61,784 nucleotides of DNA from a virus, in the IMG/VR virus record IMGVR_UViG_3300029448_000029, positions 1-61,784 of that record; one strand, 5' to 3'. The position numbers and the translations under genes are program-made. Shown piece by piece: positions 1 to 61,784 of the stretch (position 1 is its first letter; each line of letters starts with the position of its first letter). Under the pieces are notes generated by a model, which was given only the letters and a program-made list of their open reading frames with translations, was not told the origin of the DNA and ran no database searches.

Positions 1-763
1 ATATGCGGATTGAATATACCTTATCATCCGGCATATTTTCGATATCAAATGTGGAGTGATGACGATACTGAAGTTGTCCAGAGTCTTTGAATCGCTGGAC
101 ATCTTCTCGTGTGACTTGCAGGATCTTTGATTGTTCCAGTTGAAAATAACCAGAGTTCAGCCCGTCACGAATCTTGACTTGCTCTAGAATGAAGTCTTTA
201 CCAGTGAACAAGTCGGGAGTCGAGAAGAAAGTTTCCAACCACTCCACTCCAGACGAAACTTCAATCACAGCATACTTCTTGTCGTTCTTAATTGCTGACA
301 AAGCAAAACTATAAAACGAATCACGACGAAAGTGCCGCTTACATCCCTTGAAGAATTGCTCCTCACGATCTGGATCTGACACCAAGTCATAGATGGAGTA
401 GCCGTTATCCTTTTCCGTGTAGTTGATTCGTGTCTTGAACAAGTTGTCGAAGAATTGATCTGCTTCCACACCCATTCGTGATTTGTTCACGATCACATCC
501 CGTGGAATGTCAGAGAGTTCATCATCACGCTCGAAATCACGAACAGGATAACTCTCAAGTTTGTTCCATGCTTCGATGATTTCCTCTTCGTTCTTACCAG
601 TTCGTGGGGGACAACCATAAGCATCCCACGCATCACATATTGTCTTTCGCATTTCGACAACCCATTCACGAAACTGATCCTCGTTCATCTCAAGAAGTTC
701 CTCGAAGCAAACATTCACATCGCTGTTAATCACATAATTATTTCGTTCGTAAAATGGTTTCAT
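1..763 (-). CDS. Hypothetical protein, C-terminus cut by window edge
   Basis: About 254 codons are open from an ATG at 763 to the left edge, so the 3' end is missing. I do not recognise the family. The visible part is soluble-looking and rich in charged and aromatic residues (starts MKPFYERNNY; later FFKGCKRHFRRDSFYSF), with no signal peptide or membrane segment. Its ATG overlaps the stop of the PLP-fold gene upstream (ATGA overlap), which implies translational coupling and possibly a joint function with that enzyme. It is the last visible gene of the gp47-gp46 operon. No function is proposed. Confidence 0.75.
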   Translation of the reverse strand, partial: MKPFYERNNYVINSDVNVCFEELLEMNEDQFREWVVEMRKTICDAWDAYGCPPRTGKNEEEIIEAWNKLESYPVRDFERDDELSDIPRDVIVNKSRMGVEADQFFDNLFKTRINYTEKDNGYSIYDLVSDPDREEQFFKGCKRHFRRDSFYSFALSAIKNDKKYAVIEVSSGVEWLETFFSTPDLFTGKDFILEQVKIRDGLNSGYFQLEQSKILQVTREDVQRFKDSGQLQYRHHSTFDIENMPDDKVYSIRI

Positions 764-1512
764 TTTCCTACATTCCAAATTAACGCACCGGAGGATGCGT
801 GTTCTTTCACAAACTCCCACACCTTCGCATCATAAGTTGGAGCGGAAGGGTATGGGGGTAAAACTTTTGTCGGCTTTGAAAACTCATAAGATGACTTGTA
901 AACTTTCGCTCGTCCGTAATCACCTTTGTGGCCGACCATCACGACATTAAATTTAGCAGATTTCCATGCAGATTGCAACCCTCTAGTCAGAGTTCCGCTC
1001 GATCCCACTGTCCAAACCTCTTCTGGTTCATCCATAGACTCGGCAACTTTTTTGATGCTGGCAAGAACAGTTGGGTGATCAAAGCCGATTGGTAAGAGGG
1101 ATCTTGTTTCGGGATCCTCTGCAACATAATCTCTTGCCCTTTTCTCTGTCACCGATAACATACCGTTTGGAACCCAGTGCATCTCTGCACCATACTCAAT
1201 TGCTCTGGTTTGGTATTCGTGCATGTTCTTTGGATCACGCTTTGCCATAAAGACAACGGCTTTCTTTTTATATCGAGTGCAGACATGAGCGAGCGACATC
1301 TGAGCATAACCCGTTGCGGGTGAACTTCCATACACCCACTCTTTGATTTTAGAGTTACCAATCATATAATCAATGAAACGACACTTAGATCCTGCCACAA
1401 GCAGATCATCACGAACGACATAGAAGCCGTCGTGTTTGTGTATTTCTGGTTGTGGGTATGGATCTTCCCAATCACCAAGAATACTTTCATCAATACCAAA
1501 TAGATCAGGCAT
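760..1512 (-). CDS. PLP-dependent fold-type II enzyme-like protein (ACC deaminase/cysteine desulfhydrase-like)
   Basis: A 250-aa protein resembling a compact tryptophan-synthase-beta (fold-type II) PLP enzyme. RDDLLVAGSKCRFIDYM at residues 34-50 matches the family pattern RED...GGNKTRKLEY, putting the Schiff-base lysine at K43. YGSSPATGYAQMSLAH (61-76) fits the substrate-binding helix, and VGSSGTLTRGL (169-179) fits the Gly-rich phosphate-binding loop. Family members usually have about 330 residues, so this one is trimmed. The ATG at 1512 has an AGAGG Shine-Dalgarno and overlaps the gp46 end by 8 nt; its stop overlaps the next gene. The fold assignment is motif recognition by eye; the substrate is unknown, and a nucleotide- or amino-acid-modifying role is only a guess. 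Confidence 0.6.
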   Translation of the reverse strand: MPDLFGIDESILGDWEDPYPQPEIHKHDGFYVVRDDLLVAGSKCRFIDYMIGNSKIKEWVYGSSPATGYAQMSLAHVCTRYKKKAVVFMAKRDPKNMHEYQTRAIEYGAEMHWVPNGMLSVTEKRARDYVAEDPETRSLLPIGFDHPTVLASIKKVAESMDEPEEVWTVGSSGTLTRGLQSAWKSAKFNVVMVGHKGDYGRAKVYKSSYEFSKPTKVLPPYPSAPTYDAKVWEFVKEHASSGALIWNVGK

Positions 1513-3220
1513 AATCCTCTTTCATCTTACTGAAGTTCTTCTTCTTCTCGAACTGCATCACTCGTTCAAACTTGTCAACAAGTTGATCTGCTTTATGTGA
1601 GATCACGAATATATTTATGTCTTTGTCGAAAAAGCGAATCAGTTTCATGAACTCATCCATGCCAGTTGCATCCAAAGATGAGTCAAACACTTCATCCAAA
1701 ACAAGGATGTTGCAGTTTGCACTGTTCTTCAGTTTAGAAATCTCTCTCCAAGTCAACAGAATTGCCAAGTCGATCCGAAGTTTCTCACCCTCACTAAACG
1801 ATGCGTAAGAAAACTTGTCACGGTGTCTGCTCTTGATTGTTTCGTTGAAATTTTCGTCAAGTTCAAACGATGCAAAGAAGTCCATCGCTTGAAGATACTT
1901 GTTGATGAGAGAGTTGATGAGTGGCAGAAAGTGTTGAATGATTTTTGCTTTCACACCAGAGTCTTTGAGCAACACCGATGCAATCTCATAATTACTCTTG
2001 TCCTCAAGCAAAGCGTCTCGTTGTTCTGCAAGTTTACCACCGTCCTCTCGAATCTTATCGAGTTCATCTCGTGCATCAGACAAAACTGTATCATCGTCTG
2101 TCTTTGTGTAGAACTTGTCGAGTTCCTCCTGATAGATTTTACAAGTAGATTCGTTTTTATCTTTTTGTGATTGCCTTTGTTGAATCTCAGACATCAAACT
2201 TTCATATTCATTCAAGTCTTTGCCACACTTGTCAATCGTATCGAGAACAGGAGTGAAAACATCTGCCATCTTGCGAAGATCGGCATCCAACTGATCAATG
2301 CTTGTCTTTCTGTGGTTCTCATCAATGTCCTGACCACAACGACTGCAACTCGTGTTCTTTTTTAGGAATGCAATGTCCTTATTGATCTGCTTTGCCTTTG
2401 TTTCCATCTCCTTCTTTTCACCCTTTGCATTTTCAAGTTCGGTGATAATGCTTTTGTGATTTGGAAGTTGACTTGTTTTCTCTGCGATGAATCCAGATAA
2501 CTTTATTGAATCATCCTGAAGAGTTTGAATCTTATCTTTGTATTCTGTGATCTTTGTCTCTCGCTCGTCAGCAAACTCTTCTTGTTGTTTCTTAACATTT
2601 GCGATGAATGTTTTTTGATTCTCTGCTTTGTGAATCATCACTTCGATCTCAGATTTTTTCAGTTTCACTTCTTCTTTAGTGGTGGAGAGTTTTGCTTTTA
2701 CCACATCATTCATCATTGAGAAAATTTCAATGTCCAAAATGTTTTCGATCACTGCACGACGATCAGCGGCAGACAACTGCATGAACGGAACGAAAGATGA
2801 GGAACCAAGAATCACAACTTGCGTAAACGTCTTGTAGTTCATGTGTAGAATCTGATCTTCAAGTCTCTTCTGGTAATCTTTGATTGTTGAATCTTGATCG
2901 ACAAGTTCACCATCTTCATACACCTCAAATCGTTTCGGTGCAAGTCCACGAATAATTTTGTATGCTCTACCCTTTGCGGTAAACTCAATCGTAACTTCGC
3001 AGTCCTTTCGGTTCACGGAGTTTACCAACTGCGGAATGTTGATCTTCCGAAACGGCTTGCCATACAGTGCGAACGTGATGGTATCAAGAAGAGCAAATGA
3101 CTTTCCCTGTCCGTTGATACCCGACACCAAATTCATGCGTCTCTTTGTGAGATCAATAACCGTTGGTGTGTTTCCAAATGAGCCAAAGTTTTTGAATGAT
3201 ATAGATTTCAGATTTATCAC
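1505..3220 (-). CDS. 46: gp46 recombination endonuclease subunit (Rad50/SbcC-like ATPase)
   Basis: A 571-aa SMC-type ATPase, the T4 gp46 equivalent, which with gp47 resects DNA ends for recombination-dependent replication and degrades host DNA. Visible motifs: Walker A GINGQGKS (34-41), a central charged coiled coil with a zinc hook CSRC near residue 292, ABC signature FSEGEKLRIDLA (about 475), Walker B NILVLDEVFD (about 507) and an H-loop VISHK. T4 gp46 is of similar size. The start is GTG at 3220, overlapping the gp47 stop (GTGA) with GGAA just upstream, indicating coupled translation of the two subunits. Confidence 0.95.
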   Translation of the reverse strand: MINLKSISFKNFGSFGNTPTVIDLTKRRMNLVSGINGQGKSFALLDTITFALYGKPFRKINIPQLVNSVNRKDCEVTIEFTAKGRAYKIIRGLAPKRFEVYEDGELVDQDSTIKDYQKRLEDQILHMNYKTFTQVVILGSSSFVPFMQLSAADRRAVIENILDIEIFSMMNDVVKAKLSTTKEEVKLKKSEIEVMIHKAENQKTFIANVKKQQEEFADERETKITEYKDKIQTLQDDSIKLSGFIAEKTSQLPNHKSIITELENAKGEKKEMETKAKQINKDIAFLKKNTSCSRCGQDIDENHRKTSIDQLDADLRKMADVFTPVLDTIDKCGKDLNEYESLMSEIQQRQSQKDKNESTCKIYQEELDKFYTKTDDDTVLSDARDELDKIREDGGKLAEQRDALLEDKSNYEIASVLLKDSGVKAKIIQHFLPLINSLINKYLQAMDFFASFELDENFNETIKSRHRDKFSYASFSEGEKLRIDLAILLTWREISKLKNSANCNILVLDEVFDSSLDATGMDEFMKLIRFFDKDINIFVISHKADQLVDKFERVMQFEKKKNFSKMKEDYA

Positions 3221-4251
3221 TTATTCCAACTCTCCACATAAATGTCACGAATCAGTGACTTCAGTTTATCTTTATTATCAATCGTTTCGATCTTGTCGAT
3301 CTCGTCCATCAATAGTGTAAGTGTGTCTTTCTTGAAATCAACTTTTTCTTCATCAACTTCAATCACTGTTTCATCATCAACAATCGTCACGCTTTCGGGA
3401 TTCTCACGATAGAGACAATCCATGAATCGCTCATACTTGATGACATCTTTCTTTCCCTTCACGATCACACGAACATAGCAACCAGCATACTTAGAGCAAT
3501 CAAACTCATCGAAATCATCGTCATATTCTACAACAAAAAATTTATTTTTAGGATTGACAATAAATTCTACTTGACTACTGTCTGTATTGTAGACCCAGAA
3601 GCCTTTAGAAGAACCTAAATCGTTAAAGGTTAATTGATATTGAGTCCCTAAGTAATTAACATTTCCTTGAGTAGAATGTTGATGAAAATGACCGCTTAAG
3701 ACCTTATCAAACTTCTTAAACAAAGACGATTCAAGACCACCACGAAACGGAACACCGGGAATAACATAATGACCGTTGAGTTCCAAATGACCGAGCAAAA
3801 CATTTGCGTCGTTGTTTTCAACATATGAAAGAAAAGAATCCTTGTTCTCAGGAGAAAGCCAAGGTAAAAACATGAAAGATGTTCCATCAAAGTTCATAAC
3901 TTTTGGCTTCTCATGAATGTCAATGTTGTCATAGTGACCGATCAACTCACGAACAGAGTTTACAAGATTGGTGTTCTTAAAATAGCAATCGTGATTGCCG
4001 GGGATGACATGAAGATTGACACCCAACTCCTCAAAGCGTTTGAAGAATCGAGTGCGAACCGTGTGTAGTGTGTTCATGTTGATAAACTTACGACGATCAA
4101 ACACATCCCCAAGGTGAAAAACTGTTTTGATATCATGCTCAATCAAGTATGGAAAAAATTGTTCATCAAAGAACTGAAACATATAATCAAGAAATCCTTG
4201 ATGATCGTTTCTGACACCGAAGTGGGTGTCGTTAATGATTGCTATTTTCAT
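3217..4251 (-). CDS. 47: gp47 recombination endonuclease subunit (Mre11/SbcD-like)
   Basis: A 344-aa metallophosphoesterase nuclease, partner of gp46. The five calcineurin-type motifs are visible: NDTHFG (7-12), HLGDVFDRR (46-54), PGNHD (84-88), LLGHLE (about 153) and LSGHFHQHS (about 185), supplying the Asp/His/Asn metal ligands of the Mre11 family. Length matches T4 gp47 (339 aa). It starts at ATG 4251, immediately after the stop of the glycosyltransferase gene, and runs into gp46 with a 4-nt overlap, as in other T4-like phages. Confidence 0.95.
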   Translation of the reverse strand: MKIAIINDTHFGVRNDHQGFLDYMFQFFDEQFFPYLIEHDIKTVFHLGDVFDRRKFINMNTLHTVRTRFFKRFEELGVNLHVIPGNHDCYFKNTNLVNSVRELIGHYDNIDIHEKPKVMNFDGTSFMFLPWLSPENKDSFLSYVENNDANVLLGHLELNGHYVIPGVPFRGGLESSLFKKFDKVLSGHFHQHSTQGNVNYLGTQYQLTFNDLGSSKGFWVYNTDSSQVEFIVNPKNKFFVVEYDDDFDEFDCSKYAGCYVRVIVKGKKDVIKYERFMDCLYRENPESVTIVDDETVIEVDEEKVDFKKDTLTLLMDEIDKIETIDNKDKLKSLIRDIYVESWNK

Positions 4252-4950
4252 TCAATGTCCTTTTGGTATATGGCTTATTTTTTTGTTGTCATACTTTCGC
4301 TTATTCCACCAAGATCCGGTGCAAAGATGCTTTATTGGGTTATCAACATATTCTACTGAAAATTTTCCAGAATTCAAGACATTTTCCTCTTGCGTTTCTG
4401 GTAGGTCCCCTAGTAACATTGGGCCTGTAAGCCTTAAGACCATAATAAAACATTTATGACTCCATTCATATTTAGTTGGACCACATGTCTTAAGTGTTTG
4501 TCCCATCTCACCATTCCATCTTTCCTCCGCACTTTCAATTAACTTCAACCAGTAATTGTTTTTAGGCTTTGATGCAAGAAAAGCATTCGTGAGTGGGGGA
4601 TGTCCCTCTCGACTATCCCATGATCCATGAATGTTTATTCTATCTTGATCTAAATCTGGGTAAATGTTTTCTGCACAATATATGTCTAGATCAAAATATA
4701 GTCCACCATACAAATACAATATTATCGGTCGTATCATGTCAGACTTCATTATGACATGAGGATACTCGTTCCACGTTTTTAAAAATGATGGAAACTCTTT
4801 TTCCACCAACTCATCCATCATATCGTCATCCCAAAAAACAAACTCAAAGTCTTTGAAGTGTTTTTTCTGCGATGCTAAACAGACATGCCACTCCGTTGGC
4901 CATGTGTTTCTATCTGCTGGACCGACGTTATGAATTATCTTTGGAATCAT
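4252..4950 (-). CDS. Glycosyltransferase, GT32/OCH1-like with DxD motif
   Basis: A 232-aa protein starting MIPKIIHNVGP, typical of the glycosyltransferase sugar-binding DXD family (GT32; OCH1, capsular and toxin glycosyltransferases). KSDMIRPIILYLYGGLYFDL (69-88) contains the conserved K-x-D and GG-x-Y-x-D-x-D elements, with D87 and D89 as the expected metal/nucleotide-sugar ligands. I chose ATG 4950 rather than an upstream in-frame TTG because the family begins at IPKIIHxxG. The gene overlaps the gp55 end by 23 nt and abuts gp47. The acceptor (DNA base, virion protein or host glycan) cannot be told from sequence. It is not a T4 core gene and was probably acquired. Confidence 0.8.
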   Translation of the reverse strand: MIPKIIHNVGPADRNTWPTEWHVCLASQKKHFKDFEFVFWDDDMMDELVEKEFPSFLKTWNEYPHVIMKSDMIRPIILYLYGGLYFDLDIYCAENIYPDLDQDRINIHGSWDSREGHPPLTNAFLASKPKNNYWLKLIESAEERWNGEMGQTLKTCGPTKYEWSHKCFIMVLRLTGPMLLGDLPETQEENVLNSGKFSVEYVDNPIKHLCTGSWWNKRKYDNKKISHIPKGH

Positions 4951-5470
4951 CTTTAACTTTTTTCTTCTTCTTCTTTTTACCCGTTCCAAAGTTTTCTATG
5001 TCGGTATCCGAAAGTTGAAAATAGTCTTTTGATGTCTTATCATTTTGTCCTTTGTCAAAATAGTTTTCTTTAAACCACGATGAAAAGGTTCCGTCGTCAT
5101 TTTCTTCCATGAGTTTATACTTGATGAATGATTGTTTCTTTTCTTTTTCGATTCTTCGAAGAAAAGCGTAATAAATCATTTGAGTAAAGTATGAGAATGG
5201 ATTTTTTGATTTTGCAGGATCGAAGTTATGTGCATACATCAGACAGTTTTCAACACCATCTGAAATCATTTCATCTCTGTATGGATAGTTCATAAAGTTC
5301 GGTCTATTAGAAAGTTTTTCTGAAATCTTTAGAAAACACTCGCCAATATAATTTGTAACGGGTGGTCTTGTATCCCCCGCAGCGTCGGCTTCATTGACTA
5401 ATTTTTTCCATTCAACCATCGCATCAAAAAATACATCATTGTCTATGTAATAGTTTTCTTTTTTACTCAT
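4928..5470 (-). CDS. 55: gp55 RNA polymerase sigma factor for late transcription
   Basis: A 180-aa protein matching the T4 gp55 family, the phage sigma factor that directs host RNA polymerase to TATAAATA late promoters. Sigma-like features are YPYRDEMISDGVENCLMYAH followed by FDPAKSKNPFSYFTQMIYYAFLRRI, equivalent to the region 2.1-2.2 core-binding helices (compare FDP...NPFAYF in sigma-70). The C-terminus ends in a lysine run and acidic tail. ATG 5470 is preferred because GGGTG lies 6 nt upstream; an in-frame ATG at 5482 would add four residues. Candidate late promoters are found in this window (see entries), consistent with this gene. Confidence 0.85.
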   Translation of the reverse strand: MSKKENYYIDNDVFFDAMVEWKKLVNEADAAGDTRPPVTNYIGECFLKISEKLSNRPNFMNYPYRDEMISDGVENCLMYAHNFDPAKSKNPFSYFTQMIYYAFLRRIEKEKKQSFIKYKLMEENDDGTFSSWFKENYFDKGQNDKTSKDYFQLSDTDIENFGTGKKKKKKKVKDDSKDNS

Positions 5471-5500
5471 TGTGTCACCCATTCATTATGTAAATTAATT

Positions 5501-6169
5501 TTATGATTCTTCTTCGTTTTCAGAATCATCCTTTAAGTAATCGAGAGGATTTGGACTCCAATCTGTCCAATTATCTCCGTCTCCATCTGGAGTATATTCA
5601 TCGCTTATCTTTTCAGTTGGAGTGGAGTCGTTTGGATCAAAACTTAGACCTGCAAAGTCCTCTTTATCTAATATTCCAAGTTCAAGCATTTTCTTTAATA
5701 CATCTGCCGGTAATGCGAGAGACATGACCATCATTTCATCTCTTGGATCTTTTGTGTCTGAGTCGTCTTCATCTATATTTTCAAGTTCCTCTTTGATTAT
5801 GTCCTCGATGTCTTTGTCGAGAATTTCTTTGATGTTATCCATACCTGATAGAGGAAATATATCGTGAGTCATTGGAGGACGATCTTGTGATTCTTTTTCT
5901 CTATCATACAACTCTGCCATTTGAATGTTTGGTTGGATGATGGTTACAATAAAATCTCTTGGAATACTCGCATCTATTTCATCACTGTGACCTAACCAGT
6001 CTCGTAACACGGTAAACTCTCTCTGACTTCCTTTTGCATCAAATTGCACGGCACTTCTGATTGCCATCGGCCTTTTCACCTTGAACGCTTTGGGATCCGA
6101 TGATTTTATTTCGCACACGATTTGCTCGCCGCTTCTAAGTTTGAAAATTCTATATGAGTTTGGAATCAT
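5501..6169 (-). CDS. LSm/Hfq-like phage protein
   Basis: A 222-aa protein whose N-terminus (FKLRSGEQIVCEIKSSD, then a second strand set reading FKVKRPMAIRSAV) looks like the Sm1 part of an Sm/LSm fold, a conserved companion gene in many marine T4-like phages. The middle, about residues 105-150, is strongly acidic and helical (DKDIEDIIKEELENIDEDD) and the C-terminus is an acidic, Pro/Asp-rich tail. It has a good ribosome binding site (AGAGGGG) and overlaps the UvsW end by 20 nt. RNA binding is inferred from the fold only; no function is established from the sequence. Confidence 0.6.
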   Translation of the reverse strand: MIPNSYRIFKLRSGEQIVCEIKSSDPKAFKVKRPMAIRSAVQFDAKGSQREFTVLRDWLGHSDEIDASIPRDFIVTIIQPNIQMAELYDREKESQDRPPMTHDIFPLSGMDNIKEILDKDIEDIIKEELENIDEDDSDTKDPRDEMMVMSLALPADVLKKMLELGILDKEDFAGLSFDPNDSTPTEKISDEYTPDGDGDNWTDWSPNPLDYLKDDSENEEES

Positions 6170-7658
6170 CTTTTTTCCCCTCTAGTTTTATTTTTAAAAC
6201 CTTGTAATTGAAGTTTTCATTTTTATAAATCTTCAATCGGGCAAGCAAATGATTATATGTGTGATTTTTATGTGACTTAAATCTCAAATCATCTGCTATA
6301 TCGTAAACAGTCAGTTCATTTTTTTCCTCCGACTTTCTTAGTCCCCTACCGATTGACTGAAGGACTCTAATGACTGACTTTGAAGGTGATGCGAATACTA
6401 TGTTATTTATGTTCTTAATGTTGATACCTGTTGAACATGTTCCATATGACGCGATCAGATTTGTATTTGTCTCTTTTTCCATGAGTTTTCTAATATCCTC
6501 TCTTTGAGAAACATCTGTTCCACCATATATCAAGTGTGTTTTTTTGGCATCGCCAGATATCATATCATATAGTGGCTTGCCATGTTTTTCAACATAATTA
6601 AATAAAATGAGAGTGTTACCTTTCAGATTAGAAACTAATTGTTTAATAAAAATATTTCTATCCGAATTTGTGACAAGGAAATCCATTTCCTCTTGATACT
6701 TCATTTTGTTTGTAATTCTTCGTGAATGCTCTTCGTGTTCTAATGTAAGACATTGTATGTTGATCGAACTCAACAGATTTTTATCCATCAAATCCTTTGT
6801 TGTAATTACCTTTTTTACTCGTCCAAATAACCCCTCGATCACAAGTTTGTGTGTTTGAGTCCCATCCAAAGTTCCCGTGGTTCCCACACGATACTCAGCG
6901 TTCGTTAACTTCGTCAGGAGTCCCGTCAGAGACTTTGCCTTGAAAAGGTGACACTCATCCCCTATCACCGCTTCAAACCCCTCAAAATCGCTCTGAGGGA
7001 GTTTATAAATGCTTTGCCATGTGCTTATGACAACTCGTTTGGTGGTTTTTTTAGATTTACCAGAATATATGGTGTGACAATTTCTTTTTGCGTTCCATGA
7101 TGATAGATTAGAGTAGTCTTCAAAATCACTCATCATTTGCGTTACAAGTCCAGTTGTAGGAACTATGATTAAGATTTTTTTATCATCAGATAGTTTTGAA
7201 AGATAATAACGTAACAAAACATAAATGATAAGAGACTTTCCGGATCCTGTCGGAGAAAGTAAGAGACATCTTCGTTTATTAATAGCATGATGTATTGCGT
7301 CAAATTGATGCTCATGTGGCATAATCTCCTTGTTGCCAATGGATATATTTAAATTTTTCACGAATGAGAACACCTCCTCGGGAGATAATTTTTCAATCTC
7401 TGGTATCTCATACTCAACTGTATAGTTTCTGTCTTTAGCAAATTGTAAAACATAATCAACCAAACCAGAGTAAATTTTTCCGGTGTGAACATTAAAAAGA
7501 CGAATTTGACCGTCCCATATTTTATTTTTGTATGCTGGTGTGTATTGATAATTTGGAACAAAGAATGTGAAATGTTGACTCAACTCTTTCGTCAAGGCTC
7601 TATCACACTTTACTCGGATATGTGCAGAATCAAAATGTTCAATAATAATGTCACTCAT
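6150..7658 (-). CDS. uvsW: UvsW RNA-DNA/DNA helicase
   Basis: A 502-aa superfamily 2 helicase, same length class as T4 UvsW (about 500 aa), which unwinds R-loops and branched DNA and helps switch origin-type to recombination-dependent replication. An N-terminal UvsW-specific domain (HFDSAHIRVKCDRAL, 8-22) precedes Walker A SPTGSGKS (135-142), DECH box (234-237), TGT motif and QSIGRGLRKS (motif VI, about 435). The ATG at 7658 aligns with the start of T4 UvsW but has no Shine-Dalgarno; a CATAAATA late-like element sits 7 nt upstream inside a perfect inverted repeat (7659-7677), suggesting a leaderless or hairpin-regulated start. Confidence 0.93.
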   Translation of the reverse strand: MSDIIIEHFDSAHIRVKCDRALTKELSQHFTFFVPNYQYTPAYKNKIWDGQIRLFNVHTGKIYSGLVDYVLQFAKDRNYTVEYEIPEIEKLSPEEVFSFVKNLNISIGNKEIMPHEHQFDAIHHAINKRRCLLLSPTGSGKSLIIYVLLRYYLSKLSDDKKILIIVPTTGLVTQMMSDFEDYSNLSSWNAKRNCHTIYSGKSKKTTKRVVISTWQSIYKLPQSDFEGFEAVIGDECHLFKAKSLTGLLTKLTNAEYRVGTTGTLDGTQTHKLVIEGLFGRVKKVITTKDLMDKNLLSSINIQCLTLEHEEHSRRITNKMKYQEEMDFLVTNSDRNIFIKQLVSNLKGNTLILFNYVEKHGKPLYDMISGDAKKTHLIYGGTDVSQREDIRKLMEKETNTNLIASYGTCSTGINIKNINNIVFASPSKSVIRVLQSIGRGLRKSEEKNELTVYDIADDLRFKSHKNHTYNHLLARLKIYKNENFNYKVLKIKLEGKKDDSKLI

Positions 7659-7677
7659 ACACCATTATTTATGGTGT
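7659..7677 (-). promoter_or_regulatory. Inverted repeat with late-like -10 directly before the uvsW start
   Basis: Plus-strand ACACCAT-TATTT-ATGGTGT is a perfect 7-bp inverted repeat with a 5-nt loop. Its minus strand contains CATAAATA (7673-7666), one mismatch from the T4 late consensus TATAAATA, and it ends one base before the uvsW ATG. CTC/GAG flanks can extend the stem with a small bulge and would then involve the start codon. No Shine-Dalgarno is present. It could be a promoter giving a leaderless mRNA, an intercistronic hairpin after uvsY, or both. Confidence 0.5.
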
Positions 7678-7682
7678 GAGAA

Positions 7683-8120
7683 TTATCCTGCGAATTCTGT
7701 CATTCGCATCCAGTCAATTGCTGAACGAATATTCCAGTTAAGATTATTGATCGCTCTCATCACACCGTCGAGATAACTAACCTTTTCTTTGATTAGTGCA
7801 ACTTTGTGTTGTAGATGAATAACATCATCGTCTGCGTTAATGAACCGATCAATATCTGTTTTTAAAACCGTGAGATCAAATGCGTCCCACCCAAGTTCTT
7901 CGAGTTCTTCGTGACTCATTTTGCCGGTATAGTAAAGCCATTTTCTGTGACGAAGTTTTGTTAAGTCTGTTTCTAGTTTCGACAATGTAAGTCTGTCGTT
8001 CATTAGAAAATTTAAGTATTTGTTGTGAATCTGTGGAATACGAATAGATTCGGATGCAAGATCCGTTTTGTCTATGCTTAAATCTTTTTTGACTTCTTCT
8101 TTGAGTTTCTCTATGTTCAT
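7683..8120 (-). CDS. uvsY: UvsY recombination mediator
   Basis: A 145-aa helical protein matching the UvsY family (T4 UvsY is 137 aa), which loads the UvsX recombinase onto gp32-coated single-stranded DNA. Family-typical elements are the central YYTGKMSHEELEELGWDAFD and the C-terminal coiled segment LQHKVALIKEKVSYLDGVMR followed by INNLNWNIRSAIDWMRM. Position next to uvsW matches T4 and cyanophages. The ATG has no Shine-Dalgarno; a sigma-70-type promoter with TATAAT 6 nt before the ATG suggests a leaderless message. Confidence 0.88.
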   Translation of the reverse strand: MNIEKLKEEVKKDLSIDKTDLASESIRIPQIHNKYLNFLMNDRLTLSKLETDLTKLRHRKWLYYTGKMSHEELEELGWDAFDLTVLKTDIDRFINADDDVIHLQHKVALIKEKVSYLDGVMRAINNLNWNIRSAIDWMRMTEFAG

Positions 8121-8126
8121 GTAAAA

Positions 8127-8154
8127 ATTATAGCCACATTCTGTGTAAAATCAA
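8127..8154 (-). promoter_or_regulatory. sigma-70-type promoter of uvsY, -10 abutting the start codon
   Basis: On the minus strand TTGATT (8154-8149), a 16-nt spacer and TATAAT (8132-8127), the last preceded by TGTGGC. Only 6 nt separate the -10 from the uvsY ATG at 8120, so the predicted transcription start coincides with the start codon. The promoter lies in the 34-nt gap between the gp3-like gene and uvsY. Confidence 0.6.
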
Positions 8155-8721
8155 TTATATTAATTCAAATTCATAGGTTTCAAAATTAAGCGTCACTGTT
8201 GCTAATTGAACATCACTGTCGGTCAGAATTGAAGAAAATTGAAGTCCAGACAGTGCGATAGGATATGTATTTTTAAACGTCACTTTTTGTTTTTCACGAT
8301 AAGCACTGTTTGTAATAACTAAAGTAGCGTCACAGAAAAACTGAGCCGTTTGATAACCAGCAACGATATTCGTGTCATCTTGGTAGTTGCCAATAAGTTT
8401 CATCCAATCAAATATTTCTTTATAGTTCAACATGTCCTCATCGACAGCAAACTGCAAAGTAAGTGGCTCATGATCGAATCTACCACCAATAAATTGATTT
8501 GGTCTACCCAATCTATTCGGCATTTCAACTGGTGTCAATTGAATGCCAGGGAAAGAGACTGCTTGAACAAAATATGTAACAGTCGATGTTCTCGGTAATT
8601 GAAACCTGAAAAAATTAGACGCAAGATAATTGTTGGTTTCAGGAACCGTGGGGTTGTTGGGAAAGTCGGCTGTGAAGCCCTCTTGACCCTCGTGAATGTT
8701 ATATGCTTTGTTTATTGTCAT
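8155..8721 (-). CDS. gp19-fold tail tube-type protein, probable tail completion protein (gp3 position)
   Basis: A 188-aa protein with the tail-tube style pattern: N-terminal NYLASNFFRFQLPRTSTVTY, SFPGIQL, then RFDHEPLTLQFAVDEDMLNY followed by IFDWMKLIG, and a C-terminal beta hairpin ending in NFETYEFELI. Related patterns recur in gp19 (14406-14945) and gp54 (55905-56465) here. Between gp23 and uvsY, cyanophages carry gp3 (tail completion/tube terminator), so that role is the best guess from synteny. It follows the gp23 terminator, has its own TATAAATA late promoter 5 nt before the ATG, and no Shine-Dalgarno. Confidence 0.65.
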   Translation of the reverse strand: MTINKAYNIHEGQEGFTADFPNNPTVPETNNYLASNFFRFQLPRTSTVTYFVQAVSFPGIQLTPVEMPNRLGRPNQFIGGRFDHEPLTLQFAVDEDMLNYKEIFDWMKLIGNYQDDTNIVAGYQTAQFFCDATLVITNSAYREKQKVTFKNTYPIALSGLQFSSILTDSDVQLATVTLNFETYEFELI

Positions 8722-8726
8722 CGTTA

Positions 8727-8734
8727 TATTTATA
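8727..8734 (-). promoter_or_regulatory. T4-type late promoter, gp3-like gene
   Basis: Perfect TATAAATA on the minus strand (8734-8727) in an imperfect palindrome CGTTTATAAATATAACG. It is 5 nt upstream of ATG 8721, which would put the transcript start at the start codon. It lies between the gp23 terminator and the gp3-like gene. Confidence 0.65.
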
Positions 8735-8742
8735 AACGAAAT

Positions 8743-8764
8743 AAGGGAGCCCGAAGGCTCCCTT
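8743..8764 (-). terminator. Rho-independent-type terminator after gp23
   Basis: A perfect 9-bp stem, AAGGGAGCC/GGCTCCCTT, closed on the minus strand by a TTCG tetraloop and followed by T-rich sequence (ATTTCGTTTATA). It lies 36 bases past the gp23 stop and would end the highly expressed capsid message, as in T4. Confidence 0.85.
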
Positions 8765-8800
8765 AATTCTTAGTATCACTCTATTAGGAGTGTTTATTTA

Positions 8801-10204
8801 TTAGAGTCCGAATCCGGTATTACCGTGCAGGTTGCTCACAGCGAACAATCTGTAGTATTGATTACCAGTCGTAGTCGTTCCCAGCGTGGTGAAGTCGGTA
8901 GACTGTGCGAATGGGTTAGCAACCATACCGTAACGAGTCTTGAATCCGATCTTGGGCTGGAAGGTATCCTCACCAACTGCTCTCACCATTTGCAGCGGAA
9001 CATATGGACAGTAGAAAATACCAGCGTCGTATGGGTTGGAACCTCTGTAACCAACCAAGCAGTAGTTAACATCGGTCTTAGCATAAGGGTCGATGTAGAC
9101 TCTCATCTTACCGTTCAAGACACCAGCGAATGTGTTACCAGTATCATCAACGTCAAGTTGAGTGTTCAGAGCAGGTGAGAGGTTCAAGAAACCACCCATA
9201 GCGAGGGCAGAAGCGACATCAGAAGATGTCACGATGAAGTTACCCTTACCACGACGAGTTTCCTTAGCGATCACGTTGGCTTCACGTTCGATTTGGAACA
9301 TGAGTCCACGGAATCTTTCAGCACTCCAACGACCGTCAGAGTCGAGGTTCAAGTCGTAAATACCAGTGTTGGTGAGATCACCTTGTTGGGCACCAGTCTT
9401 GGCCTTAAAGTAGAGAGTTCTGATCATTTCTCGGTTGATTTCAGTCAGAATCTCGGTGCTAAGAATGTTAGCGAGTTCTGTTTCAGCGTCGAGTCCGTGA
9501 ACAGCCTTCAGGTCTTGAGCGAGTTCTGTGGTGTATTCTGCTTTCAGAGCACGAGTTCTTGCTTCCACAGCAACTCTCTCGATGGAGAATGCCATTTCGC
9601 GGAAGGCAGGGTTTGCTGCATCGGTAGTAGCAGACACAGCGTCAAGATTTTCAGCACGATCTGTGAGAATACCTCTGAAGTCATCGAGAACTCTGGATCT
9701 TGTCATCGAAGCACCAGCACCAGCACCAGAAGTGGTCAGGGGCTCGACACCTTCGCTTGCAAGATCAGCAGCACCGTTGGAGGTGTTACCAGAACCGGAG
9801 AACTTAGCGAAGGCTTCTTGGAAGAGGGCTTCTGTTCCGGTTTGTGAGTCGTAGCGTGATCTCATCGCAAAGATAAGACCAGTGGGAGCCGACATGGGCT
9901 GAACACCAGCAATATCATAAGCAATCAGGTTAGGCATCGCACGACGAACGAGTGAGATAAGAACCGGATCATAACCAGCGAGGTTGCCAGTTGTTTGTGC
10001 GGCAGCGGACACGGAGAAACCACCACCCATTGAGTTGGTTGGGGCTTCGTTCAGTGCTTGCTCACGCAGAGCGGTTTCTGTGTTCTCAAGAAGAACAGCA
10101 GTGACCTTTCTCTTGTAATGATCGGCCATTTCAGGAAGAGCCTTGGTCTCCAACACTGGATTCCACTTCTCTTCTAAGACATCGTATGGTGTTGCGTTTT
10201 CCAT
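8801..10204 (-). CDS. 23: gp23 major capsid protein
   Basis: A 467-aa T4-type major capsid protein (T4 gp23 is 521 aa, cyanophage versions about 470). It starts MENATPYDVLEEKWNPVLE and carries conserved YDIAGVQPMSAPTGLIFAMR and RYGMVANPFAQ segments. LNE at 51-53 followed by Ala fits the (L/I)-x-E cleavage consensus of the gp21 protease, predicting a mature N-terminus at A54. It has a strong AGGAGAAAAC ribosome site, a perfect TATAAATA late promoter 34 nt upstream and its own terminator, consistent with very high late expression. Confidence 0.97.
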   Translation of the reverse strand: MENATPYDVLEEKWNPVLETKALPEMADHYKRKVTAVLLENTETALREQALNEAPTNSMGGGFSVSAAAQTTGNLAGYDPVLISLVRRAMPNLIAYDIAGVQPMSAPTGLIFAMRSRYDSQTGTEALFQEAFAKFSGSGNTSNGAADLASEGVEPLTTSGAGAGASMTRSRVLDDFRGILTDRAENLDAVSATTDAANPAFREMAFSIERVAVEARTRALKAEYTTELAQDLKAVHGLDAETELANILSTEILTEINREMIRTLYFKAKTGAQQGDLTNTGIYDLNLDSDGRWSAERFRGLMFQIEREANVIAKETRRGKGNFIVTSSDVASALAMGGFLNLSPALNTQLDVDDTGNTFAGVLNGKMRVYIDPYAKTDVNYCLVGYRGSNPYDAGIFYCPYVPLQMVRAVGEDTFQPKIGFKTRYGMVANPFAQSTDFTTLGTTTTGNQYYRLFAVSNLHGNTGFGL

Positions 10205-10237
10205 GTTTGTTTTCTCCTAGTAAGTGTTACCTTTGGG

Positions 10238-10245
10238 TATTTATA
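10238..10245 (-). promoter_or_regulatory. T4-type late promoter of gp23
   Basis: TATAAATA on the minus strand, a perfect match to the T4 late consensus, 33 nt before the gp23 ATG with the AGGAG site in between. It falls in the 64-nt gap after gp22. Confidence 0.8.
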
Positions 10246-10268
10246 GTTTTTAAATTTTAACCCTTGTT

Positions 10269-11183
10269 TTAACGATTATTTCTTTCTAATGCTCTAAGGT
10301 ATCCTGACATTGCGTCACTACCTTCAACGATAACTTTCTCTGGTTCGTGTGTTTCTGTCTCCTCTGTCAACACAGGAGCAGACTTTGTTTTCTTGAAGTA
10401 TGATTCTTTAATACCACCAAGTTTTTCAGAGTAAGTTTTCTCATCCTCAAAAGAGACTTCTTCAGACAGGTTAAAGAACTTTTCCTTATCAAGTTCAGTT
10501 AAACCTTCAGAAATTTGATGTGCAATCTCGTTTTTTCTATAAGATTCAAGGGCACCCAACAATTCGCTATTGATATTCAATGCCTCATCTAAATTCTTCT
10601 TTGTCTCTTCGTTCTTTTCAAACAAGTCATCAAGGAGATTCACCTTTGAGTCTGGGACTTGAATGAAGTGATTTTCGAAAAGACCTTTCAGATCGTCGAT
10701 GAAACTTTCAGCGATTTGAAGTCTCATACCAGTTTCAACAGCGAGTTTGTTTTCTTCCATCCAGTTTTCAACGACATAGTTGAGGTATTCATCAACCTTT
10801 GTTGACATTGACTCTGTGAGTTCAGAAACTTTTTCTTCTAGTTCAGTTTGGAATGATTCTTTAAGGCTTTCAGTGATAGACTCTGTTCTTCTACCAAGTT
10901 CTGCTTCAAAAATACCTTTTACTTTGGACTTAAATGTTTCGGAAAGTCCCTCACCATCAAAGAGGTCGGCAAAAACGTCCTCTTTGACACCACCAGCGTC
11001 ACCCTCTTCGGGTTCAACACCAGCAGCACCAGCGATAGTCTTTTTGTTTTCTTTGGAATTATCGGGGGCTTCCAATGTTCCTAAAACAGCACCTTTGCCT
11101 TCAGCGTCCATGTAAAGATCAGTATCTTCGAAGGAATCGACATCGGTGACATCTGCTTCACTTAGTTTTCTTTTTTGAGCCAT
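10269..11183 (-). CDS. 22: gp22 prohead core scaffold protein
   Basis: A 304-aa acidic, highly helical protein between gp21 and gp23, the place and character of the T4 gp22 scaffold (269 aa), the main component of the prohead core, which is digested by gp21 during maturation. An acidic N-terminal stretch (DADVTDVDSFEDTD-like) is followed by long Glu/Lys heptad-like helices, e.g. SELTESMSTKVDEYLNYVVE, and a conserved C-terminal motif MSGYLRALERN typical of the family. Strong AAGGAG ribosome site; perfect late promoter 34 nt upstream. Confidence 0.88.
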   Translation of the reverse strand: MAQKRKLSEADVTDVDSFEDTDLYMDAEGKGAVLGTLEAPDNSKENKKTIAGAAGVEPEEGDAGGVKEDVFADLFDGEGLSETFKSKVKGIFEAELGRRTESITESLKESFQTELEEKVSELTESMSTKVDEYLNYVVENWMEENKLAVETGMRLQIAESFIDDLKGLFENHFIQVPDSKVNLLDDLFEKNEETKKNLDEALNINSELLGALESYRKNEIAHQISEGLTELDKEKFFNLSEEVSFEDEKTYSEKLGGIKESYFKKTKSAPVLTEETETHEPEKVIVEGSDAMSGYLRALERNNR

Positions 11184-11217
11184 TTGTTTATCTCCTTAGT
11201 GTATACTAATTTCTGTT

Positions 11218-11225
11218 TATTTATA
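11218..11225 (-). promoter_or_regulatory. T4-type late promoter of gp22
   Basis: TATAAATA on the minus strand, 34 nt upstream of the gp22 ATG, in the short gap after the gp21 stop. Confidence 0.78.
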
Positions 11226-11229
11226 TTTC

Positions 11230-11886
11230 TTAAAGTTTTGATAAGAAGTCTTTGAATAAATTAACGGCCTTTTCTTCTAAGTGTCTACCCGAAGTTGCCC
11301 TAATTTGTTTTTGATATTGAGCGATGTGTCTTTCTTGCAGAACACCGTTGTCCCAGATCCATTCTTTACCTTCCATGATTCCGTTCACGAAAGCGTTTGG
11401 AGCAGAGGGATCTGCAACGATATCGACCGCAGCGAGCATAAAGTCTTTTTGCACTTCATTCACACCACCTTCAGTCATTTTAAGACTACCCATACCACGA
11501 GAGGATACACCAAGTTTTGCACCCTCATCAATGAGATTCATGGCAATCTTACCCATAGGAGTTTCCATGACTTTTGCTTTACCGATAATATCACTGCCAG
11601 ACTGCTTAAGTTCTTTGATCATGTGAGATGCTCTGTCGAGGTTGACAGTTGGACCTTGTGGATGGTTGAGTTCTCCCAATGCACGATTTTGTGCAACATA
11701 ATCTTTATTATACTTTTCAACCACAGGCATCAGAACACCAGTAGGGTAGATCCTACCGTTTCTATTTTTCTGTTCCGCTTGCATGAAGATACCTTCTATA
11801 AAGTAGTTTTTTCTACCACTTTTTTCATCTGCCTCACAAATGAAATTAATATCCTCGTTTGTCTCTGTGATTAGTTTCAGTCCCAT
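11230..11886 (-). CDS. 21: gp21 prohead core protease
   Basis: A 218-aa serine protease of the T4 gp21 (prohead protease) family that matures the head by cutting core and shell proteins after (L/I)xE. The family start YFIEGIFMQAEQKNRNGRIY (28-47) is clear; H75 in GELNHPQG and S128/S129 in GVSSRGMGS are the expected catalytic residues. T4 gp21 is 212 aa. It starts at ATG 11886, overlapping the upstream stop (TAATG), with GGAGG ahead. Its likely substrates gp22, gp23 and the small core proteins are its direct neighbours. Confidence 0.94.
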   Translation of the reverse strand: MGLKLITETNEDINFICEADEKSGRKNYFIEGIFMQAEQKNRNGRIYPTGVLMPVVEKYNKDYVAQNRALGELNHPQGPTVNLDRASHMIKELKQSGSDIIGKAKVMETPMGKIAMNLIDEGAKLGVSSRGMGSLKMTEGGVNEVQKDFMLAAVDIVADPSAPNAFVNGIMEGKEWIWDNGVLQERHIAQYQKQIRATSGRHLEEKAVNLFKDFLSKL

Positions 11887-12434
11887 TAGTAGGATCCTCC
11901 TCTAGAGGGCTTAGCACGCACCATTGTTTTCTTCAATTTCTTTTCTCGTGCCTCAGTTTCTCCATGAACAAAAGAACTGTCATGAGGTGCTTCTGGGGCA
12001 CCTTCATCAACCTTTTTGAGTAAAGTAGAAGAGATTTTCTGTGGTTTTTTCTTAGATCGCTCTTTTCGGTATGCTTTAACGGCATCACCGATACCACTCT
12101 GACGAGTTACACCTAAACCTCTTGAGTCAAGTTTTTTCGTGTCTTCTTTTTCCTCTTCCTCTTTCATTGGCTCAACTGTTTTTCCACCCTTTTTAGCAAT
12201 CGCTTTACCAATTGCTTTTCTTCTATTGAGAAGATATGAATCGGTGTCATCGGTATCGCCGTCATTATCAACGTCTTTATCCTCTTTTCCGACAGGATCA
12301 AGTTTTTCATTGACAGTGGTGTCCAGTCCTTCTGAAATAATACCGGCAAGTTTGCTACTAAGAGTTTGATCAATGAGGTCTTTGGCATCGCTCATTTTTT
12401 TCTCGAAAATAAGTTTTACAATTTTATTGTCCAT
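11886..12434 (-). CDS. Prohead core protein (gp68 position)
   Basis: A 182-aa, very charged protein (N-terminal MDNKIVKLIFEKKMSDAKDL, central acidic stretch DKDVDNDGDTDDTDSY, basic tail rich in KK and RR). It sits where T4 places gp68, between the gp67-position gene and gp21, and its N-terminal helix resembles the small prohead core proteins of T4-likes. ATG 12434 is chosen over an in-frame upstream start because AGGAG lies 8 nt before it. The start overlaps the preceding gene by 11 nt. Assignment rests on position and composition. Confidence 0.65.
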   Translation of the reverse strand: MDNKIVKLIFEKKMSDAKDLIDQTLSSKLAGIISEGLDTTVNEKLDPVGKEDKDVDNDGDTDDTDSYLLNRRKAIGKAIAKKGGKTVEPMKEEEEKEDTKKLDSRGLGVTRQSGIGDAVKAYRKERSKKKPQKISSTLLKKVDEGAPEAPHDSSFVHGETEAREKKLKKTMVRAKPSRGGSY

Positions 12435-12825
12435 CGTTATCTCCTGAAACAATTGTTTCTAAAATGCTAGTGTATTTGTCTTTGGACTCAAAAACCGTTT
12501 CTCTGAATGATTTTTGTAGTTCTTGTGGTAAATTATCGTGTGCTTCAGACAATAAAGAAGCAACGTCTTCAGTTACAACCAAACGATCACCATCTGGAAG
12601 ATCGACATTCACCTCATTAGAGTTCTGTAAACACTCGTTTATTACTGACACAAATGCAGTTTCCTCATTGACTTCCTCTGTTTGTTGAGTGAAAAGACCT
12701 TCGGCAACGGACTTTCTTGCTTCGTCCATTTTGGAGGAAACCATTTCACTAATGATCTGCTCCGTAACATTAGCGAAAGACTCTTGGTTTGATTCAAGTG
12801 CTGCTTGTAGTAAATCTTTTTTCAT
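12424..12825 (-). CDS. Putative prohead core protein (gp67 position)
   Basis: A 133-aa acidic helical protein (MKKDLLQAALESNQESFANV; later SLLSEAHDNLPQELQKSF). It occupies the T4 gene 67 slot between gp20 and the gp68-position gene. There is no motif beyond acidic, helical composition typical of internal core proteins. Its ATG overlaps the gp20 stop (ATGA), so translation is likely coupled to portal synthesis. The identification is by synteny only; no sequence-specific motif is visible. Confidence 0.55.
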   Translation of the reverse strand: MKKDLLQAALESNQESFANVTEQIISEMVSSKMDEARKSVAEGLFTQQTEEVNEETAFVSVINECLQNSNEVNVDLPDGDRLVVTEDVASLLSEAHDNLPQELQKSFRETVFESKDKYTSILETIVSGDNDGQ

Positions 12826-14351
12826 TGTTCTTCCCCTGTCTCCTCCGGAGTTGCTGTTGCGATTTCACCGCTTTTAATTTCGGCTTGTATTTCAGAGAAG
12901 TTTCTGCTTTCTGTATCTTCAGTCATACCGAAAACTTCTCGTCTTATGTATGAATTTGAGAAATATCTTCCGACATATGGCTCCATTCCGGCTGCTATCG
13001 TCAACCGGTCTCTCATCAACTCAATGTTTTTCAGTTCGGAGTAATGAGAATCTTCATTGAAGTTAAATCTGATTTTGGATCTGAGTAACTCAAAATCGTC
13101 AATACTCATAACACCAACGAGAGATAATTGAATTTTAAGTGCATCCAAGAATAGATCACAGAATTTATTTCTGAGACGGTGAATAAACTTGGCAAACTTC
13201 ACCTCATCCCGTGTAATTTCTGCTGATCTACCCATATTGAATCCATTATCCGCAGCGGTTCGTGAAACAGGAACATTCAATGCTCGATAAAGTTTTTGGA
13301 GCATGTATTCAACATCACGCATTTCACCAAGGTTGGTTCCGCCGGGGAGAGTAGTGACCTCTGTTCCTTTACCACCCTCTTTTCGTGGCAAGAAGAAATC
13401 CTCCATCATGTGAAAATGATCTCTATCGTCTCTAATGTTTCCTGTGTTTTGATCATAAACCAATTTATTACGATATCTCTTCGCAAGACCCTCAATATAT
13501 TGTTGTGCCTTTTGAGTCGGCATGTTACCAACGTCAACGTAAAACACTCTTCTTTCGGGGGCTCGTGAAATACGATACACAACCGCTGCGTCCTCCAGTT
13601 GTCTGAGCATGTTTAGAGGACGAATCGCTTTTTGTAGATAACCAAGCACACGTTTACTGTTATTATCAATCATCCCCGAGTGACAATAAAGAACTGAATC
13701 GTTCGTTAATCGAACACCCGTCGTTGCAGTTTGATATGTCGCATCTTTATTTGTGTTGGTGTAGACGTAATACTCTTCGATATCACCAACTTTTGGTGTT
13801 GCTAAAAATCCTGCGTTTTGTAACTTGTTTACTTTTCTAATCTTCTTAATTTGAAGAGGGTCTATTGCACGAAACTCTTTGATTCCAAGTTGAGGATTTT
13901 CTTCATCAATCATTATGTAATAGAATAGTTTACTATCGACATACCATCTTCTAAAAATTGAGTGTGAATCTGTGTGAAAATTAAGAAGATCAAGAATCCT
14001 ATCAAATTCTTGATAAACTCTAGATTTAATTTGTGGTGGGAGAAGAGTTTCCTCCAGATCAATTTTAATCGGTTTACTGTCGTCACCTGCTATCACAGCC
14101 TCGTTGACAATATCTTCGATTGCCTGATCAACTTCCGGAAATAAAGACATCGTTCGATATCTTTTAATAAAATCCTCTTCAGTTTTTGCACCACCACTAA
14201 AGTCCGTATATGAACTTAAAAATCCACCGTAAATAGATCCACTCTCAATATTATAAGAGCCATCATAAGAATCGGGTGAAACAATATCGTTTGCACTCGG
14301 CTCCTTACTAGTTTCTTTACCGATTGTGAAACCAAAAATATTTATTGCCAT
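12822..14351 (-). CDS. 20: gp20 portal vertex protein
   Basis: A 509-aa T4-type portal (T4 gp20 is 524 aa), the dodecameric ring that initiates head assembly and forms the DNA channel. Conserved blocks include DIVNEAV near 75-80, YRISRAPERRVFYVDVGNMP, EDFFLPRKEGGKGTEVTTLP and YMLQKLYRALNVPVSR, all characteristic of T4-like gp20. AGAGAGG ribosome site before ATG 14351; a perfect TATAAATA lies 29 nt upstream. The stop overlaps the gp67-position gene. Confidence 0.96.
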   Translation of the reverse strand: MAINIFGFTIGKETSKEPSANDIVSPDSYDGSYNIESGSIYGGFLSSYTDFSGGAKTEEDFIKRYRTMSLFPEVDQAIEDIVNEAVIAGDDSKPIKIDLEETLLPPQIKSRVYQEFDRILDLLNFHTDSHSIFRRWYVDSKLFYYIMIDEENPQLGIKEFRAIDPLQIKKIRKVNKLQNAGFLATPKVGDIEEYYVYTNTNKDATYQTATTGVRLTNDSVLYCHSGMIDNNSKRVLGYLQKAIRPLNMLRQLEDAAVVYRISRAPERRVFYVDVGNMPTQKAQQYIEGLAKRYRNKLVYDQNTGNIRDDRDHFHMMEDFFLPRKEGGKGTEVTTLPGGTNLGEMRDVEYMLQKLYRALNVPVSRTAADNGFNMGRSAEITRDEVKFAKFIHRLRNKFCDLFLDALKIQLSLVGVMSIDDFELLRSKIRFNFNEDSHYSELKNIELMRDRLTIAAGMEPYVGRYFSNSYIRREVFGMTEDTESRNFSEIQAEIKSGEIATATPEETGEEQ

Positions 14352-14380
14352 TATGAATCCTCTCTTTGATTAGGTCGTAT

Positions 14381-14388
14381 TATTTATA
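14381..14388 (-). promoter_or_regulatory. T4-type late promoter of gp20
   Basis: TATAAATA on the minus strand in the inverted repeat CGTATAAATAATACG, 29 nt upstream of the gp20 ATG. The gp19 stop is 18 bases further on. Confidence 0.75.
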
Positions 14389-14405
14389 CGATCCTAATTC
14401 GAGGA

Positions 14406-14945
14406 TTAACTGATCACTTCGAAGTAATCGTAAGCAATAGTCACTGGGAATTCAACAACCGTGTCAAGTGCGTCATAAGTGAGATCAATAGAACCAACTT
14501 CGACAGGCCAACAGTTTTTAAGCACAACTTCTTTAAGAGTTGAACCGTCTGTGAGGTCAAGGTGCTTAACTGTCCACTCTGTCAACGAGCCAGGAGTATC
14601 GGTCCAAGACTCAGGCTGAGAGTTTTCAAAGTGAAGGTTTGCAGACTCACTCCACGCTTGAAACTGTCTATAAACTGTATCAACAGTATCGTAAATAACG
14701 ATTGGCCATTCGAGATATTGACGATCACCAACGATTTTGGCAATTCTACCACGGAAAGGAACCGGAATGATACCAAGTGTTGATGGAGGAAGTTGTCCTG
14801 CTTTTACAAGAAGATTACCACCATTACTTGGTGCGAGTTCTGACATTGGAAGTGGTGCGTCATTTACGAACAAGTTACCGCTAATTTCAAATCGGTTCTG
14901 TCTCGTCCCACCTCGGAATACGTTTCTGAAAGCATCTAAATTCAT
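14406..14945 (-). CDS. 19: gp19 tail tube protein
   Basis: A 179-aa major tail tube protein (T4 gp19 is 163 aa). The family pattern is clear: MNLDAFRNVFRGGTRQNRFE at the start, VKAGQLPPSTLGIIPVPFRG, then the tail-tube core WPIVIYDTVDTVYRQFQAW and a C-terminal VVEFPVTIAYDYFEV. It sits between gp18 and gp20 as in T4, with an AAGGAG ribosome site 7 nt before the ATG. Confidence 0.93.
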   Translation of the reverse strand: MNLDAFRNVFRGGTRQNRFEISGNLFVNDAPLPMSELAPSNGGNLLVKAGQLPPSTLGIIPVPFRGRIAKIVGDRQYLEWPIVIYDTVDTVYRQFQAWSESANLHFENSQPESWTDTPGSLTEWTVKHLDLTDGSTLKEVVLKNCWPVEVGSIDLTYDALDTVVEFPVTIAYDYFEVIS

Positions 14946-14960
14946 GTGTTACTCCTTAGT

Positions 14961-16181
14961 TTATGCTGGTGAAGAACCTAAATCAGCGTCCTGATTCTTG
15001 TTTGTGAATGTAAGTTGGATAAAGTTAATGGACTTGATTGGTTTAACAAATACATCAGCGACAAAGATGTTTGCTTCTGCCTTTTCAGGTGGGTTATTTG
15101 TTTCGTCACAAACAAGTCTAAAGTCAAAGATACCTCTATCCGCTTGAATACCTCTAAGAACTGCACTTGCTCTCGAAACAAAGTTAGTTCTTGTTTCATT
15201 ATCATTTTGTTCAAAGAGAATGGATCTTGCGATTCGCCCAATATCTTTCTTAAGTGTGATAAAGAGTCTGGAAACGTTAATTCTACTTAATGTTGATGTT
15301 GTAGCCTTAAACGTTTTGTCACCAAACAAGAACGTTCCTTCACCGGGGAAAGTAACAATTGGGTTAACACCTGCATCATACAAGGTGTCTTGATTTGCTT
15401 GAGTCAATGTGTGCTTAAGTTTTACAACATCCAAAATTCTACCCCGAGTAAAACCAGCGGGTGAGAAGAAGGGTTGGAATCTAGTATCTGTTCTCGCCAG
15501 ACAACCAGCAACATCAGCGGAGCAGTGTGTTTCAATTAAATCAGAGGAAATATCACTTATGGTAGATTTTCTTTCGAATCCTAAGTGAACTTTTTTACCG
15601 TAAACAGCAATTTTATTTTCCGCAAATTCTGAATCGCCAATCGTGGGAACAAAATCAAAAGCAAACGATGATCCGGTTCCACCTGCGGGGACAATCGCAA
15701 CACAGTCACCACCACGAGACGCTGGAACAGCGAGTGTTGTGTTAACATCAGCAACGGCACTCGATGTGCAGAAAACAGAGTCGATTGATCTTGATTGATA
15801 GTCCGAAGCGGTAAAACCAACGATGGCTGATCCACCATAAAGAAGATAATTTTGAACGGAATACCAGTCATTTTTGATATTAAGTCTACTGTCGCTCGTA
15901 TCCTCTGGGCTAGCATAAGTAATACCCGCTCCAGTTGATTCTTTAATACCAAAAGTATTATCTCTTAGTCGTTTTGTCCAATCGTCAAGGTTAGGAACCT
16001 CCAAGAATCCTTGATCTCTTTCAGCGGTATTCCCTAATGCCGTTACAATACCGTGTTCCTCTGGAATGTAAGCAGCGACGTGTGCTCCATCGGTTTCGGT
16101 AATTAATGTTACAAAACTGTCATCCTCAACGGTAACGATTACTCTCGCTCGTCCGGAATTAATTGTAAGAAAGTCTGCCAT
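14961..16181 (-). CDS. 18: gp18 tail sheath protein (short form)
   Basis: A 406-aa contractile sheath subunit. The C-terminal sheath core is well conserved: GTFLFGDKTFKATTSTLSRI, INVSRLFITLKKDIGRIARS, then DFRLVCDETNNPPEKAEANI, FVADVFVKPIKSINFIQL. T4 gp18 has 659 residues, so outer protrusion domains are reduced. A GGAGG ribosome site precedes the ATG, and a CATAAATA element (16216-16223) lies about 35 nt upstream. It is directly followed by gp19. Confidence 0.92.
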   Translation of the reverse strand: MADFLTINSGRARVIVTVEDDSFVTLITETDGAHVAAYIPEEHGIVTALGNTAERDQGFLEVPNLDDWTKRLRDNTFGIKESTGAGITYASPEDTSDSRLNIKNDWYSVQNYLLYGGSAIVGFTASDYQSRSIDSVFCTSSAVADVNTTLAVPASRGGDCVAIVPAGGTGSSFAFDFVPTIGDSEFAENKIAVYGKKVHLGFERKSTISDISSDLIETHCSADVAGCLARTDTRFQPFFSPAGFTRGRILDVVKLKHTLTQANQDTLYDAGVNPIVTFPGEGTFLFGDKTFKATTSTLSRINVSRLFITLKKDIGRIARSILFEQNDNETRTNFVSRASAVLRGIQADRGIFDFRLVCDETNNPPEKAEANIFVADVFVKPIKSINFIQLTFTNKNQDADLGSSPA

Positions 16182-16215
16182 GGGTGTCCTCCAGTGATAT
16201 TATGGTGTTCGAGAG

Positions 16216-16223
16216 TATTTATG
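16216..16223 (-). promoter_or_regulatory. Late promoter-like element of gp18
   Basis: CATAAATA on the minus strand, one mismatch from the T4 late consensus, in the 60-nt gap between gp17 and gp18 and about 35 nt before the gp18 ATG. The spacing is like that of the perfect elements of gp23, gp22 and gp20. Confidence 0.5.
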
Positions 16224-16241
16224 AATTTTCATATTTGACTG

Positions 16242-17891
16242 TTAATTAAACCATCTGTCCTCTCCGTCCCAAATACTATCGTTTTCACCGTCCATATGCG
16301 GAACAAAGCCAAAAGGCATCACTTCCGATTCCAATCTTTTTATTTCATCATCAAAAATATCAACCCGAACATCTGTATTTGTTAAGTCTTTAAAATAGTC
16401 TTGACGAGTAAGCCAAGCAAAAAGAACAAGCGTCATTACCAAGTCATCGTTGTGTCCTTCATCTGCCTCGTATGACTGTCCTTTTGCGACAAATGTAATA
16501 AGTTCATTCACGATTTCTAAGTCTTCGATGATCATTTTATCTTGCTCAATAAGACTTTTAAGAACAGAACATCCTAATTTTTTAACGGCACTCGTTGTTC
16601 TTACACCCATATGAGATTTTGATCCACCAAAACCACCAGAAATTGTTTGTCCCGCTCTTCCTCTAAAAGCACACATCAAAATATTTTCATACTCCAAGTC
16701 ACGATGAAGGACATCTGCAACCTGTCCACCAATATCGTTGATTTCAATGAGTGTTTGAGCCATATTATATTTTTCAGCGACTGCTTTGATTACGGTTGGA
16801 TAAACCATCGGTGAGATAATATTATTTCGGTATTTTGCAACCACCTTGTATGGAGTCTCGGTAATGTCTGTTATGGTAAACGCACTGTAATCTTTTCCTT
16901 GTCCCCGAGCGGTGTCCACAACACAAACATACTTGTGATTTGCTTTCGGTTCCTCATATAAGTCTAATCCGTCTTTATTTTTCTCAATGGGATTTACCCA
17001 AGACAAAGCGTGAAGTTTAGACGAGGATATCAGGGTGTTTGCAGAACCAACAAAGTCACATTCAAATTCTGTTTGGAATTGAATCTCGCTGGTGTTTGCA
17101 ATCGTTTCCTCTTTCCACTTGTCATTCCGAAGAGGTCCGCCGGGATACATGGGAACTTGCGACCAGTGAACCTCGATGGGAACATATTCGTTCTTTCCGA
17201 TCTCTCCTGCTTTCTTTGTAGCACCCTTCCAGTAGTGGTAGAACATGTTCAAACCGTTCGGAGTGGAAACCATCAGGACTTTCGTGGACTGTCCAGAAGA
17301 GATTGTAGGGTATACAGAACTAAAGAATTCATCAGCAATACCGTGTGGAACGTGAGCAAATTCGTCAAGGAAAATCATGTTGAACGAGCCACCCCGAATC
17401 GCACTCGATGATGTTGACGATGCGATGATCCGAGAGCCGTTCTCTAACTGAATGGAACCTTTGTTCCATTCTACAATACCTTGCTGCAACCAGATCGGAA
17501 GATACTCATATGCCAGTTTGAGTCGGTGCAAAAGTTCTCTCGCTGTGCTTTGTTTGTTAGCGAGAATACCAACCGTCATATCTTGGTTAAAAAGAATGTA
17601 GTGTAGAATGTAAGAAACAACCGTGGTGGACTTACCAGACTGTCGAGGAAGTTTACAAATCACAAAACGATTGCTGTGAATTGTTTCCACAATTTCTTTT
17701 TGATAATCATATAGATCAAAGGGAATCAAACCTTTATCTAGTGAGACAACCTTAACATATTTCTTTGTAAAATAAATCGGATCCCCAGCACATTTCATGT
17801 ATTCTTTAACTTGTGCTTTGGTGAAGGACATCTCCAAACCAGTTTCTTTCAGGTTCGGATTACCAAGATATCCTTTTTGTTTATCACTCAT
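16242..17891 (-). CDS. 17: gp17 terminase large subunit
   Basis: A 549-aa DNA-packaging motor (T4 gp17 is 610 aa). The ATPase has Walker A LPRQSGKSTT (81-90) and Walker B MIFLDEFAHV (172-181) with the catalytic Glu at 177, followed by the coupling motif VSTPNG. The C-terminal RNase H-like nuclease shows YVCVVDTARGQGKDYSAF (first acidic residue), IEINDIGGQVAD and a late GHNDDLVMTLVLFAW with DD. The start overlaps the gp16 end by 8 nt, so the two terminase subunits are probably translated in a coupled way. Confidence 0.97.
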   Translation of the reverse strand: MSDKQKGYLGNPNLKETGLEMSFTKAQVKEYMKCAGDPIYFTKKYVKVVSLDKGLIPFDLYDYQKEIVETIHSNRFVICKLPRQSGKSTTVVSYILHYILFNQDMTVGILANKQSTARELLHRLKLAYEYLPIWLQQGIVEWNKGSIQLENGSRIIASSTSSSAIRGGSFNMIFLDEFAHVPHGIADEFFSSVYPTISSGQSTKVLMVSTPNGLNMFYHYWKGATKKAGEIGKNEYVPIEVHWSQVPMYPGGPLRNDKWKEETIANTSEIQFQTEFECDFVGSANTLISSSKLHALSWVNPIEKNKDGLDLYEEPKANHKYVCVVDTARGQGKDYSAFTITDITETPYKVVAKYRNNIISPMVYPTVIKAVAEKYNMAQTLIEINDIGGQVADVLHRDLEYENILMCAFRGRAGQTISGGFGGSKSHMGVRTTSAVKKLGCSVLKSLIEQDKMIIEDLEIVNELITFVAKGQSYEADEGHNDDLVMTLVLFAWLTRQDYFKDLTNTDVRVDIFDDEIKRLESEVMPFGFVPHMDGENDSIWDGEDRWFN

Positions 17892-18339
17892 CTAAATCCT
17901 CCGTCACATCCAACATATCTTGTCTGACTTTTGCTCGGGAACTTCGATCATTGTTGATCAAGTCCTGAAGTTCGAGTGTTGAGCCAACATAGATGGCATT
18001 GTTTGTGGTGTTGTTCACGTTCACTTCAGTCTTGTCCATGTCTGCCATCTTCTTATGTAAGTCCATAAGATCAGTGTTCACCTCAGAAACCGTCTTAATA
18101 AGAGTGGCAGCAACTTCGTATGCTCTAGGATGATCTCCCTCGGACGCAATCTTCAGAATACCGTCGATGGCTTCACTGCCACGATCAATGAGTTCCTTTA
18201 GATTTTTTCGAGTGAGGTTAAAATCAACGTCTGCTTTGTCACCAGTGAGTTGAATTTCCTTGACTTCTTTTTTTATATCGTTAACCTCTGCCTTGTAGGT
18301 TGTTTCAAGTGCCTCTGATATTTTATCATTAGAATCCAT
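17884..18339 (-). CDS. 16: gp16 terminase small subunit
   Basis: A 151-aa helical protein (T4 gp16 is 164 aa) immediately upstream of gp17. The region NLKELIDRGSEAIDGILKIA, then GDHPRAYEVAATLIKTVSEV, followed by NTDLMDLHKKM, matches the central coiled oligomerisation domain of T4-type small terminases. The C-terminal FVGSTxELQ-like element (YVGSTLELQDLIN) is also typical. A GGAGA ribosome site precedes the ATG. Confidence 0.9.
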   Translation of the reverse strand: MDSNDKISEALETTYKAEVNDIKKEVKEIQLTGDKADVDFNLTRKNLKELIDRGSEAIDGILKIASEGDHPRAYEVAATLIKTVSEVNTDLMDLHKKMADMDKTEVNVNNTTNNAIYVGSTLELQDLINNDRSSRAKVRQDMLDVTEDLDE

Positions 18340-18351
18340 GTTTTCTCCATA

Positions 18352-19125
18352 TTAATGAGTTCGTCCCTCTGCGGGATAATACACCGGCCCGGAAAGTCCA
18401 GTAATTGTTGAACCTGTTACACCAAACGAGGAAACAACAGCACTTTCATCACTTGCAGCGTCTGTAAGATTTGCATAGAAGTCTCCGGTGATCGAAAGAA
18501 TAACACCACTTGCTGTAAGTCCTTGAGTTTTGACTGGTCCATACATATACGATTTCGCTAAGAACTCAAACGTTGTTGAGATAAATCTTCTTGTAGCAAA
18601 GTTACCCTCATATTCCTCTTGAATGTTAATGTTTGACAATACAATGGGAACATCGACTTTTTCGTGAGCATCGTTCATGTTTATTGAAACAATAAACTCT
18701 GGGGCAAAAAATGGTGTGATCTGCTCAATAATCTGTAAGTTTTCATCAATACTTGAGGTGAAGGAATATAAACCAAAACTTATATTATAGGGGACTTCAT
18801 TAAAAGCAGATGTTGTAAGAGCACCATCTTGTTTTTTCATTTTCCTTAATTTGTTAATTGTTCTCGTTGGATCATAATTTACTCCGGTAATATCAAAACC
18901 AAGTCTAGGTAAAATCGCTTTTACTTTTGTTTTATCCTCTAAAATTGATCCACCCTCATTCAATCTTGCGATGAATTTTTCTTTCGGTGCGTATGATATC
19001 GGAACTCTAACTTTTTGTGTGGTATTTCCGGCTGAGTCGATATCACGAACAATTATATTGTTGAACAAAGATCCAAAACCTATGACGAGTTTTCTCAATG
19101 ATTCATTGTAGAAAGTTGAAAACAT
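18352..19125 (-). CDS. 15: gp15 tail sheath stabilizer/completion protein
   Basis: A 257-aa protein (T4 gp15 is 272 aa) capping the tail sheath for head joining. It starts MFSTFYNESLRKLVIGFGSL and has VPISYAPKEKFIARLNEG, ILPRLGFDITGVNYD and a pattern of FEVP-type strands (NEVPYNISFGLYSF, IIEQITPFFAPEF) matching the gp15 family closely. It overlaps gp14 by one base, so neck genes gp13-gp14-gp15 form a tight cluster. Confidence 0.93.
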   Translation of the reverse strand: MFSTFYNESLRKLVIGFGSLFNNIIVRDIDSAGNTTQKVRVPISYAPKEKFIARLNEGGSILEDKTKVKAILPRLGFDITGVNYDPTRTINKLRKMKKQDGALTTSAFNEVPYNISFGLYSFTSSIDENLQIIEQITPFFAPEFIVSINMNDAHEKVDVPIVLSNINIQEEYEGNFATRRFISTTFEFLAKSYMYGPVKTQGLTASGVILSITGDFYANLTDAASDESAVVSSFGVTGSTITGLSGPVYYPAEGRTH

Positions 19126-19787
19126 TAGTAATTACCCTCCGAGAACGGATCGGTATCCGTAAAATCAAATACGTCAAACTCGTCCTCAAGATCCTCAATA
19201 ATTGCATTATCACCAACGGTGACTCCGGTAGAGTTTACCGGAATAAGAATGTCACCTGAAAGACCTCTAGTGTCTGTTTCAAGTGCGTCGATTTGTGAGA
19301 ATCCAGTATCCATATCTTCGTGTGAGTAGGTGAATGTTTCACAAGTTAAATAATATGTGTATAATTTTCCCAGTTGATAAAATGGATTTTCATGCTCCAC
19401 AAAGTTAATTTCAAATAACGTTTTGCTCAATGGAAAAAATATAAGATCACCTTCTCTTGGACGAACTATTTCACTTTGATATGTTGTAACCTCTTGCTCA
19501 AAACGTTTTCTGGCAACAACGAGATCCATTCTGTCGTTTATTTGAATACCAAACTTTGACAATATATCTCCATCACCCTCAAAGCCGTTCACCGACTGAA
19601 TATACATTTCTATTTCATAGCCGTCATCGAACTTTGCCTCGGTGTCCTCTCCGAATAATTTATCTTCATTGATGAGTTTTCTAGGAATATAAACCATCGC
19701 TTTTCCATTGATGCGAATGGATTCAATAGACAAATCTTCAACAAGATTTTGTTCGCTAGAATTCTCTTTGAAATAAGGACTTCTCAT
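19125..19787 (-). CDS. 14: gp14 neck protein
   Basis: A 220-aa head-completion/neck protein (T4 gp14 is 256 aa) forming, with gp13, the adaptor between portal and tail. Matches are QNLVEDLSIESIRINGKAMV, YIPRKLINEDKLFGEDTEAK, KFDDGYEIEMYIQSVNGFEG and the ENPFYQLGKLYTYYLTCETF stretch. The C-terminus is acidic (EDEFDVFDFTDTDPF), as usual in the family. It overlaps gp13 by 4 nt. Confidence 0.92.
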   Translation of the reverse strand: MRSPYFKENSSEQNLVEDLSIESIRINGKAMVYIPRKLINEDKLFGEDTEAKFDDGYEIEMYIQSVNGFEGDGDILSKFGIQINDRMDLVVARKRFEQEVTTYQSEIVRPREGDLIFFPLSKTLFEINFVEHENPFYQLGKLYTYYLTCETFTYSHEDMDTGFSQIDALETDTRGLSGDILIPVNSTGVTVGDNAIIEDLEDEFDVFDFTDTDPFSEGNY

Positions 19788-20593
19788 GCAACTATAAAGT
19801 CAATCGGTAATTCATATTGAGAGTAGAACTGTTGTTCGATGATATCAACTTCTTGAACTGCTTCTGCGTATATCTGCGGTCCGTTAAGTTGAACACCACC
19901 AGGCAGTTGAACACCCGCGAATTTAGAAAGATTGCTCCCCCATTGTTTTTTGATCAAAGCCGTGACGTATTTTTTAAACAATCTATCGTTGTAAATTTCC
20001 GTAAAGAAATCTGGATCTAAAGCGGCATAAGCCTCGATGATGATAAAGTCTCCTGCATTGATTTGTTTATCCAGATCAGCATCAATTAAAAGTCTGTTTG
20101 TGACTTTACTAAAACGAATTTCTTTTTCATTTTGGAAAAAATCTTCAATCATGTTGACGTATCTTTTTGCAGAGTCAAAAGAGGTAAGACCTAAAGATGA
20201 GGAGTATCCCAGTCCGGTGTTGATTCCGAAGTAATCAGAAAGAGCCATTTGATAACGAATGTCAAACATGCTCTGAACACCACGAAGGGCACCAAATCTA
20301 AACACTTTTATTATGGAAACAATATCTTGTCCAGTAGGACCACCGTCTGGAAATCCCTTTGGTGTTCCTATTGTATTTGTGTCAATGAAACGATTATTAA
20401 TATCATCCTGTGACAACTCATGTGAGAAAAACACCTTTTCAACTCCGTCGAAATGTCTCTCGGTAAAAAATTGTAGTGCTTCATCAACTCTGTCCTCTGC
20501 TTGCTCTCGATCAACGTTAATTTCAATGACCGGAGCGCCAAGTTTTCTCAGAGCATATTCAATGAGTTCATTCTTAGAGGTTGGCTTTGCCAT
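19784..20593 (-). CDS. 13: gp13 neck protein
   Basis: A 269-aa neck/head-completion protein (T4 gp13 is 309 aa). It starts MAKPTSKNELIEYALRKLGA, followed by APVIEINVDREQAEDRVDEA and LQFFTERHFDGVEKVF, the hallmark N-terminus of T4-like gp13; the C-terminal PGGVQLNGPQIYAEA is also conserved. ATG 20593 is chosen over an in-frame upstream start because the family begins at MAxPxSKxELIEYALRxLG and GGGG precedes it. A late-like TATACATA is about 20 nt upstream, after a terminator. Confidence 0.93.
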   Translation of the reverse strand: MAKPTSKNELIEYALRKLGAPVIEINVDREQAEDRVDEALQFFTERHFDGVEKVFFSHELSQDDINNRFIDTNTIGTPKGFPDGGPTGQDIVSIIKVFRFGALRGVQSMFDIRYQMALSDYFGINTGLGYSSSLGLTSFDSAKRYVNMIEDFFQNEKEIRFSKVTNRLLIDADLDKQINAGDFIIIEAYAALDPDFFTEIYNDRLFKKYVTALIKKQWGSNLSKFAGVQLPGGVQLNGPQIYAEAVQEVDIIEQQFYSQYELPIDFIVA

Positions 20594-20613
20594 AGGTATT
20601 CCCCTTTCCAGAA

Positions 20614-20621
20614 TATGTATA
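20614..20621 (-). promoter_or_regulatory. Late promoter-like element of gp13
   Basis: TATACATA on the minus strand, one mismatch from TATAAATA, lies 20 nt before the gp13 ATG and 4 nt after the terminator stem at 20626-20655. It would start the neck-to-capsid late unit. Confidence 0.5.
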
Positions 20622-20625
20622 AGAT

Positions 20626-20655
20626 AAAGCGGGCCCAACCAAGTGGACCCGCTTT
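20626..20655 (-). terminator. Terminator-like hairpin ending the tail-fibre operon
   Basis: An 11-bp stem (AAAGCGGGTCC/GGGCCCGCTTT on the minus strand) with an 8-nt loop. The single imperfect pair is a G-U wobble in the minus transcript but a C-A mismatch in the plus transcript, so it is suited to minus-strand termination. It lies 20 bases past the stop of the Cys-rich 162-aa gene. The following U tract is weak. Confidence 0.7.
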
Positions 20656-20674
20656 GTTTTACTTATCGTTTTAT

Positions 20675-21163
20675 TTATTGTTTTACTTGAACGGTGACTG
20701 GAATATTTTGAATTTCTGTGTATTCCATGTTTTCAATGTAATACTTTCTGGTAATTGGCTCTTCCGCTTCATCTGGCTCACTTGCTGTGTAATCAGTGAA
20801 TCCTGGCATACCTAATGGACAACTTAATTTTGGGTGATCTAATTTGCTGTATTCGTTACCTTCGGAAATAAGCCAAGTCGCTTCTCTATCCCCACAACCA
20901 CAACCACCACAGAAATGCTTCCCCACACTTTTGCTGTTTTGTAAGTGTTGGCATGGTGGTAAAACACCACCAACGTGCTGATTTCCGAAACAACTAATGA
21001 CTCGTAATTGCTTTGTTGCTTTTTCTACTTTTTTATTTCCAAATCCTCTGGATGCTAAGGCTGAGGCATAACTTTGAACCATACCAATACCTTTTTTGAG
21101 AGCATTCTTTTTTGTTTCATTTAGTTTTCTAAAACCACTATTTTTACAATTTTTACAGCCCAT
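20675..21163 (-). CDS. Small Cys-rich, probably metal-binding protein
   Basis: A 162-aa protein of unknown family with nine or so cysteines in metal-site-like spacing: MGCKNCKN at the start, SCFGNQH and LPPCQHLQ with histidines in the middle, and HFCGGCGCGDREATWL, with LSCPLGMPGF later. A basic helical segment (NETKKNALKKGIGMVQSYA) follows the first pair. The AAGGAATAATC leader gives a fair ribosome site. It is the last gene of the fibre operon, before a terminator and right after the Cys-rich fibre genes. It may be a zinc-binding virion or assembly factor; no function is established. Confidence 0.8.
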   Translation of the reverse strand: MGCKNCKNSGFRKLNETKKNALKKGIGMVQSYASALASRGFGNKKVEKATKQLRVISCFGNQHVGGVLPPCQHLQNSKSVGKHFCGGCGCGDREATWLISEGNEYSKLDHPKLSCPLGMPGFTDYTASEPDEAEEPITRKYYIENMEYTEIQNIPVTVQVKQ

Positions 21164-21172
21164 GATTATTCC

Positions 21173-22930
21173 TTATATGATATTAATTCTTCTTACCAAT
21201 CTAATTTTAAACTTATTATCTAATCCTGTCAACATTGTAAAACCATCTTTTCTTGATGTTTCTGTATTATCGGGACCAGCAAATGCAGAGTAAACCAGAT
21301 TTGCTGCTGGATAATTTGCAAATTCTCTCACCAAAGTATTGCTTCTAGTTGAAGAAAGATATGGGAAATATAATTCGGGATCAAACGGATTTGAGTATCT
21401 TGTTGGTCTGTATGACAATAACTTTCTTCGATTTTGTGAATAACGAGAAGCATAACCAACCGTAAAATCTAACTCTCTCTGAACATCAATTATGAAACCA
21501 AGTTCTTGAATGCTAGGAACATACCAATCTCGGAAAGAAAATCTATTGTATCCTCTGACTTGTTTAAAGAGATCGCTTTGTGGTGCGGGGTAATTTGATG
21601 CACCGTATGTGTTTAGCAAACCGTCGTAAGTTGATGTCTCCATTCCATCAATTCTTTCTGAGGTTGTTGTGTGTTGATATAAAATGTCGTTCAATCCAAA
21701 CTCATCTCCGAGATCGGACAGACACATAATGAGTGCCCATTTTGAATCGGCACCAATACCACTCTTTTCGGATGCTCTGGGATCAGTTGCCTCTCCAGTT
21801 TCTAAGTTGATTTTTGTTTTACTAATGCCTGGATTGAAAATACCCATGTAAATTCCACCAGCGAATGTATCACCAACATTAGGTAAGTTATCCGCTGAAA
21901 TATTGGGTGGAATCGGGACGTTATTTGAAAAACTTGGCTTTTGTGGACATGTATCTCTATCGCATTCGACGGGACCACTTTCATCTGGATCTATGAAAAA
22001 TCCATTTTGTCTTTCGCACTCTAATCGTGTGGTTCTTATACACCCACCAACGACACAACACGCACTGGTTTCTTCGTTTTGAGTAACCGTTTTTTGTAAA
22101 TTTATGCCAGTAATTTCGTTTTTATTGGAACCTCTGTTTTGATCCTCTTGTGGTATGTCAAAGGGATCTCCCACAACACTTTCCAAATAGGCAGGACCGG
22201 GGGGTGGTGGATCTGGTTCAAACTCACACGATCCATCGTCCACCGTGGCATCTGGATTATAATTTAGAGCATCCGGATCTGTGCAGCCAGCAATTTCAGT
22301 TCCACATTCAAATCCATCTTGACCATTAAGTGTGTCATAGTTGCAAATAGATCCGGTGATAAAAACAGATTGACAATCGGGAATATCTGGTAAATTAAGT
22401 TCCGCACACTCCTGAGCACTGCACACATTTTTACAAACACGAATAAACTCTTCACCAATTTCTTGACAATGACAACAGGCAAATGGGAATCTTACATCAT
22501 TCCTACCTTCAATTCCTTCAGTCGTGCTACAAAGAGTTAATCTACCGAACGCACCATCAGGTTCAACGGGAGACCAGTTTCCCCCATAATACTCACATTC
22601 ACATTTACTGATTCCAGATTGTATGCCGTTTGACGAGCCGAAGATTCCATAGATACCACCATCATTTTCTCCATCACCATCAGCCCAGTCGGTTCCATCT
22701 CCTGTGTTTTTGTTTGCATAATTACAGGAGCAACAAAAACCAGTTTCGTTTGGTTGAGGACATTGATGTGATTCAAAATTAACATTGGGTGTCCAGTAAC
22801 CAAATGAAGATAAACAATCGGAGAATGTTTTTTGTGTTTTCGTTCCGTCTGTTTCACAGCAAACTCCGACTGAGTTAATATACTCTTCGTAATTGATAAC
22901 TGTTTTTATTTTTCCTCGTGTTTGTGCCAT
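21173..22930 (-). CDS. Cys-rich tail fibre-like protein with DUF1566-like C-terminus
   Basis: A 585-aa virion-type protein. The N-terminal half contains CC-starting cysteine modules (VGVCCETDG, TGFCCSCNYANKN, ACCVVGGCIRTTRLECERQN) and one GCTDPDALNYNPDATVDDGS unit. From about residue 350 (GDTFAGGIYMGIFNPG) to the end (KFKIRLVRRINII) it resembles the DUF1566/Lcl C-type-lectin-like domain, with the typical RDWYVPSIQELGFIIDVQ core. ATG 22930 is chosen over an in-frame TTG upstream because it forms a TAATG overlap with the preceding gene. The domain type suggests receptor or surface binding. Confidence 0.75.
   Translation of the reverse strand: MAQTRGKIKTVINYEEYINSVGVCCETDGTKTQKTFSDCLSSFGYWTPNVNFESHQCPQPNETGFCCSCNYANKNTGDGTDWADGDGENDGGIYGIFGSSNGIQSGISKCECEYYGGNWSPVEPDGAFGRLTLCSTTEGIEGRNDVRFPFACCHCQEIGEEFIRVCKNVCSAQECAELNLPDIPDCQSVFITGSICNYDTLNGQDGFECGTEIAGCTDPDALNYNPDATVDDGSCEFEPDPPPPGPAYLESVVGDPFDIPQEDQNRGSNKNEITGINLQKTVTQNEETSACCVVGGCIRTTRLECERQNGFFIDPDESGPVECDRDTCPQKPSFSNNVPIPPNISADNLPNVGDTFAGGIYMGIFNPGISKTKINLETGEATDPRASEKSGIGADSKWALIMCLSDLGDEFGLNDILYQHTTTSERIDGMETSTYDGLLNTYGASNYPAPQSDLFKQVRGYNRFSFRDWYVPSIQELGFIIDVQRELDFTVGYASRYSQNRRKLLSYRPTRYSNPFDPELYFPYLSSTRSNTLVREFANYPAANLVYSAFAGPDNTETSRKDGFTMLTGLDNKFKIRLVRRINII
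22224..22297. repeat. GCTDP-repeat unit, DNA copy 1 (fibre gene)
   Basis: This 74-base stretch aligns without gaps to 50054-50127 in the baseplate hub gene, with about 61 of 74 bases identical by eye. It encodes the GCTDPxALNYNPxATVDDGSC unit in both genes. The synonymous changes show it is not a sequencing artefact but a diverged duplicate. Confidence 0.8.
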
Positions 22931-25900
22931 TACTCGCAATCCTCCAAGTATCGACAGTAGTTATCAACGCCAGCAATTTCTGGACAATTCATCGTGACAC
23001 ACTCACCGTTCACAATTTTTCTTGCGATATAGAATGAGTAATTAATTTCAGTAGAATTGAAATTGTCATACGTTGTTTTAAAGAATCCACCGCTTACTCT
23101 TTCTTGTCCTGCATTTCCAGTTGGACGAACTGGATTAAATCCACCAACGTCGTTACCAAAGTTGATTGGTAGATTTTTTCCATAAATGCCATCTTGAACA
23201 CCAGTTGATTGTGTGTTAAACATGGTTCCGCCGGGACCGGGACCAGGTCCTTGACCGCACTGCCCGAAACTGTCTGGATAAAAACAACTACCGTCGTCTA
23301 TATTTGCCTTTGGATCCCAATTACATGCAGTCTCATCTGTGCAGCCATAGATTTCTGGCTCCGGATCAGGTTCAAAAATGCAGCAATTAGAACCACTATT
23401 GGTGCAAGTGCAGGCAAAAGAGGCATCTGGATCATAATTTGTTGCAGATGGCACTAAGCAACCAGCGTATTGACAAGTTCCATTATCTTTAGTTGCACTT
23501 GGATCGTAGTTACACGCTCCCTCATCTGTGCAGCCAGGAACTTCATACTCACATAGCGAGTTGTCACAACAAACTGATATGTCATCACCTGACGAATTGT
23601 AGTTTGTTGCAGCCGGATCACAACAAACTGGTTCACCACAACTGCCTCCATTGGGACAATATTCACACCCCTGATCCACGTTTGCATTTGAATCGTAATT
23701 ACATGCGTTATCATCCATGCAACCAAAGATTGGCTCTGGACAATTAGCACAGGGATTGTCTCTACACTTGCTATTTAATCCTTGAAATTGCCCTCCTAAT
23801 CCTGCACACTGGATAATTAAATTTTGAACACCGGATCCTTGAAGTTCAGAACATATACCGAAAACAGCGTTACCATTTCCATCAGTTTGTTCACATTGTC
23901 CACAACATGCACCACTGTATATGCAGGATCCATCGTCATTAACAGCGTTTTCATTGTAGTTAATTGCATTCGGATCTGTGCAACCATCGACATAGGTGCA
24001 GCACTTGTTCTCTGGGCAAGAAATGACGGTGCCGTTTTGACACTCTGCTTCGTTGTAGTTGCTTGCGGTCGGATCGCAGCAATCTTCGCCGGGAGGTGGT
24101 GGTGGTGGTCCTCCACATGGATTTCCGAGACAACCTTCACCCCGAGTCCAAACAGAGCCTGATGGTGCGAAACAATTACACCATGCTTCCGTTGATTGAC
24201 GGCAAACTCCATTCACACCACAGCAACGTCCAAGATCCTCTGGGAAAGTATTTTTATCTGAGCGAGTAACCCAAACCAAAGATCCCTCATCAAATCCACT
24301 TAACTCATAACCATCAGATCCACGGACAGAGGTGACACCTGTGTGAAGTCCTAAAACGCTTCCCTCTAATAAGTCAGATTCCCCTTGGCTGCCTTGACAT
24401 GCTCCAAACGTTCCGTTGAAGTTAACTCTGCGTGGATCGTGTCGAGGAGAGGCCAAAGCATACAATCCCATATACTCCTCATTGAATGAAAATGACCCTC
24501 CAAGTGGTGTTTCATCTATAAGTGGGAACCCACCAGAATTATAAAATTGATTGTTTTCATCTCTTAACACATATGCAAAACCACGACCATATGCCCAACC
24601 ATTTGGATATATTCCGTTCGGATCTCCTATTGATTCAAAACAACTCGCTCCAATTTCCTCATATCCAAACATCGTGCGGGCTTGACTCTCATAATACTGA
24701 TCAACCGGCCTGTAAACATCATTTGCGTAAATGAAACATAGACCGCTCAGATTGCCGTTCCCACTGGAGCGTTCAACCCATGATCTTACACCAACAAGGG
24801 CACTGGCAGATCCGAGGTTCAATGGAGTTGTCCGAGTCGAAAAGAATCGAAGATAACCATCTACATCTTCATCTGTTGTTGGGGGATAACATGCAGCGAT
24901 GTAATCTGCTGGTTCACGAAACGAGCATGTTGCAGGGGCATTTTCTATAATGCTATTTCTCTCTTCGCAGTTATCTTTGTTATCACCACATGTTTCAGAA
25001 CTAGACCAACAATTACCGCCACCATATTTTACCGCATCAATCCACGGGGCCCAATCAGCCACTTGAGTTTGGAATTTAATCCACTCAGAAACACCTTTAA
25101 TTGTTTTATTGTCCTGAGATCCTTCAAATGCACCAAGCAAAGTTTCATCCACTCCCGCTCCATTTTGTTGATTCCGTCTTGGAGTGGTAGTTACAGGAGC
25201 AGCACAGAAATATCCATAGAAATCGGGATTGTCTGGGATCGGGTTGTCACTTTGGCTTAGTTCAAACCTCATGTAGCCGGGTGCGCCCGCTTCATCTAAG
25301 CAAGGATTGTCCTCGCAAGAAACTCCCTCTTTATATGTTCCGACACACTGAGGACAATCCTCTGGACCTTCTACTTCAACGCACTCATCAATATAAGTGT
25401 AATAGATTGCTCCTTCAGCACCACCACCCGCATTAACAATACCTTGTTTTTTCAAACAACAAACTGCTTTGGCAGCGTTACCGAAACAACAATTTGTCGT
25501 TGCACAATTTGTTCCATCACCTTGGAAAATTCCACCAAATTCTTTACAACGAATGTGACTTAGAGGCTCTCCCGTGTCGGGATCGGCATCAAGACAAATG
25601 CCGGGTTGACCTTCTCCTGTGTCCTCTGGTAATTCAACACTTTCGGGTAAGCCAGGTGGTGGTTCAAACACACCATCTCCATCGGGATCACTAAACGGAA
25701 TACAACATGCACCAAATCTTTCAAACTCTTCACAACAAGTTTTTTCGGGTTGATCAATATCATCCGTTGTGCAAGTATATCCATCTGGATATACATCGTC
25801 GGGTGGTGTGGATATTCCACCATAGACAAATTCACATTGAATTCGAGTTAGGTTGTCACCAATGCAAACACCATTAACACAACAGGGAACTGTTGGTTGA

Positions 25901-27357
25901 CAAAAATCAAAACAGAATCGACCTTCTTCAATTGGCTCTGCGTAGTTAGGTCCCTCGGGATTAAATGGTAACGTAAAAGTTTGCCCTTCAATTTGATATG
26001 AGAAAGTGTTGTTTTCACAAACTGCTGCGGGAAAGAACGTCCCTGCGATTGATTGACATAAAGCCGCACTAATATTAGACTGACATCTACCATCAGAACA
26101 ACAAACCCCACCAAGTTCTCCACATCCATCAGCACAAGATTGCAACGGATTAAAGTTTCCTCCGACAGCATCACATCCTGCTCTGGTTTGATAGTCCGTG
26201 CAAACAAAAATGCCACCAGCGTCAATTAGTGCTTGATCCACAAAGTTTGGATCAATTGTTTGTCCCTCTGCCGTTTGAAAGAAGCAACATGAGCCAGGAA
26301 CATTACCAGTCGTTTCACAACCAGCGGTGTCGTAACCTCTTGCCGTAAAGACGGCATACCAGTTTTCACCACCATCTGTTGTGGTTAGAGAGAGAACATC
26401 CGTTCCGCATGTAAAATAGTTTTCTCCTGTTTCAAAGAAAACATTTGGTGGGAACTGAATGACATTTCCACCGCGAACAAAGAGAGTTTTTGTTATGGAA
26501 TAACCAAGTGGAAAATCACCTGTAAATCCTGCTATGGCAAGAGGGCCTCCACTTGGATCAGCGGAAAGAGTTATAACATCGGACTTGCTTATATCATAGT
26601 GTGTTTCTGCTGTTCCTCCGGGCACTGGAACAGGGCCGGGACCGGGACCAGTCGCTTGCACCACACTGTATCCTCTGAGAACTGAGGTAACGTTCAACGC
26701 AGGTGAAGTAACACCCTCACCAGATTTAAAATCTAGAACATCTCTATTATCACCGCTATCAAAAGTGGAAATACCTGTGCTTGATACAGTATCTTTTTCA
26801 CCCACATAAAGAAGTGTATTGTTTACAATATCAGATGTAACAGATTTGTCGACCGTTGTGGTCGATGAAATAATAATATCATTACCATCAGATGTTGCTT
26901 GCAAACTGCCGCTTGCGGTGATGGATCTAAAATTGTATGTTGTTCCAGATAAACCAAACGCAAAAGTTACTCCGGTTCCCAAGTTAAATAAATCGGCAGC
27001 CGATGAATTAAAACCAGTCGGTCCGGTGATGTAGGGATAGATTCCCGTTGCGTTATCAACATCGGTAAGAAGTTCACTGATTGATATTTCATTTTCTTCG
27101 AGAGTTTCTGGATTTATTCTTTTGGCTCGAACATCAAGGAGAAATTTTGCACCATCGAGTTCTGGATCCCCAAAAGTTCCGCCGGGGAATAGTCTTTCAA
27201 AAGCATAGATGATGTCACCAGTCAATCCACCAGGTCCTGTGGATCCTGTTGGGCCAGTAGGACCGGTCGCTCCTGTTGCACCTCTTGGTCCGGTGGGTCC
27301 AGTCGGTCCTGTAATACCAACTGCCGGGATTGCACTACTACCGTAAATGAAAGCCAT
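22930..27357 (-). CDS. Giant collagen-like, Cys-rich fibre protein (1475 aa)
   Basis: A long fibre-like protein. Residues 14-46 are Gly-X-Y repeats (GITGPTGPTGPRGATG...). After a beta-rich region come about five G-x-CC cysteine modules (about 355-690; e.g. VCCSDGRCQSNISAALCQSI). A middle globular region of about 350 residues (WIDAVKYGGGNCWSSSETCG) follows, then a dense array (about 1045-1360) of CC modules and about seven GCTDxxACNYDPxA units, some degenerate. It ends with a Cys-containing domain (NCPEIAGVDNYCRYLEDC). GAGG ribosome site. Its N-terminus (YGSSAI then GPTG) matches that of the next gene, so they are paralogues. Predicted extracellular-type adhesive fibre; the domains are inferred. 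Confidence 0.75.
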   Translation of the reverse strand: MAFIYGSSAIPAVGITGPTGPTGPRGATGATGPTGPTGSTGPGGLTGDIIYAFERLFPGGTFGDPELDGAKFLLDVRAKRINPETLEENEISISELLTDVDNATGIYPYITGPTGFNSSAADLFNLGTGVTFAFGLSGTTYNFRSITASGSLQATSDGNDIIISSTTTVDKSVTSDIVNNTLLYVGEKDTVSSTGISTFDSGDNRDVLDFKSGEGVTSPALNVTSVLRGYSVVQATGPGPGPVPVPGGTAETHYDISKSDVITLSADPSGGPLAIAGFTGDFPLGYSITKTLFVRGGNVIQFPPNVFFETGENYFTCGTDVLSLTTTDGGENWYAVFTARGYDTAGCETTGNVPGSCCFFQTAEGQTIDPNFVDQALIDAGGIFVCTDYQTRAGCDAVGGNFNPLQSCADGCGELGGVCCSDGRCQSNISAALCQSIAGTFFPAAVCENNTFSYQIEGQTFTLPFNPEGPNYAEPIEEGRFCFDFCQPTVPCCVNGVCIGDNLTRIQCEFVYGGISTPPDDVYPDGYTCTTDDIDQPEKTCCEEFERFGACCIPFSDPDGDGVFEPPPGLPESVELPEDTGEGQPGICLDADPDTGEPLSHIRCKEFGGIFQGDGTNCATTNCCFGNAAKAVCCLKKQGIVNAGGGAEGAIYYTYIDECVEVEGPEDCPQCVGTYKEGVSCEDNPCLDEAGAPGYMRFELSQSDNPIPDNPDFYGYFCAAPVTTTPRRNQQNGAGVDETLLGAFEGSQDNKTIKGVSEWIKFQTQVADWAPWIDAVKYGGGNCWSSSETCGDNKDNCEERNSIIENAPATCSFREPADYIAACYPPTTDEDVDGYLRFFSTRTTPLNLGSASALVGVRSWVERSSGNGNLSGLCFIYANDVYRPVDQYYESQARTMFGYEEIGASCFESIGDPNGIYPNGWAYGRGFAYVLRDENNQFYNSGGFPLIDETPLGGSFSFNEEYMGLYALASPRHDPRRVNFNGTFGACQGSQGESDLLEGSVLGLHTGVTSVRGSDGYELSGFDEGSLVWVTRSDKNTFPEDLGRCCGVNGVCRQSTEAWCNCFAPSGSVWTRGEGCLGNPCGGPPPPPPGEDCCDPTASNYNEAECQNGTVISCPENKCCTYVDGCTDPNAINYNENAVNDDGSCIYSGACCGQCEQTDGNGNAVFGICSELQGSGVQNLIIQCAGLGGQFQGLNSKCRDNPCANCPEPIFGCMDDNACNYDSNANVDQGCEYCPNGGSCGEPVCCDPAATNYNSSGDDISVCCDNSLCEYEVPGCTDEGACNYDPSATKDNGTCQYAGCLVPSATNYDPDASFACTCTNSGSNCCIFEPDPEPEIYGCTDETACNWDPKANIDDGSCFYPDSFGQCGQGPGPGPGGTMFNTQSTGVQDGIYGKNLPINFGNDVGGFNPVRPTGNAGQERVSGGFFKTTYDNFNSTEINYSFYIARKIVNGECVTMNCPEIAGVDNYCRYLEDCE
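23270..24230 (-). repeat. Array of GCTDP/NYNP and CC-type cysteine repeats
   Basis: It encodes roughly residues 1045-1360 of the 1475-aa protein: CC modules interleaved with units such as GCTDPNAINYNENAVNDDGS, GCTDEGACNYDPSATKDNGT and GCTDETACNWDPKANIDDGS, plus degenerate copies (CCDPTASNYN, CCDPAATNYN, VPSATNYDPDAS). The Asp/Asn spacing resembles calcium-binding loops. Confidence 0.8.
25300..26298 (-). repeat. Array of G-x-CC...GGxF...C cysteine repeats
   Basis: It encodes about residues 354-686 of the 1475-aa protein. Each unit begins [GV]xCC, has a Cys 6-20 residues later, then C(x3)GG[IN]F and closes with C(x3-4)C, e.g. RCKEFGGIFQGDGTNCATTN. Five units of varying length are visible. Confidence 0.8.
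27220..27318 (-). repeat. Collagen-like Gly-X-Y tract (1475-aa fibre)
   Basis: Eleven Gly-X-Y triplets at residues 14-46, mostly GPT and GAT. The DNA has imperfect 9-nt periodicity. A trimeric collagen-like stalk is the usual interpretation in phage fibres. Confidence 0.88.
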
Positions 27358-27365
27358 TAATTACC

Positions 27366-30300
27366 TCAGTAACCAGAAGATGACGAACCACCCATTGAAG
27401 ATCCACCGCCCATCGGTGATCCACCGCTCATTGGTGATCCGGTTGACGGACGAGCAGTCCCATTATTTATGTTACCTCTTGAAGTATTAATTTGAGTTCC
27501 GTTAAAATAATTATCCCCGCAGTTACATGTTTGACAGTTGTAACAATCTCCATTATTATTTCCAACGTATCGTGCAAGGTGATTATTTAACTGACAATTA
27601 AAATCGGTATCAAAGAGTGGTATTCTTCTGACTGGTCTTGCTGCGGCAATTTTTTCAATTCTAAATTCACTTGACACTAAACCTGATCTAAAGTTTTGTG
27701 TAAACGCTCGGTGTGCATGAGAGGCAACAACAGAGTTTTTAGATTCAAGAATAAACTCTTGTGGATCTTCTGGACGATAATTTGCTCCGATACAACCATT
27801 TGGTGCAACCGCAGTTGTTTTCGCTCCTGTTGTTGACGACCAATAACTTGTCTCGGTGAGTGGTGTCATACCAGATCGAAGAAGAGAACTGTTAATGATA
27901 TTCAAGTTTCCGTAAAGATACATCAACTCAACAATACTTGGAACATACCAATCATTGTAACCAAACTTACCGTCTGTGTTCCAATCAGAAATCAATCGCA
28001 TGATTGCATTTTCTTTATTGTCTTTTTCCCAAAGTTTTTCAAACTCTTGCTTGAAGTATTCTTTGTCTGTTTTTAATTTTTCGATATCAACATCAGGTCC
28101 CCAAACGTCCGTCTTTTCGTGTGACCAACGATCATATGCAGCGTCATCTCTGCCCATCAAATCTTCGATAAACCAAGGCATCCAATCATAACTGCTTCGA
28201 TCAAACATTCTTGTTCCGAGTAAGCCATCGAGGTATGGAGTTCCCATAAACTTACCATCTTCAACAGGATCAGAAGATCCACCATCAAACGCTGCTTGTC
28301 TAAGTCCCCATGACAAAGTTTTTGAATCGTTGTATGACAAATCTTCTGGTGCGATAACAAGCGCCCATTTTCTTGGGGCTCTTCCATCCGAATAATACGA
28401 ACTTGCAATACTATAATATCGTTTAATTTCTTCGTATGAATTTGCAGAAGCGAGTTGTCTCTTGATTGGCAATTCATGAAGGTTTAAATTGTAAGGACTA
28501 TGTGGAACGTCTGGATAACCAGAGGGATCTGAAACAAAGTCTTGTGGGATATACTTGTATGGTGTCACGCTGTCGCAAGAACAAGGCCCATTAATCTCAC
28601 CAAAGTAATTGTTGCCAGCATTCAATACGAAAGTTCTTGCGGTTGATCCAGAACCACTTGGGCAGACAGGACATTGAGATCCATAACCGTGAGTTAAACA
28701 ATATGGTGCTTCACCCTTCGCAATGATAGAGCCATAGTCATTTGGTTCACCAATCACTCCGAGCAAGATACCGCCACCAAATTCATCTCCAGGCTTCAAG
28801 TATGTTGTTGGGTTTACATTCAACGCACACAAAGATCGCTCAGCCTCTGGATTTCGTCTTTCATTTTGTGGGGGTGCAAAAGGTTGTGGTCCCTGATTAT
28901 CTGTGCATGCATCGTTACAGTCCTCACAAATGTCATCACACAATCCGTTACCACCATCACCTCCTACATAGTCCTTACCCCTACCATCAAGTGGTGTATC
29001 TTGTCCTTCCCGACTACCACCGGTGCATCTAAAACCAGTTTGTGAATTTTCGTCTGGAATCGAAGAACTGATGGGAGGGGATGCACATGATCTATTAAGG
29101 ATATACCCCGTCGCAAGACTACCATTAACGATTAATGAATGAAGCCCGGAAAACCCTCCGACCTCGACCAACAAGACCGAATTAGAAGTGGCATTTCCAT
29201 CAAGATCAACAAAAACATGCGGATCTGAGGGGTTGTTTGGATTTGTATAGTAAAACACACCTGAACCATCTGCTGCTGCTATTGGACACACTGTTGCGTA
29301 TTGAATAGGACCAGAGACTGGCACAGAGCAGTCCGTCTGGCAAAGATCACCACAATCTGTAACTGTGCCTTCTCTTTCAAGTGATCTTGCAAAACATGTT
29401 GGCCCAAAAGTTCGTCCTCCGAGTGTAATCTCACAGTCACCGATACCGCAATCCCCTCCACTTTCTGTTGCGATACTACAATAATTTGGAGCGCCCACGG
29501 TGGTGCAACCATAAATCGGACAATCATAGCCAGGGTAGTATGTTTGTAAGAAACCGTCAAAATAAATGCTATATGCGATTCCAGTTGGACATGCTAATTG
29601 ATTTCCATTTGTTCCATTGTATCTGCAAGGCCCTTCAGTTTCACTTACAAAAGTGATAATTGGATCTGGATTTCCTATGCCTCTATTTGTCAATTCGCTT
29701 GCAAGAACTGAACAATCCGCACCGCCGGGAACACTCAATCTAAATGTTTCATTTCCATTGTTAAATTCGCAGCACTTACATGGTGGGACTGATGGTGGTG
29801 GTGCCTCATCTTGTAAACAACAATCTATATTTTCACAAAGAGATCCATTTCCTTGGAAAATACCACCTATTTGATTACATTCAAACGGTGTGATGTCTGG
29901 ATTACAAACTCTTCCAACACAACACGCACCTTTGTAGAAGTCCTGTAAACAACAGTTAAACGTTCGACAATTTTCACCCTCATAAAACGTTCCGCCGGCT
30001 AAATCACACTCATTACGATTGAAGGTGTAACAAACACCATTCACGCAACAGGCACCGACCTCACAACGATCTGGACATTCAACCTCATCTGGAGTCTGGT
30101 TGGGGAAGAAAACACCACGGAATTCATCACAAATTTTGCTGGTAGAATTAACAGAGGTTCCATTAATACAGCAAGTTCCTTGTGCGGCACAGTTTGCGCC
30201 AGTCAAACGATTTAAACAGGTTGTGTCTGCTAAGAAGTTGCCACCAATTTCATCACAATACGCTTTGGTGATGTAATCAGTGCAAGCACCCTCAAAGTTA

Positions 30301-31211
30301 CCATCATCTACATCCGTGCAATAGCAGCATGATCCATATTCTGCTAAGCCATCATATTTTTTCCATTGATCTGGATCATCTGCTGGTGCGGAATATGATA
30401 GGAAATAACTAATATCATCAAGCCCATTACCAGTAAGTCCTATGTTTAAACTTGGGAATCTAATTCCAAATTGATCTTGGAATACTGTTCTTGTTTTACC
30501 AAACCCACCAGAACCACCAATTAACGATGGAAATTCATATCCGATTTTATTTGTATTTGGACCTTGAAAGTTTCTGTTTCCACTCAAGAACTCATAAAGA
30601 GGTGCGACGTTAATAGTTAAATTGTCGTCAGATCCACTATGTCCAGTGTCCTGAGTGTAAAGAGAAAAATCAAAGCCCTCTGCTGATTGTCCACCCTCTT
30701 TAGGGACAAATACGAGTTGTCCAGTCGCTCCAATAAAATTGCCTTCCGCACCATGAATGTTTATGGTATCGGCTGAATCCGCTGGTGGTTTTAATCCGTT
30801 TGCCGGATCCCCAGTGAAAGAAGCGTTACCGGAAAGAGTTAATGTTTTAAAATAACCAGTTTTGCCCGGAATGGGTAGTGGTTGAAAAATTGTTGCCCTT
30901 GTTCCAGCCGATGTAAAATTAACTGCGATGGGAACATCATTTGGTCCGATTGGACCACTTACTTCAACGGAGGAGTATCTGAATCCAGTGGATCCAATTA
31001 CGGTTGCATTTTTATCTTCAAACTTAAATGTGATGGATCTATTATCGTAAGTTAGTCCAACGATAAGATCACCAGAAATACCTGTCGCACCAGTTGTTCC
31101 CGGTCCTATTGGACCTGTTGCTCCAGTGATTCCGGTCGCACCAGTAGGACCAAGAGGACCAGATGCGGCTGCTTGTCCAATGCTGCTGCTACCGTAAACG
31201 TATCCTGACAT
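27366..31211 (-). CDS. Giant collagen-like, Cys-rich fibre protein with DUF1566-like domain (1281 aa)
   Basis: Paralogue of the neighbouring fibre genes. Gly-X-Y repeats at residues 18-47 follow the shared start YGSSSIGQAAASGP. Four tandem CC modules lie at about 297-460 (e.g. GACCVNGVCYTFNRNECDLA, GACCVGRVCNPDITPFECNQ). From GDEFGGGILLGVIGEP (about 807) to ARPVRRIPL (about 1187) is a DUF1566/C-type-lectin-like domain with NDWYVPSIVELMYLYG and a SYWSSTTG core. A Cys cluster (CYNCQTCNCGD) and a Gly/Ser tail ending GGSSSSGY close the protein. GAGG ribosome site. Probably a receptor-binding or capsid/tail-decorating fibre. Confidence 0.78.
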   Translation of the reverse strand: MSGYVYGSSSIGQAAASGPLGPTGATGITGATGPIGPGTTGATGISGDLIVGLTYDNRSITFKFEDKNATVIGSTGFRYSSVEVSGPIGPNDVPIAVNFTSAGTRATIFQPLPIPGKTGYFKTLTLSGNASFTGDPANGLKPPADSADTINIHGAEGNFIGATGQLVFVPKEGGQSAEGFDFSLYTQDTGHSGSDDNLTINVAPLYEFLSGNRNFQGPNTNKIGYEFPSLIGGSGGFGKTRTVFQDQFGIRFPSLNIGLTGNGLDDISYFLSYSAPADDPDQWKKYDGLAEYGSCCYCTDVDDGNFEGACTDYITKAYCDEIGGNFLADTTCLNRLTGANCAAQGTCCINGTSVNSTSKICDEFRGVFFPNQTPDEVECPDRCEVGACCVNGVCYTFNRNECDLAGGTFYEGENCRTFNCCLQDFYKGACCVGRVCNPDITPFECNQIGGIFQGNGSLCENIDCCLQDEAPPPSVPPCKCCEFNNGNETFRLSVPGGADCSVLASELTNRGIGNPDPIITFVSETEGPCRYNGTNGNQLACPTGIAYSIYFDGFLQTYYPGYDCPIYGCTTVGAPNYCSIATESGGDCGIGDCEITLGGRTFGPTCFARSLEREGTVTDCGDLCQTDCSVPVSGPIQYATVCPIAAADGSGVFYYTNPNNPSDPHVFVDLDGNATSNSVLLVEVGGFSGLHSLIVNGSLATGYILNRSCASPPISSSIPDENSQTGFRCTGGSREGQDTPLDGRGKDYVGGDGGNGLCDDICEDCNDACTDNQGPQPFAPPQNERRNPEAERSLCALNVNPTTYLKPGDEFGGGILLGVIGEPNDYGSIIAKGEAPYCLTHGYGSQCPVCPSGSGSTARTFVLNAGNNYFGEINGPCSCDSVTPYKYIPQDFVSDPSGYPDVPHSPYNLNLHELPIKRQLASANSYEEIKRYYSIASSYYSDGRAPRKWALVIAPEDLSYNDSKTLSWGLRQAAFDGGSSDPVEDGKFMGTPYLDGLLGTRMFDRSSYDWMPWFIEDLMGRDDAAYDRWSHEKTDVWGPDVDIEKLKTDKEYFKQEFEKLWEKDNKENAIMRLISDWNTDGKFGYNDWYVPSIVELMYLYGNLNIINSSLLRSGMTPLTETSYWSSTTGAKTTAVAPNGCIGANYRPEDPQEFILESKNSVVASHAHRAFTQNFRSGLVSSEFRIEKIAAARPVRRIPLFDTDFNCQLNNHLARYVGNNNGDCYNCQTCNCGDNYFNGTQINTSRGNINNGTARPSTGSPMSGGSPMGGGSSMGGSSSSGY
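29830..30325 (-). repeat. Four tandem CC-type cysteine modules
   Basis: It encodes about residues 297-460 of the 1281-aa protein: GSCCYCTDVDDG, GTCCINGTSVNS, GACCVNGVCYTF and GACCVGRVCNPD, each followed by C(x3-4)G[GV][NVTI]F and further cysteines. This is the cleanest copy of the module in the window. Confidence 0.85.
31071..31160 (-). repeat. Collagen-like Gly-X-Y tract (1281-aa fibre)
   Basis: About ten G-X-Y triplets at residues 18-47 (GPLGPTGATGITGATGPIGP then TTGATGISGD), with one register slip at GPGTTG. Confidence 0.85.
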
Positions 31212-31219
31212 ATATTACC

Positions 31220-34200
31220 TCAATAACCAGAAGAGGAAGAACTAGAAGATGATCCTCCCATAGAACCACCGGACGAACGAGTAGACCTAGGGGATGGTGA
31301 GGATGGAGTTGATGGGGTTGACGTTCCTCGTCCGCTAGTTCCAGACTGAGTATTTATGTCATCTCCAAGTATGGGTCGTCCTGCCTCTATGTAAGATTTT
31401 AATAATCTCATAGACTCGTTGGGATCGACAGGTTCAAAAGGTCTGCTTGCTGAAGCAAATTCCTCTTCGGGACATCTTGATCCATCTCCACCATAGTCAC
31501 CAGCATAAAAGTTTACACAATCGTATCTGTTGGTGAGGAAACAATATCCAGAGGACAATGTGCATGATCCAAAGATAGCACCTGTATTTGTGGAACGTCC
31601 TTGATACTGCGGAACAGCCTCGGGATCGGTAAAGTATCGGTGAGTAAAGCCAGGATCAAAAATGTTTGATTCACCAGTGACACCCGGAGAAAATTCAGAG
31701 ATGAAGTGAGTTCTGTTTATGGTCGGATCTGCAAAAGGTTCATCTGTATTAAACACATATGGGATATACCACAATCTTGCATGTTTATCAATAAAGGAGC
31801 CTCTCTTTGATGGATCCAAATTATCAAATCCTGCTTTTGGATATCTACCATCCGCACGAACGAGTCGAATCGGTCGAACCTTTGCGGTATCGTCAGACTT
31901 GCTAAGTTTCTTCATTGAGAAACCATCTGTAACATCCTCGGAATTTAAATTGTTGGGGAATGTCATTGCCCATGCTTTTGTCATGTGACCAACAATTCTA
32001 TCACCAACATTTTCCTGAATTCTACCATCGTTTCGTGGCACTTTGGTTCCAACATATGGAGCGAGACCGGTGAAACCTTTGTTATCACCTGTTCCAATTT
32101 GTGTTGCATCTGCGGTCGAACCAATGAACAAAAGACCCTCTGGATTTTCTAAGTGATTTGCTTGCCCCTCAATGAGTTTTCTTTGCCACGAGTAATAAGC
32201 CTCATGCAACGCATTCCAGCGATCAAGTTCCTCTTGCGTCCAGTCGTCATCTGGTCCAACAGGTCCAGCCCCACTTTCAATGGAAAATCTTGACATGTCT
32301 AATCCAGCGAACGCTTCTTGTAAACTACTTTGCAATTCTTCAAACTCAGTTAATCTACCGCTGAAATCGAACGCACCCATTGATGTCCAATATTCACCAC
32401 GAATTGCATCACCACCGGCTGCAACAATTTTTTCGTTCAATCCTTCCAGAGCGACTTTTCTAGCGATATATGCCATCTCATCTGGACTTGGCAAATACCA
32501 AGGAGACATGAATGGTGGATTTGGATAAATCCAGTTATTTTCAGGATCACAGAAATTGTCTGGGCAAGGTTGAGAAACTCCATCCTCATCAACACTATGT
32601 AACCTGTCATCATACTTACTTCGTATAACGTGAACCGATGAAAGTTTTGCCGTCGGCTCGGCAGTCTCTAGACCTGGTGTTTGAATTTTACCAAACCAAT
32701 ATTCACCAACGTATGACGGGCTGTTGTAATACTCTTCAACCGCTTCTGCGGAGAATCTTGAAAAAGCGTGTGGATAAACATTAAGAAGGTAGTCGGCATA
32801 ACCACCGATGACTGGATTAAACGGGAAAGATGCGTATGCGAAACCATCTGATCTACCAACACCGGGACCGCACCCAATAACTGTCCCTCCACTCGTTACT
32901 GAAACGGGAGTGTTTACGCAACCACATGTAAATGATTCACCAAGTTCTGAACAAAATACTGGATTGTTTCCATCCGGTGGAAGATAATCATATGTTCCGT
33001 TACACAAATCAGTTGAACTATCTGGACGACAATTATAGTAGCCGTGATTCAATGCATGTGCCATTCGGACGGTGTTATGGAGTCCCCAGTTTCTATGATA
33101 TACTCCGTTCATATCGGGTCCAAATTCACCTCGACTATTCGTCGGTCCAACCCCACGATTAAAATCAGGAGGCACTTTGGAGAATAATTTACTCAATCCA
33201 TTAACATTGAATTGAACACCGGTCGCCCTCGCAGTATTATAAGTTGTTGCGGAATTAATAAACATAGATTTACTAATATTTTGACCGGGACCACTGTCGA
33301 ATTGTCCGCCCTCACCCTCAGCAAGAATGCCGGGTGGAACTGGGTTTGTATGAGTTAAATCCACTCGATCTTGTGTTTGGTATTCGCCGGGTGGTGATGA
33401 AGAAACAGAAATATTTGTTCTCGATGCTCTCTCTGCTCTAGCGGGCCAACCAGATTTAAATTGATTTGTTTCATCCAGTGTTCTTCGATAAAAACCCTCT
33501 TTCGTTCTGAAGATGGGTCTAAAACTTCCTCCAACTTCTCCATTGTGAAGCGAGCCGGGTGAATTTGATCTCTGTAAATCAATGTCCATATATGTTTGAT
33601 CAGACTGTCTATCTGTTCCAATATTTCCGGGTGTATTGATATTTGTAATCGGACCATAATTTGATCCGGTCAATCCCCACTTAAATTGCTCTGTTCCATC
33701 TTCAAGTTTAGCGTCGTCAAGAGAGACAATAATGAACCAAGCGTCCTCTCTAACCTCACCATCATTTGGATTAGAAAGACCTTCCCAATATGATTTTGAT
33801 TCTCTGTCATCATATCCGTAACCGTGATAATCGTATGATGATCGGTAGAAGTTTGATGCAACACGATTATTTGTCACAAGACTTTTTGGCCAATAATATC
33901 TTACTATTTCACTACCCGACATTAAACCAGTAACATACTCATTATCATACACGTCAAGTCCAGAGGTGCTCCAATTACCAAGTAAGGATCTACCATTATT
34001 CGCTTGCCCATAGCCGGGGATGTGTTGCTCACTGTTTTCCGCAAAGGCAGGTAAAGCGGGTTCATTTTTTGGATCGCTCGGACTGATCTGATCTGAAATA
34101 TACGCATTTTCACCATATGTTGGCTGTATTTGCTCATTCGTAAAGTCGCTTTCTTTTACACCAAATCCGGCATTACCCAAAAGAACAGATCCATATGGAT

Positions 34201-36052
34201 TGTAAAGTCCAGAGACGACACCACCACCATACTCACCACCAGTCACGAATTTTGGTGCAACGTCTGGGTGTCTAAAGAAATCATAGAGAGTTTCAGAGGA
34301 GAGTGCTGAAGGACATTGTGTTGTTTGACACCGTGAACCGAGACCCGCATACTTGGAGCCAGCAGCGATACAATCGTCTCCAGTCACTCCATCGACACAG
34401 TTCCCGAATGTGCAACAGGAACCCGTCCCACCGGAACAGAGACCGTCGAAACAGGGAATACCTCTACCTCGGAAGAATCCACCGATCTCCTGACAAAGAT
34501 ACTGACTAACTTCAGTGCAGTTTCCAAGTCCATCACAGCAAGCACCAGTATCAAAGATTGAAAGCGTGCAATCAACTTGACCACATCCCTGACTGGCATC
34601 TGGATTACTCTCAGGCAAATAACCAATGAATCCCGCAAACGACGAATACAAATCGGGAGTAAATCGACCGAGAGCAAGACACTCTTCAGGACAAAGTATG
34701 TTACACGTTAACGGGTTTTGTGGATCCAACCCATAAATGCCTTGCCAGTTTCCGGGCCATCCTTGTTCGGGGATTTCTGGTATCAACGTGTCAAGACCAA
34801 GCGGATCAAGAACTTCATTGTATTGACAGCATGGACCAATCGCATCTGCGTTGATGGGGCCGCTAAGGGTTCCACATACATTTAATCTATCGTCACCAAA
34901 GAAACCAAAGGCATTAGAAATATAATCTGGAACAAAGAAGCCGGGACAGTTTGGTTGACTTTGGAATGTGGGTGAGCCATCACCGAGACAACAAACACCA
35001 ACGTTACCAAAACCACCACCAATTAAAGTATCGTCTTCGTTACAGTAATGTGTTTCATCATAAGTTACAAGACTACCTGAATCATTCCAGTAAACCAAGT
35101 TACCATACCAAGAATTACCGTTTGAAATAAACGTGTAAATGTCTCGATTACCGCTAAAGCAAGGTTTTCTAATGAACGGGAATTTAACCTCAGAATTGGT
35201 TGATGTAAATCTATCAACACTCGCAGGTGTTCCCGTTGCACCTTCAACAACCAAGAAGAATGCAGCACTTTTATCAGAGGGTGGTTCTGTAATATTGACG
35301 ATGATTGGAACGGTGTCAATATCGTTACCTTCTATTTGTGCATCTTGTGCCTGAACAAGGAAAGTTTTTCCTCTTGTCCAATCCACATCAACTCTCAATC
35401 CGTTTCTACCCGCAATTATATCGGCACTTAATCCATCACCAGTTCCAAGTAAGATTGCAGGCTCAAGAACAGAGCGAACAGCCAGACCCTCAATTTCGTG
35501 TCTATCTAAAAATTCAGCGGCAGTTGCACCACTAATACCAACGATATCACCGGACGCATCAGCCATAATGAGTTGTTGCGGTGTTGCGGAAACATTTAAA
35601 TATCCTGTGCCAGAGATATCGTAATTAATATTAATGTTTCCGTTACTTTCGGTGAGAGTTAGATACTCACTCTCGACACCAATGTTTCTTATTTCCATTG
35701 ATCCAGCATCGGTGTCTACAGATTTTGCAAAAGTAAAACCACTGCCAAAATTATTGAATCGCAGATTTGTCATTCGTGTTGGGCCGGTGTTACCAAAAAT
35801 TTTATCACCGGAAACACCACCAGTAATTGCAGTTATTTTATGTTGTGTTTCGATACCGTTGAACTGCGTGACAAAAGTTATTCCTTCACCCGTTTGATCG
35901 AATCGGAAGAAGTTACCGCCAGTGTGTCCTGTTGGGCCTGTATTTGCTGGTCCGGTGGGACCAGTGGGACCAGTTATACCAATAGGACCAGTCGGTCCAG
36001 TCGGCCCCGTGCCCGTTCTAACAAATTTAGAAAACCCAACATATATCGGCAT
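31220..36052 (-). CDS. Giant collagen-like, Cys-rich fibre protein with DUF1566-like domain (1610 aa)
   Basis: Largest of the fibre paralogues. Gly-X-Y repeats at residues 14-46 (GTGPTGPTGPIGITGPTGPT). CC modules at about 352-580, e.g. GACCDGLGNCTEVSQYLCQE and GSCCTFGNCVDGVTGDDC. A long DUF1566-like region starts at GGEYGGGVVSGLYNPYG (about 604), contains SPWYLPSPDEMAYIARK (about 1187) and GEYWTSMG, and ends RPIRLVRADGRYP (about 1397). A late CTLSSGYCFLTNRYDC module and a Ser-rich tail SSSSSSSSGY follow, like the 1281-aa protein. TAATG overlap with the upstream gene. Likely an adhesin-type fibre. Confidence 0.78.
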   Translation of the reverse strand: MPIYVGFSKFVRTGTGPTGPTGPIGITGPTGPTGPANTGPTGHTGGNFFRFDQTGEGITFVTQFNGIETQHKITAITGGVSGDKIFGNTGPTRMTNLRFNNFGSGFTFAKSVDTDAGSMEIRNIGVESEYLTLTESNGNININYDISGTGYLNVSATPQQLIMADASGDIVGISGATAAEFLDRHEIEGLAVRSVLEPAILLGTGDGLSADIIAGRNGLRVDVDWTRGKTFLVQAQDAQIEGNDIDTVPIIVNITEPPSDKSAAFFLVVEGATGTPASVDRFTSTNSEVKFPFIRKPCFSGNRDIYTFISNGNSWYGNLVYWNDSGSLVTYDETHYCNEDDTLIGGGFGNVGVCCLGDGSPTFQSQPNCPGFFVPDYISNAFGFFGDDRLNVCGTLSGPINADAIGPCCQYNEVLDPLGLDTLIPEIPEQGWPGNWQGIYGLDPQNPLTCNILCPEECLALGRFTPDLYSSFAGFIGYLPESNPDASQGCGQVDCTLSIFDTGACCDGLGNCTEVSQYLCQEIGGFFRGRGIPCFDGLCSGGTGSCCTFGNCVDGVTGDDCIAAGSKYAGLGSRCQTTQCPSALSSETLYDFFRHPDVAPKFVTGGEYGGGVVSGLYNPYGSVLLGNAGFGVKESDFTNEQIQPTYGENAYISDQISPSDPKNEPALPAFAENSEQHIPGYGQANNGRSLLGNWSTSGLDVYDNEYVTGLMSGSEIVRYYWPKSLVTNNRVASNFYRSSYDYHGYGYDDRESKSYWEGLSNPNDGEVREDAWFIIVSLDDAKLEDGTEQFKWGLTGSNYGPITNINTPGNIGTDRQSDQTYMDIDLQRSNSPGSLHNGEVGGSFRPIFRTKEGFYRRTLDETNQFKSGWPARAERASRTNISVSSSPPGEYQTQDRVDLTHTNPVPPGILAEGEGGQFDSGPGQNISKSMFINSATTYNTARATGVQFNVNGLSKLFSKVPPDFNRGVGPTNSRGEFGPDMNGVYHRNWGLHNTVRMAHALNHGYYNCRPDSSTDLCNGTYDYLPPDGNNPVFCSELGESFTCGCVNTPVSVTSGGTVIGCGPGVGRSDGFAYASFPFNPVIGGYADYLLNVYPHAFSRFSAEAVEEYYNSPSYVGEYWFGKIQTPGLETAEPTAKLSSVHVIRSKYDDRLHSVDEDGVSQPCPDNFCDPENNWIYPNPPFMSPWYLPSPDEMAYIARKVALEGLNEKIVAAGGDAIRGEYWTSMGAFDFSGRLTEFEELQSSLQEAFAGLDMSRFSIESGAGPVGPDDDWTQEELDRWNALHEAYYSWQRKLIEGQANHLENPEGLLFIGSTADATQIGTGDNKGFTGLAPYVGTKVPRNDGRIQENVGDRIVGHMTKAWAMTFPNNLNSEDVTDGFSMKKLSKSDDTAKVRPIRLVRADGRYPKAGFDNLDPSKRGSFIDKHARLWYIPYVFNTDEPFADPTINRTHFISEFSPGVTGESNIFDPGFTHRYFTDPEAVPQYQGRSTNTGAIFGSCTLSSGYCFLTNRYDCVNFYAGDYGGDGSRCPEEEFASASRPFEPVDPNESMRLLKSYIEAGRPILGDDINTQSGTSGRGTSTPSTPSSPSPRSTRSSGGSMGGSSSSSSSSGY
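34310..34998 (-). repeat. CC-type cysteine modules (1610-aa fibre)
   Basis: It encodes about residues 352-580: GVCCLGDGSPTF, GPCCQYNEVLDP, GACCDGLGNCTE and GSCCTFGNCVDG units, the last two with the full C(x3)G(x4-8)G(x3)C ending. The first two are expanded by insertions. Confidence 0.78.
35915..36013 (-). repeat. Collagen-like Gly-X-Y tract (1610-aa fibre)
   Basis: Eleven Gly-X-Y triplets at residues 14-46, dominated by GPT, interrupted at PANTGPTGHTGG. Confidence 0.87.
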
Positions 36053-37230
36053 TATGAAAGTCCAAGTGTAGTTTTAATATTACTTACCTCAGTATTTATG
36101 CTGTTAACTGTGGAATTTATATCATCTAAAGTATCCGCACTTGCCGTATTTGTTGTGAGTTTATTCGTAACTTCTAAATCAGTGACTGTAATTTTTCTTG
36201 GAATTGTTACACCTATCGTGTTTTTAACTTTCAATAATGTTATTGTTTCAACTTCAGTTGCAGACCCATCAACATCAAAACGATACTGCGTGGTGGGAAC
36301 AATTCTTGGAATAACAAATCGCGTAATAGTTCTTTTTGTTACTGAATACTCATTTCCATCCACTTTTATATTTTTTCCAGTATCGGCTTGAGACTGTCCA
36401 GTGTTTCTATTAACGGTTATGGTATTTGCTCCAACGTTCACTCCCGTGATTCTAGCAGAGTAAGTTTGTGATCTGCCGTCTTGTTGTATTGCTTGTTGAC
36501 CGATGAGACTTTGTGTAAGCCTGTTTCCGTTAATTTCAATTTCTTCAGTATAACCAAACTGTGTCCCAAAATAATTAAATGCCTCTGGGTATTCTGTGGT
36601 TTTTAAATATTGAGATCCTTTTGATACGTTTATGTAATTTGGTGGAGTAATAAAAGAATCGCCGCCCACGACTGTCAATACTTCTCCAATATCCGTGTCG
36701 GTGTCATTGGTAGATGCAACCTCACCACCAATGGAATAACCAATGTAGTTAAGAACAACAGCGTTGTTTGTTCCATCGTCCATTTTCTGAAGAACTGGCT
36801 TAACAACTTCAGTTGGCTGGAAAGGTGCTATGTTTTGAACTCCACCAGTAACCGATGGACTTAAGAAGAAAATATCATTACCACCAGATGCCCCATCTAT
36901 GGTTCCGGTAGGTGTATTATCAACAAATTTATCCGAGGGGAAACTTATTTGACCGAAGATCACAACGTTCATAGTGTCATCATCAATGGACTCAACCACA
37001 CCGACAACCTCTGCATTTTCAGCGTTGTTCGCAAGCGACGTTTTGTATTGTTTGGCACTTTCGTCGCTCACATCATAGCGAATAACATCACCTGCCGTGA
37101 TTCCTTCTTCAAAAGAATAGTCACTACTAACCAAAGGAATCTGCGCAAGAATTCGTGAACCTATACTATTAAGGTTCACCGAGGTGATTGATGACATGAT
37201 GTTAGAACTAGAAGAGCAACTTGATGACAT
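36052..37230 (-). CDS. Tail fibre/collar-domain protein
   Basis: A 392-aa structural protein. Residues about 45-130 (AGDVIRYDVSDESAKQYKTS, NAENAEVVGVVESI, then FFLSPSVTGG and EVVKPVLQKMDDG) are a beta module also present twice in the 756-aa neighbour. KGSQYLKTTEYPEAFNYFGT followed by QFGY is a phage tail-collar-domain motif as in short tail fibres. The C-terminus has a helical coiled stretch (TLDDINSTVNSINTEVSNIK). GAGG ribosome site. Role: part of the host-recognition apparatus, inferred from domains. Confidence 0.75.
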   Translation of the reverse strand: MSSSCSSSSNIMSSITSVNLNSIGSRILAQIPLVSSDYSFEEGITAGDVIRYDVSDESAKQYKTSLANNAENAEVVGVVESIDDDTMNVVIFGQISFPSDKFVDNTPTGTIDGASGGNDIFFLSPSVTGGVQNIAPFQPTEVVKPVLQKMDDGTNNAVVLNYIGYSIGGEVASTNDTDTDIGEVLTVVGGDSFITPPNYINVSKGSQYLKTTEYPEAFNYFGTQFGYTEEIEINGNRLTQSLIGQQAIQQDGRSQTYSARITGVNVGANTITVNRNTGQSQADTGKNIKVDGNEYSVTKRTITRFVIPRIVPTTQYRFDVDGSATEVETITLLKVKNTIGVTIPRKITVTDLEVTNKLTTNTASADTLDDINSTVNSINTEVSNIKTTLGLS

Positions 37231-37238
37231 GGTTTACC

Positions 37239-39509
37239 TCATGATTGGGATGGCATTCCGGGGATATTATTGTTTAAATCTGCGTCTGCAACATAGTGAA
37301 CAGATATCTTATCGAAGTCAACGACCCCACTTGTTGTTTCGATAATGAATCCGTCTTTTGTTACGTTTGTTTTTGAAAGTGATGATACCAAACTACCGGA
37401 TCTAACTTGTAAGTTATGTCCTACAGATCCACCCGCGTCTTTCAAATCGTTCTGAGCGGTGGCATTGTAAGCATCCCCAGTTTCTCCGGAGAAAGGTGAG
37501 TAGAACTCTAACACCTCTGGTGTTCCTCTCATTCTCACTGGGAATCTAACAGTGTGATCATTGCTATTTGGGAGATCAACAAAGTTAATTGATGTAGCAT
37601 CTGGAATATTATTAATCGTTGTGTTTGTCAACGTGGTAACATCTGGGGCATAACTTCTCTGATAATATCTGGCACATAATTCATACTCATCCTCAATGGT
37701 TCTGGGTTCAACCGGAGTCGAAGAGATACCTCTTTCAAGTTTAAACTGTGCAAGATCAATATTTCCACTAACTTTAGTTAAGTCAAGACCCGTGGCAAAG
37801 TAGTGTGGTAAGTTTGCACTTGGTGTGTTGTCCATTTCGGGAACACTAAATACGGTAATATATTTTTTCCAACTGGTTCCAAACTCAATCGCACCCAGTT
37901 CAGTTTTGGTTTCAGTATTGAGTCCGTTATAGTTTTGTTTAATGAACACTTCTGCTGTTTGCCCAGAATTTGCCGCTTTCGCATAGAAACCAAGAGTCAT
38001 ATTTTCACCACGGAAAGAATCTGCACCCTCTATTCTATGTTCAACGTGAATAATATCATCATATGTGTTGCCGGGGATGCTGTTGTTTAATCTGGTATAG
38101 TAAAGTGGATTACCTTCAACCTCTGTTTGTGTGATAGCAAATTCTTTTCTCTCGATACTCAATGTTCCGCTACCAGTAACACCAACAAAGTCGGTGTTGG
38201 TTCGATTCAATCTAACCCATCTATCAGCGAAGTATGTTGGTCCTGTTCCAAGGTGTGCAGATCCAACACCAACACCTCTTTGCCAAATCGTCATCGAGCC
38301 ATTGGGGAGAAGGTTTTGGTTAACATACGAAACACCACCCGTTGATGCCGTAAGTCCCCCGACATTTGGAATTGCGTTTCTAGCATATTGTTGACCAACA
38401 CCGTTTGTCGCTGAACTTGAGCCTGAAATTTGCCCAAGCATCGGATTTACTACTATCGCAGAATCACTTCCACGAGACACACCGACAGCGACGACGGGGG
38501 ATCCAGTAAACGTTGAAGTTAAATCACCATCATCATTTACATACAATGGGCCAAGTGAATTCGTTGGTGATTCCACGACATAACCACTTGTAACAATTTT
38601 AACTGTTAATGGAGAGGATGATGGAACGGCAGTCACGACTCCAACTATGCTACTAAGAGTTGATTCTGTGTTTGCTTTTGCGATAGTATATGAACTTCCA
38701 TCATAAGCGATAACTTTACCAATGGTGAATCCTGCGAGTATAGCGAAGGGAACTTGTGCGGTCGTGAGGAAGAAAGCATTGTTGTCTGCGTTCGTGTCTC
38801 CGGTGCCACCAGTTCCTGCGAGCAATTGTCCTCTATAATTGTAGAAAACACCACCAGTTGAACTCGTTGCAAGGAAAACTGGTTTTGAAACTTGACCAAT
38901 AACATTTGGTTCATCTTTGGTTAAACGACCTGGATTTAGGGGATCCAAGAAGTGAATGCAACCAGCGGACAATCCCCCATTACTTTCATTAAAACCACCA
39001 AGATCAACAAAGCCATGAGTGGCAACCGAAATTTCATTAGTTCCTCGTTCACCCAGAGCGATACCTAAAACCTCTGCGTTTGTTGCATTGTCCGCTTTTG
39101 CAAGTGTCACACCACCAATGCTCTCATCATAGCGAACGATATCACCTCCGGTGATGCCGGTGTTGTGTCCACTAATACCAAGACTAACTGTTTTAACACC
39201 AGCAAATGCGGCACTAAAATCATAATTAAGTGTGCCGTTAATGGAGACATCATTAAACGTCATACCCTTACTAACGTTACCACTTAATTCAACAAGAACA
39301 TCACCCGCAGAAACACCCGTGGGTGTGAAGCCAGCCGAATCGGAAGTTATACCGACAACAAGATTGATACCATCACCAGAGATACCATCGTAAATTTTAA
39401 GTCGATTTAACTTACCGATAATATCAATGTTGGTTTTTGATGCCCATTCAAAGAAAGACGTATTTGAAGTCAGTTCTTCGATTTGAAAATTATTGTCTTC
39501 TACTCCCAT
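37239..39509 (-). CDS. Tail fibre protein with carbohydrate-binding-like C-terminus
   Basis: A 756-aa protein. The N-terminal half has two or three copies of the GGDIVRYDES...NAEVLGIA / GKVIAYDGSSYTIAKANTES beta module, including SAGCIHFLDPLNPGRL and QVSKPVFLAT. From about residue 400, NLLPNGSMTIWQRGVGVG followed by YFADRWVR starts a jelly-roll-like region common in phage receptor-binding proteins, closing with FKLERGISSTPVEPRTIEDE and YELCARYYQRSY. GAGG ribosome site; the last 9 bases separate it from the collar-domain protein. Probably receptor binding. Confidence 0.8.
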   Translation of the reverse strand: MGVEDNNFQIEELTSNTSFFEWASKTNIDIIGKLNRLKIYDGISGDGINLVVGITSDSAGFTPTGVSAGDVLVELSGNVSKGMTFNDVSINGTLNYDFSAAFAGVKTVSLGISGHNTGITGGDIVRYDESIGGVTLAKADNATNAEVLGIALGERGTNEISVATHGFVDLGGFNESNGGLSAGCIHFLDPLNPGRLTKDEPNVIGQVSKPVFLATSSTGGVFYNYRGQLLAGTGGTGDTNADNNAFFLTTAQVPFAILAGFTIGKVIAYDGSSYTIAKANTESTLSSIVGVVTAVPSSSPLTVKIVTSGYVVESPTNSLGPLYVNDDGDLTSTFTGSPVVAVGVSRGSDSAIVVNPMLGQISGSSSATNGVGQQYARNAIPNVGGLTASTGGVSYVNQNLLPNGSMTIWQRGVGVGSAHLGTGPTYFADRWVRLNRTNTDFVGVTGSGTLSIERKEFAITQTEVEGNPLYYTRLNNSIPGNTYDDIIHVEHRIEGADSFRGENMTLGFYAKAANSGQTAEVFIKQNYNGLNTETKTELGAIEFGTSWKKYITVFSVPEMDNTPSANLPHYFATGLDLTKVSGNIDLAQFKLERGISSTPVEPRTIEDEYELCARYYQRSYAPDVTTLTNTTINNIPDATSINFVDLPNSNDHTVRFPVRMRGTPEVLEFYSPFSGETGDAYNATAQNDLKDAGGSVGHNLQVRSGSLVSSLSKTNVTKDGFIIETTSGVVDFDKISVHYVADADLNNNIPGMPSQS

Positions 39510-39516
39510 GTTTACC

Positions 39517-41742
39517 TCAAGTTATTTTAGTGATTAGTAAATTGTTCATGTATCTAATCTCTTTATTTAGGTGATCTATGTAAAACACTGGAGCAAAGTT
39601 TTCCGTATCTTCTAAATTTACAGAGTCAACAAAATCTGCCCCAGAAAAGTTTATTTGAATTCTCGTTGGACCCAACGATTTGGATCTTTTTGGTTTGAAT
39701 GATGGATCTTGATTTGAATCTATTTCTCGTTGCAACATATTTAGTCCGACAACCGTTTTTCCAGAATTTAATTTTGGTATGGATAATGCAAAAGCACTTT
39801 CATTCGTAAGTGCATAACTTAAACGAACAGGGTATCTCAACCCATCTCCACCTCTCGTTTTATCGACAGAGTAATAGTCAGATTCTAAAAAAGTCACATT
39901 AATGTTGTTTGTATTCTCACTTACCGACAACGGATTTTGTTTCGTTATGGTTCTCTCTGTATAATTACCGACACCACCACCGAGAGCAATTCTATCTGGG
40001 AATAGAGGAGTCGCTCCGTTCCAGTGTCCTCCACCAACTCTCATGTTTTCGGACTGAGAGCCATTGTAATACGGCCAAGAGAATCCAACTTCACCTAAGA
40101 ATGAGAAACCCTCTCTGATATTTTGTTGGAACTCGTTGAGGTCTGATGAAGATATCGTTGAGCCATTATAGAAGCCAATGTAACGATAGTTTTTATTATC
40201 ACGTTGTTGATCTATAGAATCAATACCCGTTTTAAGATTTTCCTCACTTTGAACGTCGGTTTGTATTCCATAATCACCATGAAACTGTTGTCCGATAGCA
40301 TCAAGACCGTTTGGCATATAATACTCCACATCGTTTAAAACGTGTATGTGGAAACCGATAAGCCCTCTTTGTCTTTCCTCTACAGTTCTTGCCTCCTCTG
40401 GTGTCGGACTTGCATCTCTTGCCGCTTGCTTTGTTCGATACAAAGGATAGTAACCTAAAACATCAAAAGGTCCTGTCTCAGTAACTCCCAATGATTGCTG
40501 TTGCGATTCGTCCTCAACGATAACCGTGGGGGGAGAAAAACGATACGGGTGATCTTGAGGCAACTGAGAAGCAATTTGATATTTGTGTGCGAAATATCCC
40601 TCTAATTTGTTTCTAATTTCATCGTTTAAAACAAGCCTTGGACCGAGTTGATCAGTGTCACCCGCACAAACACTACTCCAATAATTTTCCTCCATAGCCT
40701 TTACATAAACAATTTCAGTAACAGCAGAAGATTGCGGTATAAATTGCCGAGTAATTTCCTCTGGATCTGGATCGTCCTCTGGACGTCCACTTTTTATTTT
40801 ATACGCACCTAAAGTTGTTTCAAATGGCGCACTCAATCCCGTTCTAACGTATGCAACGATATCCTCAAATGGTCGAACATCTAATTGTCTACCATCAATA
40901 AATGTTCCTATATGATTTGCTGGGACACTAATGCCGGTCGTTTCCGTTGATATTCTTAACATACCAGCACTAATTCTTGCTTTTGTTCCAAAATCAAGTT
41001 CGGGTATCGTGGAGTTTAATGTTGTTATAACTTTTTCATTAAAAATATTTCTAGCCCCAGCGGAAAAATACACACCAACAGAATTGTTGTCATAATTCAC
41101 ACCAAAATGAAGATGACCACCATCAAATTCAACTGTTTGACCACTTTCCCCCGAAGCAAGAGCCCCGTGTCCTAATACAACTCCAAAATTTTCCTCTTGA
41201 TTAATACTATCAACATAAGTCGATGGATTAACCGTTACAGTCATAACCAATACGTCTCTTAATCCACCAAATATTTGTGTGCCATCTGGACAATTATAAT
41301 AATTGCCTTCCTCGTATTGATTGTTACCGAAAATAACATTGGCAGCGCCAGGGGCACGAACTTGCTTTGTCATTGCAGTGCCATTTCCATTTTCATCAAA
41401 AACTAAAATTTTTGTGTTTGGCCTATTACCCACAGTCGCAGTTTTTACCTCGGGTGCGTTTGGATTATCAAGATTGCTCGACATTGGATAAATAGACTTT
41501 TTCACTTGAGCAAAATTTGCCCCAGGCACATAATTTACTCCATTTTCATCTTTGGAAAAATTAACTGTATTTTTAAGTGGAAAGGCAGGATCAGTGGTGG
41601 TTTCATATTCAGTTATGCTGTCTTGATTAACCCAATAAACTAAACTTTCATCCAAATCATTGGGTGTCCATAGTCGTGTAACTGGTGGTGCAGAAGGAGT
41701 CTCCGTTGCATCCTTTCCAAATTGTCTATCTTCGCATGACAT
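39517..41742 (-). CDS. Virion protein with LamG/concanavalin-like domain
   Basis: A 741-aa structural protein. The first half starts with LWTPNDLDESLVYWVNQDSI and ends its lectin-like domain at RNKLEGYFAHKYQIASQLPQ followed by DHPY, the classic end of LamG/ConA-like modules in phage and environmental proteins. The C-terminal 230 residues (YRYIGFYNGSTISSSDLNEF onward, ending FYIDHLNKEIRYMNNL) are a diverged copy of the neighbouring 315-aa protein. Start overlaps the upstream stop (TAATG). Likely a tail or baseplate-associated glycan-binding protein; not a recognised T4 gene. Confidence 0.72.
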   Translation of the reverse strand: MSCEDRQFGKDATETPSAPPVTRLWTPNDLDESLVYWVNQDSITEYETTTDPAFPLKNTVNFSKDENGVNYVPGANFAQVKKSIYPMSSNLDNPNAPEVKTATVGNRPNTKILVFDENGNGTAMTKQVRAPGAANVIFGNNQYEEGNYYNCPDGTQIFGGLRDVLVMTVTVNPSTYVDSINQEENFGVVLGHGALASGESGQTVEFDGGHLHFGVNYDNNSVGVYFSAGARNIFNEKVITTLNSTIPELDFGTKARISAGMLRISTETTGISVPANHIGTFIDGRQLDVRPFEDIVAYVRTGLSAPFETTLGAYKIKSGRPEDDPDPEEITRQFIPQSSAVTEIVYVKAMEENYWSSVCAGDTDQLGPRLVLNDEIRNKLEGYFAHKYQIASQLPQDHPYRFSPPTVIVEDESQQQSLGVTETGPFDVLGYYPLYRTKQAARDASPTPEEARTVEERQRGLIGFHIHVLNDVEYYMPNGLDAIGQQFHGDYGIQTDVQSEENLKTGIDSIDQQRDNKNYRYIGFYNGSTISSSDLNEFQQNIREGFSFLGEVGFSWPYYNGSQSENMRVGGGHWNGATPLFPDRIALGGGVGNYTERTITKQNPLSVSENTNNINVTFLESDYYSVDKTRGGDGLRYPVRLSYALTNESAFALSIPKLNSGKTVVGLNMLQREIDSNQDPSFKPKRSKSLGPTRIQINFSGADFVDSVNLEDTENFAPVFYIDHLNKEIRYMNNLLITKIT

Positions 41743-42689
41743 TAACCAGCACCACCATAACTACCCAAAGTTAAGGAGGAGTTGGCTGCATTTGTAACAA
41801 AAACAGGAAGTCCGTTCATATATCGAACTTCACTTTCCCCATGATCAATGTAAAGAACATCTGCCACTTGACTTGCCGAGAAAAGAGAAAGTCCATTCAC
41901 ACCATCGGGATCATGAACTCCAATCTGTTGAAAAGAAATTTCAACTCGTGCTGCACCAGCAGCAACGTCATTGTAAAAACCAGATGAATTATCATTCAAA
42001 GTGCTATCTGCACCTTGTTCTGGATTTGTCATGGTTGTGGGTTTTACATATCTTTGAACCATTGTCAGTCCAACATTTGTGACTCCCGACTCTCTTTTTG
42101 GAATCGTGGCAGTATAGTCACCCAAACTAGAATTTAAATAAACCATATATTTAAATCCATTATCCACTTGCGTGCCTGTTTTTATTTCTGAGAAATAAAA
42201 CCCGTCTTTAAAAGTTATTCTAAGTGCATCTCCCAAGTCTATAACATCGACCAAATCAGGAATATCGTTAAAAAACGCAGGGTAATTTAGCGGATCAATA
42301 ACAATGTCACCCGCCCCATCAAATGATATTTGAGCGAATTCAATATTGTTGTATGGTGAAACTGGAGTTGCTCCTGCCCAACCGGGTCCGGCATATCTTC
42401 TATCAGTTTCCTCGTCTCCTGATCCAGAAAAAGGCTCACCAGAAAAAGCACCCCAAGCATTTACCATAAAAGCAAATAAAGACTGTTCAAGATAAAAATA
42501 TTCTTGAATCTCATTCAACTCTGCCGCTTGCAGAGGATATCCGGGTCTGAATGCAACATACTTGTAATTTTTTGCGTCTGCAAAAGCATCTAGTTGATGA
42601 GTTAAAACTCTGGAGTTATACGGTGCAACAGATAGAGGTGTTTTTGGTTCCTCATTTTTGATAGAGAATGGAAGAATAGGTCGTGCCAT
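41742..42689 (-). CDS. Virion structural protein, tail/baseplate associated
   Basis: A 315-aa protein with the motif YKYVAFRPGYPLQAAELNEI near residue 43, found at the N-terminus of phage tail-fibre/baseplate proteins, and a C-terminal VLYIDHGESEVRYMNGL. Both ends are shared with the last third of the adjacent 741-aa protein, so one arose from the other by duplication and fusion. It sits next to gp8, the slot of wedge/pin proteins gp9-gp11 in T4, but I see no specific similarity to those. GAGG ribosome site. Confidence 0.7.
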   Translation of the reverse strand: MARPILPFSIKNEEPKTPLSVAPYNSRVLTHQLDAFADAKNYKYVAFRPGYPLQAAELNEIQEYFYLEQSLFAFMVNAWGAFSGEPFSGSGDEETDRRYAGPGWAGATPVSPYNNIEFAQISFDGAGDIVIDPLNYPAFFNDIPDLVDVIDLGDALRITFKDGFYFSEIKTGTQVDNGFKYMVYLNSSLGDYTATIPKRESGVTNVGLTMVQRYVKPTTMTNPEQGADSTLNDNSSGFYNDVAAGAARVEISFQQIGVHDPDGVNGLSLFSASQVADVLYIDHGESEVRYMNGLPVFVTNAANSSLTLGSYGGAG

Positions 42690-42697
42690 TTGTTACC

Positions 42698-44554
42698 TCA
42701 ATATGATCCGAGTGTGTAAATAAACTGGAATGAAACTTCTTTTGGTGCTGTTGAAGTTGTGACATTTGTTACGTTGGATGAAACAAGTTCTCCCGTGAAT
42801 GGTGTGATGGTTGGCTCAGCATCAATGGATTCCACCTCAAATCTAAACTGTTGGCCTGTGACGTTATCTGAAATAACATCACCAACTCTATACGGTGTTT
42901 CTCTTTTTAAACTACCCTTAACTTTTGTATTAGATATTGTCTCTAAGTTTGCACGCGCCAACACCCCGCTTGATCCAAAGAAAGTAACCTTACTTGATTG
43001 TTTAGTTTTTGCACCAGCCTTAGTAAGGTTTGCTTGAGCCGTTGTTGATTTTGTAACATTCGAAATTGAAGTTGATGCTGCGATGGTTGGATTGTCACCG
43101 AAAGTAAATGTAGCAGCACTCAGGGTGGGGAGTTCCTTTAAGGTAATCTTAAATTTATTTGTGAACACCTCAGACTCATTTCTATTTGTTCCAGATCCTG
43201 CTATAATTTCAGCACCACCTCTATTGGTTTTGACATCTCGAAACAATCCATAACGAGTGAATGTTGACTGTGACGTATCAGCGGTGTCGCTTATTTGATC
43301 TGCACGAACAACAACTTTGATCATAACTTTTGTGGCACCAATCAATCGTCTTGGATCTGCAAAAAGACCACCTTGATAATCAAGTGCAAAAGTAATTCTA
43401 TTTCCAAGATTCTCGATGGGTGCAGCAACAACCGAAATATCTCGATAGTCTTTGCCCGCACTTCTTAGTTGGATTCCATCAACAACGTAATTCTGTCCTT
43501 TTTTATAAGTTGTCAATCTTACTTCAGCACCCTCTCCAGTTTGGCTACTAAGAGTAAGAACAGGGTTCTCCGTTGTAATTGTAAGATCCTCTTCAGTGAG
43601 ACCAGATAAATCTATGAAGACGTTGTGAATCTTCCCTTCATTTTCCTTAGAGTTTTTGTAAACTTCGGATTGAAGTTTTGTGTTTGAATTAGGACTAAGG
43701 AACTTAGATCCATCTATTGCCAACTCATAACCAGATTTTACTGGTATTTTAGGGGCACAACCAGTCGAACCTGTTGCTCCAGTTCTACCACAGAATTGAT
43801 TTGGTCTGAAGATAAATTCTCTATTTAAACCTCTAGCCACCTCAAAGCACTTAGAGCAAAGAACATTGTCTATACAAAAATCGAGTTGACCTGCACGATA
43901 AATATTATCAGTGACGGGTTCGAGTGCATCATTTTTGTGATACAGACAACACGCCCCTGTTTCCCCAATATTTAATCCACAACCTCGTCTGAACGCTTCC
44001 TCTCTAAGAGAAACACCAGTGGGAACAACATCATACTCATTGATATCCGGAACGGGGATATAGTTGGTTGTTTTAAATTTTAATTGATCTAAATCTACTT
44101 TATACAGAAACTTCCATCTATAGCCATCCTCCAGAGGTTCATCATCTCTATCTCGTGTAGGCTTCACAGTTGAGGAATTTAATCCTCTTAAATCATAACG
44201 ATTTTTTTCGTTGGATCCCAAGCATACAAAAACCTCGTCTTTGTCTGTAATAGCATAATAGTTTCTGGCCTCACCAGTTTCACCCGCAGGAATGCCAGTC
44301 GATTGATAGGGATAATAAACACCACCGGACTTCCAGTTGACTCGTCTACCGACAATGGAAACGTCAGTGTCTCTAACTTTTTGCAAAAAGTTTACTGAGT
44401 CCCAAACGTCGTTGTCATCTTGAATAGTGTTGATTGGATTTTCAACTCCAGTCTCACCACCCAAGAAAAACAACCAATTACTTTGATCACCTCGAATGAA
44501 GTTGTAAAGTAATTTTGCATTGTCTATTCCAATTGATCTTTGGGTTGATACCAT
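42698..44554 (-). CDS. 8: gp8 baseplate wedge protein with inserted Cys module
   Basis: A 618-aa wedge protein, about twice T4 gp8 (334 aa). The gp8-like N-terminal part is recognisable: AKLLYNFIRGDQSNWLFFLG, DVSIVGRRVNWKSGGVYYPY, and PLEDGYRWKFLYKVDLDQL. At about residues 200-262 there is a cysteine module (TGACCLYHKND, LCSKCFEV, FCGRTGATGSTGC) resembling the CC units of the fibre genes. The C-terminal third is beta-rich and Thr/Ser/Asn-rich (GVISD-type strands). An AGGAA ribosome site precedes the ATG. Position next to gp7-gp6 supports the call. Confidence 0.78.
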   Translation of the reverse strand: MVSTQRSIGIDNAKLLYNFIRGDQSNWLFFLGGETGVENPINTIQDDNDVWDSVNFLQKVRDTDVSIVGRRVNWKSGGVYYPYQSTGIPAGETGEARNYYAITDKDEVFVCLGSNEKNRYDLRGLNSSTVKPTRDRDDEPLEDGYRWKFLYKVDLDQLKFKTTNYIPVPDINEYDVVPTGVSLREEAFRRGCGLNIGETGACCLYHKNDALEPVTDNIYRAGQLDFCIDNVLCSKCFEVARGLNREFIFRPNQFCGRTGATGSTGCAPKIPVKSGYELAIDGSKFLSPNSNTKLQSEVYKNSKENEGKIHNVFIDLSGLTEEDLTITTENPVLTLSSQTGEGAEVRLTTYKKGQNYVVDGIQLRSAGKDYRDISVVAAPIENLGNRITFALDYQGGLFADPRRLIGATKVMIKVVVRADQISDTADTSQSTFTRYGLFRDVKTNRGGAEIIAGSGTNRNESEVFTNKFKITLKELPTLSAATFTFGDNPTIAASTSISNVTKSTTAQANLTKAGAKTKQSSKVTFFGSSGVLARANLETISNTKVKGSLKRETPYRVGDVISDNVTGQQFRFEVESIDAEPTITPFTGELVSSNVTNVTTSTAPKEVSFQFIYTLGSY

Positions 44555-44566
44555 TTTTATTTCCTA

Positions 44567-45772
44567 TTAACTACAAGAGGGTAAACTTTGATTTGGACTA
44601 TCCGCAAGTTCTCGAAGAAAGAAGAAGTCACCAATATTTATATTGCGAAAAGCCGTCCCCTCAGTAATATCGACGGACCAGCCAGGATGATTAAATGTTG
44701 TGGCATTGTCTCCTGATCCGTCACGATCAAGATCAAATGTGCAACCCGATGGATAAGTTAATCCTTCTGTATCATTCAGACGATAGGGGATATAATTTCC
44801 CAGAATGGTTGTTTCGGATGATCCAAATTCACCCTCAAAATCTGCGGGTGGAACATAATCATCATTCTCCACATTAAATATAACTTGAATGCCTGCCGGG
44901 TGAGCGACCGTTTTATACGTTTCCTGTGCAGCATCGTCCAACTCAAACACTTGATCATCAATGTTATTTTTTACACGAAGAAGATATGCATAATCGTGAT
45001 AGAAACAGTTATCATGTAAAACTAATTCTCCGATTGCCGACTCTTGTAAATAAATTCCATCATCGGTATCTAAATTAGAATTACTTATCTCTGGAACACC
45101 ATCGTCTAATCTAATAACATTTCTTTTTGGCTCATAAATTTCTGTTTGTGCATCAATCTCAGGATATAGTTTTGAGAAGTAATATTGTGCGGCTTGCTTT
45201 GTGGTTTTCTTTGTGTAAAATTCTGCTCGGACATCCTTAATAAAATCAACTATCGAAGTTTCATCCGAACCAAAAACAGGAGTGAGGTGAGGATGATTTT
45301 CTAATCCTTCGGCATATTGAGAAACAACATTTGTCAATAAAGTTTTTCTAACATCGTCCTGATAGATAAACCCAGTTTCATCAATTCCCTCTGAATTTGG
45401 ATTTTTTGCTATTCTTTCAATGTCAATTAACTTCGATACGTCATCAATCGTGGTAAAATATTCAGAGCCATAGCCACCTAAAACAGATGGATTTGATGTG
45501 TAAAGCCACTCATAATATCCCTGAACAAAATAAATAAAATCGGTATAACCCAAAATAGAAAGATATTTGGGCAATCCTATATCGTAATAACCAACACCAG
45601 AACCTTCCGCTCGGGTGCTTCTCAGCGGGACATCAGGTCTTGGATAATTTGGAAATGGATCCGGAGGAGATAATCGTTTTGTGTCTGTAAATTGTGCCGG
45701 ATATTTAGATACAATTTCCCTATACCGATACTCTTTGTTTTTAGCCGTATTTTTTAATACTGAGCCGAACAT
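44567..45772 (-). CDS. 7: gp7-like baseplate wedge protein
   Basis: A 401-aa protein between gp6 and gp8, the T4 gene 7 slot; T4 gp7 is 1032 aa, so this is a reduced form. It contains FIYFVQGYYEWLYTSNP near residue 82, FIKDVRAEFYTKKTTKQAAQ, and a domain HDYAYLLRVKN...YKTVAHPAGIQVIF whose YxxYSYVI/HPAG pattern is seen in wedge and neck proteins of marine T4-like phages. The start overlaps the gp6 stop by one base. Confidence comes mostly from synteny. Confidence 0.6.
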   Translation of the reverse strand: MFGSVLKNTAKNKEYRYREIVSKYPAQFTDTKRLSPPDPFPNYPRPDVPLRSTRAEGSGVGYYDIGLPKYLSILGYTDFIYFVQGYYEWLYTSNPSVLGGYGSEYFTTIDDVSKLIDIERIAKNPNSEGIDETGFIYQDDVRKTLLTNVVSQYAEGLENHPHLTPVFGSDETSIVDFIKDVRAEFYTKKTTKQAAQYYFSKLYPEIDAQTEIYEPKRNVIRLDDGVPEISNSNLDTDDGIYLQESAIGELVLHDNCFYHDYAYLLRVKNNIDDQVFELDDAAQETYKTVAHPAGIQVIFNVENDDYVPPADFEGEFGSSETTILGNYIPYRLNDTEGLTYPSGCTFDLDRDGSGDNATTFNHPGWSVDITEGTAFRNINIGDFFFLRELADSPNQSLPSCS

Positions 45773-47658
45773 TACAGAGGTTTAACCTCCACATTTTGTT
45801 GAACAATATTTAAAACCATTTGTTGTTTTGCAGAGATATTATTGTTTTCTGGTTTGATGGTTAATTTTATTTCTTCATTACCAGTAACTCTAGGATTAAT
45901 TTTGATAAGTCCAGTTTTATGATTTATTTCACCAACACCGCCCTGCTCGACAACCTCAATAATGGTTCCGTTATCTCTACCAAGATAGAGTGGGGAAAAT
46001 CCATAAAGATTCGGTTCAAGCCCAGAGTCAACTATGAAAACATCATCCCTATCAAATCGAGGACTATAAAAACTACTTGATTTTAACCCTTGACCGATGC
46101 CTCCTCGTGTTATTTTATTTCTAAAAGAAATTTGATCAATAACGGCTGAGTTTACATCAAAATCAGTTTCCATTGTAACATCAGTGACAATATTTTCAGG
46201 AAGAATCGCGTTTGGCTCAGTTCCAGTAATAATTTCACTAAAACGTGATGTGATAAAATTATTATTAAATTTGGAACCACCATAATTTTGTTCAACGTTT
46301 TCTCTGATATCAAAAGATAATTGATCTTTATTTTTTTGTGTGTTTAATGAATTGAAAAATACAGTGTATGATAAATTCAGTTGGAATACTTGTGGTGGAA
46401 TATATTCTGGCATGATTGACAACGGTGATTTTTCTCTTAACAAGTCGAGAAGATCATTCGCTTGTTGAGGTCCAGTTGTAAGTAAAGAAACAAATACTCT
46501 ACCATAGTAAGGTGGATCCAATTCCTCACCACCAAACACACTAACGGTTCCCTCTGGACTAGATCCATCGGGAACAAAGTCTTTAATCAAACCAAGATAA
46601 TCATTTCTCGTAACAGCACGGTCCTGTGCGGCAAACCATTTTGGAGCAAAGAATCTGATTAACTCAGGATCAGGGCCGTCGGATCCAGCAAAACTCTCGG
46701 AAACTAATCGAACGCTTCCGTTTCCATCGGTGTAAGTAAATTTTCTAATCTCGTTTGCAACTTTTCCCGATGGAATAAGATAGGATATTCTAATCTTATC
46801 TGTCGGAAGTATTCTTCTACCAACATTGTCCGTTTCAAGATTTGGATTACCAACATCGACCAACTCTCCGTTTGCTCTCGCAGAGAAGATAATCTTCACA
46901 CCTTTATTTAATCTCTCAACGAAATAAATTGTGCTATCCTCGGAGATAGTAGAGTTTACGAATTCAGACTTCGAATATGTTGAAAAAGTAGAACCACCGT
47001 CTGTGCTAACTTCGAGTTCAATGGAGTCAATATCAATTCTGTCATCATTAAGAGTAAACGTTTGATTAGTGGTATTAACTAAATTCGTAATGTCTCGACG
47101 TAAGATTAAATCTTTTGCCTCGTATAGGATGACGCTCTCTGCCTTATTTGTCGTCGTATCTAATTCATAAGATTGTAAGGTATAAAAATTGTAGTTTGAT
47201 CCATCTGCATCTGTTCCAGTAAACTTGGAGTATTGTGGTATTCTTGCCGTCAAGTTTTCGACATCAATTGTTGCTCTAGCGGCAACTGATGCTCGAACAG
47301 TAAATCCAAGAGGTTTAGTTATAGATATCAAGGATTCCATTCGTTGTGCGGTGTCAAGATACAGTTCATTCGCAATCATGTTTGAATAGAAACCATAATA
47401 CATGGTGTTGTATGTGAGAGCGTCAATCAAAACATTTAAAGCGGATGAGGTAAAATCTAAATCATTAAGAGGACTATCTGTTCTCTGAAGATAGTTAATT
47501 ATACTTTGTTTGATTCCCTCATATGTTAAGTTACCGAGTCGAATAGAGGAATCCGACAAAATGGTTTCTTCGGCTGTTGCCGTTTCAGTGGAGTCACCAT
47601 TTCCATTTCTATAAACGTTTGAGCCTCCAGAACTTGTTTGTGTAGTATGGTATGACAT
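45772..47658 (-). CDS. 6: gp6 baseplate wedge protein
   Basis: A 628-aa wedge backbone protein (T4 gp6 is 660 aa; related to gpJ of P2). The N-terminal block TYEGIKQSIINYLQRTDSPL, then DFTSSALNVLIDALTYNTMY and YGFYSNMIANELYLDTA, is the signature of T4-like gp6, followed by a central RDITN...R beta region and WFAAQDRAVTRNDYLGLIKD. It overlaps gp25 by one base. In the virion six gp6 dimers tie the wedges around the hub. Confidence 0.95.
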   Translation of the reverse strand: MSYHTTQTSSGGSNVYRNGNGDSTETATAEETILSDSSIRLGNLTYEGIKQSIINYLQRTDSPLNDLDFTSSALNVLIDALTYNTMYYGFYSNMIANELYLDTAQRMESLISITKPLGFTVRASVAARATIDVENLTARIPQYSKFTGTDADGSNYNFYTLQSYELDTTTNKAESVILYEAKDLILRRDITNLVNTTNQTFTLNDDRIDIDSIELEVSTDGGSTFSTYSKSEFVNSTISEDSTIYFVERLNKGVKIIFSARANGELVDVGNPNLETDNVGRRILPTDKIRISYLIPSGKVANEIRKFTYTDGNGSVRLVSESFAGSDGPDPELIRFFAPKWFAAQDRAVTRNDYLGLIKDFVPDGSSPEGTVSVFGGEELDPPYYGRVFVSLLTTGPQQANDLLDLLREKSPLSIMPEYIPPQVFQLNLSYTVFFNSLNTQKNKDQLSFDIRENVEQNYGGSKFNNNFITSRFSEIITGTEPNAILPENIVTDVTMETDFDVNSAVIDQISFRNKITRGGIGQGLKSSSFYSPRFDRDDVFIVDSGLEPNLYGFSPLYLGRDNGTIIEVVEQGGVGEINHKTGLIKINPRVTGNEEIKLTIKPENNNISAKQQMVLNIVQQNVEVKPL

Positions 47659-48077
47659 TAGATAGCCCTTATAAGTTCAATTTGAGCAGACCTTGTCTGT
47701 GCCCCATCTGGCTCACCGACTAATCTGTAGTTTAAATTTAATATTACGTTATTTGAATCCATTCTAGACTCATCAATTTCAATTGATTGGAAAATTACTC
47801 TCGGTTCATATAAACTAAGAGCATACTCTATTCTTGTCGAAAGAGAAGCGACTGCCTCTGGAGTTAAGTTTTCAAAGAGAAACTCCGTGATCCCTCCACC
47901 AAATCCCGGCAGAAATGGCTTTTCGCCGGGTGTGGTTAACACTAAATTTTTTATCGCTTGCACGATTGAGTTTTGATCTCTTTTTATACCGATAGCGAAC
48001 GGGGAATCGTCTCCGACTCTTGTGAACGCAAGATCAAAATCAGTGAACCTATTTCTAGTTGGGATTTTTTCAGCCAT
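47658..48077 (-). CDS. 25: gp25 baseplate wedge protein
   Basis: A 139-aa gp25/gpW-family protein (T4 gp25 is 132 aa), which nucleates sheath polymerisation. Typical features: FTDFDLAF, NSIVQAIKNLVLTTPGEKPF, then LPGFGGGITEFLFENLTP and a C-terminal NVILNLNYRLVGE strand pair. GGAGG ribosome site; one-base overlap with gp6. The gp6-gp25 adjacency is standard. Confidence 0.96.
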   Translation of the reverse strand: MAEKIPTRNRFTDFDLAFTRVGDDSPFAIGIKRDQNSIVQAIKNLVLTTPGEKPFLPGFGGGITEFLFENLTPEAVASLSTRIEYALSLYEPRVIFQSIEIDESRMDSNNVILNLNYRLVGEPDGAQTRSAQIELIRAI

Positions 48078-48096
48078 TTTTCCTCCGTTTTATGTA

Positions 48097-51000
48097 TCAC
48101 TCCTGCGTGTAAATCGGATCAGTAATATCATTTGGATCTTGCGGGGTGCTATCTCTAAAGCAAGTAATACCCATCATGTGAGCCCCTAGACGAATGTTGT
48201 GTTTTATAGAGCCAATCAACCATCTACCAGCCGATCTCTTGCTCGGGTGTTTGTTATCTATGGGTTGTGGATTGACAACCTCGATAATCTGACCGGGACG
48301 AAGCGAGAGATCGCCGGGTAAAACACCAATTGCTTTTTGTGTCGTAAGTTGCATCATTTGTGCATCTCGACGAAGTGGTGCTTCATTTGGTGTGTCCCAG
48401 AAAGTCGCATATGTTCTTGATGCCTCTAAGTATTCTGCAAAGTTTTCTCCCTGCTCTGGACAATTGCAACTATTTGATGCGTTGGGATCAGAGTAAATAC
48501 AACCAAGGTAACTATCTCCGAGTTTCTCTTCAATCAAAGAACACTCGTCAATTTGAGATTCTAACTCTGAAATTTCTTGTGCCGTCGGTTCTTTAAAATC
48601 CTCTTCAGTCAAAATACCAAGAAGTCGCAAATATCGGTTCGTTAAACTTTCAATAAACGATTCCTCGTCCTCTCTCTCCTCCAAGTATCGCTCATAGTCT
48701 AGAACGTCTGGACGGAGTTCTTGCATTGGACAGTTGATATACGGATCATAGTCATCCTCTCCTGTATCTGGTGGTGCAATCACAGGACCATCTGGATTTG
48801 CACACTCATAGCGAGAGCATAAACTAGATTTGTTTCTTCGTGCGAATACAACAAACTGTCCGGAAAAGTTTCTCTCTAAGTCATGAATGTAATCGTCAAG
48901 TTTTACATCGTCTAATGTTGTGGCATTTTCTGGTGGTGTAAACACACCATACTCGGACTCACCGGAAATATCAAATTTCCAAACATATTCTTCAGGAGAA
49001 AATACATCAACATCCTCTGGCGGTGGGAAGTTTTCTTCATTGTAACTCCATAACATTCCAAAGTCCGAGACGAAGCCGTTTCTAACAAAACCAGATCCAC
49101 CCCAAGAATATCGTTGATATGCTCTTTGTTCAAGCAAAGAAAGTTTAGTCTCACCTTGATATGAATTTGTGTTTACAAATTGTTGATAATCACCATCGTG
49201 CCAAATCGAACTCTGGAAATGTTGTTCAAACAATACGTCTGGGCTGACACCACTCATCGGTGCTTTAAATGAGTGCCACGATGATGGAAGTCTCTCGCCG
49301 GGGACTGGTAAGTTATTGAATGAAACGTGGGCCCACTGATTCTCCTCCGTCACCGTTCGATAGAATACGTTTATCGGATCGTATGCCTCTGCCTCTACCG
49401 CTTTAATCGGATAAAGAACTGGCTTAGTTCCAGATTCATAAAGATGATCTTTCCATTTGTCTGTTCGCGTTACAGCAACATCAAACCCAAAGGGATCAAT
49501 ACCAATGACACTCATGTTATAATTCGCAGAATGTCTACCAAATGGTCCGGCAGTTAACTGAACAAGATAAGGTGCGTAATACTCTGTTCCTGCATCTCGA
49601 ATAAAACCATATGGGAATTCAGAGAGAGTGTCCTCTCCGATTGGAGTTTCAAACTCAACACGAATATAACTTTGAACCTCTGCAAAGAATCTTCTCGGGG
49701 ATTTAAATGACTCTCTCGGAGTATACCAGTTTGCTCTGTTCACATAATCATTTAGAAGATCACTACAATCTAAGGCATCACACGCATTTGTGTATTGTGG
49801 TCCGACGTTATATTCCAAATAACCATCGTCTCTATACAACGGTGATTTATTTCCTCCACTAATATAATCATCGGTATAACCAAGTTGACCACCACGACCA
49901 CCATTAATCGAGATACCAATAATTTCTATGGTGAGTTGTCCGTCCAAGTTAAAGTAAATTGTGCTTTCGGCTTCACCTCCATCCACATCAGCCGCGAGTC
50001 GTGCGAATTGATTAACCGAGCCTATCGGTTCATTTGGATCACCCTCGGGATATGAACACGATCCATCGTCCACTGTCGCATTGGGATTATAATTTAAAGC
50101 CGTCGGATCAGTGCAACCAGAAATTTCCTCTGGTTCGGGCGGCTCTGGTGAATCTGGATCTGGAATGTCTGGATCTGTTCCACCACCACCGGACTCCTCG
50201 CCGGGACTTGTCGTCATGGTTGACGCTCTCGTTGGTGTAATTTTTACGATTAACTCGCCGGGGAAACCAAAGTCTCTGTAGAAATGTGATCCATAGTTTG
50301 TTGATAAACCAAAACTACTCATACCAAGATTTTTTGCAAACGCCATTGGATCAAAGACATTATCACCCATCGTATTTGCACCAAGTTGCGTTCTTTGTGT
50401 TTGGTCGCTTGAGCCCCCAAAAGTCATAGGATCAGTATAATCCTCAACTTGACTAAAATAACGATCTTGATCAAGAACTGTTTGTCCCGTATAATAGTCA
50501 AATGGTGTATTGTGTCTGTATGCACTGTCAATCAAAGTTTTAACACCAAATGCCGTGTCATTTCTTTTTCCACCAACGTTGTTTCTGTTGCCCATAAATG
50601 GAGTGAAGAAAACATCGAATGGACTGTATCCCCATCGTCCATAATACCTTCCAACACCGCTTCTAAACGCTGCTGCGTCTGATATTGATACTCCGGGCCC
50701 GAGCAAATCTCCTCCAACGCCGGGTTTACTAGCCCAGTCCTCATATGCAAAGTCTGGTTGATCTGTGTTAATTCTATATCTTTGAACTAAGGGAACCAAA
50801 CCGCTTCCGGCCACGCTCTCCTCATATTGTTCTTGTTCACTTGGTAGTTGTGCAGCAAGATACGTTGGATCACGACCGGTAAAATTATTATTATTAGCGT
50901 TAAGTCCGGATAAGTTTTCTACATCAAAAATAGAATTTAAAGTTGTATTATTTATGCCACTTAATGCAAAGAAGCGAGGTTGCCCTTCCACAAACACATG

Positions 51001-53643
51001 AATAGGATTTCTTGTTTTATCATATGAATATTGATTAGCAAAAGAGGTGGGCATAACGAAAGCATTTTCGGTGGCGTATGAAATATCGCCGGGATCTATG
51101 CCACTTAAAAGAACATTCGGGTTTAGTAATCCATTGTAAGATCCTATGTCTGTATTAACACCCTGATCGTAATATGGGTGAGTCCCTGAAGTTCCACCCG
51201 CAAAATCAGCATACGAAACAAAATATTCATATGATGATTCAACATCGTCAACTAAAGATTCCTTAAGAGCAAAGACTTCATATCTACTGCCTCTGATATT
51301 TTTTCTTTTGATACTTTTTACATTTTCAAAACTTGTTTCTAATTCAGGTGTTTCCAGATATGGTTGTTTAGATTGCACAAATACTCGACGATTAACAAAT
51401 TCTTGCCAAGAATTTAACAGAACTTCTTTGTATGCCTCAACCAACTCTTGTTTTCTCGCATAAACAGAAATCGCTGACGGTCCCCAGTTGACAATACAAT
51501 CATCTGCTCTTGAAATATCACTGTAACCAAGATGTCGGAGACTTCTACTATCTCGTTCGACACTCACTCCTCTTGTGACTCTCGATCCCTCCAATAAACC
51601 ACTGTCTCCTTCTTCGACTTCATCCGTGCTTTCTAAAAGAGAATTTGATGCAGGAGTTTGTGGCTCAGAAAAACAACCAACACATGGGAAAAGATGAACA
51701 CCACCGGCTTGTGGTTGGTATATTCCATGAAAGGATGAATTGTTTTGTGGTGGTGTTGATTGCTCAAATTCAAAACCAAGCGGACTCGCTGCACTAGCCC
51801 AACCGTATGATCCATTATGCAATCCATTTGTGATATTTTGTTGGAAGTAAAAATTTTGATAACGCTGGTAAAGTCCACCCTCTTCTTCATCCTCTGGATT
51901 TCCTCTAATAAAATACGTTTCAAGAAAATCAATGTCTGCCCAGTAATTTGCAAATACTGGATATTGAGAGCAATAACTAATTTGCTCCTCAATACTTTGT
52001 TGCATTCTTTGAAGAGAGTAAAGTGTTGCATCAATTTGAAAAAGCGTGGATGTAAGTTCCTCTGGTTGTTTCAAATTATAGAGTTCACCCATTGTAATAT
52101 TGTAAAATGAATCCTCTTCATCAAACGGGTAACTTGAGATAAAGCCATTTTCATTCGCGTTCGGATTGTTGGGATCATAGTTTACCGTGTCGGTGAAAGT
52201 TCCGGCAGAGACAACATTGTAGTCAGAGGATGCACCCCCTGTGATGCCGTCGTCAAGACCTCGCAAACAACAAACCGAGCAACGGTAAGCACTCCACTTT
52301 TCTTTTAGGTCTTTTTTGAAAGCAAGTCTGGCTCTATTTTCCTCTAGTTCCTCTTTGATTTCAATAATTGATTTAATTGTTTTGACACTTGCATTTGTTT
52401 GATCAAACATCGGCTGCCACAACAAACTTTCATTATATGATTTGTTTGGCTCGGTGTGGTTTTTATCTGACAAGAATACTCTTGCATACTCGTCTTGCTC
52501 ATGCCGCAATCGAATCTTAGGATCATTGTAATGAGACTCGTCAAAGTAGCCGTGTAATGTATCGTATTTTTTAAGTGAATCTGAAACTTCAAATTCAAAG
52601 TCATCATCAATTAGAGGAAACTCTTCAATTCTTTCGATGTCGTCTTTCTCCTCTTGATAGGAATACTCAATTTTTTCAATCTTGTGTCCTTCATAAAAAG
52701 AAGTAAAATCCAAGAAAGGCTTCTCATAATCTGGACTCACTCTCTCATATGTTGAAAGGTATGCACCACCATTCATAAACTCTAAAGGAGTATATTCTTT
52801 TGCTACAATAAATGACGCAAATGAATCTGGCAAATTAAGATTACGATCAAAATCAACATAGTATTTTTTAGGTGTTTCAGTTTCTCTAATGATGCTGTTC
52901 ACTGATCTAAAGTGCCACCGATCTAAGTCCTGCCAAAACAAATAATTTGTTGCGTTTGTGTTGTTTTCGGGAACCGCTCTCTCTGAAACATAGTTCATCA
53001 GATTGATGGGTGACATTTGCTGAACCTGTTTTCTAAACGGGTATAGCATGTGATTCTTCTTTAGCCAAACAGAGTTACTTGTCGGCTCAATATCCATTTC
53101 CTCAGACGAATTTCCTGTGTCATTTGGATCAAAGAATTTTTCTGCTAAGTATTGAACAAGACCAGTTTCATCTTCATCTTCATCCGATGCCGCAATTTTT
53201 CCAACAAAGTTATTCGAGTCATCCTCAAAAATAGTATCAACCGTGTAATTTGAATAAACGTTTTCATAAGATCCAAACTCCACCAGCCACTGTTGAGTTC
53301 TAATGTTACCTCGCATTAAGTCATTAACTTCATCAACCAACGGGGTTACACCGTGAACATAAAGTTTAAGACTTTTGTTTGAGTTTTCAACGTTTGGTGT
53401 TTCTACATCCAACAAAAGTTGCTCACCGCCGACTAATGGAAGCATTTCACCGATTTGCGATGATTCCTCAAAAAGAAGAGTCCCCTCTAATCCTGCTTTA
53501 AAAATATCCTCCTCAATCGTCAACTCATTAAAGATTGTGACGGTTGAATCTGCATTTTTTAAATTTATTTCAACTCCATTTGGTTTTACAATCTTTGCTC
53601 GTAAAATATCAATTGGTGCTGGTGAGGTATCTCTATCGGGCAT
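48097..53643 (-). CDS. 27: Giant baseplate hub protein (gp27-like) with large insertion
   Basis: A 1848-aa protein where T4 has a 391-aa gp27. Residues 1-430 look like the hub N-terminus (NELTIEEDIFKAGLEGTLLF, MLPLVGGEQLLLDVETPNV, later SPINLMNYVSERAV). The last 100 residues (KAIGVLPGDLSLRPGQIIEV, then AGRWLIGSIKHNIRLGAHMM and GITCFRDS) are the closing hub domain. Between them about 1300 residues are inserted, with a CSVCC pair, Gly/Asn/Tyr-rich regions, a Pro-rich linker (DPDIPDPDSPEPPEPEE) and one GCTDPTALNYNPNATVDDGS unit at about 1172-1197. A GGAAATT leader precedes the ATG. Hub identity is inferred from the ends and from neighbours gp25 and gp53. Confidence 0.75.
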   Translation of the reverse strand: MPDRDTSPAPIDILRAKIVKPNGVEINLKNADSTVTIFNELTIEEDIFKAGLEGTLLFEESSQIGEMLPLVGGEQLLLDVETPNVENSNKSLKLYVHGVTPLVDEVNDLMRGNIRTQQWLVEFGSYENVYSNYTVDTIFEDDSNNFVGKIAASDEDEDETGLVQYLAEKFFDPNDTGNSSEEMDIEPTSNSVWLKKNHMLYPFRKQVQQMSPINLMNYVSERAVPENNTNATNYLFWQDLDRWHFRSVNSIIRETETPKKYYVDFDRNLNLPDSFASFIVAKEYTPLEFMNGGAYLSTYERVSPDYEKPFLDFTSFYEGHKIEKIEYSYQEEKDDIERIEEFPLIDDDFEFEVSDSLKKYDTLHGYFDESHYNDPKIRLRHEQDEYARVFLSDKNHTEPNKSYNESLLWQPMFDQTNASVKTIKSIIEIKEELEENRARLAFKKDLKEKWSAYRCSVCCLRGLDDGITGGASSDYNVVSAGTFTDTVNYDPNNPNANENGFISSYPFDEEDSFYNITMGELYNLKQPEELTSTLFQIDATLYSLQRMQQSIEEQISYCSQYPVFANYWADIDFLETYFIRGNPEDEEEGGLYQRYQNFYFQQNITNGLHNGSYGWASAASPLGFEFEQSTPPQNNSSFHGIYQPQAGGVHLFPCVGCFSEPQTPASNSLLESTDEVEEGDSGLLEGSRVTRGVSVERDSRSLRHLGYSDISRADDCIVNWGPSAISVYARKQELVEAYKEVLLNSWQEFVNRRVFVQSKQPYLETPELETSFENVKSIKRKNIRGSRYEVFALKESLVDDVESSYEYFVSYADFAGGTSGTHPYYDQGVNTDIGSYNGLLNPNVLLSGIDPGDISYATENAFVMPTSFANQYSYDKTRNPIHVFVEGQPRFFALSGINNTTLNSIFDVENLSGLNANNNNFTGRDPTYLAAQLPSEQEQYEESVAGSGLVPLVQRYRINTDQPDFAYEDWASKPGVGGDLLGPGVSISDAAAFRSGVGRYYGRWGYSPFDVFFTPFMGNRNNVGGKRNDTAFGVKTLIDSAYRHNTPFDYYTGQTVLDQDRYFSQVEDYTDPMTFGGSSDQTQRTQLGANTMGDNVFDPMAFAKNLGMSSFGLSTNYGSHFYRDFGFPGELIVKITPTRASTMTTSPGEESGGGGTDPDIPDPDSPEPPEPEEISGCTDPTALNYNPNATVDDGSCSYPEGDPNEPIGSVNQFARLAADVDGGEAESTIYFNLDGQLTIEIIGISINGGRGGQLGYTDDYISGGNKSPLYRDDGYLEYNVGPQYTNACDALDCSDLLNDYVNRANWYTPRESFKSPRRFFAEVQSYIRVEFETPIGEDTLSEFPYGFIRDAGTEYYAPYLVQLTAGPFGRHSANYNMSVIGIDPFGFDVAVTRTDKWKDHLYESGTKPVLYPIKAVEAEAYDPINVFYRTVTEENQWAHVSFNNLPVPGERLPSSWHSFKAPMSGVSPDVLFEQHFQSSIWHDGDYQQFVNTNSYQGETKLSLLEQRAYQRYSWGGSGFVRNGFVSDFGMLWSYNEENFPPPEDVDVFSPEEYVWKFDISGESEYGVFTPPENATTLDDVKLDDYIHDLERNFSGQFVVFARRNKSSLCSRYECANPDGPVIAPPDTGEDDYDPYINCPMQELRPDVLDYERYLEEREDEESFIESLTNRYLRLLGILTEEDFKEPTAQEISELESQIDECSLIEEKLGDSYLGCIYSDPNASNSCNCPEQGENFAEYLEASRTYATFWDTPNEAPLRRDAQMMQLTTQKAIGVLPGDLSLRPGQIIEVVNPQPIDNKHPSKRSAGRWLIGSIKHNIRLGAHMMGITCFRDSTPQDPNDITDPIYTQE
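50054..50127. repeat. GCTDP-repeat unit, DNA copy 2 (hub gene)
   Basis: Matches 22224-22297 in the fibre gene at about 61 of 74 positions by eye. It encodes residues about 1172-1197 of the hub insertion, directly after a Pro/Glu-rich linker. Confidence 0.8.
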
Positions 53644-53645
53644 TA

Positions 53646-54620
53646 TTAATTTCCATAACTATTTGAACTAAAGGAAAGAATAGATTTCGTTCCTTCCGAT
53701 GCTCTATCATTAAGAAGTCTTGTTATTTCATTCACAACTGGAGAAACAAACTCCTCCTTTAAAACTTTTATTTGTCTGGACGGAACTGAGTTTTGTGGGA
53801 GTTCATTAAAGTAAGTTTTTATTTCTATCCCAGACGCAATAAGATCGCTCTCCTCACCACGAAGGTATTTTCTAGCGATTGTATTAACATCTGTTTTCTT
53901 TCCCGTTGTAGTGTAACGAATGGTTCCTGTCGGGGAGTATGTTCCCGATGATGTCCAATCGGTCAACGGGCTAATAACTCTACCACTGTCTTTGAAGTAA
54001 ACGGGTGAGTCTCCTAACTTGTCAATTCTTATTGCGGGATGATAATCGTTTCCAGATGAATTCAGATTAGACGTTAGTGTTTCAAAACTTTGATCATCCC
54101 GTGATCTAAAAATATAAAATTCAACAGCATCTGCGCCACTCACGGTTGATCCTAACTGATCGTTACTGATGTTAAGAGTATTGTTAATCACTTCGATTTT
54201 ATTTAAATCGTGGTAGTAATTGTTGACGATGCCATACCTTTCTGTGTTAACGGCTCCACTTGTGTTGATAGCAATATAGTCCCCCGCTTTAACATCAATT
54301 TCATTATCGAAGTATATGGCAAATCCACTCTCATAACTCGTTGCGAAGTCTGCCGATTCGTCTGATCCAAAACGAGGCCATTCAGTATTAATGTCGATAA
54401 TATCGTTTGCGAGTAAAACCAACCAATACAAACGAACATCCCTATACACTTGATCTGCGATCTTTTCCGGTGTGTCACCATCATTTAAACTAAAGGTTTC
54501 AAACAATTCAACTGAATCTAATGTTGCTTTAGTAAATTTTACACTTCTAAAGATATCGACCATTTCGATACTTCTGGTGTCAAATCTGTATTCTATATTT
54601 GGAAAATTTTTAAAATACAT
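53646..54620 (-). CDS. 53: gp53 baseplate wedge protein
   Basis: A 324-aa wedge component (T4 gp53 is 196 aa). The N-terminus is diagnostic: MYFKNFPNIEYRFDTRSIEM, VDIFRSVKFTKATLDS, then LNDGDTPEKIADQVYRDVRL and YWLVLLANDIIDINTEWPRF, the LysM-like GDTPExIAxxxYxDxxLxW block. The C-terminal half (about 180-324) is extra and includes a gp5/gp6-like TLTS..YxPAI segment. It overlaps gp48 by one base (TAATG). Confidence 0.9.
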   Translation of the reverse strand: MYFKNFPNIEYRFDTRSIEMVDIFRSVKFTKATLDSVELFETFSLNDGDTPEKIADQVYRDVRLYWLVLLANDIIDINTEWPRFGSDESADFATSYESGFAIYFDNEIDVKAGDYIAINTSGAVNTERYGIVNNYYHDLNKIEVINNTLNISNDQLGSTVSGADAVEFYIFRSRDDQSFETLTSNLNSSGNDYHPAIRIDKLGDSPVYFKDSGRVISPLTDWTSSGTYSPTGTIRYTTTGKKTDVNTIARKYLRGEESDLIASGIEIKTYFNELPQNSVPSRQIKVLKEEFVSPVVNEITRLLNDRASEGTKSILSFSSNSYGN

Positions 54621-55453
54621 TAGAGCGTATCCCTCGTAAGTGCAGCAGAGCGAGAAATAATATTTCCATCGAGTTGCAGGTTTGGTTCAAGTTCAGTATA
54701 GGTTAACGACAAGTTTGTAACCAATGGCTTTGGATCATCACCACCTCTGCCGACTCCACTGTCCTTGACTGAATAAACACCACCGCCACCTGTTCTGTTA
54801 ACCGTCACCGAAGTTAAAACGGACGTTTGAGGTTGTCCTGCCCACAATTTACCACTAGCAATTTTTCCACCCTCAGATGCAGTAACATACCACTGCCATA
54901 ATGGTGGATGTTTCATACTTTGATTCACTTTGTCTGGAAACGGATATGCGTTTGTTTCAAAACCATTGGCTATTTGTGATGCGATCTCTGCATCCACCTC
55001 ATTTTTTGCAACCATGCTAAAATTAAATTGAAAAGTTCTAAAATTTGCTTGGTTAAAAAGCATTTCCGATCTATCTTGATCAACGAGACCGATGTTACCA
55101 CCAACAGTTAAGTCACGAATAAAAGATGGTGAAAGGGCTCCACCAATAAGAGGAAGTTGAGTTGCAAAAGAGAGTAAACTTCTACCACCACCACCCTGAC
55201 CCGTGATCGTTCCTAATAAAGCCTCAATAAATGGTGTTTCGTTTGTCTTTCCTCGATCAAAATCTATATTCGTTGCAGATGTCATATTCATTGGGACGGG
55301 GAGAGTATATTCCGCAATGGTATCGCTACCAGAGTAGAAGTTACCGCCACCAGAAGTTCTTGCTTCTCTTCTGTTGCTATAATTTTTTGCAACAAACGTG
55401 ATGAATAACTTAATATCTCTAAATCCTGTTGCGGGGAATCTAATTCCAGCCAT
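54620..55453 (-). CDS. 48: gp48 baseplate tail-tube cap
   Basis: A 277-aa protein (T4 gp48 is 364 aa) that sits on the hub and starts the tail tube with gp54. It has IAEYTLPVPMNMTSATNIDF near the N-terminus, a central EMLFNQANFRTFQFNFSMVA KN segment and a closing LVTNLSLTYTELEPNLQLD strand, patterns of gp48/gp54-type tube-fold proteins. A strong AGGAG site 8 nt before the ATG. It is the first gene of the long leftward tail operon and is divergent from gp4 with only 20 nt between start codons. Confidence 0.75.
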   Translation of the reverse strand: MAGIRFPATGFRDIKLFITFVAKNYSNRREARTSGGGNFYSGSDTIAEYTLPVPMNMTSATNIDFDRGKTNETPFIEALLGTITGQGGGGRSLLSFATQLPLIGGALSPSFIRDLTVGGNIGLVDQDRSEMLFNQANFRTFQFNFSMVAKNEVDAEIASQIANGFETNAYPFPDKVNQSMKHPPLWQWYVTASEGGKIASGKLWAGQPQTSVLTSVTVNRTGGGGVYSVKDSGVGRGGDDPKPLVTNLSLTYTELEPNLQLDGNIISRSAALTRDTL

Positions 55454-55473
55454 AATTGTCTCCTAAATAGGGC

Positions 55474-55905
55474 ATGGCCTATAAAACTGTCTACAAACCC
55501 ATAAATGAATCAAAATATGTAGGTGATCCAACCAACATCATTTGTCGTTCCCTATGGGAAAGAAAGGTGTGTAAGTATTTAGACACAAATGAAAACATTT
55601 CACGGTGGGGAAGTGAGGAAATCGCTATTAAATACTTTTCACCAGTGGACAATCGTGTTCATCGCTACTATCCTGACTTCATAGTTGAGGCAATCACTCC
55701 AAATGGGGGTAAAAAAACAAAAATCATTGAAGTCAAACCATATAAGCAAACGATACCACCAGAAAAAGGTAAAAAGAGAAAGAAAACATACCTCAATGAA
55801 GTCACTACATATATGGTGAACGAGGCTAAATGGAAAGCGGCACAAAAATTTTGTGAAAAACGAAACTGGGAGTTTGTTATTCTCACTGAAAAGGAATTGT
55901 TCTAA
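55474..55905 (+). CDS. 4: gp4 head completion protein (TnsA-like nuclease fold)
   Basis: A 143-aa head completion protein (T4 gp4 is 150 aa), needed to finish DNA-filled heads. It has the TnsA-type endonuclease layout: CRSLWERKVCKYLDTNENIS (24-43), YYPDF with D68 and IIEVKP with E86-V87-K88, i.e. an E...D...ExK site, and the following KKTYLNEVTTYMVNEAKW helix. Only TAGGGC lies before the ATG; a CCTAAATA late-like element is 4 nt upstream. It overlaps gp54 by one base. Confidence 0.9.
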   Translation: MAYKTVYKPINESKYVGDPTNIICRSLWERKVCKYLDTNENISRWGSEEIAIKYFSPVDNRVHRYYPDFIVEAITPNGGKKTKIIEVKPYKQTIPPEKGKKRKKTYLNEVTTYMVNEAKWKAAQKFCEKRNWEFVILTEKELF

Positions 55906-56465
55906 TGGCAAAAGCAATTATACCATCTGGGATAGATGAATTTAGAGCAAGCATTCTCGGTGGGAACGGCCTTCAACGAGCAAACCGTTTTGAAGTTTTC
56001 ATTCAGGAAGAAAATTTAGGTATGTTACAATGGCCCATTCAAACTGTGAGTTTGCCTGGCAGAAGTTTAGATGGCATATCAGATGAATTGTCTGCTCAGG
56101 GTGCAAACCCCAGAAACATACCAGTAAAACGTGGATATGGTGGTGAACCATCCATTCTTTTGGGTATGTTTCTCGATCAAAACTGGGATGTAAGAGAGTT
56201 TTTTGAAAACTGGATGGATCTTTTTAACCCGATTGATGAAAGTGGATTTTTATCATATGAGGGATCATATACTAATTTAACAAACAATTGTGATGTTCAA
56301 ATTTTATTTTTGGATTTAGAAGACAACATAAAATGGGGAATGAAGTTAATCGAACCATATCCTGTAACAATAATTCAGGAGGCATACTCCGCTGAAATGA
56401 TGAACCAACTTGCTATGTTGAACATTTCGATTGGATTTAAAGAATACACGACGCAACAATTATAA
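55905..56465 (+). CDS. 54: gp54-like baseplate tail-tube initiator (gp19 fold)
   Basis: A 186-aa tube-fold protein: NRFEVFIQEENLGMLQWPIQ, TVSLPGRSLDGISDELSAQG, the strand LLGMFLDQNWDVREFFENWM and a closing MLNISIGFKEYTTQQL. It is the same architecture as gp19 at 14406-14945. In T4 the gp19-fold proteins beside gp48 are gp54 (320 aa), the initiator that starts tube polymerisation. The placement across from gp48 and before gp26 supports that. It overlaps gp4 (TAATG). It could instead be a second tube protein. Confidence 0.7.
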   Translation: MAKAIIPSGIDEFRASILGGNGLQRANRFEVFIQEENLGMLQWPIQTVSLPGRSLDGISDELSAQGANPRNIPVKRGYGGEPSILLGMFLDQNWDVREFFENWMDLFNPIDESGFLSYEGSYTNLTNNCDVQILFLDLEDNIKWGMKLIEPYPVTIIQEAYSAEMMNQLAMLNISIGFKEYTTQQL

Positions 56466-56477
56466 AATGGAGATATT

Positions 56478-57173
56478 ATGAGTATTGTAGATCATTTAAA
56501 ATCGGCTTTGCCAAAATACAAAACAAAAATACCGTCGTCTGGTAAAGAGACTTTCTTTCGACCCTTTCTCGTTCGAGAAGAGAAAATTTTATTACTTGCA
56601 CAAGAGGATGGTGATGAATCAACAATCGTGAATGCAATCGCAACAATTGTTGAAAATTGTGTCGAAGACATTGACAATGCGAAAAAAATTCCGATGTATG
56701 ATTTGGAATATCTTTTTTGTCAAATTCGAGCAAAGTCTGTATCGGAAACCGCTGAACCAACATTTGTCTGTCCAGATACAGAGGAAACAGTAAAGATCGG
56801 TATTAAGTTAACGGATCTTAAAATTGAAACAGGGGAAAGAGAAAGTGACGTTAAACTAAACGAAACAGTCAAGATTAGACTCAAAGATCCTGTTGTTACC
56901 GACTACATTAACATGGACAAAGAAAACGCAACGGACAGTCTTATTTCCAAGTGTTTCGACACAATTACAGTTGGAGACGAGGTTTTTTCCGGAAGAGATT
57001 TAACCGATGTTGAAAAACAAGAAATAATTCAAAACCTGACACACAAACAATACGAGGAAGTATATTCGTTCATCGCAAATCAACCTAAACTCTATCATGT
57101 CGCAAAATATAGAACAAAGGATGGTGTTGAACGAGAGTTGAGACTTGAGGGAATAGGAGATTTTTTCGGCTAA
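56478..57173 (+). CDS. 26: gp26-like baseplate hub assembly/tail chaperone protein
   Basis: A 231-aa member of the T4 baseplate protein family (T4_baseplate, gp26/gp51 type). FFRPFLVREEKILLLAQEDG (26-45) is the family signature, followed by ESTIVNAIATIVENCV, the ...PMYDLEYLFCQIRAKSV block and CPDTEETVKI. A TGGAGATATT ribosome site precedes ATG 56478. Its last codons GAT TTT TTC GGC TAA contain an in-phase slippery heptamer followed by a strong hairpin, so part of the ribosomes probably shift to -1 and make a 298-aa product (see next entries). The tape measure gene follows. Confidence 0.88.
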   Translation: MSIVDHLKSALPKYKTKIPSSGKETFFRPFLVREEKILLLAQEDGDESTIVNAIATIVENCVEDIDNAKKIPMYDLEYLFCQIRAKSVSETAEPTFVCPDTEETVKIGIKLTDLKIETGERESDVKLNETVKIRLKDPVVTDYINMDKENATDSLISKCFDTITVGDEVFSGRDLTDVEKQEIIQNLTHKQYEEVYSFIANQPKLYHVAKYRTKDGVERELRLEGIGDFFG

Positions 57174-57373
57174 GTCTTTGTCATGTCTCTTTGCAGACAA
57201 TGATAAAGACAAATTCTGATTTATTTTTACACTTTAAAATGACGTATAGTGAATTAGAATCAATGATTCCGTGGGAAAGAGACATTTATATCGAATTGAT
57301 TAAGCAACATATAGAGGAAGAAAACAAAAAAATAAGAGAGAGAAACAATGCAAGAAGATCAGGCATTCCATAA
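56478..57373 (+). CDS. Predicted -1 frameshift fusion product of gp26 (gp51-like C-terminal extension)
   Basis: Predicted fusion of residues 1-230 of the gp26-like protein with 68 codons in the -1 frame read from 57167 to the stop at 57371-57373 (joined protein about 298 aa). The extension contains YSELESMIPWERDIYIELIK, a short helical element of the kind found in small gp51-type 'hub assembly catalyst' ORFs and in lambda T-type chaperone extensions. The extension ORF has no convincing ribosome site before its ATGs at 57200 and 57239, and its reading frame is open back to the slip site. The tape measure gene starts inside its last codons (57348). Confidence 0.75.
57161..57210 (+). promoter_or_regulatory. 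-1 programmed ribosomal frameshift signal
   Basis: Heptamer T TTT TTC at 57161-57167 in the zero-frame phase X XXY YYZ, then GGCTAA (6-nt spacer holding the zero-frame stop), then a hairpin. The lower stem pairs 57174-57183 with 57201-57210 (10 bp, one G-U). A57200 is bulged, the upper stem pairs 57184-57188 with 57195-57199, and the loop is CTTTGC. This is the standard arrangement of a -1 frameshift site. Confidence 0.85.
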
Positions 57374-58712
57374 AATAATCTCCGGTATGGGCAAGAAGGG
57401 TAAACGAGCGAAGAAACGCAACGTTAAACCTTTGTTGCTGTCTAGCGTTTTGTTTAACCCACCGAAATTAAATAGTTTACCTGAACAGCAAAAGCAAATT
57501 GATATACCAGATGAAAGTGCTAAATCCGTTTCAGATGAGTTGAAAGGATTTAAGAAGATCATTGAAAAAATGGTCAAGAATATCATATCAAATACAAACA
57601 ATACAACGACTCAAAACAAAACCTCAGTTGAAAATGTAAGTTCCATTCAAAATGTCTTTAACGCAAACAGCACTACAAACAAACGCTCTGGAAAAAATAT
57701 CTCTAATGTGAGAAATATAACATCCTCCAATAATGATGTTTCCTCTGTGAAAAACTTTTCATCAATGAGCAACGGTGTTTCAGCAACAAAAAATGTGTCG
57801 CTTTCAAATAAAAATATCTTAGTCACCACACGCAAGTCTGGTTTGACAAAAATAGAAAACGAAAATAACAAAAGTGAAAATAATGTAAAACTTCTTCAAA
57901 ACGGAGACTTAACTAACGTATTGAACGAGAGCGTTGTCAGAAATATTTCTAACACCAACACAATAACAAACAGAAAGTATGCTCGTCCGATTCAGGCAAA
58001 AGCAAAAGGTGGCTGGATATCTGGTCCACTGAAGGGATATCCTGTTTCACTTGACGGTGAAAAAATTGATTTCATAGGACACGGAACAGAGTTTGTCGCA
58101 AGAAAACCCTCTGGTTCGTTTGTGATTCCAGTGGACACACCTGAAACAAGAAAAGATCCCAGTCTTATGGAAAGAAGGGTTAAGGAAGCGAAGCGTGCTG
58201 GTTTTGATTCATTGGGGTTAAATAAAAAAATTAGTTTACCAAAAATGAAACCCACCAAAATATCTGCAAAAGAACTTCCTCGCTTACAAAATTTACAACA
58301 AAAAGCAGTGGGTGGATTTTTGTCGGGTATCGCAGATAGTGTTGGTGGAATGGTTGAATCCAGTCCGATTGGTATGTTGGCAGGACAGGCAAGCGGATTA
58401 CTCGAAAAAGTTACTGGTGTTAATCCAATCGAAAATATTAAAAGCGTAATCAACCCAACTGAAACGAGAGATTCTAGAATAGAACAACAGATGATAGAAA
58501 ATAATATGGTAAAAACTGAAACAGAAAAGATATTAGATGAGAGAAGAGAATCAAATAACAATCAACCTATCCCGTTACCAATACCAATGAACACCGGAGG
58601 TGGTGGACAAAAATCGAGCAGCCCAATGATTGCCGCTGGTGGAGAGAGTAATTTCTCTAGGGTGGCAAAGGAACAAACAATGTTCCCTGCTTGGAGAAGA
58701 AATATGGGATAA
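57348..58712 (+). CDS. 29: Tail tape-measure-like protein (gp29 position)
   Basis: A 454-aa protein in the tape-measure position, after gp26/gp51. The N-terminal third is basic, residues about 85-205 are low-complexity Asn/Ser/Val repeats (NISNVRNITSS, NVSSIQNVFNANS style), and the C-terminal part has GGWISGPLKGYPVSLDGEKI, FIGHGTEFVARKPSG, then VIPVDTPETRKDPSLMERRV and a hydrophobic helix region GGFLSGIADSVGGMVES. The GxxSGPxxGYPVSLDGG...FIGHGTE block is shared with other marine phage tape measures as I recall them. T4 gp29 is 590 aa, so a shorter tail is expected. AGAGAGA ribosome site; the start overlaps the frameshift ORF. Confidence 0.7.
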   Translation: MQEDQAFHKIISGMGKKGKRAKKRNVKPLLLSSVLFNPPKLNSLPEQQKQIDIPDESAKSVSDELKGFKKIIEKMVKNIISNTNNTTTQNKTSVENVSSIQNVFNANSTTNKRSGKNISNVRNITSSNNDVSSVKNFSSMSNGVSATKNVSLSNKNILVTTRKSGLTKIENENNKSENNVKLLQNGDLTNVLNESVVRNISNTNTITNRKYARPIQAKAKGGWISGPLKGYPVSLDGEKIDFIGHGTEFVARKPSGSFVIPVDTPETRKDPSLMERRVKEAKRAGFDSLGLNKKISLPKMKPTKISAKELPRLQNLQQKAVGGFLSGIADSVGGMVESSPIGMLAGQASGLLEKVTGVNPIENIKSVINPTETRDSRIEQQMIENNMVKTETEKILDERRESNNNQPIPLPIPMNTGGGGQKSSSPMIAAGGESNFSRVAKEQTMFPAWRRNMG

Positions 58713-58740
58713 AAAAAGCCCCGCCGAAGCGGGGCTTTTT
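58713..58740. terminator. Bidirectional terminator between tape measure and gp32
   Basis: A perfect 12-bp stem AAAAAGCCCCGC/GCGGGGCTTTTT with a CGAA loop, flanked by A and T runs so it works in both directions. It begins at the tape measure stop and separates two convergent transcripts. Confidence 0.93.
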
Positions 58741-58757
58741 ACTAACTAAGTTTTCAC

Positions 58758-59639
58758 TTAGTCTTCGTTACCCAACTGCTGGAAATATGACAAAGCGTCA
58801 GTCTCCTCACCCTCTGTCTCTCCGCTGTCTGAGGATACTGTCTCCTCCACTACAACATCCTCCACAGTCTTTTGACTCACGAAGTCAGATTCCGTTGCAC
58901 GAATATCGTCACCGACAACCTCTTGCAACTTCTTCTTCAATTCATCGTAAGTCTTGAACTGATCTGGAGCAACGAACGCTTGAAGAGAGTGCTGTGTTTT
59001 CCACAACTCTTCAAGTTTACTATCTTCACCACCGAGCAACTCGGAAGGTGATTCAAACTCAGACTTGTCATAGTTGATGTAACCACCAACCTTACGAACC
59101 TTCAACTTGAAGTTCGCACCAGCCCAGTAATCAAATGGGTTGATAGGATCTTCGTCATCAAACTCAGGCTGCATTGCTTCCTGAATCTTGTTGAAGATTT
59201 TCACACCATACTTGTAGAGGAACACTTTGCCCTCGTTCTCAGGTGCGCCAGGATCCTTTAGAACAAGGATGTTTGAGATGTAAGACAACTTACGCTTACG
59301 ATCCCTAGCGATGTCCTTGTCGGATTCAAGACCGCTGTTCCAGAGTTCTGAGTTCATCTCTGAAACTGGATCCTTTTCACCAATCGTGGTGCGAGAGTTT
59401 TCGATATACCAACGACCACCAACCTTGAACGCATGGGTGTAAAGTTTAGCCCAAGGCATATCTTCATTTTCCGGTGCTGGGAGGAACCGAAAAACAGCCA
59501 TGCCGTTGCTTGCTTTGTCAAGTGTTGGTTTCCAGAAGCGATCATCCTGATAAGAATTTTTCTTTTCAGAACTCTCTAATTTCTTTGTCAGTTCGCTGAT
59601 GCTACCGACAGATTTTCTTTTCATGTCTTTAAAACTCAT
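58758..59639 (-). CDS. 32: gp32 single-stranded DNA-binding protein
   Basis: A 293-aa ssDNA-binding protein (T4 gp32 is 301 aa). An N-terminal LAST-like basic motif KRKS (7-10), core AVFRFLPAPENEDMPWAKLY, THAFKVGGRWYIENSRTTIG, and LKDPGAPENEGKVFLYKYG, KIQEAMQPEFDDEDPINPFD, with an acidic tail ending SYFQQLGNED for protein contacts. The cysteines of the T4 zinc site (77, 87, 90) are absent here; cyanophage gp32, as I recall, also lacks them. It has an AAGGAAAG ribosome site and two hairpins in its leader (59653-59695). Confidence 0.95.
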   Translation of the reverse strand: MSFKDMKRKSVGSISELTKKLESSEKKNSYQDDRFWKPTLDKASNGMAVFRFLPAPENEDMPWAKLYTHAFKVGGRWYIENSRTTIGEKDPVSEMNSELWNSGLESDKDIARDRKRKLSYISNILVLKDPGAPENEGKVFLYKYGVKIFNKIQEAMQPEFDDEDPINPFDYWAGANFKLKVRKVGGYINYDKSEFESPSELLGGEDSKLEELWKTQHSLQAFVAPDQFKTYDELKKKLQEVVGDDIRATESDFVSQKTVEDVVVEETVSSDSGETEGEETDALSYFQQLGNED

Positions 59640-59652
59640 AAACTTTCCTTCC

Positions 59653-59695
59653 CCGAGGATCTCCCTCGGACTGATACTTTGTGGGAACTCCCCAC
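59653..59695 (-). promoter_or_regulatory. Tandem hairpins in the gp32 leader (possible autoregulatory operator)
   Basis: In the 57-nt gap between the gp33 stop and the gp32 ATG, the minus strand contains GTGGG-GAGTT-CCCAC (59695-59681) and CCGAGG-GAGAT-CCTCGG (59669-59653), the latter ending 4 nt before the AAGGAAAG ribosome site. Both loops are GAG(T/A)T. No U-run follows either, so termination is unlikely. T4 gp32 represses its own translation through a leader pseudoknot; an equivalent role is inferred. Confidence 0.5.
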
Positions 59696-59696
59696 T

Positions 59697-59930
59697 TCAA
59701 AATAATGACGTTTGTCCTTTTGGGACATTAATATTATAGTTTAGCGTTGCTGCTTCTATTTGCAACTTTTCTTTTATTGGTTTTGAAACTAATTTACCTG
59801 CAACCTCCGGAGACACACTCATTTCTTCGGATATACATATAACAGCGTCTAAGTAAGTCCCTCCATTTTGGAGAACATACTTTTCTACACGTTTTGAGAA
59901 TTTTTCTTGTTCGCTTTCGATAAATATCAT
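59697..59930 (-). CDS. 33: gp33 late transcription co-activator
   Basis: A 77-aa protein, shorter than T4 gp33 (112 aa), matching cyanophage-type gp33: FSKRVEKYVLQNGGTYLDAV, ICISEEMSVSPEVAGKLVSK, KEKLQIEAATLNYNI. It bridges RNA polymerase and the sliding clamp with gp55. The C-terminus ends QTSLF, a clamp-binding-like tail. ATG 59930 is chosen over an in-frame TTG at 59966, which falls in the -35 element. The ATG has no ribosome site; a sigma-70 promoter with -10 only 7 nt upstream suggests a leaderless transcript. Confidence 0.85.
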   Translation of the reverse strand: MIFIESEQEKFSKRVEKYVLQNGGTYLDAVICISEEMSVSPEVAGKLVSKPIKEKLQIEAATLNYNINVPKGQTSLF

Positions 59931-59937
59931 TTGAATG

Positions 59938-59966
59938 ATTATAGCCCTTCTTTGAGAAAAAGTCAA
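59938..59966 (-). promoter_or_regulatory. sigma-70-type promoter of gp33, -10 abutting the start codon
   Basis: TTGACT (59966-59961), 17-nt spacer and TATAAT (59943-59938) on the minus strand, near-consensus. The -10 is 7 nt before the gp33 ATG at 59930, so the transcript should start at the start codon. The context GGCTATAAT is identical to that of the uvsY promoter. Confidence 0.7.
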
Positions 59967-59991
59967 TACCTTCTATTTATTGGAGTTTTAA

Positions 59992-61290
59992 ATGCCAGAC
60001 ACCGGATCAAACATAACCATCGACATTAGTGGAAACACCGCTGAGATGGCAACAGATTTTGCCTCTAGTGGTGTAAATGTCACCGGGGCACACGTTCCAA
60101 TCCAAAAACTCGCTTTTGGAGACTCTACTGTATCAAAAAGAGTAAGCAGTAGCAACCCCTTACCCATAACAATTCAAAGTTATCAATCTAACGTTGGTAT
60201 CTCTGGTGATGTTGGTATCTCAGGAAACGCTATAGTATTCAACGCTTTTGAGACAGATCCCACGGGTATCACAAACAACTGGTTGAAAGTTGCTGGATCT
60301 GTTACGGGTGGTGACATTGGAATCACTGGTACAATTCAAGGTATCGCTGGTGGTTATCCAATTGGTGTGACAGGGACCGTCGCTATCGACGAACAAACAG
60401 GTATTCCTGTCCACGGTATCAGCGGTCAGGACGGCTTCACAGGAACCGCTGCTCCGCTCCTCGCAACAGGTGGCAGACGGCTCACATCCGCAACAGACAC
60501 CGTTACCGTGACTGGTACGGTTAATGCAACGGGTGGTAGAAATATCCTCGCTGCGACTGACAGTATCAAAGTCTTTGGTTCTGACGCTTCTCAATATATT
60601 CCTGCCATTTTATATCGAAGTTCATCCGGAGCAACCGCTGGATTCTCTGGTGACGCTCTGAAAGTTTCTATTGTTGACGCAAGCATCGCAATCACAGCAA
60701 ACGTTCAAACAACTCATGGTGTCACAAATGACAGTGTGGATAATGCTCTGAGAATTCAGGGACTCACTGGTGCAGAACCCGTCTTGATTAAGGGTGAAAA
60801 CGGTGGTGCCGTTCCGATTACGACATCTAGTGCCATTACCGTAACGCAAAGTGGAACCGTAACAATTGACGATACAAACATCACGACATCATTGGAATCA
60901 TCGTCTAAACCAATCGTTTCCAATCTTACCTCGATCAAGAGTAACACCAATTCCATTCCGGGGATTAGAACTGATCTTGCCTCTGGCAACGTTCAAGTTA
61001 AAGTTCTCGAATCAGTGCAACCATCCTCCTTGTCAGCAGGAAGTAGATCGGTAAACACAACAGCATCTCAACTTGTCACGAATGTTGAAGTGAAGAGTGG
61101 AGTTTCGATTAAATCTAGTGTTGATAACACAGACACGATCTTAGTCGGAAGTTACACGTTAACACAAGGTGATAGAAACGGATATCCGTTAGAGCCGGGT
61201 GAGTCGTGTTTCTTAAACGTCAACAACGTTGGATTGGTTTATTGTAAGTCGGTTCGGGGATCACAAACGGTTCACTACTTAGGATCGTAA
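59992..61290 (+). CDS. Virion-like beta-rich structural protein
   Basis: A 432-aa protein of unknown family. It is Gly/Thr/Val/Ser-rich with repeated GISGDVGISG, GTIQGIAGG, GVTGTVAID and TVTVTGTVNATG strands, typical of beta-prism or beta-helix virion proteins. The C-terminal 75 residues (VSIKSSVDNTDTILVGSYTL, then GDRNGYPLEPGESCFLNVNN and VGLVYCKS) form a conserved capsid/tail-associated beta domain common in environmental phages. No membrane segment. GGAG ribosome site. It is the first gene of a rightward unit divergent from gp33 and is followed one base later by the last gene. Confidence 0.7.
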   Translation: MPDTGSNITIDISGNTAEMATDFASSGVNVTGAHVPIQKLAFGDSTVSKRVSSSNPLPITIQSYQSNVGISGDVGISGNAIVFNAFETDPTGITNNWLKVAGSVTGGDIGITGTIQGIAGGYPIGVTGTVAIDEQTGIPVHGISGQDGFTGTAAPLLATGGRRLTSATDTVTVTGTVNATGGRNILAATDSIKVFGSDASQYIPAILYRSSSGATAGFSGDALKVSIVDASIAITANVQTTHGVTNDSVDNALRIQGLTGAEPVLIKGENGGAVPITTSSAITVTQSGTVTIDDTNITTSLESSSKPIVSNLTSIKSNTNSIPGIRTDLASGNVQVKVLESVQPSSLSAGSRSVNTTASQLVTNVEVKSGVSIKSSVDNTDTILVGSYTLTQGDRNGYPLEPGESCFLNVNNVGLVYCKSVRGSQTVHYLGS

Positions 61291-61291
61291 C

Positions 61292-61784
61292 ATGAATAAT
61301 AATCGACGTTACAATCGAAAGAGGATGGGCCAAAAACTGGACCATCAATCAACTCAGTCCTTTTTAGCGTTACAATTCACTGACAGTTTAGATGACTTAT
61401 ACACCAGTGAATATGTGGAATCAAATCCATCGGTTATTATTTCTGGAACGGATTTTATTTTTGATTACTCGTCAAAAACAAACAAAGACAAGTATCAAGA
61501 TGTTGTAACTCTACTTAAATTAAAAAAATCTGGTATAACGTTTGATATATCAAATGCAGAGTATTATAATCCAGAGAATAATATCTCTGCTGATTTTTCT
61601 GGAACTTACACACTGTCAAGATTTCTCGGTGACGACAAAATTATTTTGTCAAATGTAAGTGGTGCAACGTGGGACTCTAAGCAAAAACTATACAAAGATA
61701 ATTATTTTAAAAGCAATGTCTTAATGGGATTAACTCTCCCCACTGGAGCAACAGGACATTATAGAGTAACGAATCAGTTGGGTT
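61292..61784 (+). CDS. Hypothetical protein, 3' end cut by window edge
   Basis: An ATG at 61292 opens a frame of at least 164 codons to the window end (MNNNRRYNRKRMGQKLDHQS; later VLMGLTLPTGATGHYRVTNQ). The spacing of one base to the upstream gene suggests co-transcription. It has a basic N-terminus and a mix of charged and beta-prone segments, but no motif I recognise. Possibly another virion protein by context. Confidence 0.75.
   Translation, partial: MNNNRRYNRKRMGQKLDHQSTQSFLALQFTDSLDDLYTSEYVESNPSVIISGTDFIFDYSSKTNKDKYQDVVTLLKLKKSGITFDISNAEYYNPENNISADFSGTYTLSRFLGDDKIILSNVSGATWDSKQKLYKDNYFKSNVLMGLTLPTGATGHYRVTNQLG

Follow-up and report, generated by a model that had tools for sequence, protein, structure and literature searches.

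Gene 26 of this marine T4-like phage fragment has close to its end a run of six Ts, where a second reading frame with gp51-like content opens, and this raises the question of whether the two frames encode separate proteins or are joined by ribosomes that slip from one to the other. To address it, we analysed positions 1 to 61,784 of the IMG/VR virus record IMGVR_UViG_3300029448_000029, a stretch of 61,784 nucleotides that we call the window. A -1 frameshift site has a heptamer of the form X_XXY_YYZ in the phase of the zero frame, with an RNA structure at a spacing of 5-9 nt. The 3' end of gene 26 reads GAT TTT TTC GGC TAA in the gene frame (57159-57173), which places T_TTT_TTC in this phase, and the hairpin begins at +7 after the heptamer. 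An earlier note on this DNA had claimed that the phase allows simultaneous slippage, that the zero-frame stop lies within a 6-nt spacer and that the -1 frame stays open over 68 codons. Each of these statements proved correct: the zero-frame codons read TTT TTC, the TAA is inside the spacer, and the -1 frame is open from 57167 to 57370 and stops at 57371-57373, thereby overlapping the next open reading frame (ORF; ATG at 57348) by 26 nt. The predicted fusion has 298 amino acids, comprising gp26 residues 1-230 and the 68 residues of the extension, and its peptide across the slip site is GIGDFFRLSLCHVSLQ. Among the 84 in-phase heptamers (with A or T as Y) in the 44 window ORFs, that of gene 26 is the only one that is followed by a stable fold and lies no more than 60 nt from the gene end. 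On the minus strand, folds of about -19 kcal/mol come after in-phase AAATTTA and AAAAAAT in 47658-48077; these heptamers are mid-gene and have at most 24 open -1 codons.

Table 1. Features around the 3' end of gene 26, in window coordinates
Feature	Position	Strand	Details
Tail-tube-like protein, directly upstream of gene 26	55905-56465	+	phrog_45 tail tube, E 1e-10
Gene 26 homologue, predicted short (G-like) tail-assembly chaperone, 231 aa	56478-57173	+	PF12322, phrog_150
Slippery heptamer T_TTT_TTC	57161-57167	+	-1 frameshift phase; zero-frame codons TTT TTC; X_XXY_YYZ
-1 frame extension, T-like/gp51-like	57167-57373	+	68 codons and stop
Spacer, 6 nt, with zero-frame stop TAA	57168-57173	+	sequence
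Candidate stimulatory hairpin	57174-57210	+	15 pairs (11+4), bulged A57199, 6-nt loop, one G-U
454-aa ORF, presumed tape measure (by position)	57348-58712	+	overlaps the end of the -1 ORF

The window gp26 matched PF12322 at E 6e-52 and phrog_150 at E 1e-54. Its ATG is preceded by the ribosome site GGAG, and the gene starting at 55905 is preceded by AAGGA. An AlphaFold2 model of gp26 built with 24 sequences had a pLDDT of 91, and its top BFVD matches belonged largely to the gp26/gp51 family; a search of the PDB with this model gave no significant match, with the HK97 tail assembly chaperone gp13 (2ob9) sixth in rank and weak (E 0.64, probability 0.44, TM 0.37 by target). The ORF after the chaperone pair is presumed to be the tape measure from its position and from weak annotation in relatives, as in Cr30, in which a gene at a comparable position, one further small ORF later, is annotated as tail tape measure. 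Its matches are long proteins whose label is ‘endolysin’ or unknown, phrog_1200 among them, from the long ‘endolysin’ PHROGs of cyanophages. At 454 residues it is short relative to the matching profiles, which are about 870 residues and longer. The proposal that the -1 ORF ends inside the start of the tape measure gene therefore stands as to the 26-nt overlap, and the identity of the overlapped gene is presumed. Within the window, which is a genome fragment, one gp26-like gene lay above the cut-off and no T4-type gp51 was found; a second, weak PF12322 match (E 7e-4, under the cut-off) lies at 12592-12822 on the minus strand. The ORFs at 31220-36052 (minus strand, 1610 aa), 39517-41742 (minus strand, 741 aa) and 59992-61290 (plus strand, 432 aa) had no family match in the searches made.

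The -1 frame does have the gp51-like content that had been ascribed to it: its protein matched phrog_634, ‘baseplate hub assembly catalyst’, at E 9e-17. It also matched, weakly (E 0.019), the end of the phrog_150 profile (241-280), of which gp26 matches the earlier part. In T4, gp51 (249 aa) matched PF12322 over residues 1-201 (E 3.9e-52) and spans phrog_150 from end to end, extension included, and its final 100 residues hit phrog_634, as the window's extension does. The relatives' consensus E-[IL]-E-N-M-[IM]-P-W-E-R corresponds, aligned by eye, to ELESMIPWERDIYIEL in the window and to SISKMIPAERGFVLKL in T4 gp51. A tblastn search with the window gp26 matched the long gene adjoining gp26 in Aeromonas phage 44RR. 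Since T4 gp51 matches both PF12322 and phrog_150, gp26 and gp51 of T4 are a short and a long paralogue. The heptamer is absent from T4 gene 26 (GAG TTC TTT GAG) and from that of KP185, likewise with TTC TTT, and both genomes also carry a full-length gp51. T4 gp51 thus carries in frame the part that lies in the -1 frame in this phage, in agreement with the earlier remark that T4 is not a classic example of the arrangement; T4 has two separate genes.

We next considered how constant the slip site is among homologues. The first set, of 95 sequences, joined the window with 14 phage records and with 80 IMG/VR loci that a search by gp26 alignment had retrieved. The second comprised 80 further loci (L098-L177) fetched through the -1 protein. 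When the window gp26 was the sole query, viral contigs gave no match. An in-phase T_TTT_TT[CTAG] was found at the gp26 end in 94 of the 95 members of the first set, including 80/80 IMG/VR loci and 13/13 phage records outside Tevenvirinae and Ackermannviridae; the exception was the Ackermannviridae phage GR28A. All 80 loci of the second set have the heptamer, and in all 80 the zero-frame stop starts 3 nt after it. Because the second set was found via the extension, it is not independent proof that heptamer and extension are associated, whereas the first set is. Elsewhere in gp26, the same in-phase run of six Ts was found a single time among 13,120 codons. The in-phase heptamer is thus near-invariant among the examined homologues outside Tevenvirinae and Ackermannviridae. 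All 94 heptamer-bearing sequences have T as the last base of the codon preceding TTT, whichever of Ser, Asp, Ala, Asn and Thr it encodes, against a T-ending background of 29-81% depending on the residue (P ~10^-5.7 over 32 lineages sharing <70% identity), and all 94 use TTT for the first Phe, compared with 70% elsewhere. Codon choice is therefore biased toward the slippery heptamer relative to background usage.

The extension is conserved along with the slip site. It is open in the -1 frame throughout the first set, contig ends excepted, and in the seven close relatives L098-L104, the gp26 proteins of which are 47-65% identical to that of the window, the -1 protein is 66-71% identical, starting from residue 1. 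In three of these (L099, L102 and L104), the first ATG comes only at codon 24, yet RLSLCHDSLETIFKVNFDLF is conserved. Third positions of the -1 frame are the most variable in codons 0-23 of the window clade (0.50 versus 0.26 and 0.14), which fits coding in that frame. One alternative is that the -1 ORF is a separate small gene 51 that initiates by itself or is coupled to gp26 termination. It is annotated in this way in S-PM2, Cr30, phiN3, P-RSM4 and others, and in most database records, and 41 of 64 lineages have an early ATG or GTG, which makes a degree of separate initiation possible. However, an early start with a ribosome site was found in just 4/64 lineages, compared with 26/64 at gp26's own start, and 17/64 have no ATG, GTG or TTG in the first nine codons (0-8) although the -1 protein is still conserved from the slip site. 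Annotated starts, such as that of S-CAM22, omit conserved residues, and a separate gene leaves both the invariant heptamer and the in-frame T4 gp51 fusion without explanation. In the window, the possible -1 starts ahead of the conserved PWE motif are TTG 57191, ATG 57200, ATG 57239 and an ATG directly preceding it (codon 32); as had been claimed, none has a good ribosome site, and ATG 57200 is inside the 3' arm of the hairpin. Among the 64 lineages, a short ORF with a ribosome site at an early ATG or GTG, which the earlier note had set against frameshifting for homologues lacking the heptamer or hairpin, is thus seen in those four. We consider a separate gene 51 unlikely. Four public phage records treat the gp51 extension in two ways: S-CAM22 and LG08 start it at an internal ATG, and S-PRM1 and ACG-2014i leave it unannotated.

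The candidate hairpin has the anatomy that had been described for it, down to the bulged A and the single G-U pair. The folding check that had been proposed gave -17.7 kcal/mol for the hairpin region alone, with a z of -4.84 against dinucleotide shuffles (0/200 as stable), and an equally good fold was found in 1.5% of random 60-nt stretches. We then compared the 53 nt after the heptamer with synonymous recodings of the same -1 protein in 64 lineages. The mean z was -1.96, versus -0.27 and -0.59 in two control stretches farther downstream; it was below -2 in 30/64 lineages, with the window at -4.2 (0/200), and in 19/64 (z above -1) an excess of nested structure was not clear. One family-wide covarying stem, sought among nested stems across the 64 lineages, was not found. 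The commonest register (i+j = 42; 6-36 to 15-27) fits 16/64 lineages and has a few double changes (11-31 GC/CG, 12-30 GU/UG and 14-28 UA/GC/AU). The window clade uses register 50, in which the window, L098, L100, L101 and L103 pair 7-43 to 16-34 or longer and have the window's lower stem in common, and the S-PM2 stem is in a third register. L099, L102 and L104, three of the seven close relatives, have no comparable hairpin and retain the heptamer and the extension. These data indicate that downstream structure is favoured beyond coding need and that the window's particular stem is lineage-specific. Because registers vary and the hairpin is missing from those three relatives, the slip site seems to be the fixed part and the stimulator exchangeable. 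The expectation of a conserved heptamer plus stem with compensatory changes was therefore borne out for the heptamer and, in a few double changes, for pairing, but not for the stem as such. In the -1 frame, the 3' arm of the hairpin (57197-57211) encodes TMIKTN at a place where ESYYKxN is found in the wider family; the protein sequence looks as though the RNA stem had dictated it.

Slippage of RNA polymerase on the six Ts, adding one U, would also yield a -1 product, and the site is a homopolymeric run. Such slippage is improbable to a high degree, as most homologues have just six Ts, bound to one codon phase, and it gives the RNA structure 6 nt downstream no role. Least credible of all, the heptamer might be a mere conserved Phe-Phe C terminus, with the -1 ORF and hairpin unrelated: T4 gp26 also ends in an aromatic pair (EFF), but T4 and KP185 encode it without a heptamer, the codon bias before and within the site in every lineage contradicts this reading, and TTTTTTA, with Leu as the second residue, is kept in three first-set and five second-set loci, with TTTTTTG in AF3.

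Programmed -1 frameshifting in gene 26 of the lambda G/GT kind, producing short and long tail-assembly chaperones, is by contrast very probable. In this model, a minority of the ribosomes on gene 26 would shift one base back at T_TTT_TTC, assisted by the hairpin 6 nt downstream, and would pass the TAA to add 68 residues, giving a product of about 298 aa in addition to the 231-aa protein, which would still be the main one. As gpG and gpGT do in lambda, this pair of a short (G-like) and a long (GT-like) chaperone would load the tape measure and the tail tube, and T4 would obtain an equivalent pair from its paralogous genes, 26 for the short form and 51 for the long. Slippage, its rate, its stimulation by the hairpin and the chaperone function are what we infer here; the heptamer, codon bias, conservation of the -1 frame, excess structure and T4 gp51 paralogy all support the frameshift and chaperone-pair reading of the earlier note.

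Ackermannviridae present a more varied picture. All seven loci from this family (GR28A, Kuja, Det7, VAP7, nACB2, D510 and Bue1) retain the -1 extension with its PW motif, and the heptamer was found only in nACB2, as T_TTT_TTT with a strong hairpin. The other six may use single-codon slips on TTT or TTC, or a separate start. Det7 and Bue1 share FEIDL ahead of any ATG, a hint that a non-canonical slip may operate. It is possible, although we hold this only tentatively, that a -1 frameshift pair is ancestral to T4-like phages including Ackermannviridae, that T4 replaced it by duplication, and that elsewhere the slip site stayed fixed while the stem was re-registered and reshaped the extension; TMIKTNS in the window clade, against ESYYKxNF in relatives, would be an example of such reshaping.

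The G/GT frameshift of lambda and its relatives was reportedly described by Levin in 1993 and by Xu, Hendrix and Duda in 2004. The present locus resembles it in that the short chaperone gene carries a heptamer close to its end, a -1 extension follows, the locus lies in the tail block and a presumed tape measure comes next; it differs in that the heptamer is T_TTT_TTC and that a strong hairpin begins 6 nt after it, and its fold match to the lambda-type HK97 chaperone is below significance. A 2016 review (PMC5009743) describes the G-T frameshift as conserved in long-tailed phages ‘except T4’. The chaperone frameshift of Vandenendeviridae and Andersonviridae, which uses a GTTTTT motif (PMC12846349), is alike in its -1 shift, poly-T and position at the end of the short gene, but the motif and phage family differ. 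For cyanophages, Sullivan 2010 (PMC3037559) reported a gp51 whose length is about 20% of that elsewhere among T4-like phages and whose C terminus is similar; that text regards it as a separate gene that has been shortened and does not use the word frameshift. The short cyanophage gp51, or ‘baseplate hub assembly catalyst’, corresponds to the -1 extension and is homologous to the T4 gp51 C terminus. If our reading is true, the small ‘gene 51’ of marine T4-like phages is the end part, in the -1 frame, of a chaperone made by frameshifting, and it is this part that database records often present as a separate gene with a doubtful start or overlook altogether. The identification of tail assembly chaperones in T4-like phages is credited to Vladimirov, Gautam and Davidson 2022 (Virology 566:9-15) in PMC10885494 and PMC12846349. 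Of these, PMC12846349 also attributes to them poly-T slippery sites within the short gene, and PMC10885494 the finding that some T4-like phages have the short and the long gene as separate copies. As credited to that paper, both the frameshift and the separate-gene routes are already described; the kind is therefore known, and the window is a well-formed member of it, sharing the family (PF12322, phrog_150/634), the C-terminal extension and the poly-T slip site with the T4-like gp26/gp51 chaperones. T4 has two separate gene copies, whereas this fragment has one gp26 copy and a -1 extension, and if our reading holds the two offer a natural contrast for one short/long pair, made by frameshifting here and by gene duplication in T4.
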